Notes under the pieces: generated by a model | Seen by the model: only the letters and a program-made list of their open reading frames with translations | The model's database searches: none | What the model was told of the DNA's origin: nothing | Translations under genes and position numbers: made by a program | Part shown: piece after piece, positions 1 to 64,000 of the stretch | How the letters are laid out: every line of letters starts with the position of its first letter | How positions within the stretch are numbered: position 1 is the first letter of the stretch | NCBI RefSeq assembly: GCF_000147815.2 | Contig: NC_015957.1 | Span: 9,052,001-9,116,000, forward strand | DNA length: 64,000 bases | Source: Streptomyces violaceusniger Tu 4113 | GTDB lineage: Bacteria > Actinomycetota > Actinomycetes > Streptomycetales > Streptomycetaceae | Direction of reading: 5' to 3'

Positions 1-1731
1 CGCCACCCGGGAGCCCCACGCCAGCGCCGGGCCGACCGCCGCACCGCCCACCAGCAGCGCCGGCATCCACCACACCGGTCCGCCGAACACCCCGGCGGTG
101 GCTCCCAGCAGCCACAGCACCCCCGCCACTTGCACCACCAGCAAGGTCACCTGAGCCGCCGCCACCATCGACCACCACACCGGCCGGATCGGCTGCCGGT
201 CCACCGCCGCGGCCGCCACCGCCTCGTCGACCGCCTCCGCCAGCCCTCTGCCGCCCCACCCCGCCGCCTCCCGCACGGCCTGCGCCCAGGGGCCGGGCAG
301 CCCGGCCGTCGCCTGGTCCCCTAGCGTCCGTACGGCCTCCTCCACCGCGGGGCGCGCCGTGACCGCCTCCACCGCCACCGTGCACGCCCGCGCGCCCGGG
401 ATCTCCATCCGCTCCGCGGCTCCGGGGGTTCGCGAGGCCCGGGAGCCCCCCGAGGCGCGGGCCTTCCTCCCCCGCACCCGCCCCCAGGGCGTTCCGCACC
501 GCCACTCCGCGTCCCTCAGCCAGGCGCGCTCCGCCGCCTGTCCGGCCGCGGCCGCGCCCGCCGCCTCGGCCAGCCGGTCCTCGAACTCCGCCCGCGCCCG
601 TTCGGTGAGCCCGACGGGCCCGTTGTCCGCCACGTACTGCGGCCGCAGCCGCGTCATGGTGCCCTCCACGTCCGCCGACAGCCGGCGCTCGGCCGCCCCG
701 CATTCGGCCGTGAGCCGCCCGAGCGTCTCCCGCAGCTCCCCGACGCCTTCCCCGGTCAGCGCGGACAGCGCCAGTACGGCCGCCCCCGGCTCCCCGTGCT
801 CCCCGAGGGCGAGCCCGTCCTCGTCCAGCAGCCGCCGCAGATCGTCCAGCACCTGGTCCGCGGCCTCGCCCGGAAGCCGGTCCACCTGGTTGAGCACGAC
901 GAAGGTCACCTCGGCATAACCGGCGAGCGGCCGCAGATAGCGCTCATGGAGGACCGCGTCCGCGTACTTCTCGGGGTCCACCACCCACACCACCGCGTCG
1001 ACGAGACCCAGCAGCCGGTCCACCCGCTCCCGGTGGCCCGGGGCGGCCGAGTCGTGGTCGGGCAGGTCGAGGAGGACGAGTCCGCGCAGCGCGGGGTCGT
1101 AGGGATAGCCCGGATTGCGCCGGTCCACCGCCGGGATGCCGAGCCGGTCCAGCAGGCCGTCGGCGTGGTCGGTCCACGCACAGGCGAGGGGCGTGGCGGT
1201 GGTCGGACGGCGGATCCCGGCCTCGGAGAGCGGGGCTCCGGCGAGGGCGTTGAAAAGTGTCGACTTACCGCTTCCGGTGGCCCCGGCGACGGCGACCACC
1301 GTGTGCCCGTAAGGATGCCGTCCCCGCGCGTCCGCCTCGTCGAGCACCCGCGCGGCCCCGGCGAGCGTGCGCCCCTCGAGCCGGGACCGGGACAGCCCGA
1401 CCAACTGGCGCAGGGCCTCGAGACGGGGCCGCAGGGTGCCTGTCGCGAAGCTGCGGACACCCGCCTGGTAGACGGCGTAGGGAGGGCCGCCGAAGGACCG
1501 CCGGGCGGTCTCCTCTCCCGGGAAGTAGCCCGCCGTGGCGTGGGGAACGCCCGCAGCGGCCTCCTGGGGCCTCCCCTCGTCCACCGCGCGGGCCGGCCGG
1601 GCCCCGGCACGTCCTCCGGTCCAGCGGTTCGCGCGCCGGGCGATCAGGCCGTCGTCCCATGTGTGGCGGCCCCCCGCCGCCCGGTCTCCCCCGCCGCCCT
1701 CGTTGCCGCCGTTGCCCTCCGTGGCCGTCAC
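1..1731 (-). CDS. Dynamin-like/YfjP-type GTPase, partial (3' end outside window)
   Basis: Open minus-strand frame from a GTG at 1731 to the left edge, about 577 residues, with no stop in the window. Near 1262-1300 it encodes a P-loop of the form GATGSGKST, followed by a switch-like RRPTTATP stretch, a DLPDHDS motif (DxxG-like G3) and NQVD (G4). The last visible part is strongly hydrophobic (around VTLLVVQVAGVLWLLG, then ALLVGGAAVG), so it is probably membrane-anchored. The start lies 7 bases past the stop of the GTPase at 1738-3357, so the two form an operon. Paired dynamin-like GTPases of this kind in Streptomyces (DynA/DynB) support sporulation septation. Assignment to that pair is inference from arrangement and motifs. 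The shorter complete ORFs in this stretch are in frames that lack any GTPase motif. Confidence 0.75.
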   Translation of the reverse strand, partial: MTATEGNGGNEGGGGDRAAGGRHTWDDGLIARRANRWTGGRAGARPARAVDEGRPQEAAAGVPHATAGYFPGEETARRSFGGPPYAVYQAGVRSFATGTLRPRLEALRQLVGLSRSRLEGRTLAGAARVLDEADARGRHPYGHTVVAVAGATGSGKSTLFNALAGAPLSEAGIRRPTTATPLACAWTDHADGLLDRLGIPAVDRRNPGYPYDPALRGLVLLDLPDHDSAAPGHRERVDRLLGLVDAVVWVVDPEKYADAVLHERYLRPLAGYAEVTFVVLNQVDRLPGEAADQVLDDLRRLLDEDGLALGEHGEPGAAVLALSALTGEGVGELRETLGRLTAECGAAERRLSADVEGTMTRLRPQYVADNGPVGLTERARAEFEDRLAEAAGAAAAGQAAERAWLRDAEWRCGTPWGRVRGRKARASGGSRASRTPGAAERMEIPGARACTVAVEAVTARPAVEEAVRTLGDQATAGLPGPWAQAVREAAGWGGRGLAEAVDEAVAAAAVDRQPIRPVWWSMVAAAQVTLLVVQVAGVLWLLGATAGVFGGPVWWMPALLVGGAAVGPALAWGSRVA

Positions 1732-1737
1732 CGTCGG

Positions 1738-3357
1738 TCACCTCTCCTTCTGCAGTACGGACAGCGCGGCGATCAGTTCGACCTGGTGCTCCGGGGACAT
1801 GTCCAGGGCGTCCAGCGGGGCCAGCCTGCCGTCGCGCTCCGCCCGCATGGCGCGCGCGACACAGCTTTCGAGCAGCCGTCCGCCGCGGTCGCCCAGACGC
1901 AGCGCCGCATGCGCGCCCAGGGTCTCGGCGAGCTTCTCGCCCGCCTTACGGGCACGGCGTCCGCCCAGCAGGGACGCGGCGAGCAGGGCGGCGATCTCCT
2001 CGGGCGCGCAACTGCCCCCGTATTCGGCGATCCGGACCCGGGCCTCCTCCTCGGCCAGTTCCTCGGCACAGCGCCGCCAGTGCCGTACGGCCACGCCGAT
2101 CCGCTCGGCGGCGCCGGGCGCGTCGCACGGAGCGAGCCCGGCCCGCGCGACCGGGTCCTGCCTCCCGGCCTCAGCGACCCGCTCGTCGGCGGTGGCGGCC
2201 GCGCCGCGCAGCAGGGTGGCCAGGGAGTCGGTGAGAGCCGTAAGGAGCTCATCGGGGGTGCTGTCATGCGGCAGGCCGTGCCAGTGGGTGAGCGCACCGC
2301 CCGCGAGCGCCGCGCCCTGCGCGATCTCGCGCCGCACCCGCTCCACCGCCTCCCCGTACGCGCCCTCGACCCGCTGGACCAGCCGCACGGCGGCCGCGTG
2401 CTGCGCCGCCGCGGCCCCGGCCAGCGCGGGCATCCGGGAGCTCAGCGAGGCGAGCGTCCCGGCGGCCGTACGGGCGGCGGCGACGGTACGGGCGTACGGA
2501 TCCTGTGCGTGCTGGGTGAGCCAGGACCGCAGGGCGGCGACGGCGGTGGACGGCAGCAGCCCGCTGCCGCCGCCCGCGGATTCGGGGAGTTCGGGGATGG
2601 TGAAGCGCGGGACATCGCCGAGCCCGGCCGCCGTAAGGAGCGCGGCGTACTGCCGGGAGACCTCGGCGGCCACCTGGTGCGGTACCCGGTCCAGGACGGT
2701 GACGAGGGTGACGTCGTACTCCTTCGCGGTGCGCAGCAGATGCCAGGGGACGGCGTCGCCGTAGCGGGTGGCCGTGGTGACGAGCACCCAGATGTCCGCG
2801 GCGCAGATCAATTCCGCGGCCAGATCGCGATTCCGCGCGACGAGCGAGTCGATGTCGGGCGCGTCGAGCAGTGCGAGCCCCCGCGCCAGCCCCGGGTCGG
2901 TCTCCACCCGCAGCGCCGCCGGCCCCTCCTGCGCCCGCCCCTCCTCGTCGTACGCGCTCTCCGCCCGCTCCCCCTGCGTCGGCACCCACACCCGGGTGAG
3001 CCGCGGCAGCACCCGCTGCCCGGCGAACCAGGGGTGATCGTCGGGGTGGCACACCAGCACCGGCGTACGCGTCGTGGGCCGCAACACACCGGCCTCGGTG
3101 ACCCGTCGGCCGACCAGCGAATTGACGAGGGTGGACTTGCCCGCCCCCGTCGATCCCCCGATTACCGCCAGCAGGGGCGCTTCGGGGGCGCGCAACCGGG
3201 GCACGAGGTAGTCGTCCAGTTGAGCGAGCAGCTCGGCTCGGCTGCGGCGAGCGCGGTCGGCGCCGGGAAGGGGGAGCGGAAACCGAGCGGCGTCGACACG
3301 GTCACGCAGTGAGGTCAGCGCGTCGAGCAGCCGGGGCCGTACGTCCAAGATCGCCAC
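1738..3357 (-). CDS. Dynamin-like GTPase (DynA-like)
   Basis: About 539 residues from a GTG at 3357; the frame is open to 3405, and a TTG at 3348 is also possible. The N-terminal third holds a G domain: P-loop [10 protein letters not shown] about 60 residues in, a switch [15 protein letters not shown] (G3), and TVLDRVP in the G4 region. The C-terminal half is alanine-rich and helical, with a repeated arginine/glutamate pattern, as expected for a dynamin-type stalk. The Streptomyces DynA/DynB proteins form a heteromeric complex that stabilises Z-rings in sporulation septa. The partner gene follows directly. No clear Shine-Dalgarno is seen at any candidate start, so the start is uncertain and leaderless translation is possible. 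Confidence 0.75.
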
Positions 3358-3730
3358 GTGGTGAAGAATGCACGCTTTTGATGCCTTTTTGAAGCGTATA
3401 GTCACTCGTGCGCGTCAAAGAGACCCACCCGGATCACTCTAAAAGGGGCATGAGGCGGACGTGACGACAGGGGCGCGGGCATAACGAGTAGACAACACCC
3501 GTTCCCTGAGGCGTGAAAAACGATGCAAGTTTCAGACTCGCCTGCGATTATCAGACCGCTTCACCGAACCTCCACAACGTGCCACGGAGGTGAAGCAACC
3601 GGGGCGAGGCGCAAGGAGCCCTATCCTTGTCCCGGCAAGGTCACGGTCCGTCGAGCCCGGCCACCCGCGTCACGGCCGCCCCGTCGGCCCCGCAGGCACC
3701 GGGGGCTCAGCAGCTCCGCGACCACCACCG
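3358..3730. other. Intergenic region between dynamin-like operon and tRNA-Arg
   Basis: About 370 bases without a convincing gene. The part near 3360-3420 is AT-richer and should hold the promoter of the leftward GTPase operon. A small hairpin (CCTTG-TCCCGG-CAAGG, 3625-3640) lies 90 bases before the tRNA. The tRNA promoter must be here, but I cannot fix its -35/-10 boxes. Confidence 0.4.
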
Positions 3731-3803
3731 GCCCCCGTAGCTCAGTGGATAGAGCAGGCGCCTTCTAAGCGCTTGGCCGCAGGTTCGAGTCCTGCCGGGG
3801 GCG
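3731..3803 (+). tRNA. tRNA-Arg (anticodon TCT)
   Basis: A 73-base cloverleaf can be folded by hand. The acceptor arms GCCCCCG (3731) and CGGGGGC (3796-3802) pair fully. The D-arm is GCTC/GAGC, and the anticodon stem GGCGC/GCGCT closes the loop CTTCTAA with anticodon TCT. The T-arm is GCAGG-TTCGAGT-CCTGC, and the discriminator is G. CCA is not encoded, as is common in Streptomyces. The tRNA reads the AGA arginine codon, which is rare in this GC-rich genome. Confidence 0.93.
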
Positions 3804-3930
3804 CACCGGACCCTTTCCTCTACGCACGTAGCGGAGGGGGTCTTCTCGCCGTTCGAAGCCGGTTCCACCGGGCACGGCACCGCCCCGGGCGCGCCCCAGC
3901 GATCAGGGGCGGGCGCGGGAACCGTCCGCC

Positions 3931-4620
3931 CTATTCCATGCCCCGCTTGCCCGGCGTCCAGAACGGCTTGGTGAGTACCGCGCGCCGGTCCCAGCCCGCC
4001 TCCCGGACGAGCACCTGCCGCACCCGCTGCACGGTACGGGCCTCGCCGGCGACGTAGGCGATCCCGCCCGGTTCGGGGGCGAGGCGTCGTATCGCGTCCG
4101 GAAGTGAATCGTCTCCCCTGGTCAGCCAGTTGAGGCGGTCCGAGTGGGGCAGCGGCAGGCGGTCCGCGGCTGTGTCCGTCTCCACGCAGCCGGAGACCCG
4201 CGCACCGGGCGGCAGTGCGGCCAGCATCGCGCCGAAGGGAACGGACGCCGTCTCCTCCCCGACGAAGACGTGGTGGGCGGCCTCGGGGCGGAGCGTGAAC
4301 GACCCCTCGGGTTTGCCCAGCCGCACCCGCTCGCCGACCTGGACGCCCCTGCCCCAGCGCGCCCCCGGCCCCGCTTCGGCGTGGTCCAGCACGCACAACT
4401 CGACGGCGCCGGAGGGGTCGTAGCGCCACACGGAGTACGTGCGGCGGGTCAGCCCGGAGCCGACCAGGACGCGCACCTGCCGGCCGGGGCGGACGTCGAG
4501 CCCGGCGAGGGTGTCGCCCTCGATGCGCAGCCGGCGCATGCGGGCGGCTATCGGTTCGGCCTCGGTGACGGTGCCGCGGAGCATCAGCAGGTCCAGGACC
4601 GGATCCAGCAGCGTGGGCAT
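3931..4620 (-). CDS. Siderophore-interacting protein (FAD/NAD(P)H ferric-siderophore reductase family)
   Basis: 229 residues. A flavin-binding barrel comes first, with the signature RTYSVW at about residues 60-65 (the usual RxYS/T of ferredoxin-reductase-like proteins that contacts FAD). A C-terminal SIP domain ends with TKPFWTPGKRG, where members of this family typically have YWR/FW-type endings. The expected role is cytoplasmic reduction of Fe(III)-siderophores to release iron. AGGAG lies about 8 bases before the ATG. At 229 residues it is somewhat shorter than typical SIPs (about 270-280), but both domains appear present. It stands alone, with no siderophore transport genes next to it. Confidence 0.82.
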   Translation of the reverse strand: MPTLLDPVLDLLMLRGTVTEAEPIAARMRRLRIEGDTLAGLDVRPGRQVRVLVGSGLTRRTYSVWRYDPSGAVELCVLDHAEAGPGARWGRGVQVGERVRLGKPEGSFTLRPEAAHHVFVGEETASVPFGAMLAALPPGARVSGCVETDTAADRLPLPHSDRLNWLTRGDDSLPDAIRRLAPEPGGIAYVAGEARTVQRVRQVLVREAGWDRRAVLTKPFWTPGKRGME

Positions 4621-4753
4621 GGGAGTGCTCCTCGGGGAACTCGGGTGAATGCGGGGGAAGTTGGGCAGCCACGAGCGGCCAGACGCGATAGTACGCGTTT
4701 CCGGCTGGATGCGATACTGCGCGACTTGCCCCGGACCCGGCCCCGAGAGGGGG

Positions 4754-6529
4754 TCAGTCCTTGCGGTCCCCGGTATCCCCGCCTGTTTCGGGGCCGGGCC
4801 CGCCGTCGGTGCGCTCTTCCTTGGTGCCGAGGTCCACCGGAGCGCCCATCGCCTCGGAGAGGGGTGGCCTGTTGGCCGTGGGCACCTCGTGGGGAACGAC
4901 CTCGGGGTGGTGGAGGTCGAAGGCCGGGGATTCGGAGCGGATCTTCGGCAGGGTGAGGAAGTTGTGCCGGGGCGGGGGGCATGAGGTGGCCCATTCCAGG
5001 GAGCGGCCCCATCCCCAGGGGTCGTCGACCTCGACCCGCTTTCCGTACTTCCCGGTTTTCCACACGTTGTAGACGAACGGCAGGGTGGACAGGCCCAGGA
5101 GGAAGGAGCCGATGGTGGAGACCGTGTTCAGCGCGGTGAAGCCGTCGGCGGCCAGATAGTCGGCATAGCGGCGCGGCATGCCCATGGCGCCCAGCCAGTG
5201 GTGCACCAGAAAGGTCGTGTGGAAGCCGACGAACAGGGTCCAGAAGTGGATCTTGCCGAGGCGTTCATCGAGCATCGTGCCGGTGAACTTGGGCCACCAG
5301 AAATAGAATCCGGCGAACATCGCGAAGACCACCGTGCCGAAGACCACGTAGTGGAAATGGGCGACGACGAAATAGCTGTCGTGGACCTCGAAATCCATCG
5401 GAGGCGAGGCGAGGATCACCCCGGTCAGCCCGCCGAACAGGAAGGTGACCAGGAAGCCGATGGCCCACAGCATCGGCGTCTCGAAGGAGAGGGAGCCACG
5501 CCACATGGTTCCGATCCAGTTGAAGAACTTCACCCCGGTCGGCACCGCGATGAGGAACGTCATAAAGGAGAAGAACGGCAGGAGCACCGCTCCGGTGGCG
5601 AACATATGGTGGGCCCACACCGTCGCGGAGAGGCCGGTGATGGCGATGGTGGCGCCCACCAGACCCATATAGCCGAAGATGACCTTGCGGGAAAAGACCG
5701 GAATGATGTCGGTGATGATGCCGAAGAACGGCAGGGCGATGATGTAGACCTCGGGGTGGCCGAAGAACCAGAAGAGGTGCTGCCAGAGCACCGGCCCGCC
5801 GTTGGCCCCCTCGAAGACGACCGCGCCGAATTTACGGTCCGCCTCCAGCACCAGCAGGGCGGCGGCCAGGACCGGGAAGGCGAGCAGCACAAGGATCGAG
5901 GTGAAGAGGATGTTCCAGGTGAAGATGGGGAGGCGGAACATCGTCATTCCCGGGGCGCGCATGCACACGATGGTCGTGATGAAGTTGACGGCCCCCAGGA
6001 TCGTCCCGAAGCCGGAGAGGGCGAGGCCCATCACCCACATGTCGCCGCCCACGCCCGGTGTGCGTACCTTGCTGCTGAGCGGCGTATAGGCCGTCCAGCC
6101 GAAGTCGGCCGCGCCGCCGGGGGTGAGCAGACTGCCGATCACGATCAGCCCGCCGAAGGCGAAGAGCCAGTACGAGAACATGTTCAGCCGGGGGAAGGCG
6201 ACATCCGGGGCGCCGATCTGCAGCGGCATGATCTCGTTGGCGAATCCGGCGAAGACCGGCGTGGCGAAGAACAGCAGCATCAGCGTGCCGTGCAGGGTGA
6301 AAGCCTGGTTGTACTGCTCGGGACTGACCAATTGCAGTCCGGGCCGGGCGAGTTCGGCCCGCATGACCATGGCCAGCAGGCCGCCGATGAGAAAGAAACC
6401 GAACGCCGTCACCAAGTACAGGTGTCCGATTTTCTTATGGTCCGTGGTGGTGAGCCAGTCGACCACGACGCTGCCGAGTTTGGTGGGTTCGGCGGGAGCC
6501 TGAAATTCGGGCTTGGTTGTCGTCGCCAT
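4754..6529 (-). CDS. ctaD: Cytochrome c oxidase subunit I (aa3 type), orphan copy
   Basis: 591 residues with about 12 hydrophobic segments. It has the canonical heme-copper oxidase stretch [10 protein letters not shown] (CuB His and the His-Tyr crosslink pair), WAHHMF (further CuB ligands) and [10 protein letters not shown] (heme ligands). It is the catalytic subunit of the membrane terminal oxidase that reduces O2 to water and pumps protons. The C-terminal 80 residues are hydrophilic. None of the usual partners (ctaC, ctaE, ctaF or qcr genes) is beside it, so this is probably an additional copy to a main oxidase cluster elsewhere. GAGGAG lies upstream of the ATG. The 5' region (6530-6701) carries a GGCCGG/CCGGCC hairpin and an AT-rich patch, and should contain its promoter. 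Confidence 0.95.
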
Positions 6530-6701
6530 GTCCGTGTCCGCTCCTCGGCAGGATGCATGTGGGGGCGGCCGGCGGCACCGGCCGACGAATACGTTGTATT
6601 GATTCGCCCACCATTACCCGAAGCGGGACGGCGTTTCGGACCCGACTCGCCGTAGAGGTCCTTCGTCGGACACAGCTACGTTCGTTTTATATGTGCCACT
6701 C

Positions 6702-7136
6702 TTACGGCTGTGGCTTTGTACGTGCCGCCCTTACGGCTTTGCCCGTGCCGCCCTCCAACTGGGACTTCGCCTCGCGCAGGGCGCGGCGTACCTCCGGGCG
6801 GGGGTCCTGACCGGCCAGCCTGCCCGGCAGGGCGATGGCGAGCCGCGAGGGCTGTTCCTTCGTCCGCGCCGCCAGCTCGGTCCCGCAGTTCCCGGGCGCC
6901 GGGCGGATCCGGATCTCCAGCCGGTCTCCGTAGCGCTTCAGCGGCTCCGGCAGCGCCTCGGCCCATACGTCCGTGGGTGGCCGGTTGACGGTGACCGTCT
7001 GCCATCGGTCGCCGTTCTGGGCGTCGGCCAGCCGGGCCATCCGCGACGGCCTGTGCCGCCAACGCCGGATCCCCGCGCTCACGACGATCGCCGCGGCGCT
7101 GAGCAGCGCCGATCGCACCCGTCGCACACGTGACAT
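6702..7136 (-). CDS. Conserved hypothetical protein, possible SRPBCC/cyclase-like
   Basis: 144 residues. A basic, hydrophobic N-terminus (residues 7-25, SALLSAAAIVVSAGIRRW) could be a signal anchor. A soluble domain follows, with WQTVTVNRPPTDVW typical of the beginning of SRPBCC/polyketide-cyclase-like folds. A lysine-rich tail ends the protein. GGAGG and GAGG sites lie just before the ATG. The downstream DNA and the C-terminal codons contain an imperfect direct repeat around the words CTTACGGCT (about 6690-6750), so the tail may be the product of a small duplication. I do not recognise a specific function; the fold guess rests on the N-terminal motif only. Confidence 0.6.
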   Translation of the reverse strand: MSRVRRVRSALLSAAAIVVSAGIRRWRHRPSRMARLADAQNGDRWQTVTVNRPPTDVWAEALPEPLKRYGDRLEIRIRPAPGNCGTELAARTKEQPSRLAIALPGRLAGQDPRPEVRRALREAKSQLEGGTGKAVRAARTKPQP

Positions 7137-7587
7137 CGGTTCCTCCCGTCCTCCGGGGTGAGGATGAGCAGGCGCCCCGCGGGCACCCGCCTATGCGGAC
7201 ATACTCCACTCTCCGCACGGCACCTGCCCGCGTGCGCCCAGGGTCCAGCCCCGGTTACCCGTGACCGGAGGACCCAATCAGCTGGCTCTCCCTGGGCGGG
7301 CGTTGGTGGAAGCGGACCGTTTTCCCCGCCCGATCCGGGTCACCCGGAAGGGTGGCGTCGGGTACGGCCGAACGCATCCCGAAAAGTGTTCGACCGGACG
7401 AGGGGCCCGCTGAAGGACGTCTGAGCTGGGCCGTCGCGGACGCTGACGGTCGGGGCCGCACCACCCCCGGCCGGTTTTGCCATCCCAGAAGGTATACATG
7501 GGAATCCCTTTACCTTCCCATTCGTTCCACGCATGCCCCCACGGAACAGAGAACGAACCCAGTGACAGTGAAGGAGTGGACGCCGCG
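7137..7587. promoter_or_regulatory. Divergent intergenic region upstream of spo0M-like gene
   Basis: 450 bases separating two divergent genes. An inverted repeat TGCGGA/TCCGCA (arms 7194-7199 and 7212-7217) lies just upstream of the leftward gene. An AT-richer patch with GTATACAT (about 7490-7498) is a plausible -10-like element for the rightward gene, about 90 bases before its start. AAGGAG (7571-7576) is the Shine-Dalgarno for the ATG at 7588. No gene is supported here. Confidence 0.4.
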
Positions 7588-8625
7588 ATGGTGTTCAAAC
7601 GAGTGCTCGGCTCGCTCGGGGTCGGCGGACCCGTCGTGGACACGGTCCTGGACCGGAGGCCGGTGCGCCCCGGTGGGGTGGTACGGGGGCATGTGCGGCT
7701 CCGGGGCGGAGGCCGGGCCTGCGATATCGAGCACCTCGCACTGGAGCTGGTCGCCAGGGTCGAGGCCGGGGACGGCGGCGAGGAGGGCGCGGGCGGCGTG
7801 GTCTTCGACCGCCTCCGGCTCAGCGGGGGGTTCCGGCTCGACACACGAGAGCACAGAGACGTTCCGTTCACCCTTCACATACCGTGGGAAACCCCGCTCA
7901 CCGAGCTGTCCGGGCAGCCGCTGGGCGTCGTCCTGGGCTTCCGGATCGAGCTCGCGTCGGCGGGCGCGAAGGACCACAGCGATCCGGAAGAGCTGATCGT
8001 GCGCCCGCTGCCGGTCCAGGAAGCCGTGCTGGGGGCGCTGGGGCGGCTCGGCTTCGGCCTCGTCGCCGCCGATCTGCGGCGCGGCCATATCGCCGGCGCC
8101 GGGCAGACGCTCCCCTTCCACCAGGAGATCGAGCTCACCCCCGCCCCGCGGTACATCCACGACATGAACGAAGTCGCGCTGGCCCTTCTCACCGGCCCGG
8201 ACGGCATGGAGGTCGTCCTGGAGGCCGACAAGCGCGGCAGGCCCTTCTCCGGCGTGGCCTCCCGCGGCGGGCCCTTCTCCGGCGTGGCCTCCTCCGGCAA
8301 GCGCCTCCCCGGTGGCCGTGCCGCCATGGGACGTCACACCGTGAGCCATGAGGGCCTTGATCATCGCGACTGGACCGCTGAGGTCGACTCCTGGATCCAG
8401 GCGCTCATCGAGGACCGCGCCGCCCACCCGCCCCGCCCCGGGGCGATCGCCTCGGGCATCTCGGCCGGTACGGCGGCCGGGGCCGCGGGCGGCGGCATGG
8501 TCGCGGCCGGTCTCGGCGACGCGTTAGGGAACTTAGAGGGGTTAGGAGACTTAGCCGGTTTAGAAGGCTCAGGGGGCTTGAAAGACGTGAGGGACTCAGG
8601 GCACGAGGAAGCGGACCAGGGCTGA
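7588..8625 (+). CDS. Spo0M/SpoOM-like sporulation-control protein with a TTA-rich C-terminus
   Basis: 345 residues from the ATG at 7588; the frame is open further upstream. This start was chosen because MVFKRVLGSLGVGGP is the typical beginning of Streptomyces Spo0M proteins and AAGGAG is 11 bases away. Residues 1-220 form the arrestin-like Spo0M domain (paired beta-sandwiches, with APRYIHDMNEVALAL near its end). A 30-base direct repeat (8233-8262, 8263-8292) gives a duplicated GRPFSGVAS-type segment. A glycine/alanine-rich stretch follows (about residues 290-312). The tail then has five TTA leucine codons at 8524, 8533, 8542, 8551 and 8560, one every third codon. Spo0M proteins influence the timing of sporulation, and TTA codons make translation depend on the bldA tRNA. 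The tail itself is not part of the conserved domain. Confidence 0.82.
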   Translation: MVFKRVLGSLGVGGPVVDTVLDRRPVRPGGVVRGHVRLRGGGRACDIEHLALELVARVEAGDGGEEGAGGVVFDRLRLSGGFRLDTREHRDVPFTLHIPWETPLTELSGQPLGVVLGFRIELASAGAKDHSDPEELIVRPLPVQEAVLGALGRLGFGLVAADLRRGHIAGAGQTLPFHQEIELTPAPRYIHDMNEVALALLTGPDGMEVVLEADKRGRPFSGVASRGGPFSGVASSGKRLPGGRAAMGRHTVSHEGLDHRDWTAEVDSWIQALIEDRAAHPPRPGAIASGISAGTAAGAAGGGMVAAGLGDALGNLEGLGDLAGLEGSGGLKDVRDSGHEEADQG

Positions 8626-8636
8626 GACGCACGGAA

Positions 8637-8660
8637 GGGCCGCGGATCTCCCCGCGGCCC
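8637..8660. terminator. Bidirectional hairpin terminator
   Basis: Perfect 9-bp stem GGGCCGCGG (8637-8645) with CCGCGGCCC (8652-8660) and a 6-base loop. It lies between two convergent genes (stops at 8625 and 8682). There is no U-tract, as is usual in Streptomyces. Confidence 0.7.
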
Positions 8661-8681
8661 CCTGTACGCATCGGCGAACGG

Positions 8682-9977
8682 TTATGAACGGCGCCCCACG
8701 GCATCGGGGTCGTCCAACGTCTCCCGCGGCTCCTCCGCCACGCGATCGCCCCCGTTCTCGACCCCGGCCTCGACCCCGCCCTCGACCGCCTTCGCCGCAG
8801 CGGCCTCGCGGCGCGCCGCCAGCCGGGCCGTGACCCGCCGGGCGACGGGCTCCGTCCAGCGGGCGGTGAGCGGGCCGAGGACGACCAGGATCAGGACGTA
8901 CGCCGTGGCCAGCGGGCCCAGCGAGGGTTCGATACCGGCGGTGACGGCGAGGCCCGCGATGACGATCGAGAACTCGCCCCGGGCCACCAGCGTGCCGCCG
9001 GCCCGCCAGCGGCCCCGTTCGGAGATCCCGGCCCGCCGCGCCGCCCAGTAGCCGGTGGCGATCTTCGTACTGGCGGTGAGGATGGCAAGCGTCATGGCGG
9101 GCAGCAGCACCGGGGGGATGCTGGCCGGATCCGTGTGCAGGCCGAAGAAGACGAAGAAGACGGCGGCGAACAGATCCCGCAGCGGGCTGAGCAGATGATG
9201 GGTGCCCTCGGCGACCTCGCCGGACAGGGCGATGCCCACCAGGAACGCGCCGACGGCCGCCGACACCTGAAGCTGCTGGGCGATCCCCGCCACCAGCAGC
9301 GTCAGCCCGAGCACCACCAGCAGCAGCTTCTCGGGGTCGTCGCTGGAGACGAAGCGGGAGATGTGCCGGCCGTAGCGGACGGCCAGGAACAGCACCAGAC
9401 CGGCCGCACCGAGGGCGATGGCCAGGGTGACGCTGCCCGCCGCCAGGCCCGCACCGGCCAGCAGGGCGGTGACGATCGGCAGATAGACGGCCATCGCCAG
9501 GTCTTCGAGGACCAGGATGCTCAGGATCACCGGGGTCTCGCGGTTGCCGAGCCGGCCCAGATCGCCGAGGACCTTGGCGATGACACCGGAGGAGGAGATC
9601 CAGGTGACACCGGCCAGCACCACGGCGGCCACCGGTCCCCATCCCAGCAGCAGGGCCATGACGGCGCCGGGCAGTGCGTTGAGCACCGCGTCGACGAGCC
9701 CGGCCCGGTACTGGGTCTTCAGGTTGCTGACCAGATCGCTGGCGGTGTACTCCAGGCCGAGCATCAGCAGCAGCAGGATGACGCCGATCTCGGCGCCGGT
9801 CGCGACGAACTCCTCGCTCGTCCCCAGCGGCAGCAGCCCGCCCTCGCCGAAGGCCAGTCCGGCCAGCAGATACAGCGGGATCGGGGAGAACTGAAGCCGT
9901 CCGGCCAGCCGCCCCAGCAGCCCGAGGCCCAGGATGACCGCACCGAACTCGATCAGAAAGACGGCAGACGAATGCAT
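8682..9977 (-). CDS. CPA2-family cation/proton antiporter (KhtU-like)
   Basis: 431 residues, almost entirely hydrophobic up to about residue 385 (some 12 membrane segments), then a charged, alanine/glutamate-rich cytoplasmic tail. It shows typical Kef/CPA2 features: LLLLMLGLEY, GVTWISSSGVIAKVL and VLEDLAMA with the acidic ED pair, and FFVFFGLHTDP. There is no C-terminal TrkA-N domain. The TrkA-C protein encoded 5 bases upstream supplies the regulatory part, matching Bacillus KhtT (soluble TrkA-C) and KhtU (antiporter), a K+/H+ export system. Likely role: potassium efflux and pH/osmotic homeostasis across the plasma membrane. Confidence 0.85.
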   Translation of the reverse strand: MHSSAVFLIEFGAVILGLGLLGRLAGRLQFSPIPLYLLAGLAFGEGGLLPLGTSEEFVATGAEIGVILLLLMLGLEYTASDLVSNLKTQYRAGLVDAVLNALPGAVMALLLGWGPVAAVVLAGVTWISSSGVIAKVLGDLGRLGNRETPVILSILVLEDLAMAVYLPIVTALLAGAGLAAGSVTLAIALGAAGLVLFLAVRYGRHISRFVSSDDPEKLLLVVLGLTLLVAGIAQQLQVSAAVGAFLVGIALSGEVAEGTHHLLSPLRDLFAAVFFVFFGLHTDPASIPPVLLPAMTLAILTASTKIATGYWAARRAGISERGRWRAGGTLVARGEFSIVIAGLAVTAGIEPSLGPLATAYVLILVVLGPLTARWTEPVARRVTARLAARREAAAAKAVEGGVEAGVENGGDRVAEEPRETLDDPDAVGRRS

Positions 9978-9981
9978 GGGC

Positions 9982-10452
9982 TTACACCCGTCCGAGTATC
10001 GCCGCGGCCGACTCCACGCCCTCGCGGGTACCGATCACGATCAGCTCGTCCCCACCGGCCAGCCGGAAGTCGGGGGTCGGGGAGGGGATCGCCTCCGCCC
10101 TGCGCAGCACGGCCACGATCGAGACGCCGGTCTCGGTCCGCATCCGCGTCTCGCCCAGCACCCGCCCGTTCCAGTACGACGTGGACGACAGCTCGACCCG
10201 CTCGGCCACCAGCCCCAGCTCGGTCGTGGACAGCAGATTCGGGCTGTGATGGCTCGGCATCAGGACCCCGACCAGCGCCTCCGCTTCCCCCGCGGTCAGC
10301 CTGGTGGACAGGGCGCACTCATCGGGATCCTCCTCCCGGTACGCACTCAGCGTCCGGTCTCCGTCGCGGTGCGCGATGACCGACAGCAGCCCGTTTTCTC
10401 GTGTCGTCAGGTCGTAGCGAACCCCGATGCCGGGCAATGGCGTACTGCTCAT
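9982..10452 (-). CDS. TrkA-C domain regulatory subunit of antiporter (KhtT-like)
   Basis: 156 residues from the ATG at 10452; an ATG at 10473 and a GTG at 10467 are alternatives. It starts with PGIGVRYDLTTRENG, as KhtT-type proteins do. The C-terminal half (about 75-156) is a RCK_C/TrkA-C domain with GETRMRTETGVSIVAVLR and GDELIVIGT. It ends 5 bases before the antiporter gene, so the two are co-translated. In KhtT, the RCK_C domain senses nucleotide/c-di-AMP and pH; ligand binding here is inferred. Confidence 0.82.
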   Translation of the reverse strand: MSSTPLPGIGVRYDLTTRENGLLSVIAHRDGDRTLSAYREEDPDECALSTRLTAGEAEALVGVLMPSHHSPNLLSTTELGLVAERVELSSTSYWNGRVLGETRMRTETGVSIVAVLRRAEAIPSPTPDFRLAGGDELIVIGTREGVESAAAILGRV

Positions 10453-10630
10453 CCGCGGAGCGCCCACAATCATCCCTCTCGTCGCTCGAGTCTCGTGCCA
10501 CCCTAACGAATGGCAAAGAATTGGTAATGAGGGCCGGTGGGCGAGGGCACGATGGGACGATGCCGACCGCGTAAAGGTGGGGTGGCCATCGACAGGCGAG
10601 GAGGATGGCGCCCAGGGGAGGATGGTGCCC

Positions 10631-11053
10631 ATGATTGAGTGGAGGCGGCTCAGCACAGGCATCAGGCCGGTTCCCGATCCGGTCGCCACGCCCGTCATCT
10701 GGGGTGGGGCCTTCCTCGGTGCGCTGGTGCTGGTGGCGACCCTGAACTTCCTCGGCGGCCACGGCCGCCCGGTGTTCGCCCTGATCGGGCTGTCGCTGCT
10801 GGCCGCCCTGCTGGGGCTGTGCGCGCGTTTCGTCGCCGCGCCCGGTACGGCGGCGCTGTGCTGGCTGTTCCTCAACGGCTTCGCCATTCCGCCCGCGGGC
10901 CGGCTCTCCTGGACGGGCGACCGCGACGCCGGCTGGCTCGCCTGCCTGCTGGCGGCGGCCGTCGCGGGCACCGCGCTCGCCCGTATCGTCAACGCCCGGG
11001 CGGGATACCGCCGTATCTCCCCGCTCGGCCGCCGGCCGGGGCCGCCGGAGTGA
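10631..11053 (+). CDS. Small membrane protein of unknown function
   Basis: 140 residues from the ATG at 10631, chosen because GGGAGGA lies about 8 bases upstream. The frame is open further back, but that stretch overlaps the opposing TrkA-C gene and its start region. Three to four hydrophobic segments are visible: GAFLGALVLVATL, ALIGLSLLAALLGL, ALCWLFLNGFAIP and ACLLAAAVAGTAL. The arrangement resembles the DUF4118-like membrane part of sensor kinases, without any kinase. The C-terminus is basic and proline-rich. Function unknown. Confidence 0.6.
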   Translation: MIEWRRLSTGIRPVPDPVATPVIWGGAFLGALVLVATLNFLGGHGRPVFALIGLSLLAALLGLCARFVAAPGTAALCWLFLNGFAIPPAGRLSWTGDRDAGWLACLLAAAVAGTALARIVNARAGYRRISPLGRRPGPPE

Positions 11054-11057
11054 GCGA

Positions 11058-11121
11058 ACGACCGGTGCATGGTCGTAGAGGCGCCAGGCGCCAGGCGACG
11101 ACCGGTTCCATGGTCGTAGAG
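11058..11121. repeat. Two tandem hairpin-forming repeats
   Basis: Two near-identical 23-24-base units, ACGACCGGT..CATGGTCGTAGAG, at 11058-11080 and 11098-11121. Each has CGACC/GGTCG arms, and they are separated by a GCGCCAG duplication. They lie just after the stop at 11053 and before the convergent gene ending at 11153, so they probably act in transcript termination. Confidence 0.6.
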
Positions 11122-11152
11122 ATCCCAGGGGCGTAGTGCCCGATCCCTCGCG

Positions 11153-12178
11153 CTACTGCGGCATCGTCAGGACCGCCACCCCGTTGACGCGGTCGGCGGC
11201 GAGGTCGTCGAGGGCGGCGTCCGCCCGGTCGAAGGGGTAGGGCGTGACCGTGGCGCTGATGCGGTCCTCGGCGGCCGCGGCAAGGAATTCGCGCCCGTCC
11301 TCGCGGGTGTTGGCGGTGACGCTGCGCATGGTGCGTTCGCGGAAGAGATGGCGGTCGTAGTCGAGGGACGGGATGTCCGAGAGGTAGATCCCGGCGATGC
11401 TCAGCGTGCCGCCGGCGTCCAGGGCCTCCAGGGCGACCGGGACCAGTTGGCCGACCGGGGCGAAGAGGATGGCGGCGTCGAGGGGCTCGGGCGGGCGGTC
11501 GTAGGAGTCGTTCGCGGAGGCGGCACCGAGTTCCAGGGCGAGGGTCTGGGCGGCGGGTGAGCGGGTCAGGACGTGGACGACGGCGCCCTGGTCGATGGCC
11601 ACCTGGGCGGTGAGGTGGGCGGAGCCGCCGAAGCCGTAGATGCCGAGCCGGCCGCCCGGCGGCAGGTCGGCCCGGCGCAGGGCGCGGTAGCCGATGATGC
11701 CGGCGCACAGCAGCGGGGCGAGCTCCTCGTCGGTGTATCCGGAGGGCAGCTCATAGGCGTAGGCCGCCGGTACGGTGACGTACTCGGCGTAGCCGCCGTC
11801 CGCGTCCCAGCCGGTGTACTCCGAGGACGGGCACAGGTTCTCCTGGCCCCGGAGGCAGTAGCGGCAGTGGCCGCAGGTGCGCCGCAGCCAGGGGACGCCG
11901 AGCCGGACTCCGGGGCCGGGGCCGTGCGCCCGCGAGCCCGCCGCGACGACCTCGCCGACGGCCTCGTGGCCGGGGACGACGGGGCTGCGGTGCGGGGGCA
12001 GATCGCCGTCGCGGACGTGCAGATCGGTGCGGCACACCCCGCAGGCCCGGACCCGGATCAGCAGTTCGTCCTCCGCCGGTCGTGGCACCGGCAGCTCCAC
12101 CTGCTCGATCCGGCCCGGGGCGGGGACCACCCATGCCCGCATGGTCGCCGGGAGGTCGGCGTTCGCGTCCGTCGTCAC
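11153..12178 (-). CDS. Zinc-dependent alcohol dehydrogenase (MDR family)
   Basis: 341 residues. The catalytic zinc motif [10 protein letters not shown] is near residue 45, with [10 protein letters not shown] following. The structural zinc loop [15 protein letters not shown] (four cysteines) is near residues 105-120. A Rossmann motif IYGFGGSA binds NAD(P)H. It oxidises or reduces alcohols/aldehydes in the cytoplasm; the substrate cannot be deduced. The GTG at 12178 has no obvious Shine-Dalgarno. The internal ATG at the MRAWVVP motif (residue 13) is a credible alternative start and matches the usual N-terminus of the family. Confidence 0.88.
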
Positions 12179-12291
12179 ACCGTCAACGTAACGCCGTGGG
12201 GCCCGTCGCGACCGTAAGGCACGCGTTCAGGCCATGCGGCGCCAAAAGGGAAGAGATACGGCCGGAAACTGCCAACCGAGTGCGGGTGCGG

Positions 12292-12510
12292 TCAGGCCGA
12301 GGTGCCGTCCATCGCGGTGATCAGGCTCTTGGGCCGCATATCGGTCCAGTGCTCGTTGACGTAGTCCAGGCACGCCTGGCGGTCGTCCTCGCCGTGGGCG
12401 ACCGTCCAGCCCGCGGGGACCTCGGCGAAGGCCGGCCACAGGGAGTGCTGCCCCTCCTCGTTGACGAGCACCAAATAGCGGCCGTCGGGGTTCTCGAAGG
12501 GGTTGCTCAT
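12292..12510 (-). CDS. MbtH-like protein
   Basis: 72 residues with the full family pattern: [30 protein letters not shown] and the C-terminal W in [15 protein letters not shown] lies 6 bases before the ATG at 12510. MbtH-like proteins bind and activate adenylation domains of nonribosomal peptide synthetases. No NRPS gene is present in this window, so its partner must be elsewhere on the chromosome. It is read away from the polyprenyl synthetase, with about 205 bases between the starts. Confidence 0.92.
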
Positions 12511-12715
12511 CGCTGTTCTCCTCGCTGGCGATCGGCGTCGACAGGCTTGACGGTACCGGCCGGAGCGGGCACCCGCCGAGGGGCTCCCGAGGGCCCTGGG
12601 AAAAAGCCTGGGATACGGAAATGGCACCTTCCTGACGGAATTCGGTGTTCCGGTGTGTCCCTCGCCTACGGTCCGCGGCATGGTCGCGTCCGCCACAACC
12701 GAGTCCAGAGGCTCC

Positions 12716-13711
12716 ATGGCCATGGAGCTCACCACCGGCGACCCCGCGCTCACGACCCGTCTGGAACGCGGGATGGACGCCTCGGAGGAGCAGTTGCGCG
12801 CTCTCGCCACCGAGGCCCGGGACCCTTGGGTCGCGGAAGTCGCCGGACATCTCTTCGGCAACGGCGGAAAGCGGCTGCGCCCGCTTCTGGCGCTGGTCGG
12901 CGCCGAGTTCGGCGACCGCGATCCCTCCGCCGCCGTGCGGGCCGCCACCCTGGCCGAGCTGGTGCATGTCGCCTCGCTCTACCACGACGACGTCATGGAC
13001 CAGGCCCGCACCCGGCGCGGGGTTCCCAGCGTCAACGCCCGCTGGGGCAACACCACCGCCGTACTCGCGGGCAATTGGCTGCTGTCGAAGGCCGCCCAGC
13101 TCGCCGCGGAACTCGGCCCGGAAGCCATCCGGTTGCAGTCCAAGGTCACCAATCGGCTGATCATGGGCCAGATACGGGAACTCGTCGGCCCCTCGGACGA
13201 CGACGATCCGCTCTCCCACTACTTCACCGTGGTGGCCGGGAAGTCGGCCTCGCTCATCGCCATGGCGCTGCAGCTCGGGGCGGTCCGGACGGGCGCCCCG
13301 GAGCCTGCCGTCCAGGCGCTCGCCGAATACGGAGAACATCTGGGAATCGCCTTCCAGATATCCGACGACATCCTCGACATCACCTCCACCTCCGAGGTCT
13401 CCGGCAAGGAACAGGGCAAGGATCTCGCGATCGGCGTGGCCAGCCTCCCGGTGCTGCTGGCACTGGCCGACGAGCGGCCGGAGGCGGGTGAGTTGCGCAC
13501 CCTGCTGACCGCCGCCGCCGCGGGCCCGGAGGGCGCCGGGCTGCCGAGGGCCGTCGCGCTGCTGCACCGCTGCGGGGCGCTGGCGGAGGCGCGGACGGTG
13601 ATGCACGCCCGGCTGCTGCGCGCCAGGACCGCGGTGAACGGACTGCCGGACGGGCCGGCGACGCGGGTTCTGCACGCGCTGTGCGACTTCGTCGCGCGCC
13701 GGGATCACTGA
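12716..13711 (+). CDS. Polyprenyl diphosphate synthase (class I trans-isoprenyl transferase)
   Basis: About 331 residues. The start at 12716 was chosen for an AGAGG 5-6 bases upstream; ATGs at 12680 and 12722 are alternatives. It contains GGKRLRP (IPP binding), the first aspartate-rich motif as HDDVMD, and the second as SDDILD with GIAFQI just before it. The first motif lacks a tight bulky-residue block on its N-terminal side, so a medium- or long-chain product (a quinone or other polyprenyl chain) is plausible. Chain length cannot be read with confidence. Confidence 0.88.
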
Positions 13712-13744
13712 CCGGCTCCCGTACCGTCCTCGTACGTCCGCGTC

Positions 13745-13790
13745 GTCCTCCCAGGGCCGTTTCCACCGTCCTCCCAGGGCCGTTTCCACC
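13745..13790. repeat. 23-bp tandem duplication
   Basis: Two identical 23-base units beginning GTCCTCCCAGGGCCG (13745-13767 and 13768-13790), with the start of a third after them. They lie in the gap between the polyprenyl synthase and the first crcB gene. Confidence 0.75.
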
Positions 13791-13838
13791 GTCCTCCCCA
13801 GTCGGCCGGTGTCGCCGTCACGACGTAGCCTGATCCCT

Positions 13839-14345
13839 ATGGGCAGCTCACGGTCGGATGTGGTGGACGAGCCCATCGACCCCGACACCGGCCCGGCCCC
13901 GCCCGCCCGGCATCATCCCTGGCGGGGGCAGGGCCCCGTGGTGGGCGTGGTGGCGGTGGGCGGCGCGCTCGGGGCGACGGCACGCTACGGGGCGTCGCTG
14001 CTGTGGCCGACCCCGTCCGGCGCCTTCCCCTGGACGACCCTGCTGGTCAACGCCGTCGGCTGCGCGGTCATCGGCGTCTTCCTGGTGCTGATCATTGAGA
14101 TGTGGACGGCCCACCGGCTGGTACGGCCCTTCTTCGGCACCGGTGTGCTCGGCGGCTTCACCACCTTCTCGACGTATGCCGTGGACTTCACCCGGCTGGT
14201 CCAGGACGGCCGTTTCGCCGTCGCCTTCGCCTATCTGGCGGGGACGCTCGTGGTGGCGATGGCGGCCATATGGGCGGCCGTGGCAGCGACCCGGCGCGTG
14301 CTGGGCGCGTACGGCGGCGGGCCCGGCGGGAGGGCGGCCCGGTGA
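13839..14345 (+). CDS. crcB: Fluoride ion channel CrcB/Fluc, first subunit
   Basis: 168 residues from the ATG at 13839, with a 40-residue polar N-terminal extension. It then has four membrane segments with the family motifs [22 protein letters not shown] and [12 protein letters not shown]. Fluc channels are dual-topology dimers that expel fluoride from the cytoplasm. The stop overlaps the next start (GTGA). The paired crcB at 14674 suggests a heterodimer with each subunit in opposite orientation. Confidence 0.92.
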
Positions 14346-14677
14346 CCGGCGAGCCCGCGCTGCGGCTGACCGTCTTCATCGGCGAGAACGACACCTGGCA
14401 TCGCAGACCGCTGTCCGCCGAGATCGTGCACCGCGCGCATCGTGCGGGGCTCGCGGGTGCGAGCGTGTTCCGCGGCATCGAGGGGTACGGCTCCTCGTCC
14501 CTGATCCACACCTCGCGGCTGCTGTCGCTCGGCGAGGATTTGCCCATGGCCATCGTGATGATCGATACGGCGGAGCGGGTGCGGTCCTTCCTGCCCGAGC
14601 TGGAGGAGATCGTGGGTGACGGCCTCGTGGTGGTCGATCCGGTCGAGATCGTGCACCCACGGGGCCGAGCCCGGTGA
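14342..14677 (+). CDS. DUF190 (CutA-like) protein
   Basis: 111 residues, GTG start overlapping crcB by 4 bases. It contains [17 protein letters not shown], then the conserved [15 protein letters not shown] segment and a C-terminal [10 protein letters not shown], the usual DUF190 pattern (ferredoxin-like, trimeric, PII/CutA-like fold). Genes of this family commonly sit between paired crcB genes in actinomycetes. A regulatory or fluoride-sensing role is suggested only by context. Confidence 0.88.
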
Positions 14678-15048
14678 ACTGGCTGCTGGTGATCGCGGGC
14701 GGGATGGTCGGTGCCCCGCTGCGCTATCTGACCGACCGCGCGGTGCAGGAACGGCACGACTCGGTGTTCCCCTGGGGCACGTTCATGGTCAATGTGGTGG
14801 GCTGTCTGGTGCTGGGCCTGCTGACCGGCGCGGCGACGGAGGGGGCGGCGTCCCAGCGGGCGCAACTGCTGCTGGGCACGGGGCTGTGCGGGGCGCTGAC
14901 GACGTACTCGACGTTCACGTACGAGACCCTGCGGCTGACCGAGGAGGGCGCCCGGCTCTTCGCCGTGGCGAATGTCGTGCTGAGCCTGGCGGCCGGGGTG
15001 GGCGCCGCCTTCGCGGGTGCGGCGCTGGCCCACGCGATCTGGGGCTGA
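14674..15048 (+). CDS. crcB: Fluoride ion channel CrcB/Fluc, second subunit
   Basis: 124 residues, GTG start overlapping the DUF190 gene by 4 bases. Four membrane segments carry the motifs [24 protein letters not shown] and [14 protein letters not shown]. It is shorter than the first subunit and lacks the N-terminal extension. It is probably the partner half of a heterodimeric fluoride channel. Confidence 0.92.
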
Positions 15049-15138
15049 CGGCACGACCCCCGCGGCGGCCTTACGGTCGCCCCGCCCCATGGCACACGGC
15101 TCGCAGCAGCCTTACGGTTCGCACCGGCGTTACCGTCC

Positions 15139-15191
15139 GCACCCCCGCACCCCCGCACCCCCGCACCCCCGCACCCCCGCACCCCCGCACC
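15139..15191. repeat. Octamer tandem repeat (CGCACCCC)
   Basis: About six and a half perfect copies of an 8-base unit CGCACCCC directly after the crcB operon and before the convergent LysR stop. A slippage-type microsatellite; no coding role seen. Confidence 0.85.
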
Positions 15192-15198
15192 GACACAG

Positions 15199-16134
15199 CT
15201 ACGGCAGCAGTCGCGTCGTGTTCGGCGGCAGGCCGAACTCCCCCGCGGCCGCCGTCCGCAGATGCTCCAGCATCACCCGGCGCAGCTCCCGCGCGGCCCG
15301 GGGCGGCGCGACGTCCTTACGGTGGGCGACGGCGATGGTGCGCTGCATATCGTGGCCCGCGAACGGCGTGATCCGCAGCCCGGACCGGGCCGCCACCATC
15401 CCCGGCAGTACGGCGATGCCGAGCCCGGCCCGTACGAAGCCCAGCACCGCGTCCATCTCGCCGCCCTCGACCGTGAAGGACGGCTCGAACCCGGCCGCCC
15501 GGCAGACCGCCGTGGTGAATTCGCGCAGGTCGTAGCCGCGCCGGAACATCACCATCGGCCGGTCCCGCAGATCCTCCACCAGGATCCGCCGACGCCGGGT
15601 GGGGGGTGGGGACGCGGGCGAGGAGGCCACCACCAGCTCCTCCCGCAACAGCTCGGTGGCGGCGAGGGCGGAGGCCTGTCCGGGCAGCGGGGTGATGATC
15701 AGCGCGAGGTCCAGCTCGCCCGCGGAGAGCGTGCGGACCAGGTCCTGGGAACCGCCCTCGTCCACGATCAGCTCGATGCCCGGGAACTCGTCATGGAAGC
15801 GGCGCAGCACATCCGGGACGAAGCTGGCGCACAGGCTCGGCGTGGCCCCCAGCCGCACCCGGCCGCGGCGCAACTGCGCGACCTCCTGGACCTCGCGGTG
15901 CGCGGTCTCGGCGTCGGCGAGGATCTGGCGGGCCAGCGGGAGCAGTGCCTCTCCGGCGTCGGTGAGCGCGATATTGCCGCGCGCCCGGTGGAAGAGATCG
16001 GCCCCCAGCTCCCGCTCCAGGGCGCGGATCTGCTGGGACAGCGAGGGCTGGGCGACATGCAGAAGCTCCGCGGCGCGGGTGAAGTGCCGGGTCTCCGCGA
16101 CGGTGGCGAAATAACGCAGCTGATGCAACTGCAC
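15199..16134 (-). CDS. LysR-family transcriptional regulator
   Basis: 311 residues from the GTG at 16134, chosen because MQLHQLRYFATVAE is the canonical LysR beginning; the frame is open to 16158. The N-terminal winged helix-turn-helix (FTRAAELLHVAQPSLSQQI) is typical, and the C-terminal periplasmic-binding-protein-like effector domain is complete. It regulates transcription in response to an unknown small molecule. It is convergent with the crcB operon, and no LysR-type divergent target is obvious. Confidence 0.9.
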   Translation of the reverse strand: MQLHQLRYFATVAETRHFTRAAELLHVAQPSLSQQIRALERELGADLFHRARGNIALTDAGEALLPLARQILADAETAHREVQEVAQLRRGRVRLGATPSLCASFVPDVLRRFHDEFPGIELIVDEGGSQDLVRTLSAGELDLALIITPLPGQASALAATELLREELVVASSPASPPPTRRRRILVEDLRDRPMVMFRRGYDLREFTTAVCRAAGFEPSFTVEGGEMDAVLGFVRAGLGIAVLPGMVAARSGLRITPFAGHDMQRTIAVAHRKDVAPPRAARELRRVMLEHLRTAAAGEFGLPPNTTRLLP

Positions 16135-16307
16135 ACCACGATGATAGGCACCGGCCATGGACGGGCTATGGACGCGTGACCACAGCGTGCCCAGGACATA
16201 TGGGCCAGGCCACGTAGCCGTCCCCGGGGAACCAGGACAAGGCAGCAGGGCGCCACCCGGCGACCGGCCTCGGGGTGAGCGGCCGTCGCCGGGTGACGAC
16301 GCGCGCC

Positions 16308-17351
16308 CTACTGGTGGGCGGCCAGCGCCCGCGTGCCCGGGCTACAGGATTCGAGCAGCGGGGTGAGCTCCGCCTCGGGCAGCTTCCGCGCCGCGCCGGG
16401 CCGGCCGCCGTCGAGGTGGGCGATGGACGCGTCCAGCCAGGTGCGGTGCGCTTCCACCCCGATGAACTCGGCGAGCCGGATCAGTTCCTTCTCCGGCTCC
16501 TCCAGCAGGGTCTCGTACGACAGCGCGGTGCGCTGCTCCGCCGGGACGTCGTCCAGCTTCCGCAGACCGTCGACGATGGTCTCGGACCACAGAGTGCCGA
16601 ACGCGCTGAGCGGGATGGGACGCTCCATCACCAGTGCCGGGTCGTAGCGGTCACTCAGCAGCGGCGCCAGGTCGGGTGGGAGCTGGGCCGCGTGCTGCGG
16701 CGTCAGGTGCTGCGGGGTCTCCAGACCGAGGTGCATGGCCATCTCCCACAGCATCGGGATCATCCGGAAGCTGAAGTGGCGGCTCATGGAGACGGCACAG
16801 TCGGGGCCCTCGCGGTAGAGGTGCACGAAGCGCGCCTCGGGGAAGGCGCGGTGCATCTCCGGCACGCGGCCGATGGACAGGCCGGTCCGCTCGACGACGG
16901 CACCGGGGTTGCCGAACCGTGCGCCGAGGGAAGCGAAAAGGGCCGTCCAGTGATCTGCCGGACGGCGGGTGGGCCAGGAGGTGACCTCGGACTCCAACTC
17001 GTCGAAGAGCGCGTCGGGATCGTCGGTCAGATGGGGCAGCACCATGACGCTGATGGCCGGAATACCGGTGGTCTCCGCGTCGAACCGCCGCTTGGGCAGC
17101 TTGTGGTAGAGGAACTCGGGCGGAGTGGCGCCATTTCTGATCATGCTATTGGTGATCACATTGGGCCGGGACAGATATCCCCAGAACTCCGGGCCGCTCA
17201 GCGGAGCCTCGTCCAGCATCTCCGCATCGGGAATGCTGGCGAACAATTCATTGATGCTGAGAACATCCGGATGAATATTGATGACCTGAGACAGAGCCGT
17301 CGAACCGCACCGGCCGGTGCCGACGACAAATGTCAACTTCTGGTTGACCAC
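16308..17351 (-). CDS. PAPS-dependent sulfotransferase, likely polyketide sulfation
   Basis: 347 residues from the GTG at 17351, preceded by GGAGG at 8 bases; the longer open frame to 17435 has no ribosome site. The 5'-phosphosulfate-binding loop FVVGTGRCGST lies at residues 6-16, and the 3'-phosphate region is VVERTGLS...HLYREGPDCAVSMSRH (about residues 185-220). It transfers sulfate from PAPS to a hydroxyl group in the cytoplasm. It is divergent from the cluster's LAL regulator. A sulfotransferase next to arginine-derived starter genes matches the sulfated linear polyenes clethramycin/mediomycin. The substrate assignment is inference. Confidence 0.85.
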   Translation of the reverse strand: MVNQKLTFVVGTGRCGSTALSQVINIHPDVLSINELFASIPDAEMLDEAPLSGPEFWGYLSRPNVITNSMIRNGATPPEFLYHKLPKRRFDAETTGIPAISVMVLPHLTDDPDALFDELESEVTSWPTRRPADHWTALFASLGARFGNPGAVVERTGLSIGRVPEMHRAFPEARFVHLYREGPDCAVSMSRHFSFRMIPMLWEMAMHLGLETPQHLTPQHAAQLPPDLAPLLSDRYDPALVMERPIPLSAFGTLWSETIVDGLRKLDDVPAEQRTALSYETLLEEPEKELIRLAEFIGVEAHRTWLDASIAHLDGGRPGAARKLPEAELTPLLESCSPGTRALAAHQ

Positions 17352-17987
17352 GCGCACTTCCTCCCGTTTTCTCGGACAACTAGCTGTTCCCCTAGTAGCC
17401 GTTCCCATAGTGGCCCATGACACACCACAGCCCATTCGGCGGCCGCGGCGATGCTAATGGACGCCTGGGGCGACGATGGCTACGACCATGGAACAGGGGA
17501 AACACACACAACGGGATGCGAGGGGACGAACTCAAGGTTCGCTGGTTTCCGACACTTTTGCGCAACTTTCACATCCGACAGGGGTGTTACCTCTGGCAAC
17601 CCCCAGCCACCAGCGGCGAACCGCGATGTGAGAGTCGACGTGCGGCTTCACAACTCGGTTACGGGGGCGAAACCATAATCGAACAGTTTCTCCCGTGACG
17701 AGACGGTCATCTTTTCCTACCAACAGCACTGCTAGAGTGCGCATCCGCCCCATACCCCTGATCCTGGGCTGGCATGCCCAACCCGGCCGGGAGGGGCGGA
17801 AGAAGACGCGACATGACACAGAGCAGCCATACCGCCGCACAGGGTGTCAACAACGGAAGGGACCTGGGGCACAACAGCGGCGCGGTATTTTCGACTCGGG
17901 GGACGATGCATTACCAGGTGCGCCATGCACGGTGATTCGCTTTCAAGACCCCTGCGCATACGTTAAATCGGGGAAGGTGTTTCGTAC
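17352..17987. promoter_or_regulatory. Divergent control region, sulfotransferase / LAL regulator
   Basis: 636 bases without a supported gene. TTCCCCTAGTAGCCG lies at 17387-17401, about 40 bases upstream of the sulfotransferase start. An inverted repeat GGGGT...ACCCC (17581-17585 and 17599-17603, with AGGGGT at 17580) lies in the middle. AT-rich patches near 17670-17740 are plausible promoter elements for the rightward regulator. GGGGAAGG (17970-17977) is the Shine-Dalgarno for the GTG at 17988. The CCCCTAR/AGGGGT words recur in the other divergent region of the cluster (24703-25036). Confidence 0.45.
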
Positions 17988-20798
17988 GTGTTGGTGGAGC
18001 GCGATCAGGAGATAGCCCGGCTCAATCGGCTCCTCTTCGAGGGCGCCCGCGAGGGAAGCCGGCTCGCCGTGATCAGCGGCGCCGTTACGTCGGGAAAGAC
18101 CGCACTGCTGCACACCATGGCGGACACGGCGGGTGGACGCGGCGTCCGGGTGCTGCCCGCGGTCGCCTCCGCCTCGGAGCAGAAGTTCCCGTATGCCGTG
18201 CTCGAGCAGCTCTACCAGGGCATGCCGGCCCATCTGCAGCCCTCCCGGCCGCGGCCGGGCCTCGAAGCGCTCCGGAACCCGCACGGCCCCATCGAGGCCG
18301 AACTCCCGCTGCTCCAGGACTTCCACCGCACGCTCGACGAGCTGACCGGGGACGCCCCCCTGCTGATCGCCATCGACGACGTCCAGTTCGCCGACCTTGC
18401 GTCGCTGCGCTGCCTGGCGTACGGCATCCGCCGCTGCCGCTCGGAGGCGCTGTCCGTCGTGGTCAGCCGCGGGTCGCTGACCGGCCCCGCCGCCACGGCC
18501 CTGGACGAGCTGCTGCACGAGCCGAAGGTGTGCCATGTCCGGCTCGCCCCGCTCACCGTCGCGGGCGTCTCCACGCTGCTGACCCAGGAGTTGGGCACCG
18601 CGGAGGCCGGGCGCCACGCCGCCGCGTACCACGAGATGACCGGCGGCAATCTGCTGCTGCTGCGCGGTCTCCTGGACGACAGGTTCTCCCGCCTCACCCG
18701 CGGCCCCCTCGACCCCGCGCCCGGAACGGACGCCCCGGTGGCCGGGGAGCTGTTCCGGCAGGCGGCGCTGTCCTGCGTGTACCGCGGCGGCCCGGCCCAT
18801 CGCCGGGTGGCCCACGGGGTCGCGCTGCTGGGTGACGCCACGTCCGTTCCCCTGCTGAGCGGGCTGATCGAGGTCGAGGAGCGGCTGGTCCGGCAGTCCG
18901 TCGGGCTGCTCACCGAGGTGGGCATCCTGCACGGCGGGCGGTTCCGCAGCGACGCGGTGCGCACCGTGCTGCTGGACGATCTGGAGCTGCACGAGCTCGG
19001 CCCGCTGCACCTGCGCGCCGCCCGGCTGCTGTACGAGGAGGGCGCCGACCCCGTCGACGTGGCCCGCCATCTGCTCAGCCACGAGGTGCCCGGGCCGGTC
19101 GAGGAGTGGATCTCGCAGGCACTGTGCGACGCGGCCGTGCACGCCATCGCCGCGGACCGCAGGGAACTCGCCATGAACTGCCTGCAGATGGCCGACCGGT
19201 ACAGCACCGACGAGCGCGAGGCGCTGCAGCTCCAGGCCACGATGGTGCAGGCCATGTGGCCGTTCAACCCGCTGTCCCAGATGCGGCGGCTGCAGGCGCT
19301 GGCCGGTCCGGCCGGCAGCGGGCTGCTGCCCGCGCCGCAGACCATCCCGGTCATCATCGGGCTGCTGGGGCTGGGGCGGATGGGCGAGGCGGCCGCCGCG
19401 CTGGAGCAGGTCAGCCGGGCCGCCGCCGAGCACCCGGGCACCGATCTCGACACCGCGCTGCGCGCCATCCGGCTCGCGCTGTCCTCCACCTACCCCGACC
19501 ACCCCGAACTGCGGCCCTTCCTGGACCAGGAGGAGTGCGACGGCCCCTGGGACATCGGCCCGCTGTCGCCTGGCCAGTCCCCGGAGTCGCCCCAGCTCAC
19601 CGCGTTCCGGGCGCTGCGGACCGTGCTGAGCCGCGGTGTCGACGAGCGCGCCGTGCGGGCCGCCGAGCGGGTGCTGGAGACCGTCCGGCTCTCCGACCGG
19701 ACGATGCTGACGGTGCACGCCGCGCTGCAGACGCTGGTGTACGCGGACCGCCACGCCACCGCCACCAGTTGGTGCGACCGGCTGATCGAGGAGACCTCGG
19801 AGCGCGGCGCCAAGGCGCTGCTGGCCTACTTCTGTGTGCTGCGGGCCCAGATCTCGCTGCGCGTCGGACGGTTGCGGGACACGGTCCGGTACGCGGAGCG
19901 GGCACTGGAGGAGCTTCCGGCGCGCGGCTGGGGGGTCACCGTCGGCATGCCGCTCGGGATGCTGATCAACGCGCACACCGCCATGGGCAACCACGACGCG
20001 GCGGCCGAACTGCTCGCCCGCCCGGTGCCGGAGGAGATGTACCGGAACCGCTTCGGGCTGCACTACCTCTACGCACGGGCCCGGCATCAACTGGCCACCG
20101 GCCGGCAGCACGCGGCCCTCACCGACTTCCGTGCCTGCGGCGAGAAGATGGCCGCCTGGGGCCTGGACTCGCCCGCCACCCTGACCTGGCGGCTCGGCGC
20201 CGCCGAGACCTGGCTGACCCTGGGCGGCCAGGAGCGGGCGGCGCGGCTGGCGGAGGAGCAGTTGGAGCTGGCCGGGGAGTCCTCGTCCCGCACCCGGGGC
20301 GCCGCGCTGCGGGTCCTGGCCGCCACCCGGCCGCCGAACGAGCGGATCGCGCTGCTGCAGCAGGCGGTGGGGGTGCTTCAGGCGAGCGGCGGCTGGTACG
20401 AGATGGCGCGGGCGCTGGCGGATCTGGCGGAGGCGCACAAGCTGCTCGGCGATCTGGACACCAGCCGGCTGATGACCCGCCGGGCCCTGCGGCTCGCGGA
20501 TAGCTGCGGCGCCGAGGAGTTGTCCCGTTCGCTGCAGCGCACTCCGGCCCGTTCGGCCCTGTCGGAAGCGACCCGAACCGGAGAGGATACGGCCGCCTTT
20601 TCCGAACTCTCCGATGCCGAGAGCCGGGTCGCAGCACTAGCAGCTTCCGGCTACACCAACCGGGAGATCGCCGCTAAGCTCTACATCACGATCTCCACGG
20701 TGGAACAACACTTGACCCGCGTCTACCGGAAGATCAACATCAGCCAGCGCCGAGAACTGCCCGCGAGCCTGGATTTCGATGTCGCTTACACCGCCTGA
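17988..20798 (+). CDS. LAL-family (large ATP-binding LuxR) transcriptional activator
   Basis: 936 residues, GTG start with GGGGAAGG 10 bases upstream. A Walker A GAVTSGKT lies near residue 30 and a Walker B-like LLIAIDDVQ near residues 125-133. A long helical, TPR-like middle follows. The C-terminal LuxR helix-turn-helix runs LSDAESRVAALAASGYTNREIA to about residue 925. LAL proteins are pathway-specific activators of modular PKS clusters. It is convergent with nothing and runs into the FAD oxidase gene 40 bases later. I saw no in-frame TTA codon in the parts I read, but I did not check the whole gene. Confidence 0.92.
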   Translation: MLVERDQEIARLNRLLFEGAREGSRLAVISGAVTSGKTALLHTMADTAGGRGVRVLPAVASASEQKFPYAVLEQLYQGMPAHLQPSRPRPGLEALRNPHGPIEAELPLLQDFHRTLDELTGDAPLLIAIDDVQFADLASLRCLAYGIRRCRSEALSVVVSRGSLTGPAATALDELLHEPKVCHVRLAPLTVAGVSTLLTQELGTAEAGRHAAAYHEMTGGNLLLLRGLLDDRFSRLTRGPLDPAPGTDAPVAGELFRQAALSCVYRGGPAHRRVAHGVALLGDATSVPLLSGLIEVEERLVRQSVGLLTEVGILHGGRFRSDAVRTVLLDDLELHELGPLHLRAARLLYEEGADPVDVARHLLSHEVPGPVEEWISQALCDAAVHAIAADRRELAMNCLQMADRYSTDEREALQLQATMVQAMWPFNPLSQMRRLQALAGPAGSGLLPAPQTIPVIIGLLGLGRMGEAAAALEQVSRAAAEHPGTDLDTALRAIRLALSSTYPDHPELRPFLDQEECDGPWDIGPLSPGQSPESPQLTAFRALRTVLSRGVDERAVRAAERVLETVRLSDRTMLTVHAALQTLVYADRHATATSWCDRLIEETSERGAKALLAYFCVLRAQISLRVGRLRDTVRYAERALEELPARGWGVTVGMPLGMLINAHTAMGNHDAAAELLARPVPEEMYRNRFGLHYLYARARHQLATGRQHAALTDFRACGEKMAAWGLDSPATLTWRLGAAETWLTLGGQERAARLAEEQLELAGESSSRTRGAALRVLAATRPPNERIALLQQAVGVLQASGGWYEMARALADLAEAHKLLGDLDTSRLMTRRALRLADSCGAEELSRSLQRTPARSALSEATRTGEDTAAFSELSDAESRVAALAASGYTNREIAAKLYITISTVEQHLTRVYRKINISQRRELPASLDFDVAYTA

Positions 20799-20837
20799 TA
20801 TCCCCGCGATGCCACTCGGCCCCAAGAGGTTGATGCC

Positions 20838-22496
20838 ATGACGTGCGCTACCGCGTCCGCCACGACCATGCTCGTGCCGGATTTCCCCTATTCCTATGAC
20901 AGGTGGCTGTCCCATCCAGCCGGTTTGGGCTCCCTGCCTGCTGCGATGCACGGGACCGAAGTCGCCGTCATCGGCGGCGGCATGTCCGGACTGACCGCGG
21001 CCCATGAGCTTCTACGACTAGGGCTTTCCCCAGTTCTTTATGAAGCGGAGCAACTGGGCGGCCGGATGCGGTCCACGCCCTTCCCCGGGAATCCGGAATA
21101 CAAGGCGGAGATGGGCGCGATGCGCTTTCCGGTCTCCGCCCGGTCGCTGTTCCATTACATCGATCTGCTGGGCCTGTCCACTCATCCTTTCCCTAATCCT
21201 TTGGCACCGGCCACCGCGAGCACGCTGATCGACCTGAACGGCGGCCAGGACCGGGCGCGCACCGCCGACGAGCTTCCGGGGGTCTACCAGGAGGTCGCCG
21301 ACGCGTGGGACAAGGCGCTCCAGGAGCGCGCCGACCTGGCCACGCTGCGGGACGCCATCCAGCGGCGGGACGCCACCACGCTGAAGACCATATGGAACGC
21401 GCTGGTCAAGGAGTTCGACGACCAGTCCTTCTACGGCTTCCTCGCCACCTCTTCCGCCTTCCAGTCGTTCCGCCACCGGGAGATCTTCGGCCAGGTGGGC
21501 TTCGGCACCGGCGGCTGGGACACCGACTTCCCCAACTCGGTGCTGGAGATCCTGCGCGTCGTGGTCACCGAGGCCGACGACAACCAGGTGGGCATAGTCG
21601 GCGGCTCCTCCCAGGTGCCGAACGGGCTGTGGGAGCACCAGCCCGAGACGCTCGCCCACTGGCCGCGAGGCACCTCGCTGGCCTCGCTGCACGGCGGCCG
21701 GCCCCGCCCCGCGGTCACCCGGCTGCGGCGGACCGCCGACGGCGTCCGGGTGACGGACGAGAGCGGCGAGGAGCGCGAGTTCCCCGCGGTGGTCTACAGC
21801 CCGCATGTGTGGACGCTGCTGAACCGGGTCGACTGCGATCCGTCGCTGCTGTCCACTCCGCTGTGGACGGCGGTGGAGCGCACCCACTACATGGGCGCGT
21901 CCAAGCTGTTCGTCCTGGTCGACCGGCCGTTCTGGCGGGACGCCGACCCGGCGACCGGCCACGACGTGATGAGCATGACGCTCACCGACCGGATGCCGCG
22001 CGGGGTCTATCTGTTCGACGACGGGCCCGACCGGCCCGGGGTCATGTGCCTGTCGTACACCTGGAACGACGACTCGCTGAAGGTCGCCACGCTCTCGGCC
22101 GAGGAGCGGCTGGAGACGCTGCTGACCAAGCTGGCCGCGATCTATCCGGATGTGGACATCCGGTCGCACATCATCGCGGGGCCGCTCACCGTCACCTGGG
22201 AGACCGAGCCCCGTTTCATGGGGGCCTTCAAGAACAATCTGCCCGGCCACTACCGCTATCAGCGGCGGCTGTTCACCCAGTTCATGCAGGACGGGATGGA
22301 TCCGGCGCAGCAGGGCTTCTTCCTGTGCGGGGACGATGTCTCCTGGACGGCCGGGTTCGCCGAGGGAGCGGTGACCACGGCGCTGAACGCGGTGTGGGGG
22401 GTGCTCCACCACCTCGGCGGCACCACGCATCCGGACAATCCGGGCCCCGGTGATCTCTTCGACACCTTCGCGCCGCTGGAGCTTCCGTACGACTGA
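20838..22496 (+). CDS. FAD-dependent amine oxidase / L-arginine 2-monooxygenase-like
   Basis: 552 residues. The dinucleotide-binding loop VAVIGGGMSG is at about residues 43-51, followed by YEAEQLGGRMRS. A C-terminal FAD motif FLCGDDVSWTAGFAEGAVTTAL is at about 490-515. The size and pattern match bacterial tryptophan/arginine 2-monooxygenases, which oxidatively decarboxylate an L-amino acid to its amide. In 4-guanidinobutyryl-primed polyketide pathways the enzyme makes 4-guanidinobutanamide from arginine. AGAGG sits 8 bases before the ATG. It is co-directional with, and 40 bases after, the LAL gene. Arginine as substrate is inferred from the neighbourhood. Confidence 0.83.
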   Translation: MTCATASATTMLVPDFPYSYDRWLSHPAGLGSLPAAMHGTEVAVIGGGMSGLTAAHELLRLGLSPVLYEAEQLGGRMRSTPFPGNPEYKAEMGAMRFPVSARSLFHYIDLLGLSTHPFPNPLAPATASTLIDLNGGQDRARTADELPGVYQEVADAWDKALQERADLATLRDAIQRRDATTLKTIWNALVKEFDDQSFYGFLATSSAFQSFRHREIFGQVGFGTGGWDTDFPNSVLEILRVVVTEADDNQVGIVGGSSQVPNGLWEHQPETLAHWPRGTSLASLHGGRPRPAVTRLRRTADGVRVTDESGEEREFPAVVYSPHVWTLLNRVDCDPSLLSTPLWTAVERTHYMGASKLFVLVDRPFWRDADPATGHDVMSMTLTDRMPRGVYLFDDGPDRPGVMCLSYTWNDDSLKVATLSAEERLETLLTKLAAIYPDVDIRSHIIAGPLTVTWETEPRFMGAFKNNLPGHYRYQRRLFTQFMQDGMDPAQQGFFLCGDDVSWTAGFAEGAVTTALNAVWGVLHHLGGTTHPDNPGPGDLFDTFAPLELPYD

Positions 22497-22525
22497 CGGC
22501 CACGGCCGTACGCATACAGCACACA

Positions 22526-22557
22526 AGGGGAGCCGACGCGCGCCGTCGGCTCCCCCT
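22526..22557. terminator. Bidirectional hairpin terminator
   Basis: A 12-bp perfect stem GGGGAGCCGACG (22527-22538) with CGTCGGCTCCCC (22544-22555) and a 5-base loop, flanked by an extra A/T pair. It lies between the convergent stops at 22496 and 22566. Confidence 0.85.
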
Positions 22558-22565
22558 GTCATGTC

Positions 22566-23975
22566 TCAGCCCTGGGCGATCTGCTCGAGCCGGCGCTTGT
22601 CCGGCTTGCCGTTGCGGTTGAGCGGGAAGCTCTCCAGCACCTCGACCCGGTTGGGCTGTTCGTAGAGCGGGAGCACCTGGCACAGCCGCTCCCGCCAGTG
22701 CTTGGCGTCCCGCAGCTCGTCGTCCTCCACGAAGAAGACCAACTGGGTGTCGCCGGCCCGGCGCTCGTCGGGGAGCGGCACGATCCGGGTGGAGATCTCG
22801 GCGAGGGCGGCCTTCCGCTCGATCAGCTCGGGGTGGAGCGTGTAGCCGGAGCGGTGCACCGCGAACTTCCGCCCGAGGACGAAGAGGTTGTCGTCGGCGT
22901 CGAGGTAACCGAGGTCGCCGGTGGTCTGCCAGCCGGTGGGCACGGCGTCGATGGTGCCGTCCTCGGCGAGATGGCCCTCGAGCGCGTCCGGGGTGTCGAC
23001 CTCGATCTCGCCGGCCTCGCCGGGGGCGGCCGGGTGGCCGTCCTCGTCGATGACGCGCAGCTTGATGCCCTCCATGGCCCGGCCGCAGGAGACCGGGTTC
23101 TCCAGGGTGGCGAAGGCTATGTTGCCCAGCTCGGTGCTGCCGTAGCTGTCCAGCAACGGCAGGCCGAACTCGGCCACATAGCGCTCGGAGAGCGCGCCGT
23201 CGAGCGGCGCGGCGCCCGAGCAGAACATCCGGACGCCTTCCAACTGCGCCCGCAGCGACGGCTTCCGGCCGACCAGGTTGAGCATGGTGCGGTAGCTCGA
23301 CGGAGTGGCGTCGATCACCGTGGCGCCGGTCCGTCCGGCCATCTGCACGGCCCGGTCCAGGCGCTTGTACGGGGCGATCACCAGCGAGCAGCGGGTGAGC
23401 CAGGCGATGAGCACCATGGACAGCCCGTACTGGTGGGCGAAGGGCAGCAGCGGCAGCAGCACGTCGTCCGGCCGGTGCCCGACCTGGGCGGCGTTGCGCT
23501 CCAGGTTGGTGAGGAACTTACGGCCGGACTTGACGGCGCCCTTGGGCTCGCCGGTGGAGCCGGAGGTCCACATGATCAGGCCGTCGCGGCGGTCGGCCCA
23601 GGCGTCGAAGGACAGCTCCCGGGGGTTAAGCGGGCGCCCGGCGGCCGGGGCGATCAGTTCGTAGAGGTTCACCGTACGGATGTCGGCGTGGATCGGGGCG
23701 TCGTCGTCCACGAAGGCGATCGTGGCGCCGGTGCGCTGGGCGATCCGCCGGGTCTCGTCCGGGTGCTCCTGCTGGTCGATCAGCACGATGGAGGCTCCCA
23801 CGTGCATGAGCGCGAACAGCACACTCACATAGGCGGCGGAGTTGCCCGCCTTGAAGATGACGCGGTCGCCGTGGGTCACCCCGTGCTCGCGGATCACATC
23901 GGCGACGCGCAGCGCGTCCAGCTCGAAGTCGGCCAGGGTCTGCACCGAGTCGAGCGCGTAGATCTTCGCGGTCAT
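22566..23975 (-). CDS. AMP-forming acyl-CoA ligase, likely 4-guanidinobutyrate activation
   Basis: 469 residues of the ANL superfamily. It has the phosphate-binding loop WTSGSTGEPKG (about 136-146), SYGSTELG, TTGDLGYLD, the hinge region VLGRKFAVHRSGYTLHP and the catalytic lysine in LNRNGKPDKRR near the C-terminus. It activates a carboxylic acid as acyl-AMP and transfers it to CoA. Together with the arginine-monooxygenase-like and acyltransferase genes this fits 4-guanidinobutyrate to its CoA ester. AAAGGAAAAGA precedes the ATG. It follows the thioesterase-like gene by 70 bases in one leftward operon. Confidence 0.85.
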   Translation of the reverse strand: MTAKIYALDSVQTLADFELDALRVADVIREHGVTHGDRVIFKAGNSAAYVSVLFALMHVGASIVLIDQQEHPDETRRIAQRTGATIAFVDDDAPIHADIRTVNLYELIAPAAGRPLNPRELSFDAWADRRDGLIMWTSGSTGEPKGAVKSGRKFLTNLERNAAQVGHRPDDVLLPLLPFAHQYGLSMVLIAWLTRCSLVIAPYKRLDRAVQMAGRTGATVIDATPSSYRTMLNLVGRKPSLRAQLEGVRMFCSGAAPLDGALSERYVAEFGLPLLDSYGSTELGNIAFATLENPVSCGRAMEGIKLRVIDEDGHPAAPGEAGEIEVDTPDALEGHLAEDGTIDAVPTGWQTTGDLGYLDADDNLFVLGRKFAVHRSGYTLHPELIERKAALAEISTRIVPLPDERRAGDTQLVFFVEDDELRDAKHWRERLCQVLPLYEQPNRVEVLESFPLNRNGKPDKRRLEQIAQG

Positions 23976-24045
23976 CGAACGTACTCTTTTCCTTTTCGCT
24001 CAGGGGTTCGCTCAGGAGATACGGGCAGCCCTGGGCGGGTCCCCC

Positions 24046-24702
24046 CTAGGCTCCCTGGTCTTCGAAGCCGGTCTCCCACTCGGCGTCGACGGGGACATAC
24101 GAGAGCAACTGGTCGTGCACCAGGTTGACGACCTCTCTCCGGCTCGAGTCGAGGTAGTAACGGGCGCCGGGAAACACCTCGAGGTCGAATCGTCCGCTCG
24201 TACGCCGCCGCCAGGCCCGTACGCCGCGCAGCGGGGTCTTGGGGTCGCCCTCACCGGCGAGGGCGACGATCCGGCAGCCGAGCTCCGGGGGCCCCAGGGA
24301 CATGCCCCAGTGCGCGGTGCGGCCGGATACGAACAGGGTCAGCAGCGCGGTCCCGGTCTCCCGTTCCAGGCGCTCGGCGACGCGGTAGGCGAGGTCGGCG
24401 CCGGCCCGGTGGCCGAAGAAGGCCAGCGGGCGGTCCATCCACTCCCCCAGCGCACCGAAGATCCGGTCCGCGAGGTCGGCCGAATCGGTCAGCCGCTCGT
24501 CGTCGTCGACGCCCACGTACAGGGGGTACTGGATCGCCAACACCTCGACGGTGGGCAGCAGAAGCTCGGACAGCGAGAGGTAGTACGCGGTGGAGTGGGC
24601 GGATTCCGGGAAACAGATCAGCCGGAAACTACTCGGAGTTTCCGTTTGCAATATCCGAATAAGGCCCACATCATCGGGCTTGATCTGGCTCAAGGAGTAC
24701 AT
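24046..24702 (-). CDS. Type II thioesterase homologue with degenerate active site
   Basis: 218 residues from the ATG at 24702 (an upstream TTG at 24813 is unlikely). The overall pattern is that of RifR/TEII alpha/beta-hydrolases: RLICFP early, then VEVLAIQYP, PLAFFGHRAGADLAYRVAERL, an AGEGDPKT loop and EVFPGARYYL. The nucleophile elbow GHSxG reads GHRAG (Arg codon 24406-24408, residue about 99). The usual catalytic GGH/GDH before FYL reads GAR (residue about 181). The HAGG oxyanion segment reads ESAH. It is therefore probably not a hydrolase, though the gene is intact and co-operonic with the ligase. It may have another role, such as a structural or binding partner of the PKS. Confidence 0.82.
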   Translation of the reverse strand: MYSLSQIKPDDVGLIRILQTETPSSFRLICFPESAHSTAYYLSLSELLLPTVEVLAIQYPLYVGVDDDERLTDSADLADRIFGALGEWMDRPLAFFGHRAGADLAYRVAERLERETGTALLTLFVSGRTAHWGMSLGPPELGCRIVALAGEGDPKTPLRGVRAWRRRTSGRFDLEVFPGARYYLDSSRREVVNLVHDQLLSYVPVDAEWETGFEDQGA

Positions 24703-24996
24703 CCCCGCGATTGCACTGAGGGGCCGGGCACGAGTGCGATGGTGGGGCGCGTCGACCACGCTCGTCCGAGATGCTGACTCCGTGAGGCTATGAGCCCTTC
24801 TCCTGACCCACAACCCCTAGTAACCGCTATTCGAGGTACGCGCTATATGCGGGTACCGCGCCATCCCGGCGTGGCCCGGGACACAGCGGGACACAGCAGG
24901 CGCCCCCTAAGGCCCCCTCACCCGTGCCACCACCCCCTAATCTGCAGGCAGTTAGGGGTCAGGAGTCAAGCCGTCGTGTTAAACAAGAGGAAAGTA
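24703..24996. promoter_or_regulatory. Divergent control region with CCCCTAR motifs
   Basis: The region between the leftward thioesterase/ligase operon and the rightward export operon. It contains ACCCCTAGTAACCG (24813-24826), CCCCTAA (24904-24910), and an inverted repeat CCCCTAA / TTAGGGG (24934-24940 and 24952-24958, 11-base spacer centred on CTGCAG). The two CCCCTAA copies are exactly 30 bases apart, about three helical turns. Similar words occur in the sulfotransferase/LAL control region. These are candidate sites for the cluster regulator; no protein binding is shown. A low-GC stretch follows (24975-25020). Confidence 0.45.
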
Positions 24997-25036
24997 ATGT
25001 TCTCCTCAAGCCAATTAAATCGGTGCGACGACAGCG

Positions 25037-25059
<23 letters not shown>
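24997..25059 (+). CDS. Putative 20-codon leader peptide overlapping the ABC transporter start
   Basis: An ATG at 24997 with an excellent Shine-Dalgarno (AAGAGGAAAG, 24985-24994) opens a 20-residue frame (MFSSSQLNRCDDSDEHNTSY) that stops at 25057-25059, 20 bases inside the exporter gene. The exporter's own ATG at 25037 has no clear Shine-Dalgarno and a stop just upstream. Translation of the exporter may thus depend on ribosomes finishing this leader. The seventh codon is TTA (25015-25017), which would tie it to the bldA tRNA. It could also be chance; no homologue is known to me. Confidence 0.45.
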
Positions 25060-26046
<987 letters not shown>

Positions 26047-26050
<4 letters not shown>

Positions 26051-27477
26051 GCTCCTCCTCTCGACCCACGTCCTCGACGGACGGGACCACGGGTGGCAAG
26101 GCCGCGGAGGAGAAGCCCGCGGCCGGCGCCGGGGCACCCACGCACCAGGGCGGCGCCGCCAGGGGCGGTGAGCACCGGCCCGCCGACCCCAGGACCCCCG
26201 CTGCCAGGCCGGAGGGGAACGGCACCACCGACCCGCGGAACCCCGAGCCCAAGTCCCCCGAGCCCAAGTCCCCCGAGGACGACGGCTTCGAGGACACCCG
26301 GACCGTGCTCGTCCGGTCCAAGCCGTCGGCCCCGCATCCGGGCGCCGAGGTGCAGAAGGCCACCCCGAACGCGCCGGTCAAGCACGAGGGCAAGGCGCCG
26401 GATGTCCGGCAGCCCGACCCCCGGCAGCAGCAGAACCGGCCGCAGGAGCACCGGCACCACGGGGCGGGCGCGGGCACCACCCACGGCGACATCGGGGACA
26501 CCCTGACGCTCGTCATCAAGCCCATTCCGGCCCCGTCGGCGTCCCAGGCCGCGCAGGACGCGAAGGCGGCGCTGAACGCCATCATCGCTGCGGCCGACGC
26601 CCGTTCGCCGCTCGTGGAGCCCGAGCCGGAGCCCGCCGAGCTCGAGCTCGAGCTGCCCGACTCCAAGTCCCGCGGCGGGCGCCACCGGCGCCGCGCCAAC
26701 CGGTGGCGGACGTTCTTCTTCATACTGTGGCGGGACATCTTCGTCACCGGCCGCGAGATGGGCCCCTTCCTGGGCCAGGTCATCGTGGAACCGTTCTTCA
26801 TGCTGTTCGTCTTCGGCAAGGTGCTCGGCGAGATCGGCTTCACCCAGCCCGGCTTCCAGCAGGTGCTGCTGCCCGGTGTGGTGGCGCTCAACAGCTTCCT
26901 GGTCGCCCTGCAGAACACCGCGCTGCCCCTGGCTATCGACTTCTCCTGGACCAAGGAGATCGAGGACCGATTGCTCGCACCCATCCCGGTCTCCCTGGTG
27001 GCGGTGGAGAAGGCGATCTTCGGCGCGATGCGCGGTCTGATCGGCTCCCTGATCATGATCCCGATCGGTCTGGCACTGCTGGACGACGTCTCCTGGCCGC
27101 TGGAGAAGATGCCGGTGACGCTGGGCATCCTGAGCCTGGGCGGACTGGTCGGCGGCTGCGTCGGCCTCACCCTGGGCACCCTGGCGCCCGCGCGTCATAT
27201 CTCCATCGTCTTCGCCATGACGCTCACCCCGATCATGTTCACCGGGGCCACGCAGTTCCCGTGGCGGAGCCTGGAGACCGTCCGCTGGTTCCAGATCCTG
27301 TGCAGCTTCAACCCGCTGACCTATGTCACCGAGGCGATGCGCGGACTGCTGCTGGCCCCAGGACCCAAGACACCGGAGTCGATTCCGCTGTGGATCTGCT
27401 TCTCCGCCATCGGAGCGGCGATCCTGATCTTCGGCTTCATCGGCATCCGGGGCTTCAACCGCCGGGCGCAGGACTGA
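26047..27477 (+). CDS. ABC-2 type permease (DrrB-like) with long disordered N-terminus
   Basis: 476 residues. Residues 1 to about 215 are hydrophilic, rich in Pro, Ala, Glu, Lys and Ser (for example an EPKSPEPKSPED repeat), with no predicted fold. A usual ABC-2 permease of about 250 residues with six membrane segments follows (GQVIVEPFFMLFVFGKVLGE; GTLAPARHISIVFAMTLTPIMF). Typical DrrB proteins are about 250-290 residues, so the extension nearly doubles the protein. It starts within the ATPase stop (ATGA), and the acyltransferase follows 33 bases later. Confidence 0.88.
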
Positions 27478-27510
27478 GCGACGGCAGGATCGAGAGTAAG
27501 GCACCACACC

Positions 27511-28449
27511 ATGACGGCATCCGAGCAGACGAAGACGGCCATCGTGTTCCCCGGTATGGGGCCCTCCGGCTTCTCCGAGGTGGGCAGGTTCCTGACGCTC
27601 GACCCGTTCGCCCGCAAGCGGCTCGCCGAGGCCGACGAGGCGCTGGGCTACTCGGTCTTCGACCGGCTCCGCGACTCCGAGGACGACTACTCAGAGGCCA
27701 CCCAGATCGCCTTCCTGGTGAACTCGATGGCCTCGGCGGACCGCGCGGAGCAGGAGCACGGACTGGTCCCGGACCTGTGCGTGGGCCCCAGCTTCGGGCA
27801 GAAGGCGGCCGCGGCGTACGGCAGTTCGCTGCCGTTCCCCGAGGTGGTGCGGCTCACCGCTGAGCTGGCCCGCTGTGAGCACGCGTACTTCGCCGAGGAG
27901 CACCAGGACGCGGTCACCCACACCTTCGTGCGCACTCCGCAGGAGAAGCTGACGGAGATTCTCACCGAGCTCGGCGAGCGCGGTGAGTGGTACGACTACT
28001 CCGGCTATCTCGACGACGGCTTCTTCATGGTCTCGCTGCGCGAGAAGGAGCTCGAGGGGTTCAAGAAGGCGATCAGCCAGGCCGGCGGCTACTCCATGTA
28101 CACCATGGTCCCGGCGGTGCACGCGCCCGCGTTCGCGGAGCTGCGGCGCCGGGCCGCCGAGGAGATCCTGCCGAAGTACGACATCCTCGATCCCAAGCTG
28201 CCCGTGGTCACCGACCAGGACGGCACCATCGTGACCTCGGCCGACGCGCTGCGCACGATGCTTCTGGACACCTTCGACCTGCCGATCCACTGGCCGAAGG
28301 TGGTGGACACGCTCAAGGGCGCCGGGGTGTCGAAGATGTACATCACCGGGCCGGACAACCTCTTCCACCGGCTGGACCGCACCAAGTCCAACTTCGAGGT
28401 GGTGACGGTGGGTCCGGGCAAGCGCTCGCGGCCCACGCGTAAGCGCTGA
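27511..28449 (+). CDS. Free-standing acyltransferase, likely starter-unit CoA:ACP transferase
   Basis: 312 residues of the FabD/malonyl-acyltransferase fold: N-terminal IVFPGMGPSG, the nucleophile elbow VGPSFGQKAAAYG (Ser94) and a second catalytic position PAVHAP (His204). The usual GHSxGE is changed to GPSFGQ. The arginine that holds a malonyl carboxylate is not evident, so a non-carboxylated acyl group is expected. In guanidinobutyryl-primed PKS pathways such an enzyme loads the starter from CoA onto the loading ACP. It is the last gene of the exporter operon and ends before a strong terminator. Confidence 0.85.
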   Translation: MTASEQTKTAIVFPGMGPSGFSEVGRFLTLDPFARKRLAEADEALGYSVFDRLRDSEDDYSEATQIAFLVNSMASADRAEQEHGLVPDLCVGPSFGQKAAAAYGSSLPFPEVVRLTAELARCEHAYFAEEHQDAVTHTFVRTPQEKLTEILTELGERGEWYDYSGYLDDGFFMVSLREKELEGFKKAISQAGGYSMYTMVPAVHAPAFAELRRRAAEEILPKYDILDPKLPVVTDQDGTIVTSADALRTMLLDTFDLPIHWPKVVDTLKGAGVSKMYITGPDNLFHRLDRTKSNFEVVTVGPGKRSRPTRKR

Positions 28450-28483
28450 TGACGGCGTAACACGCAGCGCGGCGATGCTCCGC

Positions 28484-28522
28484 CCAACGCCCCGTGACTC
28501 AACCGAGTCCACGGGGCGTTGG
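28484..28522. terminator. Strong hairpin terminator
   Basis: An almost perfect inverted repeat. CCAACGCCCCGT then GACTC (28484-28500) pairs with GAGTC then ACGGGGCGTTGG (28505-28522), with an AACC loop and one bulged base. It lies between the convergent acyltransferase and NB-ARC/TPR genes. Confidence 0.9.
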
Positions 28523-28563
28523 CGTGATCGGGATGTCCGAGGTGCGCCGTTCGCCCCCGCACC

Positions 28564-31275
28564 TCAGGGGTGGTTGCCGGTTTCCCGGAAGATGGCGAGC
28601 GCCTTCGTTCGGGCGTCGATGGCCTTCTTGAATCGCCGCCTCGCCAGCAGAGCGTTGCTGAGGTTGTGCAAGGCCAGACCCTCACGGTGGCGGTCGCCGG
28701 TTTCCCGGAAGATGGCGAGCGCCTTCGTCTGGACGTCGACGGCTTCCTTGAATCGCCCCGCCTTCGACAGAGTGGCGCCGAGGTTGTGCAACGCCAATCC
28801 TTCACGGTGGTGGTCGCCGAGTTCGCGGTAGATGGCCGCGGCCCGGGTGTGAGCCTCGAGCGCCTCACTCAACCGCCCCATCTCGCCCAGAGGCCGACCG
28901 AGATTGTTCAGCGCTTGGCTTTCACCATGGCGGTCACTGGTCTCACGGAAAATGGCGGCGGCCTGGGTGTGAGCATCGATGGCCTCGCCGAACCGTCCTA
29001 CCTCGACCAGAGCCAGGCCATGGTTGTTCAGCGCGATGCCTTCACGGTGGCGGTCGCCGACCTCACCGTAGATCGCGGCGGCCTTGGCGTGAGCGTCGAT
29101 GGCCTGGTCGAACCGCCGCAGCCCGACCAGAGCCCGGCCGAGGTTGTTGAACGCCAGTGCTTCACCGTAGCGGTCACCGTAGGTGCGAAAGATGGTGGCG
29201 GCCACCATATGGTATTCGCCGGCGCTTTCGAACTGCCGCAGCTCGGTCAGGACGCCGCCGGCGTTGTTCAGCGCATGGGCGGCATCCTGGCGGTTGCCCG
29301 TCTTACGGAAAATGGTGGCCGCCTGGGTATAGGCGTTGAGCGCATCCTCGAACCGCTGCAGCTTATTGAGAGTGATGCCGAGGTTGCTGAGCGCATGCCC
29401 TTCCCTCTTGCCGTCGCCGGCTTCGTGGAAAATGGTGACCGCCCGGGTATGCGCGGTGACGGCATCGTCGAACCGCCGCAGCTCGGTCAGCGCGCTGCCG
29501 AGATTCGTCAGCGCCCCCGCTTCACCGTCGCGGTCCCCGAGGTGGCGATAGACGATTGCGGCCTTGTCGTGGGCGTCGACGGCCTCGTCGAACCGCCGCA
29601 GCCCGGCAAAGGCAAGACCGAGCTGGTTCAGCGCCACCGCTTCACCGCAGCGATCACCGGACTCACGGCACATGGCCAGGGCCGACGTCGTGACCGTCAC
29701 CCAGTCATCAAAGGCATGGCTGTCGTGGAGGTACCGGGTAAGAGCGTCCGCAAGGTCGAAGCTGGTTTTCTGGAGGCCGAATCGCGGAGCTGCGGTGACG
29801 GTGGCGACGAGGTTGGGGCGTTCGGCGTCCAGCCAGGCCAGCGCGCCGTCGCGGTCGGGGAAACGGGACGAGGGGGCGCCGCGTCGCGTGTCCAGATGGG
29901 AGTCGGCGGCCTCCGCGGTGGCCTGGTAGTAGGCGAAGAGACGGGAGCGGGCCACATCACGTTCGTCGCTGGCGGCGTGGAGGCGGCCCTTCTCGTCGGC
30001 ATACAGGCGCACGAGGTCGTGAAACCGCCAGCGGCCCCAGACGTGTGCAGGTTCGAGCAGGTGGGCGCGGGCCAGGTCTTGCAGGAGTCCCTCCACCTCG
30101 TACAGGTCGTCGTCGGCAAGGTTGGCAGCGCTCTCGGTGGCAAGGTCGTCGCCAGGGTTGAGCGACAGCAACCGGAACAGGCGGGCCTGTTGGTGGCCGA
30201 GGTGCTGGTGGGAGAGATCGAAGGCAGCGCGTACCGCGCGCTCCTCGCGGCGGAGCCGGTCCAGCCGGCGGTGCTCCGCATCAAGGGCCAGAGCCAGGGA
30301 GGCCAGCGGCCGCTTGGGAGCATCAGCCAGTAGGGCGGTCGCGATACGCAGGGCCAGCGGCAGGCCGGCACAGAGCCGGGCGATGGCTTTCGCGTGCTCT
30401 GGCTCGTCCCGCACACGGGTGTCGCCAGGGCCAAGGCGGTTGTGCAGGGCTTGGTTCAGCAACTCGATGGAGGATCGCTCGTCAAGGACGTCGAGGTCGT
30501 GCAGACGAGCGTCGACGTCCAGAGTGTGACGGGAGGTGAGCAGAGCGGCGGTGGTGCCATCGGTGGGCAGTAGCGGCCGAGCTTGCTCCTCGTCGGAGGC
30601 GTTGTCGATGACGACCAGTATCCGCCGTCCCTGTTCCGCGAAGGCGGCCAGCACACTGCGATACAGCCGCGTGCGGTCCTGCAGACCGTCGGGGATGTGC
30701 TCGCCGGGCATTCCCAGAGCCCGTAACAGACCGTCCAGGGCGTGCTCTGGAGGCAGTCGGCGTTCCCTGTCGTAGCCGAACATGTCGACGAACAGCACGC
30801 CGCCGGGAAACCAGCCCGGCTCCTTCAACGCCCGGGTGGCTGTCTGTACGACCAGTTCGGTCTTGCCGACTCCGGCCATCCCCGCCACCGCCGCCATCAG
30901 CGGTGCTTTCCGCTGCTCCCTGCCGGGAGCGAGGCCCTCGAGTAATCGCTCCACCTGCTCCTCACGACCGGTGAAAGTGCCGGACGCCGGAGGGAGCGCG
31001 GACAGCGCCGGGGTGACCTGTGGCGGCAACTGTACGGTGATGTCCCGGCCCTGGATCACGGCGTGGAAGAACACACCACCATTGATTGTGTTCGACGCCG
31101 CCCCGCTCGCGCCGTCCCGCCCGATGGCATCTGCCTCGGCCATGCCGCTCAGCCCTGTGGCGACGGGCTCAGCCCCGTCCACGTCTGTCGCCCGAGCTCG
31201 CCACCGGCGCCGCCAGCCGGCGCCACCAGCAGCGTTTTCCCCGATATCGGATCCATCTCGCACCCCCGTTGGCAC
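28564..31275 (-). CDS. STAND NTPase: NB-ARC domain plus nine TPR repeats
   Basis: 903 residues from the GTG at 31275 (an ATG at 31143 is a possible later start). The N-terminal ~45 residues are low-complexity; a conserved NTINGGVFFHAVIQGRDI segment follows. An NB-ARC ATPase has P-loop AGMAGVGKTELV (about residues 130-141) and a Walker B-like RRILVVIDNASDE. A winged-helix/helical part follows, then nine 40-residue TPR repeats (GDRhreGxALNNLGxAL pattern) to the C-terminus. STAND proteins of this build act as signal sensors, and some act in phage defence. This one has no DNA-binding domain and no recognised effector domain. Function unknown. Confidence 0.85.
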   Translation of the reverse strand: MPTGVRDGSDIGENAAGGAGWRRRWRARATDVDGAEPVATGLSGMAEADAIGRDGASGAASNTINGGVFFHAVIQGRDITVQLPPQVTPALSALPPASGTFTGREEQVERLLEGLAPGREQRKAPLMAAVAGMAGVGKTELVVQTATRALKEPGWFPGGVLFVDMFGYDRERRLPPEHALDGLLRALGMPGEHIPDGLQDRTRLYRSVLAAFAEQGRRILVVIDNASDEEQARPLLPTDGTTAALLTSRHTLDVDARLHDLDVLDERSSIELLNQALHNRLGPGDTRVRDEPEHAKAIARLCAGLPLALRIATALLADAPKRPLASLALALDAEHRRLDRLRREERAVRAAFDLSHQHLGHQQARLFRLLSLNPGDDLATESAANLADDDLYEVEGLLQDLARAHLLEPAHVWGRWRFHDLVRLYADEKGRLHAASDERDVARSRLFAYYQATAEAADSHLDTRRGAPSSRFPDRDGALAWLDAERPNLVATVTAAPRFGLQKTSFDLADALTRYLHDSHAFDDWVTVTTSALAMCRESGDRCGEAVALNQLGLAFAGLRRFDEAVDAHDKAAIVYRHLGDRDGEAGALTNLGSALTELRRFDDAVTAHTRAVTIFHEAGDGKREGHALSNLGITLNKLQRFEDALNAYTQAATIFRKTGNRQDAAHALNNAGGVLTELRQFESAGEYHMVAATIFRTYGDRYGEALAFNNLGRALVGLRRFDQAIDAHAKAAAIYGEVGDRHREGIALNNHGLALVEVGRFGEAIDAHTQAAAIFRETSDRHGESQALNNLGRPLGEMGRLSEALEAHTRAAAIYRELGDHHREGLALHNLGATLSKAGRFKEAVDVQTKALAIFRETGDRHREGLALHNLSNALLARRRFKKAIDARTKALAIFRETGNHP
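28576..29658 (-). repeat. Nine 120-bp repeats encoding TPR units
   Basis: A 120-base periodicity at DNA level inside the STAND gene. Each unit encodes a helix pair with A-L-N-N-L-G and F-D-E-A-x-D-A-H-T-K-A-A-A-I-(Y/F) consensus. Neighbouring units are similar enough to allow unequal recombination. Confidence 0.8.
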
Positions 31276-31309
31276 ATCGATTGCTCACCGACGGTAAACA
31301 CAATAGAGG

Positions 31310-31336
31310 GATCGGCCCCCGGTCCGGGGGCCGATC
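31310..31336. terminator. Hairpin terminator between DUF397 and STAND genes
   Basis: GATCGGCCCCC (31310-31320) pairs with GGGGGCCGATC (31326-31336) around a 5-base loop. It separates the XRE/DUF397 operon from the STAND gene downstream on the minus strand. Confidence 0.85.
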
Positions 31337-31362
31337 GCTTCGGTGGCTGGTTGCCGGCCGGG

Positions 31363-31572
31363 TCAGGTGGTGGGGAAGTCCCCGCGCCTGACGGCGGAGA
31401 CGAACGACGACCAGGCGGTCGGCTCGAACATGAGCGCCGGGCCGTGCGGGTCCTTGCTGTCACGGACGGGGACCACGCCGCGCGAGGCGACGAGGTTGGC
31501 GGCGATCTCTATACACTGGCCGCCGTTGTTGCTGTAGGAGGACTTGAACCAACGGGGGGATTCGGTCGTCAT
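31363..31572 (-). CDS. DUF397-domain protein
   Basis: 69 residues: PRWFKSSYSNNGGQCIEIA, then VPVRDSKDPHGPALMFEPTAWSSFVSAVRRGDF. This is the standard DUF397 pattern that accompanies XRE/DUF5753 regulators throughout Streptomyces (the WhiJ-like family pair). Its ATG overlaps the XRE stop by 4 bases, so both are made together. DUF397 partners are thought to antagonise or modify the paired regulator. Confidence 0.92.
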   Translation of the reverse strand: MTTESPRWFKSSYSNNGGQCIEIAANLVASRGVVPVRDSKDPHGPALMFEPTAWSSFVSAVRRGDFPTT

Positions 31573-32402
31573 GGAGTGCCCTTCCGCAACTGGCTGATTA
31601 TGGCTACAGACTGAGCCTGAGAAGGCGCTTCGGCCTGTAGCTGATGGTAGGCCGCCAGCATGGGCAGGACGAACCTGCCGTCACGTTCCAGATGCCCCCG
31701 CTGGGCGGACTCGGCATACGACATGAGCGACCGGTCCGACATCGTGAGGATGGTGACCGGCAGGTCGAACGGACGGCGAGCCCCCATGCTGAACGGAGCG
31801 ACCTGGAGCACGGTGTTCGGCAGCTCGGCGAACTCGATCAGCCGCTCCAACTGGGCATTCATGACGGCGGGTTCACCGACCGGCCGACGCAGACAGCTTT
31901 CATCCAGCACCGCCGAGATCAGCGGCGGGGGCGTCCGGACAAGCGCGGTCTGCCGCTCCGCGACGAGCGTGACCCGCTCCTCCGCCTGCTCGGTTGCGAT
32001 GGTCCCCCGCTTGACGGTGCTGTCCGCCAACACCGCCGCGTAGTCCGGCGTCTGGAGCAGACCGGGGATGACGCCCACTTCGTACAGCCGGATCTCCGCT
32101 GCGCGCCCCTCATGGTCGACGAACTCCGGGAACCCTTCCAGCAGGCTGCCGTGGCGGATCTCGCGGAACTGGCGCTCAAAGGTGTCCTCACCCTCGATAC
32201 CGAAGGCTCGGTCTGCGCTGCGCGAGAAACGGAGGGTTGGAGGTTTACGACCATTTTCGACGGCTGATACATGCACACTGGAGTATTCCGCACGTGCGGC
32301 AAGGTCCTCTTGAGTCCAGCCACGAGCCTCCCGCAGGCTCCGTAACCGCGCCCCGTAGGCCGCCTCGGGCGAGGCGTCCGGGTTCAACTCGTTCTTGTTC
32401 AC
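31569..32402 (-). CDS. XRE-family regulator with DUF5753 (WhiJ-like)
   Basis: 277 residues from the GTG at 32402 (VNKNELNPDASPEAAYGARL); a longer frame runs to 32453. The start was chosen because family members typically begin just here. The N-terminal helix-turn-helix carries LREARGWTQEDLAARAEYSSVHVSAVENG. The C-terminal DUF5753 (LYEVGVIPGLLQTPDYA, LIEFAELPNTVLQVAPFSMGARR) is the typical ligand-binding-like half. The divergent small-gene promoter with a palindrome at 32478-32493 lies about 80 bases away. It probably controls development or neighbouring genes. Confidence 0.88.
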   Translation of the reverse strand: MNKNELNPDASPEAAYGARLRSLREARGWTQEDLAARAEYSSVHVSAVENGRKPPTLRFSRSADRAFGIEGEDTFERQFREIRHGSLLEGFPEFVDHEGRAAEIRLYEVGVIPGLLQTPDYAAVLADSTVKRGTIATEQAEERVTLVAERQTALVRTPPPLISAVLDESCLRRPVGEPAVMNAQLERLIEFAELPNTVLQVAPFSMGARRPFDLPVTILTMSDRSLMSYAESAQRGHLERDGRFVLPMLAAYHQLQAEAPSQAQSVAIISQLRKGTP

Positions 32403-32477
32403 AGGTCGTCCCGAGCCTTCCATCCTGTGCTGACACGTTGAACGGCTCTCCACAGTAGGCCACGCTGAACTCGCTTG

Positions 32478-32493
32478 GTAGTGGAATCACTAC
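32478..32493. promoter_or_regulatory. Palindromic operator candidate
   Basis: GTAGTG-GAAT-CACTAC, a perfect 6-base inverted repeat 16-30 bases before the small gene at 32509 and between the divergent XRE gene and the small-gene pair. Plausible binding site for the XRE regulator; inference only. Confidence 0.4.
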
Positions 32494-32508
32494 AGAGAGG
32501 AGTGGCCG

Positions 32509-32820
32509 GTGGCCAGCAAGACCACGGCGTGCCAGAAAGGGTGCGCACTGTGCACCACCCCCGGCGACTTCGGGCCCCACACCCCCACCGAGCCACGCTC
32601 GGGCCTGTGCCCCGCGTGCGTCGCGGCCGGAAAGCCCACCCGCGACGGCCTCGAACAGGCCGTGGTGATCGTCGCCGGACAGACCCTCACGGGAGCCGAA
32701 ACCCTCGACCTGGCCGATGCCACGCCCGAAGAACTGGCCTACCACCTCGGCGCGGTGAAACGAAGCCTGCGCAGCCTGCTCCAACTCCTCGCCCCCGTAC
32801 CGGGAGGGGAGGACCGCTGA
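32509..32820 (+). CDS. Small protein with two CxxC motifs
   Basis: 103 residues, GTG start with GAGAGGAG 6-7 bases upstream. The N-terminus has C8, C12, C15 (CQKGCALC) and a second C-P-A-C pair about 20 residues later, consistent with a zinc ribbon. The C-terminal half (LADATPEELAYHLGAVKRSLRSLLQLL) is helical. I do not recognise the family. It is adjacent to and divergent from the XRE regulator. Confidence 0.65.
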   Translation: MASKTTACQKGCALCTTPGDFGPHTPTEPRSGLCPACVAAGKPTRDGLEQAVVIVAGQTLTGAETLDLADATPEELAYHLGAVKRSLRSLLQLLAPVPGGEDR

Positions 32821-33035
32821 TGGCCGACAACCAGCCTGACCGAGACGAACGGCCGAAGATGACGATGCGCGTCTACACCGTGGCGCGCAACGGCATCGTC
32901 ACCACCCGGCGCGCGATGGTGACCGTCCTCGAGGGGAAGCAGAGCGACACCTACTCATTGGGACAAGCGTGGCCGCCATGCCAGTGCCCCCGCCATCGCG
33001 ACCACAACAACCCCGGCCGATTCAGGCTCCTCTGA
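32820..33035 (+). CDS. Small hypothetical protein
   Basis: 71 residues; its ATG overlaps the upstream stop by one base (TGATG), so it is translationally coupled. The N-terminus is charged (MADNQPDRDERPK); the middle MRVYTVARNGIVTTRRAMVTV looks like a small beta-rich fold. The C-terminus has PPCQCPRHRDH (C-x-C with two H), possibly metal-binding. No family recognised. Confidence 0.55.
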   Translation: MADNQPDRDERPKMTMRVYTVARNGIVTTRRAMVTVLEGKQSDTYSLGQAWPPCQCPRHRDHNNPGRFRLL

Positions 33036-33043
33036 ACACGACG

Positions 33044-33082
33044 ACGGCCTGTTGGCACCCCTGTGGGGTGCCAACAGGCCGT
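33044..33082. terminator. Perfect 18-bp hairpin terminator
   Basis: ACGGCCTGTTGGCACCCC (33044-33061) and GGGGTGCCAACAGGCCGT (33065-33082) pair perfectly around a TGT loop. It ends both the small-gene pair (stop 33035) and the leftward PKS operon (stop 33094). Confidence 0.93.
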
Positions 33083-33093
33083 CCGACCGTCCG

Positions 33094-36000
33094 TCAGGAC
33101 AGCCAGTCCGCCACGGCCCGGGCCGTCGTCCCGGCGTGCTCCTCCATCATGGTGAAGTGGTTCCCCGGCACATCGAGCGCGGTGTGCGGGAGCTGCCAGT
33201 ACGACCGCCAGTCGCCGTCGCGGGACCAGTCGAAGAGCCGCTCCCCGGCCCGGACCAGCAGCGTCGGCGTCTTGACCTCCTTGGGCCGCCACTGGCCGAA
33301 CAGCCGGAAGTAGGCGCCCATGGCCAGCAGCCGGGTGTCGTCCACCGGCACCTGGCCGGCGCTGCGCTCGTCCATCCCGGCGCTCAGCCCGGGCTGGAGG
33401 GCCACGGCCGCGTCCCGGTCGTGCGAGTAGATGTCGAGCAGGACGACCGCGTCCGGGAAGACCCCGGTGCTCTCCAGCCGCGCGGCCACCTCATGGGCGA
33501 GCAGCCCGCCCGAGGAGTGGCCCAGCAGCACGAACGGCGCCCCGTCGGTCTCCCGCAGCACCGCCTCGGCCTGCGCCTCGATCACCGCCTCCGGGTTGGC
33601 CGGGAGCCGCTCCCCGGCGACGAAGCCGGGGTTGCCCAGCGCGAGGACGTCCCGGTGGCCGCGGAATCCGGCGGCGAACCGCGCGTACTGGTGCGGGCCG
33701 CCGATCGACAGGATCGAGGAGAAGCACACCAGCGCGGGCCCGGTCTCCCCGCGCGACAGCCGCACCAGCGCGGGCGCCTTGTCCAGCTCGGTGGCGCGTC
33801 CGAACGAGGGCCGGAACCGCGAGACGTCCATCAGCAGCCGGGTGAACTCCTCCTGCTTGCCGAGCTGTCCGGCCTCCCGCATCATCGCGCCGAACACGGC
33901 CGACGGCTCCGCGCCCGCCGCCTCCTCGCGCGCCGCGTCCGAGACCGCACCGCCCTCGGCGGCCACCGAACCGGCGAGCTGCGCGAGCAACTGCCGGCCG
34001 ACCAGCTCGGGCGTCGGGTGGTCGAACAGCAGCGTCGGGGCCAGCCGCAGCCCGCTCGCGGCGTTCAGCCGGTTGCGCAGCTCGACGGCGGTCAGCGAGT
34101 CGAAACCCTGCTCCAGGAAGCCACGCGTGGCCCCCACCGCCTCCGCGTCCGGGAAGCCGAGGACCGCGGCGGCCTGGCCGCGGACCAGGTCCAGCACGGC
34201 CTTCTCGCGCTCCGCCTCGGCCAGCCCGGCCAGCCGCCGCGCCAGCGAGGGGCCGCCCGTGTCGGCCGCACCGGCGGCGACGGTACGCCGCCGGGCCGGA
34301 GCCCGGACCAGCCCGCGGAACACGGCGGGCAGCCCACCCTCGGCGGCCTGCTCGCGCAGCGGCGCGGTGTCCAGGTGCAGCGGTACGAGCACCGCCTCAC
34401 CGCCGACCGTGCACGCCGTGTCGAACAGCTCCAGACCGTCCCGCGAGGACAGCGGCGCCATCCCGGAGCGCTCCATCCGGGCCACGTCCGCGTCCGCCAT
34501 CCCGCCGGTCATCGCACTGCGCTGCTCCCACAGGCCCCAGGCCAGCGAGAGCGCGGGCAGTCCGGCGGAGCGGCGGTGCGCGGCCAGGGCGTCCAGGAAG
34601 GTGTTGGCCGCCGCGTAGTTGGCCTGGCCCGGCGCGCCGAAGGTACCGGCGGCGGACGAGAACAGTACGAACGCGGAGAGGTCAAGATCGCGGGTCAGCT
34701 CGTGCAGATTGTGCGCCGCGGCCACCTTCGGCCGGAAGACCGTGTCGATCCGGTCCGGGGTGAGCGTGGGCAGCAGCCCGTCGTCCAGCACACCCGCGGT
34801 GTGCACGACGGCGGTGAGCGGATGCTCCGGATCCACCTCGGCCAGCAGCATCGACAGCGCCTCGCGGTCGGCCACATCGCAGGCCGCGACGCTCACCCGG
34901 GCGCCCAGCGCGGTCAGTTCGCCGACCAGCTCGGGCATCCCCGGGGCGCGCTGTCCGCGGCGGCTGTTGAGCAGCAGCTGCCGCACCCCGCGCTCGGCCA
35001 CCAGATGGCGGGCGAGCTGTCCGCCGAGGACACCGGTGGCGCCGGTGATCAGGACCGTGCCGTCCGGGTCGAATTCCGGGAGCCCCTGCGGCGCCCGGCC
35101 CTCGCTCTGCTGCTCCTCGTTCTGCTCCTGGGTGGCGACCCGGGCCAGCCGGGGCGCGTGCAGGGCGCCCGCGCGGACGGCGAGCTGCGGCTCCCCGCCG
35201 GTCACGGCCGCCGTCAGCAGATCGGCCGAGGTCTCCTCACCGTCCAGGTCGAGCAGCAGGAAACGGTCCGGGTTCTCGGTCTGGGCGGTGCGGATCAGGC
35301 CCCATACGGCCGACCGCGGCAGGTCGTGCACCTCGGCCTCCGGGGACGTGGCGACCGCGCGCCGGGTGACGAACGCCAGCCGCGCCCCGGCGAGGCCCTC
35401 CTCCGCGAGCCACGACAGCGCGCTGTCCAGCGCGGCGTGCGTGGCCAGCCGGGCGCCCTCCGCCACATCGCCGCCCCCGGCGGGGCCGGTGTGCGGGAGG
35501 AGGACGACGTCCGGCCGGGGGCTGCCCGAGGCCACCACGGCCGCGAGTTCGGCCAGGTCGGCGAAGACGGCGCAGTCGGCACCGGCGGACTCCAGCGCGG
35601 CGACGAGCCCGAGGGCGTCCGTGCCCTGCGCGGCGTCCTGGCCGGCGCTGTTCGCCGCGTCCAGGCCGGCGCTGTTCGCCGTGTCCAGGCCGGTGCTGTT
35701 CGCCGTGTCCAGGCCGGTGCTGTTCGCGGCATCCTGGCCGACCAGGGCCCAGCGGAGGGTCCCGGGCGCCGCCGAAGGCGCCGGGACCGGCGCCCACTCC
35801 AGCCGGAACAGCGAGTCGTGGTAGGTCACCTGGGCCGCGCGCAGTTGCTCCGGGGCGATACGCCGCAGCACCAGGGAGTCCACCGACGCGACCGCGCCGC
35901 CGTTCTCGTCCGCGACGGTGAGGGCCACCGTGTCCGGCCCGGCCGGGGCGATCCGTACGCGCAGCGCCGTGGCGCCCGCCGCGTGGAGGGTGACCCCGGT

Positions 36001-39000
36001 CCAGGAGAACGGCAGCCGGATCCCGTCGGCCTCGGCGCCCAGGAAGTCGCCGAGCGCGACCCCGTGCAGCGCGGCGTCCAGCAGCGCCGGATGCAGTCCG
36101 AACAGCGCGGCGTCGGCGTGCTGCCGCTGCTCCAGGCGCAGCTCGGCGAAGACCTCATCGCCGCGCCGCCAGGCGGCGTTGAGCCCCTGGAACGCCGGGC
36201 CGTAGCCTACGCCGCCCGCCGCGAACCGCTCGTAGAGGTCGTCCACGTCGAGGGCGACGGCCTCGGCGGGCGGCCATACGGACAGGTCGGCGCCGCCGTC
36301 CGTGGCGTCACCGGAGGCCAGGACACCGCCGGCGTGACGGATCCAGGGCTGGTCCGAGGCGTCGCCCCGGTCCGCGTCCGGCTCCGGGCGGGAGTAGACC
36401 TCCAGCGTCCGGCGGCCGCTCGCGTCGGGCGCGCCGACGGTCAGCCGGAGCTGGATCCCGCCCCGGCCGGGCAGGATCAGCGGCGCTTCGAGGGTCAGCT
36501 CCTCCAGCAGATCGCAGCCGACCTGGTCACCGGCGCGGATCGCCAGTTCCACGAAGGCCGTCCCCGGCAGCAGCGCGGTGCCGGACACGGCGTGGTCGGC
36601 GAGCCAGGGGTGGGTCTGGAGGGAGAGCCGCCCGGTGAGCAGGAAGCCGTCGGAGTCGGGCAGTTCGACGGCGGCGCCCAGCAGCGGATGCCCGGCGGCG
36701 CCAAGCCCGGCGGAGGCGACATCGCCCACCGCGAGCGGGACCTCGATCCAGTAGCGCTCGTGCTGGAAGGCGTACGTGGGCAGCTCGACGCGCTCCGCGC
36801 CCGTACCGTCGAACACCGCCTCCCAGTCCACGCCGACGCCACGTGTCCATGCCTCGCCAAGAGAGGCCCAGAAGCGGTCCACACCGCCCTCGTCACGGCG
36901 CAGCGAACCGATCGCGGCAGCCTCACGGCCCGCGCTCTCGGCGGTCTCCTGCACACCCATCGTGAGCACGGGGTGGGCGCTGGACTCGATGAAGGCACCG
37001 AAGCCCTCGTCCAGCAGACGGCGGACCGCACCCTCCAATTCGACGGTACGGCGGAGGTTGGTGAACCAGTACTCCGCGTCCAGCTCCGGACCCTCGACCC
37101 ACTCCCCCGTCACCGTCGACAAGAACGGCACCTCGGCCGTCCTGGGCTCCACGGGAGCCAGCAACTCCAGCAGCTCCTCACGGAGCAACTCGACCTGCGC
37201 GGAGTGCGAGGCGTAATCCACCGGCACCCGGCGCGCCCGCACCTCATCGGCCTCACAGGAGGCCAACAGCTCGTCCAGCGCCTCCGGCTCACCCGAAACC
37301 ACCGCCGAGGAGGGACCGTTGACGGCCGCGACGGAGATGCGCTCCTCGCCCCACGCCGCGATCCGCTCCCGTACATCCGCCACCGGCAGCGCCACCGACA
37401 CCATGCCGCCCTCACCCGCCAGCACCCGGCCAATCGCCTGACTCCGCAACGCCACCACACGCGCCGCATCCTGAAGCGACAGGATTCCGGCCACACAGGC
37501 GGCGGCGATCTCACCCTGCGAGTGGCCGACCACAGCCGCCGGCCGAACCCCCAGCGAACGCCACAGCTCCGCGAGCGAAACCATCACCGCGAACAGCACC
37601 GGCTGAACCACGTCCACGCGCTCCAGCGACGGCGCACCCTCGGCGCCCCGCAGCACCTCCACCAACGACCAGTCGGTGAACTCCGCCAGCGCCGCGGCGC
37701 ATTCGTGGATACGGGCCGCGAAGACGGGCGAGGCGTCCATCAGCCCCACCGCCATACCGGTCCACTGCGACCCCTGCCCCGGAAACACGAACGCCGTCCG
37801 GCCGGCCGTTCCGGTGCCCTGGACCAGCTCGGCCACCGCCTCGCCCCGGGCGAGCGCCGTCAGAGCGCGGATGAAGTCGTCGCGGTCCGTGCCGAGCAGC
37901 ACCGCGCGCTGGTCGTGGACGGCGCGGGTGGTGGCCAGGGAGTAGCCGACGTCGGCCGGGCGCAGGCCCGGGTCCGTGTCGAGGTGTGCCAGCAGCCGCT
38001 CGGCCTGGGCGCCCAGCGCCGCCTCGCTCCTGCCGGACAGGATCCACGGCAGCACACCGGGCTCGGGCGGGGCGTCGGCGGGCGTGGGCCGCTCCGCCGG
38101 GGCCTGCTCGATGATGGTGTGCGCGTTGGTGCCGCTGATGCCGAACGAGGACACCGCGGCCCGGCGCGGACGGCCGGTCTCCGGCCACTCCACCTGCTCG
38201 GTGAGCAGCGACACCGCGCCCGCCGTCCAGTCCACGTGCGGCGAGGGCTCGTCCACATGCAGGGTCCTGGGCAGGACGCCGTGCTCGATGGCCTTGACCA
38301 TCTTGATGATTCCGGCGACACCGGCCGCGGCCTGGGTGTGGCCGAAGTTGGACTTCACCGAGCCGAGCCAGAGCGGCTCGTCCTCGGTCCGCTCCTGGCC
38401 GTAGGTGGCCAGCAGTGCCTGGGCCTCGATCGGGTCGCCCAGCGTCGTACCGGTGCCGTGTGCTTCGACGACGTCCACCTCTGCGGCGGACAGCCGGGCG
38501 TTGGCGAGGGCCTGGCGGATGACGCGCTGCTGGGACGGGCCGTTGGGCGCGGTGAGGCCGTTGGAGGCGCCGTCCTGGTTGATGGCCGAGCCACGGACGA
38601 TCGCCAGCACCGGATGGCCGTTCTTGCGGGCGTCCGACAGCCGCTCCACCAACAGCATGCCCACACCCTCGCCCCAGGCCGTACCGTCAGCGGCGGCGGC
38701 GAAGGGCTTGCAGCGGCCGTCGGTCGCGAGGCCGCGCTGCTTGCTGAAGGCCACGAAGGTGCCGGGGGTGGCCATCACGGTCACACCGCCCGCGAGCGCG
38801 AGCGAGCATTCGCCGCTGCGCAGCGCCTGCACCGCCATGTGCAGGGTGACCAGCGACGACGAGCACGCCGTGTCGACGGTGACCGCCGGGCCCTCAAGAC
38901 CGAAGGTGTACGACACCCGGCCCGAGGCGACACTGCCGGAGCTGGCGGTGCCCATATAGCCCTCGAGGCCGTCGGGGGCGCGGTGCAGCAGGGTGCCGTA

Positions 39001-42000
39001 GTCGTTGTACATGACGCCGGTGTAGACACCGGTCCGGCTGCCGCGCACCGCCGCCGGGTCGATCCCGGCCCGCTCGAACGCCTCCCAGGACGTCTCCAGC
39101 AGCAGCCGCTGCTGCGGGTCCATGGCGAGCGCCTCACGCGGCGAGATCCCGAAGAAGACGGGGTCGAAGTGGTGGGCGTCGTGCAGGAATCCGCCGTTGC
39201 GGGCGTAGCTGGTGCCCTGCTGGTCGGGGTCGTCGTCGTAGAGCGACTCGATGTCCCAGCCGCGGTCGGTGGGCATGTCGGTGATGGCGTCCTCGCCATC
39301 CGTCACGAGCCGCCACAGGCCCTCGGGCGAGGTCACGCCGCCGGGGAAACGGCAGCTCATCGCCACGATGGCGATCGGCTCGTCGTCGCCTGCGGTGGCG
39401 GTGGCGACGGGTGCGGCGGCATCCTCCTGGCTGCCCTGTGCCTCGGCCCGCAGATACGCGGCGAGAGCGGCGGGGGTCGGGTAGTCGAAGATCAGCGTCG
39501 CGGGGAGCCGGACGCCACTGACCCCGGTCAGGCGGTTGCGCAGCTCGACGGCGGTGAGCGAGTCGAAGCCGACCTCGCTGAACGCGCGCTGCGGCTCGAC
39601 CGCGTCGGGCCCGGCGTAGCCGAGCACGGCCGCCACCTGCGTACGGACCACGCCGAGGACGATCGCCTCGGCCTCGGCGTCGGACACCCCGGCGAGCTGC
39701 TGGGCGAGCGCGCCGGACCGCGCCGCGGCGGCGGCCTGGGCCGCGCGGCGGGGCGGGACGCGGACCAGACCGCGGAAGAGGGGCGGCAGCATTCCGGCGC
39801 TCGCCTGTGCGCGGAGCGCGGTCAGGTCGAGGGGCATCGGCACGAGGAGGGCCTCGTCGGCGGTGTCCGCGAGGTCGAACAGCTCGCGGCCCCGGTCGGC
39901 GGTGATGGCGGCGACGCCACCGCGCCGCAGCCGGTCCAACTCCGCCTCGTCCAGCTCCCCGGCCATGCCGCCGGACTCGGCCCACAGGCCCCACGCGAGG
40001 GAGGTGGCGGGCAGGCCCTGCGCGGTGCGGTGCTGGGCGAGGGCGTCCAGGAAGGCGTTGGCCGCCGCGTAGTTGCCCTGGCCCGCACCGCCGAAGACAC
40101 CGGCGGCGGAGGAGAACAGGACGAACGCGGACAGGTCCGCGTCCTGGGTCAGCTCGTGGAGGTTCCACGCCGCGTCCACCTTCGGACGCGCCACGGTGGC
40201 CATGCGCTCGGGGGTGAGGGAGGCGATGACTCCGTCGTCCAGGACGCCTGCCGTGTGGATGACGGCGGTGAGGGGGTGGGCGGTGGGGATGGACGCGATG
40301 ACCTCCGCGAGGGCGGTGCGGTCGGCCGCGTCGCAGGCGGCCCAGTGTGCTTCTGCGCCCAACCCGGTGAGTTCTGCGGCGAGTTCGGGTGCGCCCGGCG
40401 CCTGGTCACCTCGGCGGCTGAGCAGGAGGAGGTGGCGTACGCCGCGCTCGGTCACCATGTGCTTGGCGAACAGCATGCCGAGGGTGCCGGTGGCGCCCGT
40501 GATCAGGACCGTGCCATTCGGGTTCCACTCGGGCGCCTGGTTCTCCGCCGCCACGGCGGCCCGTGCCAGGCGCGGGGCCCGGACCTCGCCGTTGCGCACC
40601 GCGACTTCCTGTTCGCCGGATGCCACAGCGGTCGGCAGTGCGTCCAGCGAATCCGCGTGGCCGTCCACGTCCACGAGCAGGATTCGGCCCGGGTTCTCCG
40701 ACTGGGCGGAGCGGATGAGGCCGCGGGCTGCGGCGTGGGCCAGGTCGGCGCCGGAGATGAGGACGACCAGGTAGGAGTCCGCGAAGCGGTCTTCGGCCAG
40801 GTAGGTCTGGAGGGTGGTGAGGGTTTGGGCGGTGGCTTGATGTGCGGCTTCGGTGGGGGTTTCCCCTATCCCGCCCCTTCCCGCAACCATGGGCTCCGCC
40901 CCTGGACCCCGGTCCTCAAGCGCCGGACGGGCTGGGTGTGCCGCGCCCGGGCCTTCAGGTGCCGCGCCCGTACGCCCTTCGGGCGTGTCCTCAATCGCCG
41001 GACGGGCTTGATTCGCCAGCGACACCACGATGTACTCCGGGGCCTTCCCCGCCGCCTCGGTCAGGGTGGCCAGGTCCGGGTAGATCTCAAGGCCCAGGGG
41101 ATTGGGGCCCACCGCCACCCAGCCGTCCGTGGATACCGGGCCGGACGGTGTCGGGACCGGCGTCCAGTCCACGCGGAACAAGGCGTCTGCCGCCTTGCCG
41201 TCGGAGCGGTCTGTGCTCAGTTGGTCCGGGGAGACCGTGCGCAGTGCGAGGCGTTCCACCTCGGCCACCGGGGCGCCGGTGACGTCGGCGAGTTGCAGGG
41301 ACACCGTGCCGTTTCCGGCCGGGGACAGCCGGACCCGTACGCTGTCCGCGCCCACCGAGTGGACGCGGACACCGGTCCAGGAGAAGGGCAGTCCGCCCTG
41401 GCCCGGGTTCTCGGTCAGGTCGCTGAGCCCGATGGTGTGCAGGACGGCGTCCAGCAGGGCCGGGTGCAGGCCGAAGACGGCGGCGCCGGGCTCGGCGTCC
41501 TCGGGGAGGGCGACCTCGGCGTAGACCTCGCCGTCGCCTCGCCAGGCGGCTCGCAGCCCCTGGAAGACGGGGCCGTAGCCGAAGCCCGCCTCGGCCAGGC
41601 CGTCGTAGAGGCCGTCAGTCTCGATGCGCTCGGTGCCCGCGGGCGGCCAGGCGCTCAGGTCGAACGTCGGGGCCGCGGGCGCGCTCTCCGCGAGCACACC
41701 GGTGGCGTGCCGCAGCCACGGCTCGTCGTCTCCGGCCTCGTCGGGGCGGGAGTGGAGGGCGAGGGTGCGGCGGCCGGTGTCGTCCTGGGCGCCCACGGCG
41801 ATCTGGAGTCGGACCCCGCCCCGTTCGGGCAGGATCAGCGGGGCCTCCAGGGTGAGTTCCTCGACCAGGTCGCAGCCGGCCTGCTCACCGGCGCGCACGG
41901 CCAGTTCCACGAACGCGGTGCCGGGCAGCAGCACCGCGCCCATGACGGCGTGGTCGGCCAGCCACGGGTGGGTGTCCAGCGCAAGCCGCCCGGTGAACAG

Positions 42001-44868
42001 GAAGCCCTCCGCGTCGGCCAGGGACACGGCCGTGCCGAGCAGCGGGTGGTCGGCGGTGCCGAGGCCGAACGAGGTCACGTCGCCGTAGGCGGTGCCCGCG
42101 TCCAGCCAGTAGTGCTCGCGCTGGAAGGCGTAGGTGGGCAGTTCGACGCGCTCGGCGCCGGTCCCCGCGTAGTAGGCCTCCCAGTCGGGGGCCGTGCCCC
42201 GGGTGTGCAGGGTGGCCAGGGCGGTGGTCAGGGTCTCGGCCTCGGGGCGGTCCTTGCGCAGCGCGGCGGCGAACGCCACGTGCTCGGATTCGCCCGCCAG
42301 GCACTCCTGGCCGAGCGCGGACAGCACCCCGTCCGGGCCGAGCTCGAGGTAGGTGGTGACGCCCTGCGCCTCCATCGCGCGCATGCCGTCGAGGAAGCGC
42401 ACGGCCTCGCGGACATGGCGGACCCAGAAGTCGGCGGTGGCGATGTCCGCGGCGGGCGCTGTGCCGCCGGTCAGGTTGGAGACCACCGGGATCTTCGGGG
42501 CCTCGTACGTCAGGCTCTCGGCGACCTTGCGGAACGCCTCCAGCATCGGGTCCATCAGCGGCGAGTGGAAGGCGTGGCTGACGGTGAGCCGCCTGGTCTT
42601 ACGGCCCTGGGCCTCGAAGCCTTCCGCGATCTCCACGGCCGCGTCCTCGTCACCGGCGATGACGACCGACGTCGGGCCGTTGAGCGCGGCGATCGAGACG
42701 CGCTCGGTCAGCAGCGGCGTCACCTCGTCCTCGGACGCCTGGACGGCGATCATCGCGCCGCCGCCCGGCAGCCGCTGCATCAGCCGGCCCCGGGCCGCCA
42801 CCAGCAGTGCGGCGGCGTCGAGCGAGAGCACCCCCGCGACATGGGCGGCGGCGATCTCGCCGATGGAGTGTCCGGAGACCACGTCCGGCTTCAGGCCCCA
42901 CGACTCGACGAGGCGGAACAGCGCCACCTCGATGGCGAACAGCGCGGGCTGGGTGAAGCCGGTCCGGTCCAGCGCGGCGGCGTAGTCCCCGAACAGCACG
43001 TCCTTCAGGGGCCGTTCGAGGCGCGGGTCGAGTGCGGCGCACACCGCGTCGAACGCCTCGGCGAACGCCGGGTAGGTCGCGTACAGCTCGCGCCCCATGC
43101 CGAGCCGCTGGCTGCCCTGGCCGGTGAAGAGGAACGCCAGCTTGCCCCGGGTCTCCACGCCCTGGACCACCCCGGCGGCGGGCTCACCGGAGGCGAGCGC
43201 GGCGAGGCGGTCGAGGAAGGTCGCGCGGTCACCGGCGATGACGGCGGCCCGGTTCTCCAGGGCGGCGCGGGTGGTGGCCAGGGAGTGGCCGAGGGACACC
43301 GGGTCCAGCTCGGGGCGTTCGGCCACGTAGCTGTGGAGCCGGGCGGCCTGGGCGCGCAGGGCGTCCTCGCCCTTGGCGGAGACCAGCCACGGCAGCAGCG
43401 GGAGGTCGCGGGGCTCCGCCGTCTCCTCGACGGGGGCCTCCGCGGGGGCCTCGTCGGCCTCCTCGCCGTCGGTCGCCTCCTCTGCCACCGGCGCCTGCTC
43501 GATGATCAGGTGGGCGTTGGTGCCGCTGATGCCGAACGAGGACACGGCGGCGCGCCGCGGACGGTCGGTCTCCGGCCACGGCCGGCCCTCGGTCAGCAGC
43601 GAGACGGCCCCGGCCGACCAGTCGATATGCGGCGACGGCTCGTCGATGTGCAGCGACTTCGGCACATAGCCGTGCTCGATGGCCTTGACCATCTTGATGA
43701 TCCCGGCGACACCGGCGGCGGCCTGGGTGTGGCCGACGTTGGACTTGATGGAGCCCAGCAGCAGCGGCCGCTCCTCGCTCTTCTCCTTGCCGTAGGTGGC
43801 CAGCAGCGCCTGCGCCTCGATCGGGTCGCCGAGTGTCGTGCCGGTGCCGTGTGCCTCGACCACGTCGATCTGGTCGGCGGTCAGCCGGGCGCTGGCGAGC
43901 GCCTGGCGGATGACGCGCTGCTGGGACGGGCCGTTGGGCGCCGTCAGGCCGTTGGACGCGCCGTCCTGGTTGATCGCGGAACCACGGACGACGGCCAGCA
44001 CCCGGTGGCCGTGTCTGCGGGCGTCCGACAGCCGCTCCACCAGCAGCATGCCCGCGCCCTCGGACCAGCCGGTGCCGTCCGCCGACGCCGCGAAGGACTT
44101 GCAGCGGCCGTCGAAGGACAGCCCGCGCTGGCGGCTGAACTCGGTGAAGGTGCCGGGCGTCGACATCACGGTCACACCGCCCGCGAGCGCCAGTGAGCAT
44201 TCGCCGTTGCGCAGCGCCTGCATGGCCAGATGCAGGGTCACCAGCGACGAGGAGCACGCCGTGTCGACGGTGAGCGCGGGGCCCTCCAGGCCGAAGGTGT
44301 ACGCCACCCGGCCGGAGGCGATGCTGCTGGAGCCGCCGGTGCCGAGATAGCCCTCGACACCGGGCGGCACGGCGCGCAGCCGCGAGGCGTAGTCGTGGTA
44401 CATGACGCCCGCGAAGACACCGGTACGGGTGCCGCGTACGGAGGTGGCGTCGATGCCCGCCCGCTCGAACACCTCCCAGGTGGTCTCCAGCAGCAGCCGC
44501 TGCTGGGGGTCCATCGCGAGGGCCTCGCGCGGATTGATGCCGAAGAACGCCGGGTCGAAGTAGTTGGCGTCGTGGAGGAAACCGCCCTCCCGGACATAGC
44601 TCGTGCCCGCGCCGTCCGGATTGTCGTCGAAGAGCCGCCCGATGTCCCAGCCGCGGTCGGTGGGGAACTCGGAAATGCCGTCCCCGCCCTCGGACACCAG
44701 CCGCCACAGGTCCTCGGGCGACTCGACGCCGCCCGGGTAGCGGCAGCTCATGCCGACGATCGCGATGGGCTCCTGGTCCTCCGACTCCACCTCCTGGAGG
44801 CGGCGGCGGGTCTCATGCAGGTCGGCGGTCACCCGCTTGAGAAAGTAGCGGAGCTTTTCCTCATTCAT
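33094..44868 (-). CDS. Modular type I PKS, terminal two modules plus thioesterase
   Basis: 3924 residues. N-terminal docking coil (about 1-30). Module 1: KS (Cys near 205), malonyl AT (GHSIGE Ser near 668; HAFH near 766), DH (HxxxGxxxxP near 972, D-x-x-x-H near 1140), KR (GATGTLG near 1458, intact Ser and Tyr near 1600, LDD = B-type), ACP (Ser near 1770). Module 2: KS (Cys near 2002), AT of methylmalonyl type (GHSQGE near 2449; YASH near 2554), DH, KR (intact), ACP (near 3591). The TE has GHSSGG near 3786 and GNHF near 3904. The last extender therefore brings an alpha-methyl group, and each module is expected to leave an E-type double bond. The TE releases the chain as acid or lactone. GAGAGGG precedes the ATG. 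It accepts the chain from the protein encoded at 44931-62291. Confidence 0.95.
35641..35736 (-). repeat. 24-bp tandem repeat inside PKS module
   Basis: Four near-perfect 24-base units (35641, 35665, 35689, 35713) with a fifth partial one. They encode an eight-residue repeat of the type LDTANSTG in the structural KR subdomain of the last module (about residues 3044-3076). The other modules lack it. Confidence 0.9.
40850..41012 (-). repeat. In-frame Streptomyces interspersed repeat in KR linker (terminal protein, module 1)
   Basis: About 160 bases inserted between the structural and catalytic parts of KR. It contains two copies of the core GTCCTCAA-CGCCGGACGGGCT (about 40911-40932 and 40986-41008), with the GCTCCGCCCCTGGACCCC stem-like flank of the common intergenic Streptomyces repeat. 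It reads through in frame as about 55 residues rich in [13 protein letters not shown] units, with no stop. The same element is in the module at 46668-46901. Confidence 0.8.
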
Positions 44869-44930
44869 ACGTGCGTTTCCCTCTCGAGGAATCCGGAAGA
44901 CCTTGTCACTTCACGCCGGCCATGGTCATT

Positions 44931-62291
<17,361 letters not shown>

Positions 62292-62347
62292 TGGAGTCTC
62301 ACCCATGCTTCTCGTCACAAACCTTGCGCCCGGGGACCTTCAGATCC

Positions 62348-64000
62348 TCAGATTCCGAGTTCTTTGTCGATGAAGGCGAAGACCTCGTCGGGCGTCGCCT
62401 CCTGCAACTTCTCCGTCACGGTCCCGCTCTCGCCGTCCGCCGCCTCGGCCTCGGCCGTACGGGGCTCCGCCCACTTCGCCGCGAGATCCCGCAGCCGGGC
62501 CGCGATGTCGTCCCGTGCCGCGCTGCCGGGGTCGAGGACGGACAGCGCGGACTCCAGCGCCTCGAGCTCCGCCAGCCCGGGGGCGGCGGCCGTACCGCCG
62601 TCGCCCACGATCCGGCCGCACAGGAACTCGGCGAGGACCGCCGGGGTCGGGTAGTCGAAGACCAGCGTGGCGGGCAGCTTCTGCCCGGTGGCGGCGGTCA
62701 GCCGGTTGCGCAGCTCCAGCGCGATGAGCGAGTCGAAGCCGAGCTCCTTGAACGCCCGCCCCGCGCCGACCTCGTCGGTCGAGAGGTGGCCGAGCGCGGC
62801 GGCCGCGTTGGTGCGCACGACCTCCAGGACGACCACGGACTGTTCGGCCCGGGAGATCCCGGCCAGCCGCTTGCGCAGCGTGTCCGCCGGGGATCCGTCC
62901 GAGGCCGTGCCGGGCTCACCGGCCGTGGCGCCGGTCTCCCGCAGCCGCCGGACCTCGGGCAGTTCGCCGATGAGCGGGCTCGGGCGGACCGCCGTGTAGC
63001 CGTAGGCGAAGCGGTCCCACTGGATGTCGGCGACGGCCACGACCGTGTCGGCGTGGTCCAGGGCCCGCTGCAGCGCCGTGATGGCGGCGTGCGGCGCCAT
63101 CGCCGGGACACCGCCCCGGTCGAGCCGCTCGCCGATGGCACCGTCGGCGGCCAGACCCGTCTCGCCCCAGCGGCCCCAGGCCACCGAGGTGGCGGGCAGG
63201 CCCTGGGCGCGGCGCTGTTCGGCCAGCGCGTCGAGATAGGCGTTGGCCGCCGCGTAGTTGCCCTGTCCGGCGTCGCCGAGGGTGCCCGCGATACCGGAGA
63301 ACAGCACGAACGCGGACAGCTCCAGGTCGCGGGTCAGCTCGTGCAGATGGCGCGCCGCGTCGGCCTTGGGGCCGAGGACGGTGGCGAACCGCTCCGGGGT
63401 GAGCGCGTCCAGGACACCGTCGTCCAGGACGCCCGCGGCGTGCATGACCGCCGTGAGCGGCTGGTCGGCCGGGATGGCGGCCAGCAGCGTCTCGACGGCC
63501 TTGCGGTCGGCCACATCGCACGCGGCGACGGTCACCTTGGTGCCCAGCTCGGCCAGCTCGTCCCGCAGCTCGGCCGCGCCCGGCGCCTCCGGACCACGGC
63601 GGCTGGTGAGCACCAGATGCTCGGCACCGTTGGTGGCAAGCCAGCGCGCCACATGAGCGCCCAGGGCGCCCGTACCGCCGGTGACCAGCGTCGTACCGGC
63701 CGGCTTCCACGTCCGTACGGCGGGGGCACCGGCCAGCGGGGCGTGCGCGAGCCTGCGGGCGAACACCCCGGCCGCGCGCACCGCGAGCTGGTCCTCGCCG
63801 TCGGTCCCGGCGAGCACTCCGGCGAGCCGGGCCAGCGCCCGCTCGTCGGGCGATCCGGGCAGGTCGACCAGACCGCCCCAGCGCTCCGGGTACTCCAGCG
63901 CCGCGGTCCGGCCCAGGCCCCAGACGAGCGCCTGATCGGGGGATTCCACGGTGTCCGTCTGCCCGACGGCGACCGCGCCCCGGGTGGCGCACCACAGCGG
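62348..64000 (-). CDS. Modular type I PKS, partial (C-terminal KR-ACP-docking; N-terminus beyond window)
   Basis: The C-terminal 550 residues are visible; the frame is still open at the right edge. It shows the end of a KR (nucleotide loop GGTGALGAHVA, LDD motif). The KR catalytic Ser is replaced by Gly (codon 63293-63295), 13 residues before the Tyr of GNYAAAN. The ACP (FDSLIALELRNRL) follows, and then a helical docking tail ending in FIDKELGI. The KS, AT and any DH of this module are outside. It hands the chain to the protein at 44931-62291, whose N-terminal coil matches this docking type. Confidence 0.93.
   Translation of the reverse strand, partial: PLWCATRGAVAVGQTDTVESPDQALVWGLGRTAALEYPERWGGLVDLPGSPDERALARLAGVLAGTDGEDQLAVRAAGVFARRLAHAPLAGAPAVRTWKPAGTTLVTGGTGALGAHVARWLATNGAEHLVLTSRRGPEAPGAAELRDELAELGTKVTVAACDVADRKAVETLLAAIPADQPLTAVMHAAGVLDDGVLDALTPERFATVLGPKADAARHLHELTRDLELSAFVLFSGIAGTLGDAGQGNYAAANAYLDALAEQRRAQGLPATSVAWGRWGETGLAADGAIGERLDRGGVPAMAPHAAITALQRALDHADTVVAVADIQWDRFAYGYTAVRPSPLIGELPEVRRLRETGATAGEPGTASDGSPADTLRKRLAGISRAEQSVVVLEVVRTNAAAALGHLSTDEVGAGRAFKELGFDSLIALELRNRLTAATGQKLPATLVFDYPTPAVLAEFLCGRIVGDGGTAAAPGLAELEALESALSVLDPGSAARDDIAARLRDLAAKWAEPRTAEAEAADGESGTVTEKLQEATPDEVFAFIDKELGI

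Follow-up and report, generated by a model that had tools for sequence, protein, structure and literature searches.

An interspersed Streptomyces repeat of gene 3' ends has very probably entered, in frame, a loop of the structural ketoreductase (KR) subdomain, psiKR, of a polyketide synthase (PKS), and seems then to have spread between modules by gene conversion. The origin of the insert from an intergenic repeat is well supported. The coding repeat is also broader than a single PKS module: it is present in a second PKS gene, in CobB and in a double ABC ATPase.

Repeat-bearing loops in the PKS genes

The window, that is, the whole stretch of 64,000 nucleotides of Streptomyces violaceusniger Tu 4113 that we analysed, contains two PKS genes with inserts (Table 1). 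The original prediction had recognised repeat words in module A1, and they are present as claimed: GGGCTCCGCCCCTGGACCCCG is found exactly at 40891-40911, within the insert, together with exact copies of the core GTCCTCAANCGCCGGACGGGCT. The insert is also, as predicted, in frame and stop-free within the PKS gene at 33094-44868 on the minus strand. Read on the plus strand, it consists of two tandem units placed head-to-tail. The claim of about 55 added residues was right about an extra loop and too high in size, the net gain being about 45 residues (58 versus a median of 13 in insert-free psiKR loops). The site was misplaced: instead of separating the structural and catalytic KR parts, the insert lies inside psiKR, between a beta strand and a helix.

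Table 1. Positions of the insert-bearing PKS genes, their loops and the repeat units within them (window coordinates)
Feature	Position	Strand	Remark
PKS gene A, two modules and thioesterase, insert in first module	33094..44868	-	
Insert-bearing psiKR loop, module A1, 58 residues	40849..41022	-	
A1 repeat unit, arm 1: leader (TTTCCCC..CGCCCCTTCCCG..GGGCTCCGCCCCTGGACCCCG) and core	40860..40933	+	architecture as in intergenic copies
A1 core copy 1, exact GTCCTCAANCGCCGGACGGGCT	40912..40933	+	
A1 repeat unit, arm 2: GTACGCCCTTCGGGCGT stem, core and TTGATT, same direction as arm 1	40970..41013	+	
A1 core copy 2, exact GTCCTCAANCGCCGGACGGGCT	40987..41008	+	
PKS gene B, three modules, second insert in last module	44931..62318	-	
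Insert-bearing psiKR loop, module B3, 89 residues, three cores	46656..46922	-	
B3 repeat unit, arm 1 (leader and core)	46674..46749	+	
B3 core copy, exact	46725..46746	+	
B3 core copy, degenerate, 2 mismatches	46788..46809	+	
B3 core copy, exact, arm-2 stem upstream	46872..46893	+	

Across leader, core and stem, the PKS copies correspond to copies that lie between genes in this genome. The A1 and B3 inserts have a GC3 of 0.65 and 0.69 versus 0.93 in both PKS genes, and a GC2 of 0.68-0.69 versus 0.52-0.53. This codon-position composition points to a non-coding origin of the inserts and, with the shared architecture, bears out the claim that a non-coding repeat had turned into coding sequence. 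The 20 cores of this cluster and of the orthologous cluster in another genome, G095, all use the ARPA.ED frame, two of them with substituted residues, and the inserts have recurring ends, QARPA on one side and GRGG.GE on the other. Adjacent core pairs within the PKS copies are in direct orientation, and three PKS repeat stretches fold like their shuffles (z of -0.36, -0.03 and 0.18).

Structure prediction with AlphaFold2, run on an alignment of 26 sequences, placed the insert between a strand (residues 58-62) and a helix (117-137). The insert itself, residues 68-113, fell below a pLDDT of 50, and the fold was otherwise mostly confident. The insert is thus predicted to form a disordered beta-alpha loop. 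The predicted fold matches solved PKS ketoreductases; by sequence, the alignments of the three best-scoring solved chains begin just after the insert, and those of some others span it.

Using a psiKR profile built from eight insert-free modules, we detected 388 domains in 138 proteins, comprising 120 homologs (the best 120 of 1297 proteins found, with 1749 candidates scored) and 18 translated genes of the S. violaceusniger and G095 clusters. Insert-free loops have a median length of 13 residues, with a 5-95% range of 8-16 (309 measured). The repeat peptide is present in 67 of the 388 domains, a proportion in which carriers are over-represented because the homolog query itself contained the insert. 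It is therefore neither an old linker of all homologous modules nor, as had been supposed, the product of one local insertion. The 67 domains lie in 60 proteins, 51 of them homologs and nine of them genes of the two clusters; the initial flags numbered 68 domains in 61 proteins, from which P0104 was dropped as a false match to a loose motif. Carrier loops span 27 to 125 residues among those measured, a few alignment splits aside: eight flagged loops, including A1 of the window, received no automatic length, and the three short ones in P0012, P0018 and P0053 were taken as splits. By their source names the 51 carrier homologs are from Streptomyces, except for one JGI sequence that bears no species name. 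The carrier species include violaceusniger, malaysiensis, antimycoticus, iranensis, javensis and himastatinicus, which we take to belong to the Streptomyces violaceusniger group. A scan of named genomes, covering at least 597 stretches from 50 relatives, recovered at least 17 in-frame PKS loci (L087-L103) in nine species, at least eight PKS loci matching outside the insert, at least 23 intergenic repeat matches and at least two other genes.

Two further features of the PKS genes were observed. A tandem low-complexity expansion occupies the start of the A2 psiKR (window 35635-35733) and is missing in the G095 ortholog. Antisense to the PKS gene, plus-strand window 43744-43818 matches the Rfam family ASpks (RF01782) with 68 bits; Rfam describes this family as a TB antisense sRNA.

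The repeat between genes

The 11.1 Mb genome of S. violaceusniger contains 63 core places with up to two mismatches, the PKS cluster included, and the reversed-pattern control gave none. The cores fall into two classes, GTCC...GGAC (G) and CTCC...GGAG (C), distinguished by a compensatory pair within the core. The exact G-class core is present in 78 of 121 genomes of the genus, with up to 225 copies per genome (reversed-pattern control 0), and the exact C-class core in 55 of the 121. The classes hardly mix: a combined pattern finds 498 copies in genomes G051 and G002, 496 of which belong to the pure classes. Outside the PKS cluster S. violaceusniger has eight exact G-class and 42 exact C-class copies, while the 20 cores of its PKS cluster and that of G095 belong to the G class. 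Despite this disparity between a G-class cluster and a mainly C-class genome, we do not claim that the cluster was acquired from elsewhere, because one founder spread by conversion explains the G-class cores equally well.

We inspected the genomic context of 148 copies located outside the cluster: 62 in S. violaceusniger, representing all of its places there, 20 in ten loci of G095, and 66 in 20 stretches of G051 (66 of the 68 exact copies in those stretches were counted). Genes were called with a purpose-written caller based on a home-made codon-usage model. Of these copies 142 are intergenic, and the other six just reach the end of a called gene; none of the 148, in these three genomes, lies deeper than 30 nt inside a gene. 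The core is therefore not confined to PKS genes, and the predicted status of a common intergenic Streptomyces repeat is confirmed. The 95 repeat loci lie between convergent genes in 45 cases, co-directional genes in 49 and divergent genes in one, versus 71 divergent gaps among 311 background gaps of at least 100 bp (Fisher p 2e-8). Six called genes (L029, L031, L034, L043, L045 and L054) end within the repeat core, the one at L043 scoring weakly; read in antisense, the core has a TGA stop in one frame.

Neighbouring intergenic copies form 50 pairs, 37 converging and 13 direct. All of the direct pairs are in S. violaceusniger, which has only two converging ones. Three inverted pairs from intergenic loci, selected for this arrangement, fold into hairpins of -102 to -113 kcal/mol (z of -8 to -10). 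Because of these strong hairpins and the positions at gene ends, the intergenic copies look like 3'-end, terminator-like elements that may act in termination. A report of S. coelicolor transcript data mentions short transcripts at palindromes, many of them in 3' UTRs (PMC4681348), and in another paper part of the core forms a stretch of a primer whose name refers to the C terminus of S. coelicolor adpA (PMC10771470). Rfam gave no matches at the gathering threshold across seven intergenic repeat loci, and nothing over the A1 or B3 inserts at E values up to 1.

Insertion into a megasynthase without loss of frame had been described as rarely noted. That the captured copy is free of stops is not very surprising, since 82 intergenic copies of 94 nt are open in two to five of the six frames.

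Variation between modules and routes of spread

Comparison with the related cluster confirmed that the insert is variable. The S. violaceusniger cluster has four insert-bearing modules and the orthologous G095 cluster seven; modules D2, D3 and H1 lack the insert in S. violaceusniger and carry it in G095. For comparisons of identity between module pairs and orthologs, the A1 insert was taken as 57 residues. Among the 55 pairings of insert-bearing modules, 43 show a higher identity in the insert than in either flank; in 11 the insert exceeds one flank only, and in one pair neither. The insert of A1 is 95% identical to that of module G in the same genome, with flanks of 63 and 72%, and is closer to it than to that of its own ortholog (89%). 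This high identity between modules could also reflect independent captures of a conserved repeat.

The flanks suggest spread by gene conversion between modules. Twelve of the 15 orthologous pairs have flank identities of 84-95%. At D2 the flanks of G095 are only 72 and 81% identical to those of S. violaceusniger, but 98 and 95% identical to those of another insert-bearing G095 module; at D3 the corresponding values are 67 and 78% versus 89 and 94%. Such flanks, unlike the ortholog and like other insert-bearing modules of G095, are the pattern expected from gene conversion. The A1 orthologs have low flanks too (78 and 82%). Conversion between PKS modules was proposed earlier, in a study of repeated DNA in these genes (PMC9899208). 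Around H1 the flanks, taken as 300 nt to the left and 900 nt to the right, stay ortholog-like (87 and 86%), so that conversion there would have been limited to a short tract, and an independent insertion is possible at this module. We found no clean empty site showing a target duplication among the orthologous modules of the two genomes, and the founding insertion is for this reason one that we infer.

Alternatively, a repeat that is still mobile might have inserted into this psiKR loop once per module, and conversion would have played no part. Unit number and spacer differ between modules and between orthologs, H1 differs between the two genomes within ortholog-like flanks, and the repeat has also entered linkers of two unrelated genes, all of which would fit separate insertions. 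Yet orientation and frame are the same in every PKS core of the two clusters, the insert ends recur, and the G095 pairs D1/D2 and D3/G are nearly identical beyond the insert. In addition, the two Y1 transposase genes of S. violaceusniger (PF01797, the RAYT type) both lie at least 178 kb from the nearest listed copy. Separate insertions are thus a quite improbable account of the PKS copies as a whole. It is close to inconceivable that the inserts are ordinary low-complexity linkers that resemble the repeat by chance or composition. A high G+C content does make such words less improbable, and low complexity is also seen in other linkers of these PKSs, but the window contains five core matches with up to three mismatches versus a mean of 0.01 in 100 shuffles, the reversed pattern is absent from all 121 genomes, and the match extends from the leader through the core to the stem.

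A different question is whether the loop is kept for a selected function, such as docking, spacing, mRNA structure or a handle for recombination. Its occurrence in 60 proteins with the frame kept open would agree with this. Against it, the length of the loop varies (27 to 125 residues among the carriers measured), the loop is missing from orthologous modules and is predicted to be disordered, and its composition is repeat-like rather than codon-adapted. We consider a selected function unlikely; the most economical and most likely reading is that of a tolerated, disordered spacer with a neutral or nearly neutral role in the enzyme.

Under the preferred reading of capture followed by conversion, the starting element would be a repeat at Streptomyces gene 3' ends, often an inverted pair forming a terminator-like hairpin. 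It would have entered, without loss of frame, a beta-alpha loop on the surface of psiKR in a giant PKS, within a module of the DH-KR type, where it would be read as a disordered loop rich in Ala, Pro, Gly and Glu. Copies may then have passed between modules through conversion of the psiKR-KR region, and recombination between direct repeats may have altered the number of units. We also considered a rule that coding copies lack hairpin-forming pairs, as all 28 adjacent coding pairs, taken as DNA, are direct, versus 13 direct and 37 converging intergenic pairs. The rule was dropped, because the PKS pairs are not independent and because the protein sequences P0126, P0127 and P0132 resemble sense-then-antisense pairs in one linker.

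Coding copies in unrelated genes and comparison with known repeats

In-frame copies are found in two gene families unrelated to PKSs; for the PKS, CobB and ABC families alike, the comparison covered a few genomes. In CobB of Actinacidiphila oryziradicis (L119) the coding repeat lies between CbiA and GATase_3 and is read as ARPAFED. For the genus, 41 genomes were searched and 40 matched; 38 readable loci (L137-L174) remained after we dropped a locus reading N and a gene split over two contigs. The CobB interdomain linker contains the core (up to three mismatches) in ten of the 38, in frame between the anchors in eight and out of frame in L149 and L174. These ten cores have the opposite orientation, PQTPDGL. 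Elsewhere in the same CobB loci the core was found in 2 of 700 stretches, and in 0 of 1950 mononucleotide shuffles. A double ABC ATPase of Streptomyces sp. ISL-96 (617 residues, L110:2158-4011) has two in-frame repeat units between its ATPase domains, and close relatives with the repeat peptide occur in ISL-100 and S. flavidovirens. Among nine further ABC genes, eight of the genus and one of another family (loci L182 and L185 being one gene), eight are without the core and one has a degenerate match. In S. violaceusniger itself no core was found in the CobB linker (L172) or the ABC linker (L180). One protein search returned five proteins at E values up to 0.01 among 47 candidates, all of them double ABC ATPases; a second returned three at E values up to 10 among 249 candidates, namely two CobB proteins and a weak match, P0131, with the repeat peptide at its N terminus. 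So few matches indicate that the repeat peptide is rare in proteins of that length.

The sites of the inserts, in ketoreductases and linkers, are permissive, and engineering work could exploit them as insertion points already in use in nature. In PKSs the repeat may, in addition, be a marker of recent exchange between modules, which bears on the evolution of these assembly lines. We found no description of this Streptomyces repeat in coding sequence in the open-access literature, outside of which most subscription papers fall.

Several known systems share features with the repeat. A strong hairpin downstream of genes, seen here in the three folded pairs and in the intergenic positions, is a feature of intrinsic terminators. 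REPs are short repeats at gene 3' ends, often inverted pairs that form stable hairpins. The repeat resembles REP/BIME elements in its 3'-end position and in inverted pairs with strong hairpins, as judged from the three pairs folded, and differs from them in being a mosaic with a leader. The REP-like character that had been proposed thus holds for position and hairpin and fails for RAYT: identity with a REP/RAYT system was rejected, as transposase linkage is absent in the S. violaceusniger genome. Bacterial MITEs such as Correia/NEMIS and ERIC are small, non-autonomous and in some cases fused in frame to other genes (PMC2229807), and the Streptomyces repeat may be like them in these respects. 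GRINS are described as repeated DNA in PKS genes with conversion between modules and intense nucleotide skew (PMC9899208). Repeated DNA inside PKS genes and intermodular conversion are common ground, but the A1 and B3 inserts derive from an intergenic repeat. GRINS identity was rejected, since by the thresholds that we set there is no sustained skew over the inserts: B3 has none (GC skew 0.05, TA skew 0.04) and A1 has TA skew only (GC 0.11, TA -0.36). Elsewhere in gene A, window 37278-37548 has a sustained GC skew of 0.27 and TA skew of 0.35 and is GRINS-like by the same kind of thresholds.

The closest described precedent is the Rickettsia palindromic elements (RPEs), with their Wolbachia counterparts, in which an intergenic repeat is also found in frame in protein genes. 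Like protein-coding palindromic repeats, the Streptomyces repeat has many intergenic copies as well as in-frame copies in unrelated genes (PKS, CobB and double ABC ATPase). Work on RPEs reports intragenic copies in 19 reading frames, and a gmk product that bears an RPE and is translated and active, with changed substrate affinity (PMC2229807). The two repeats differ in sequence, structure and host phylum, and unlike RPEs the Streptomyces repeat has its in-gene copies in PKS loops and two interdomain linkers, the PKS copies having seemingly spread by conversion. With it, the change of non-coding repeat DNA into part of an enzyme can be traced in a second bacterial phylum. As a tentative extension, which we hold to be possible though doubtful, the repeat might be the Streptomycetaceae counterpart of RPEs: a terminator-like repeat that recurrently becomes a linker of multidomain proteins and that, in giant PKSs, serves as a homologous handle promoting conversion or shuffling of the KR region between modules.
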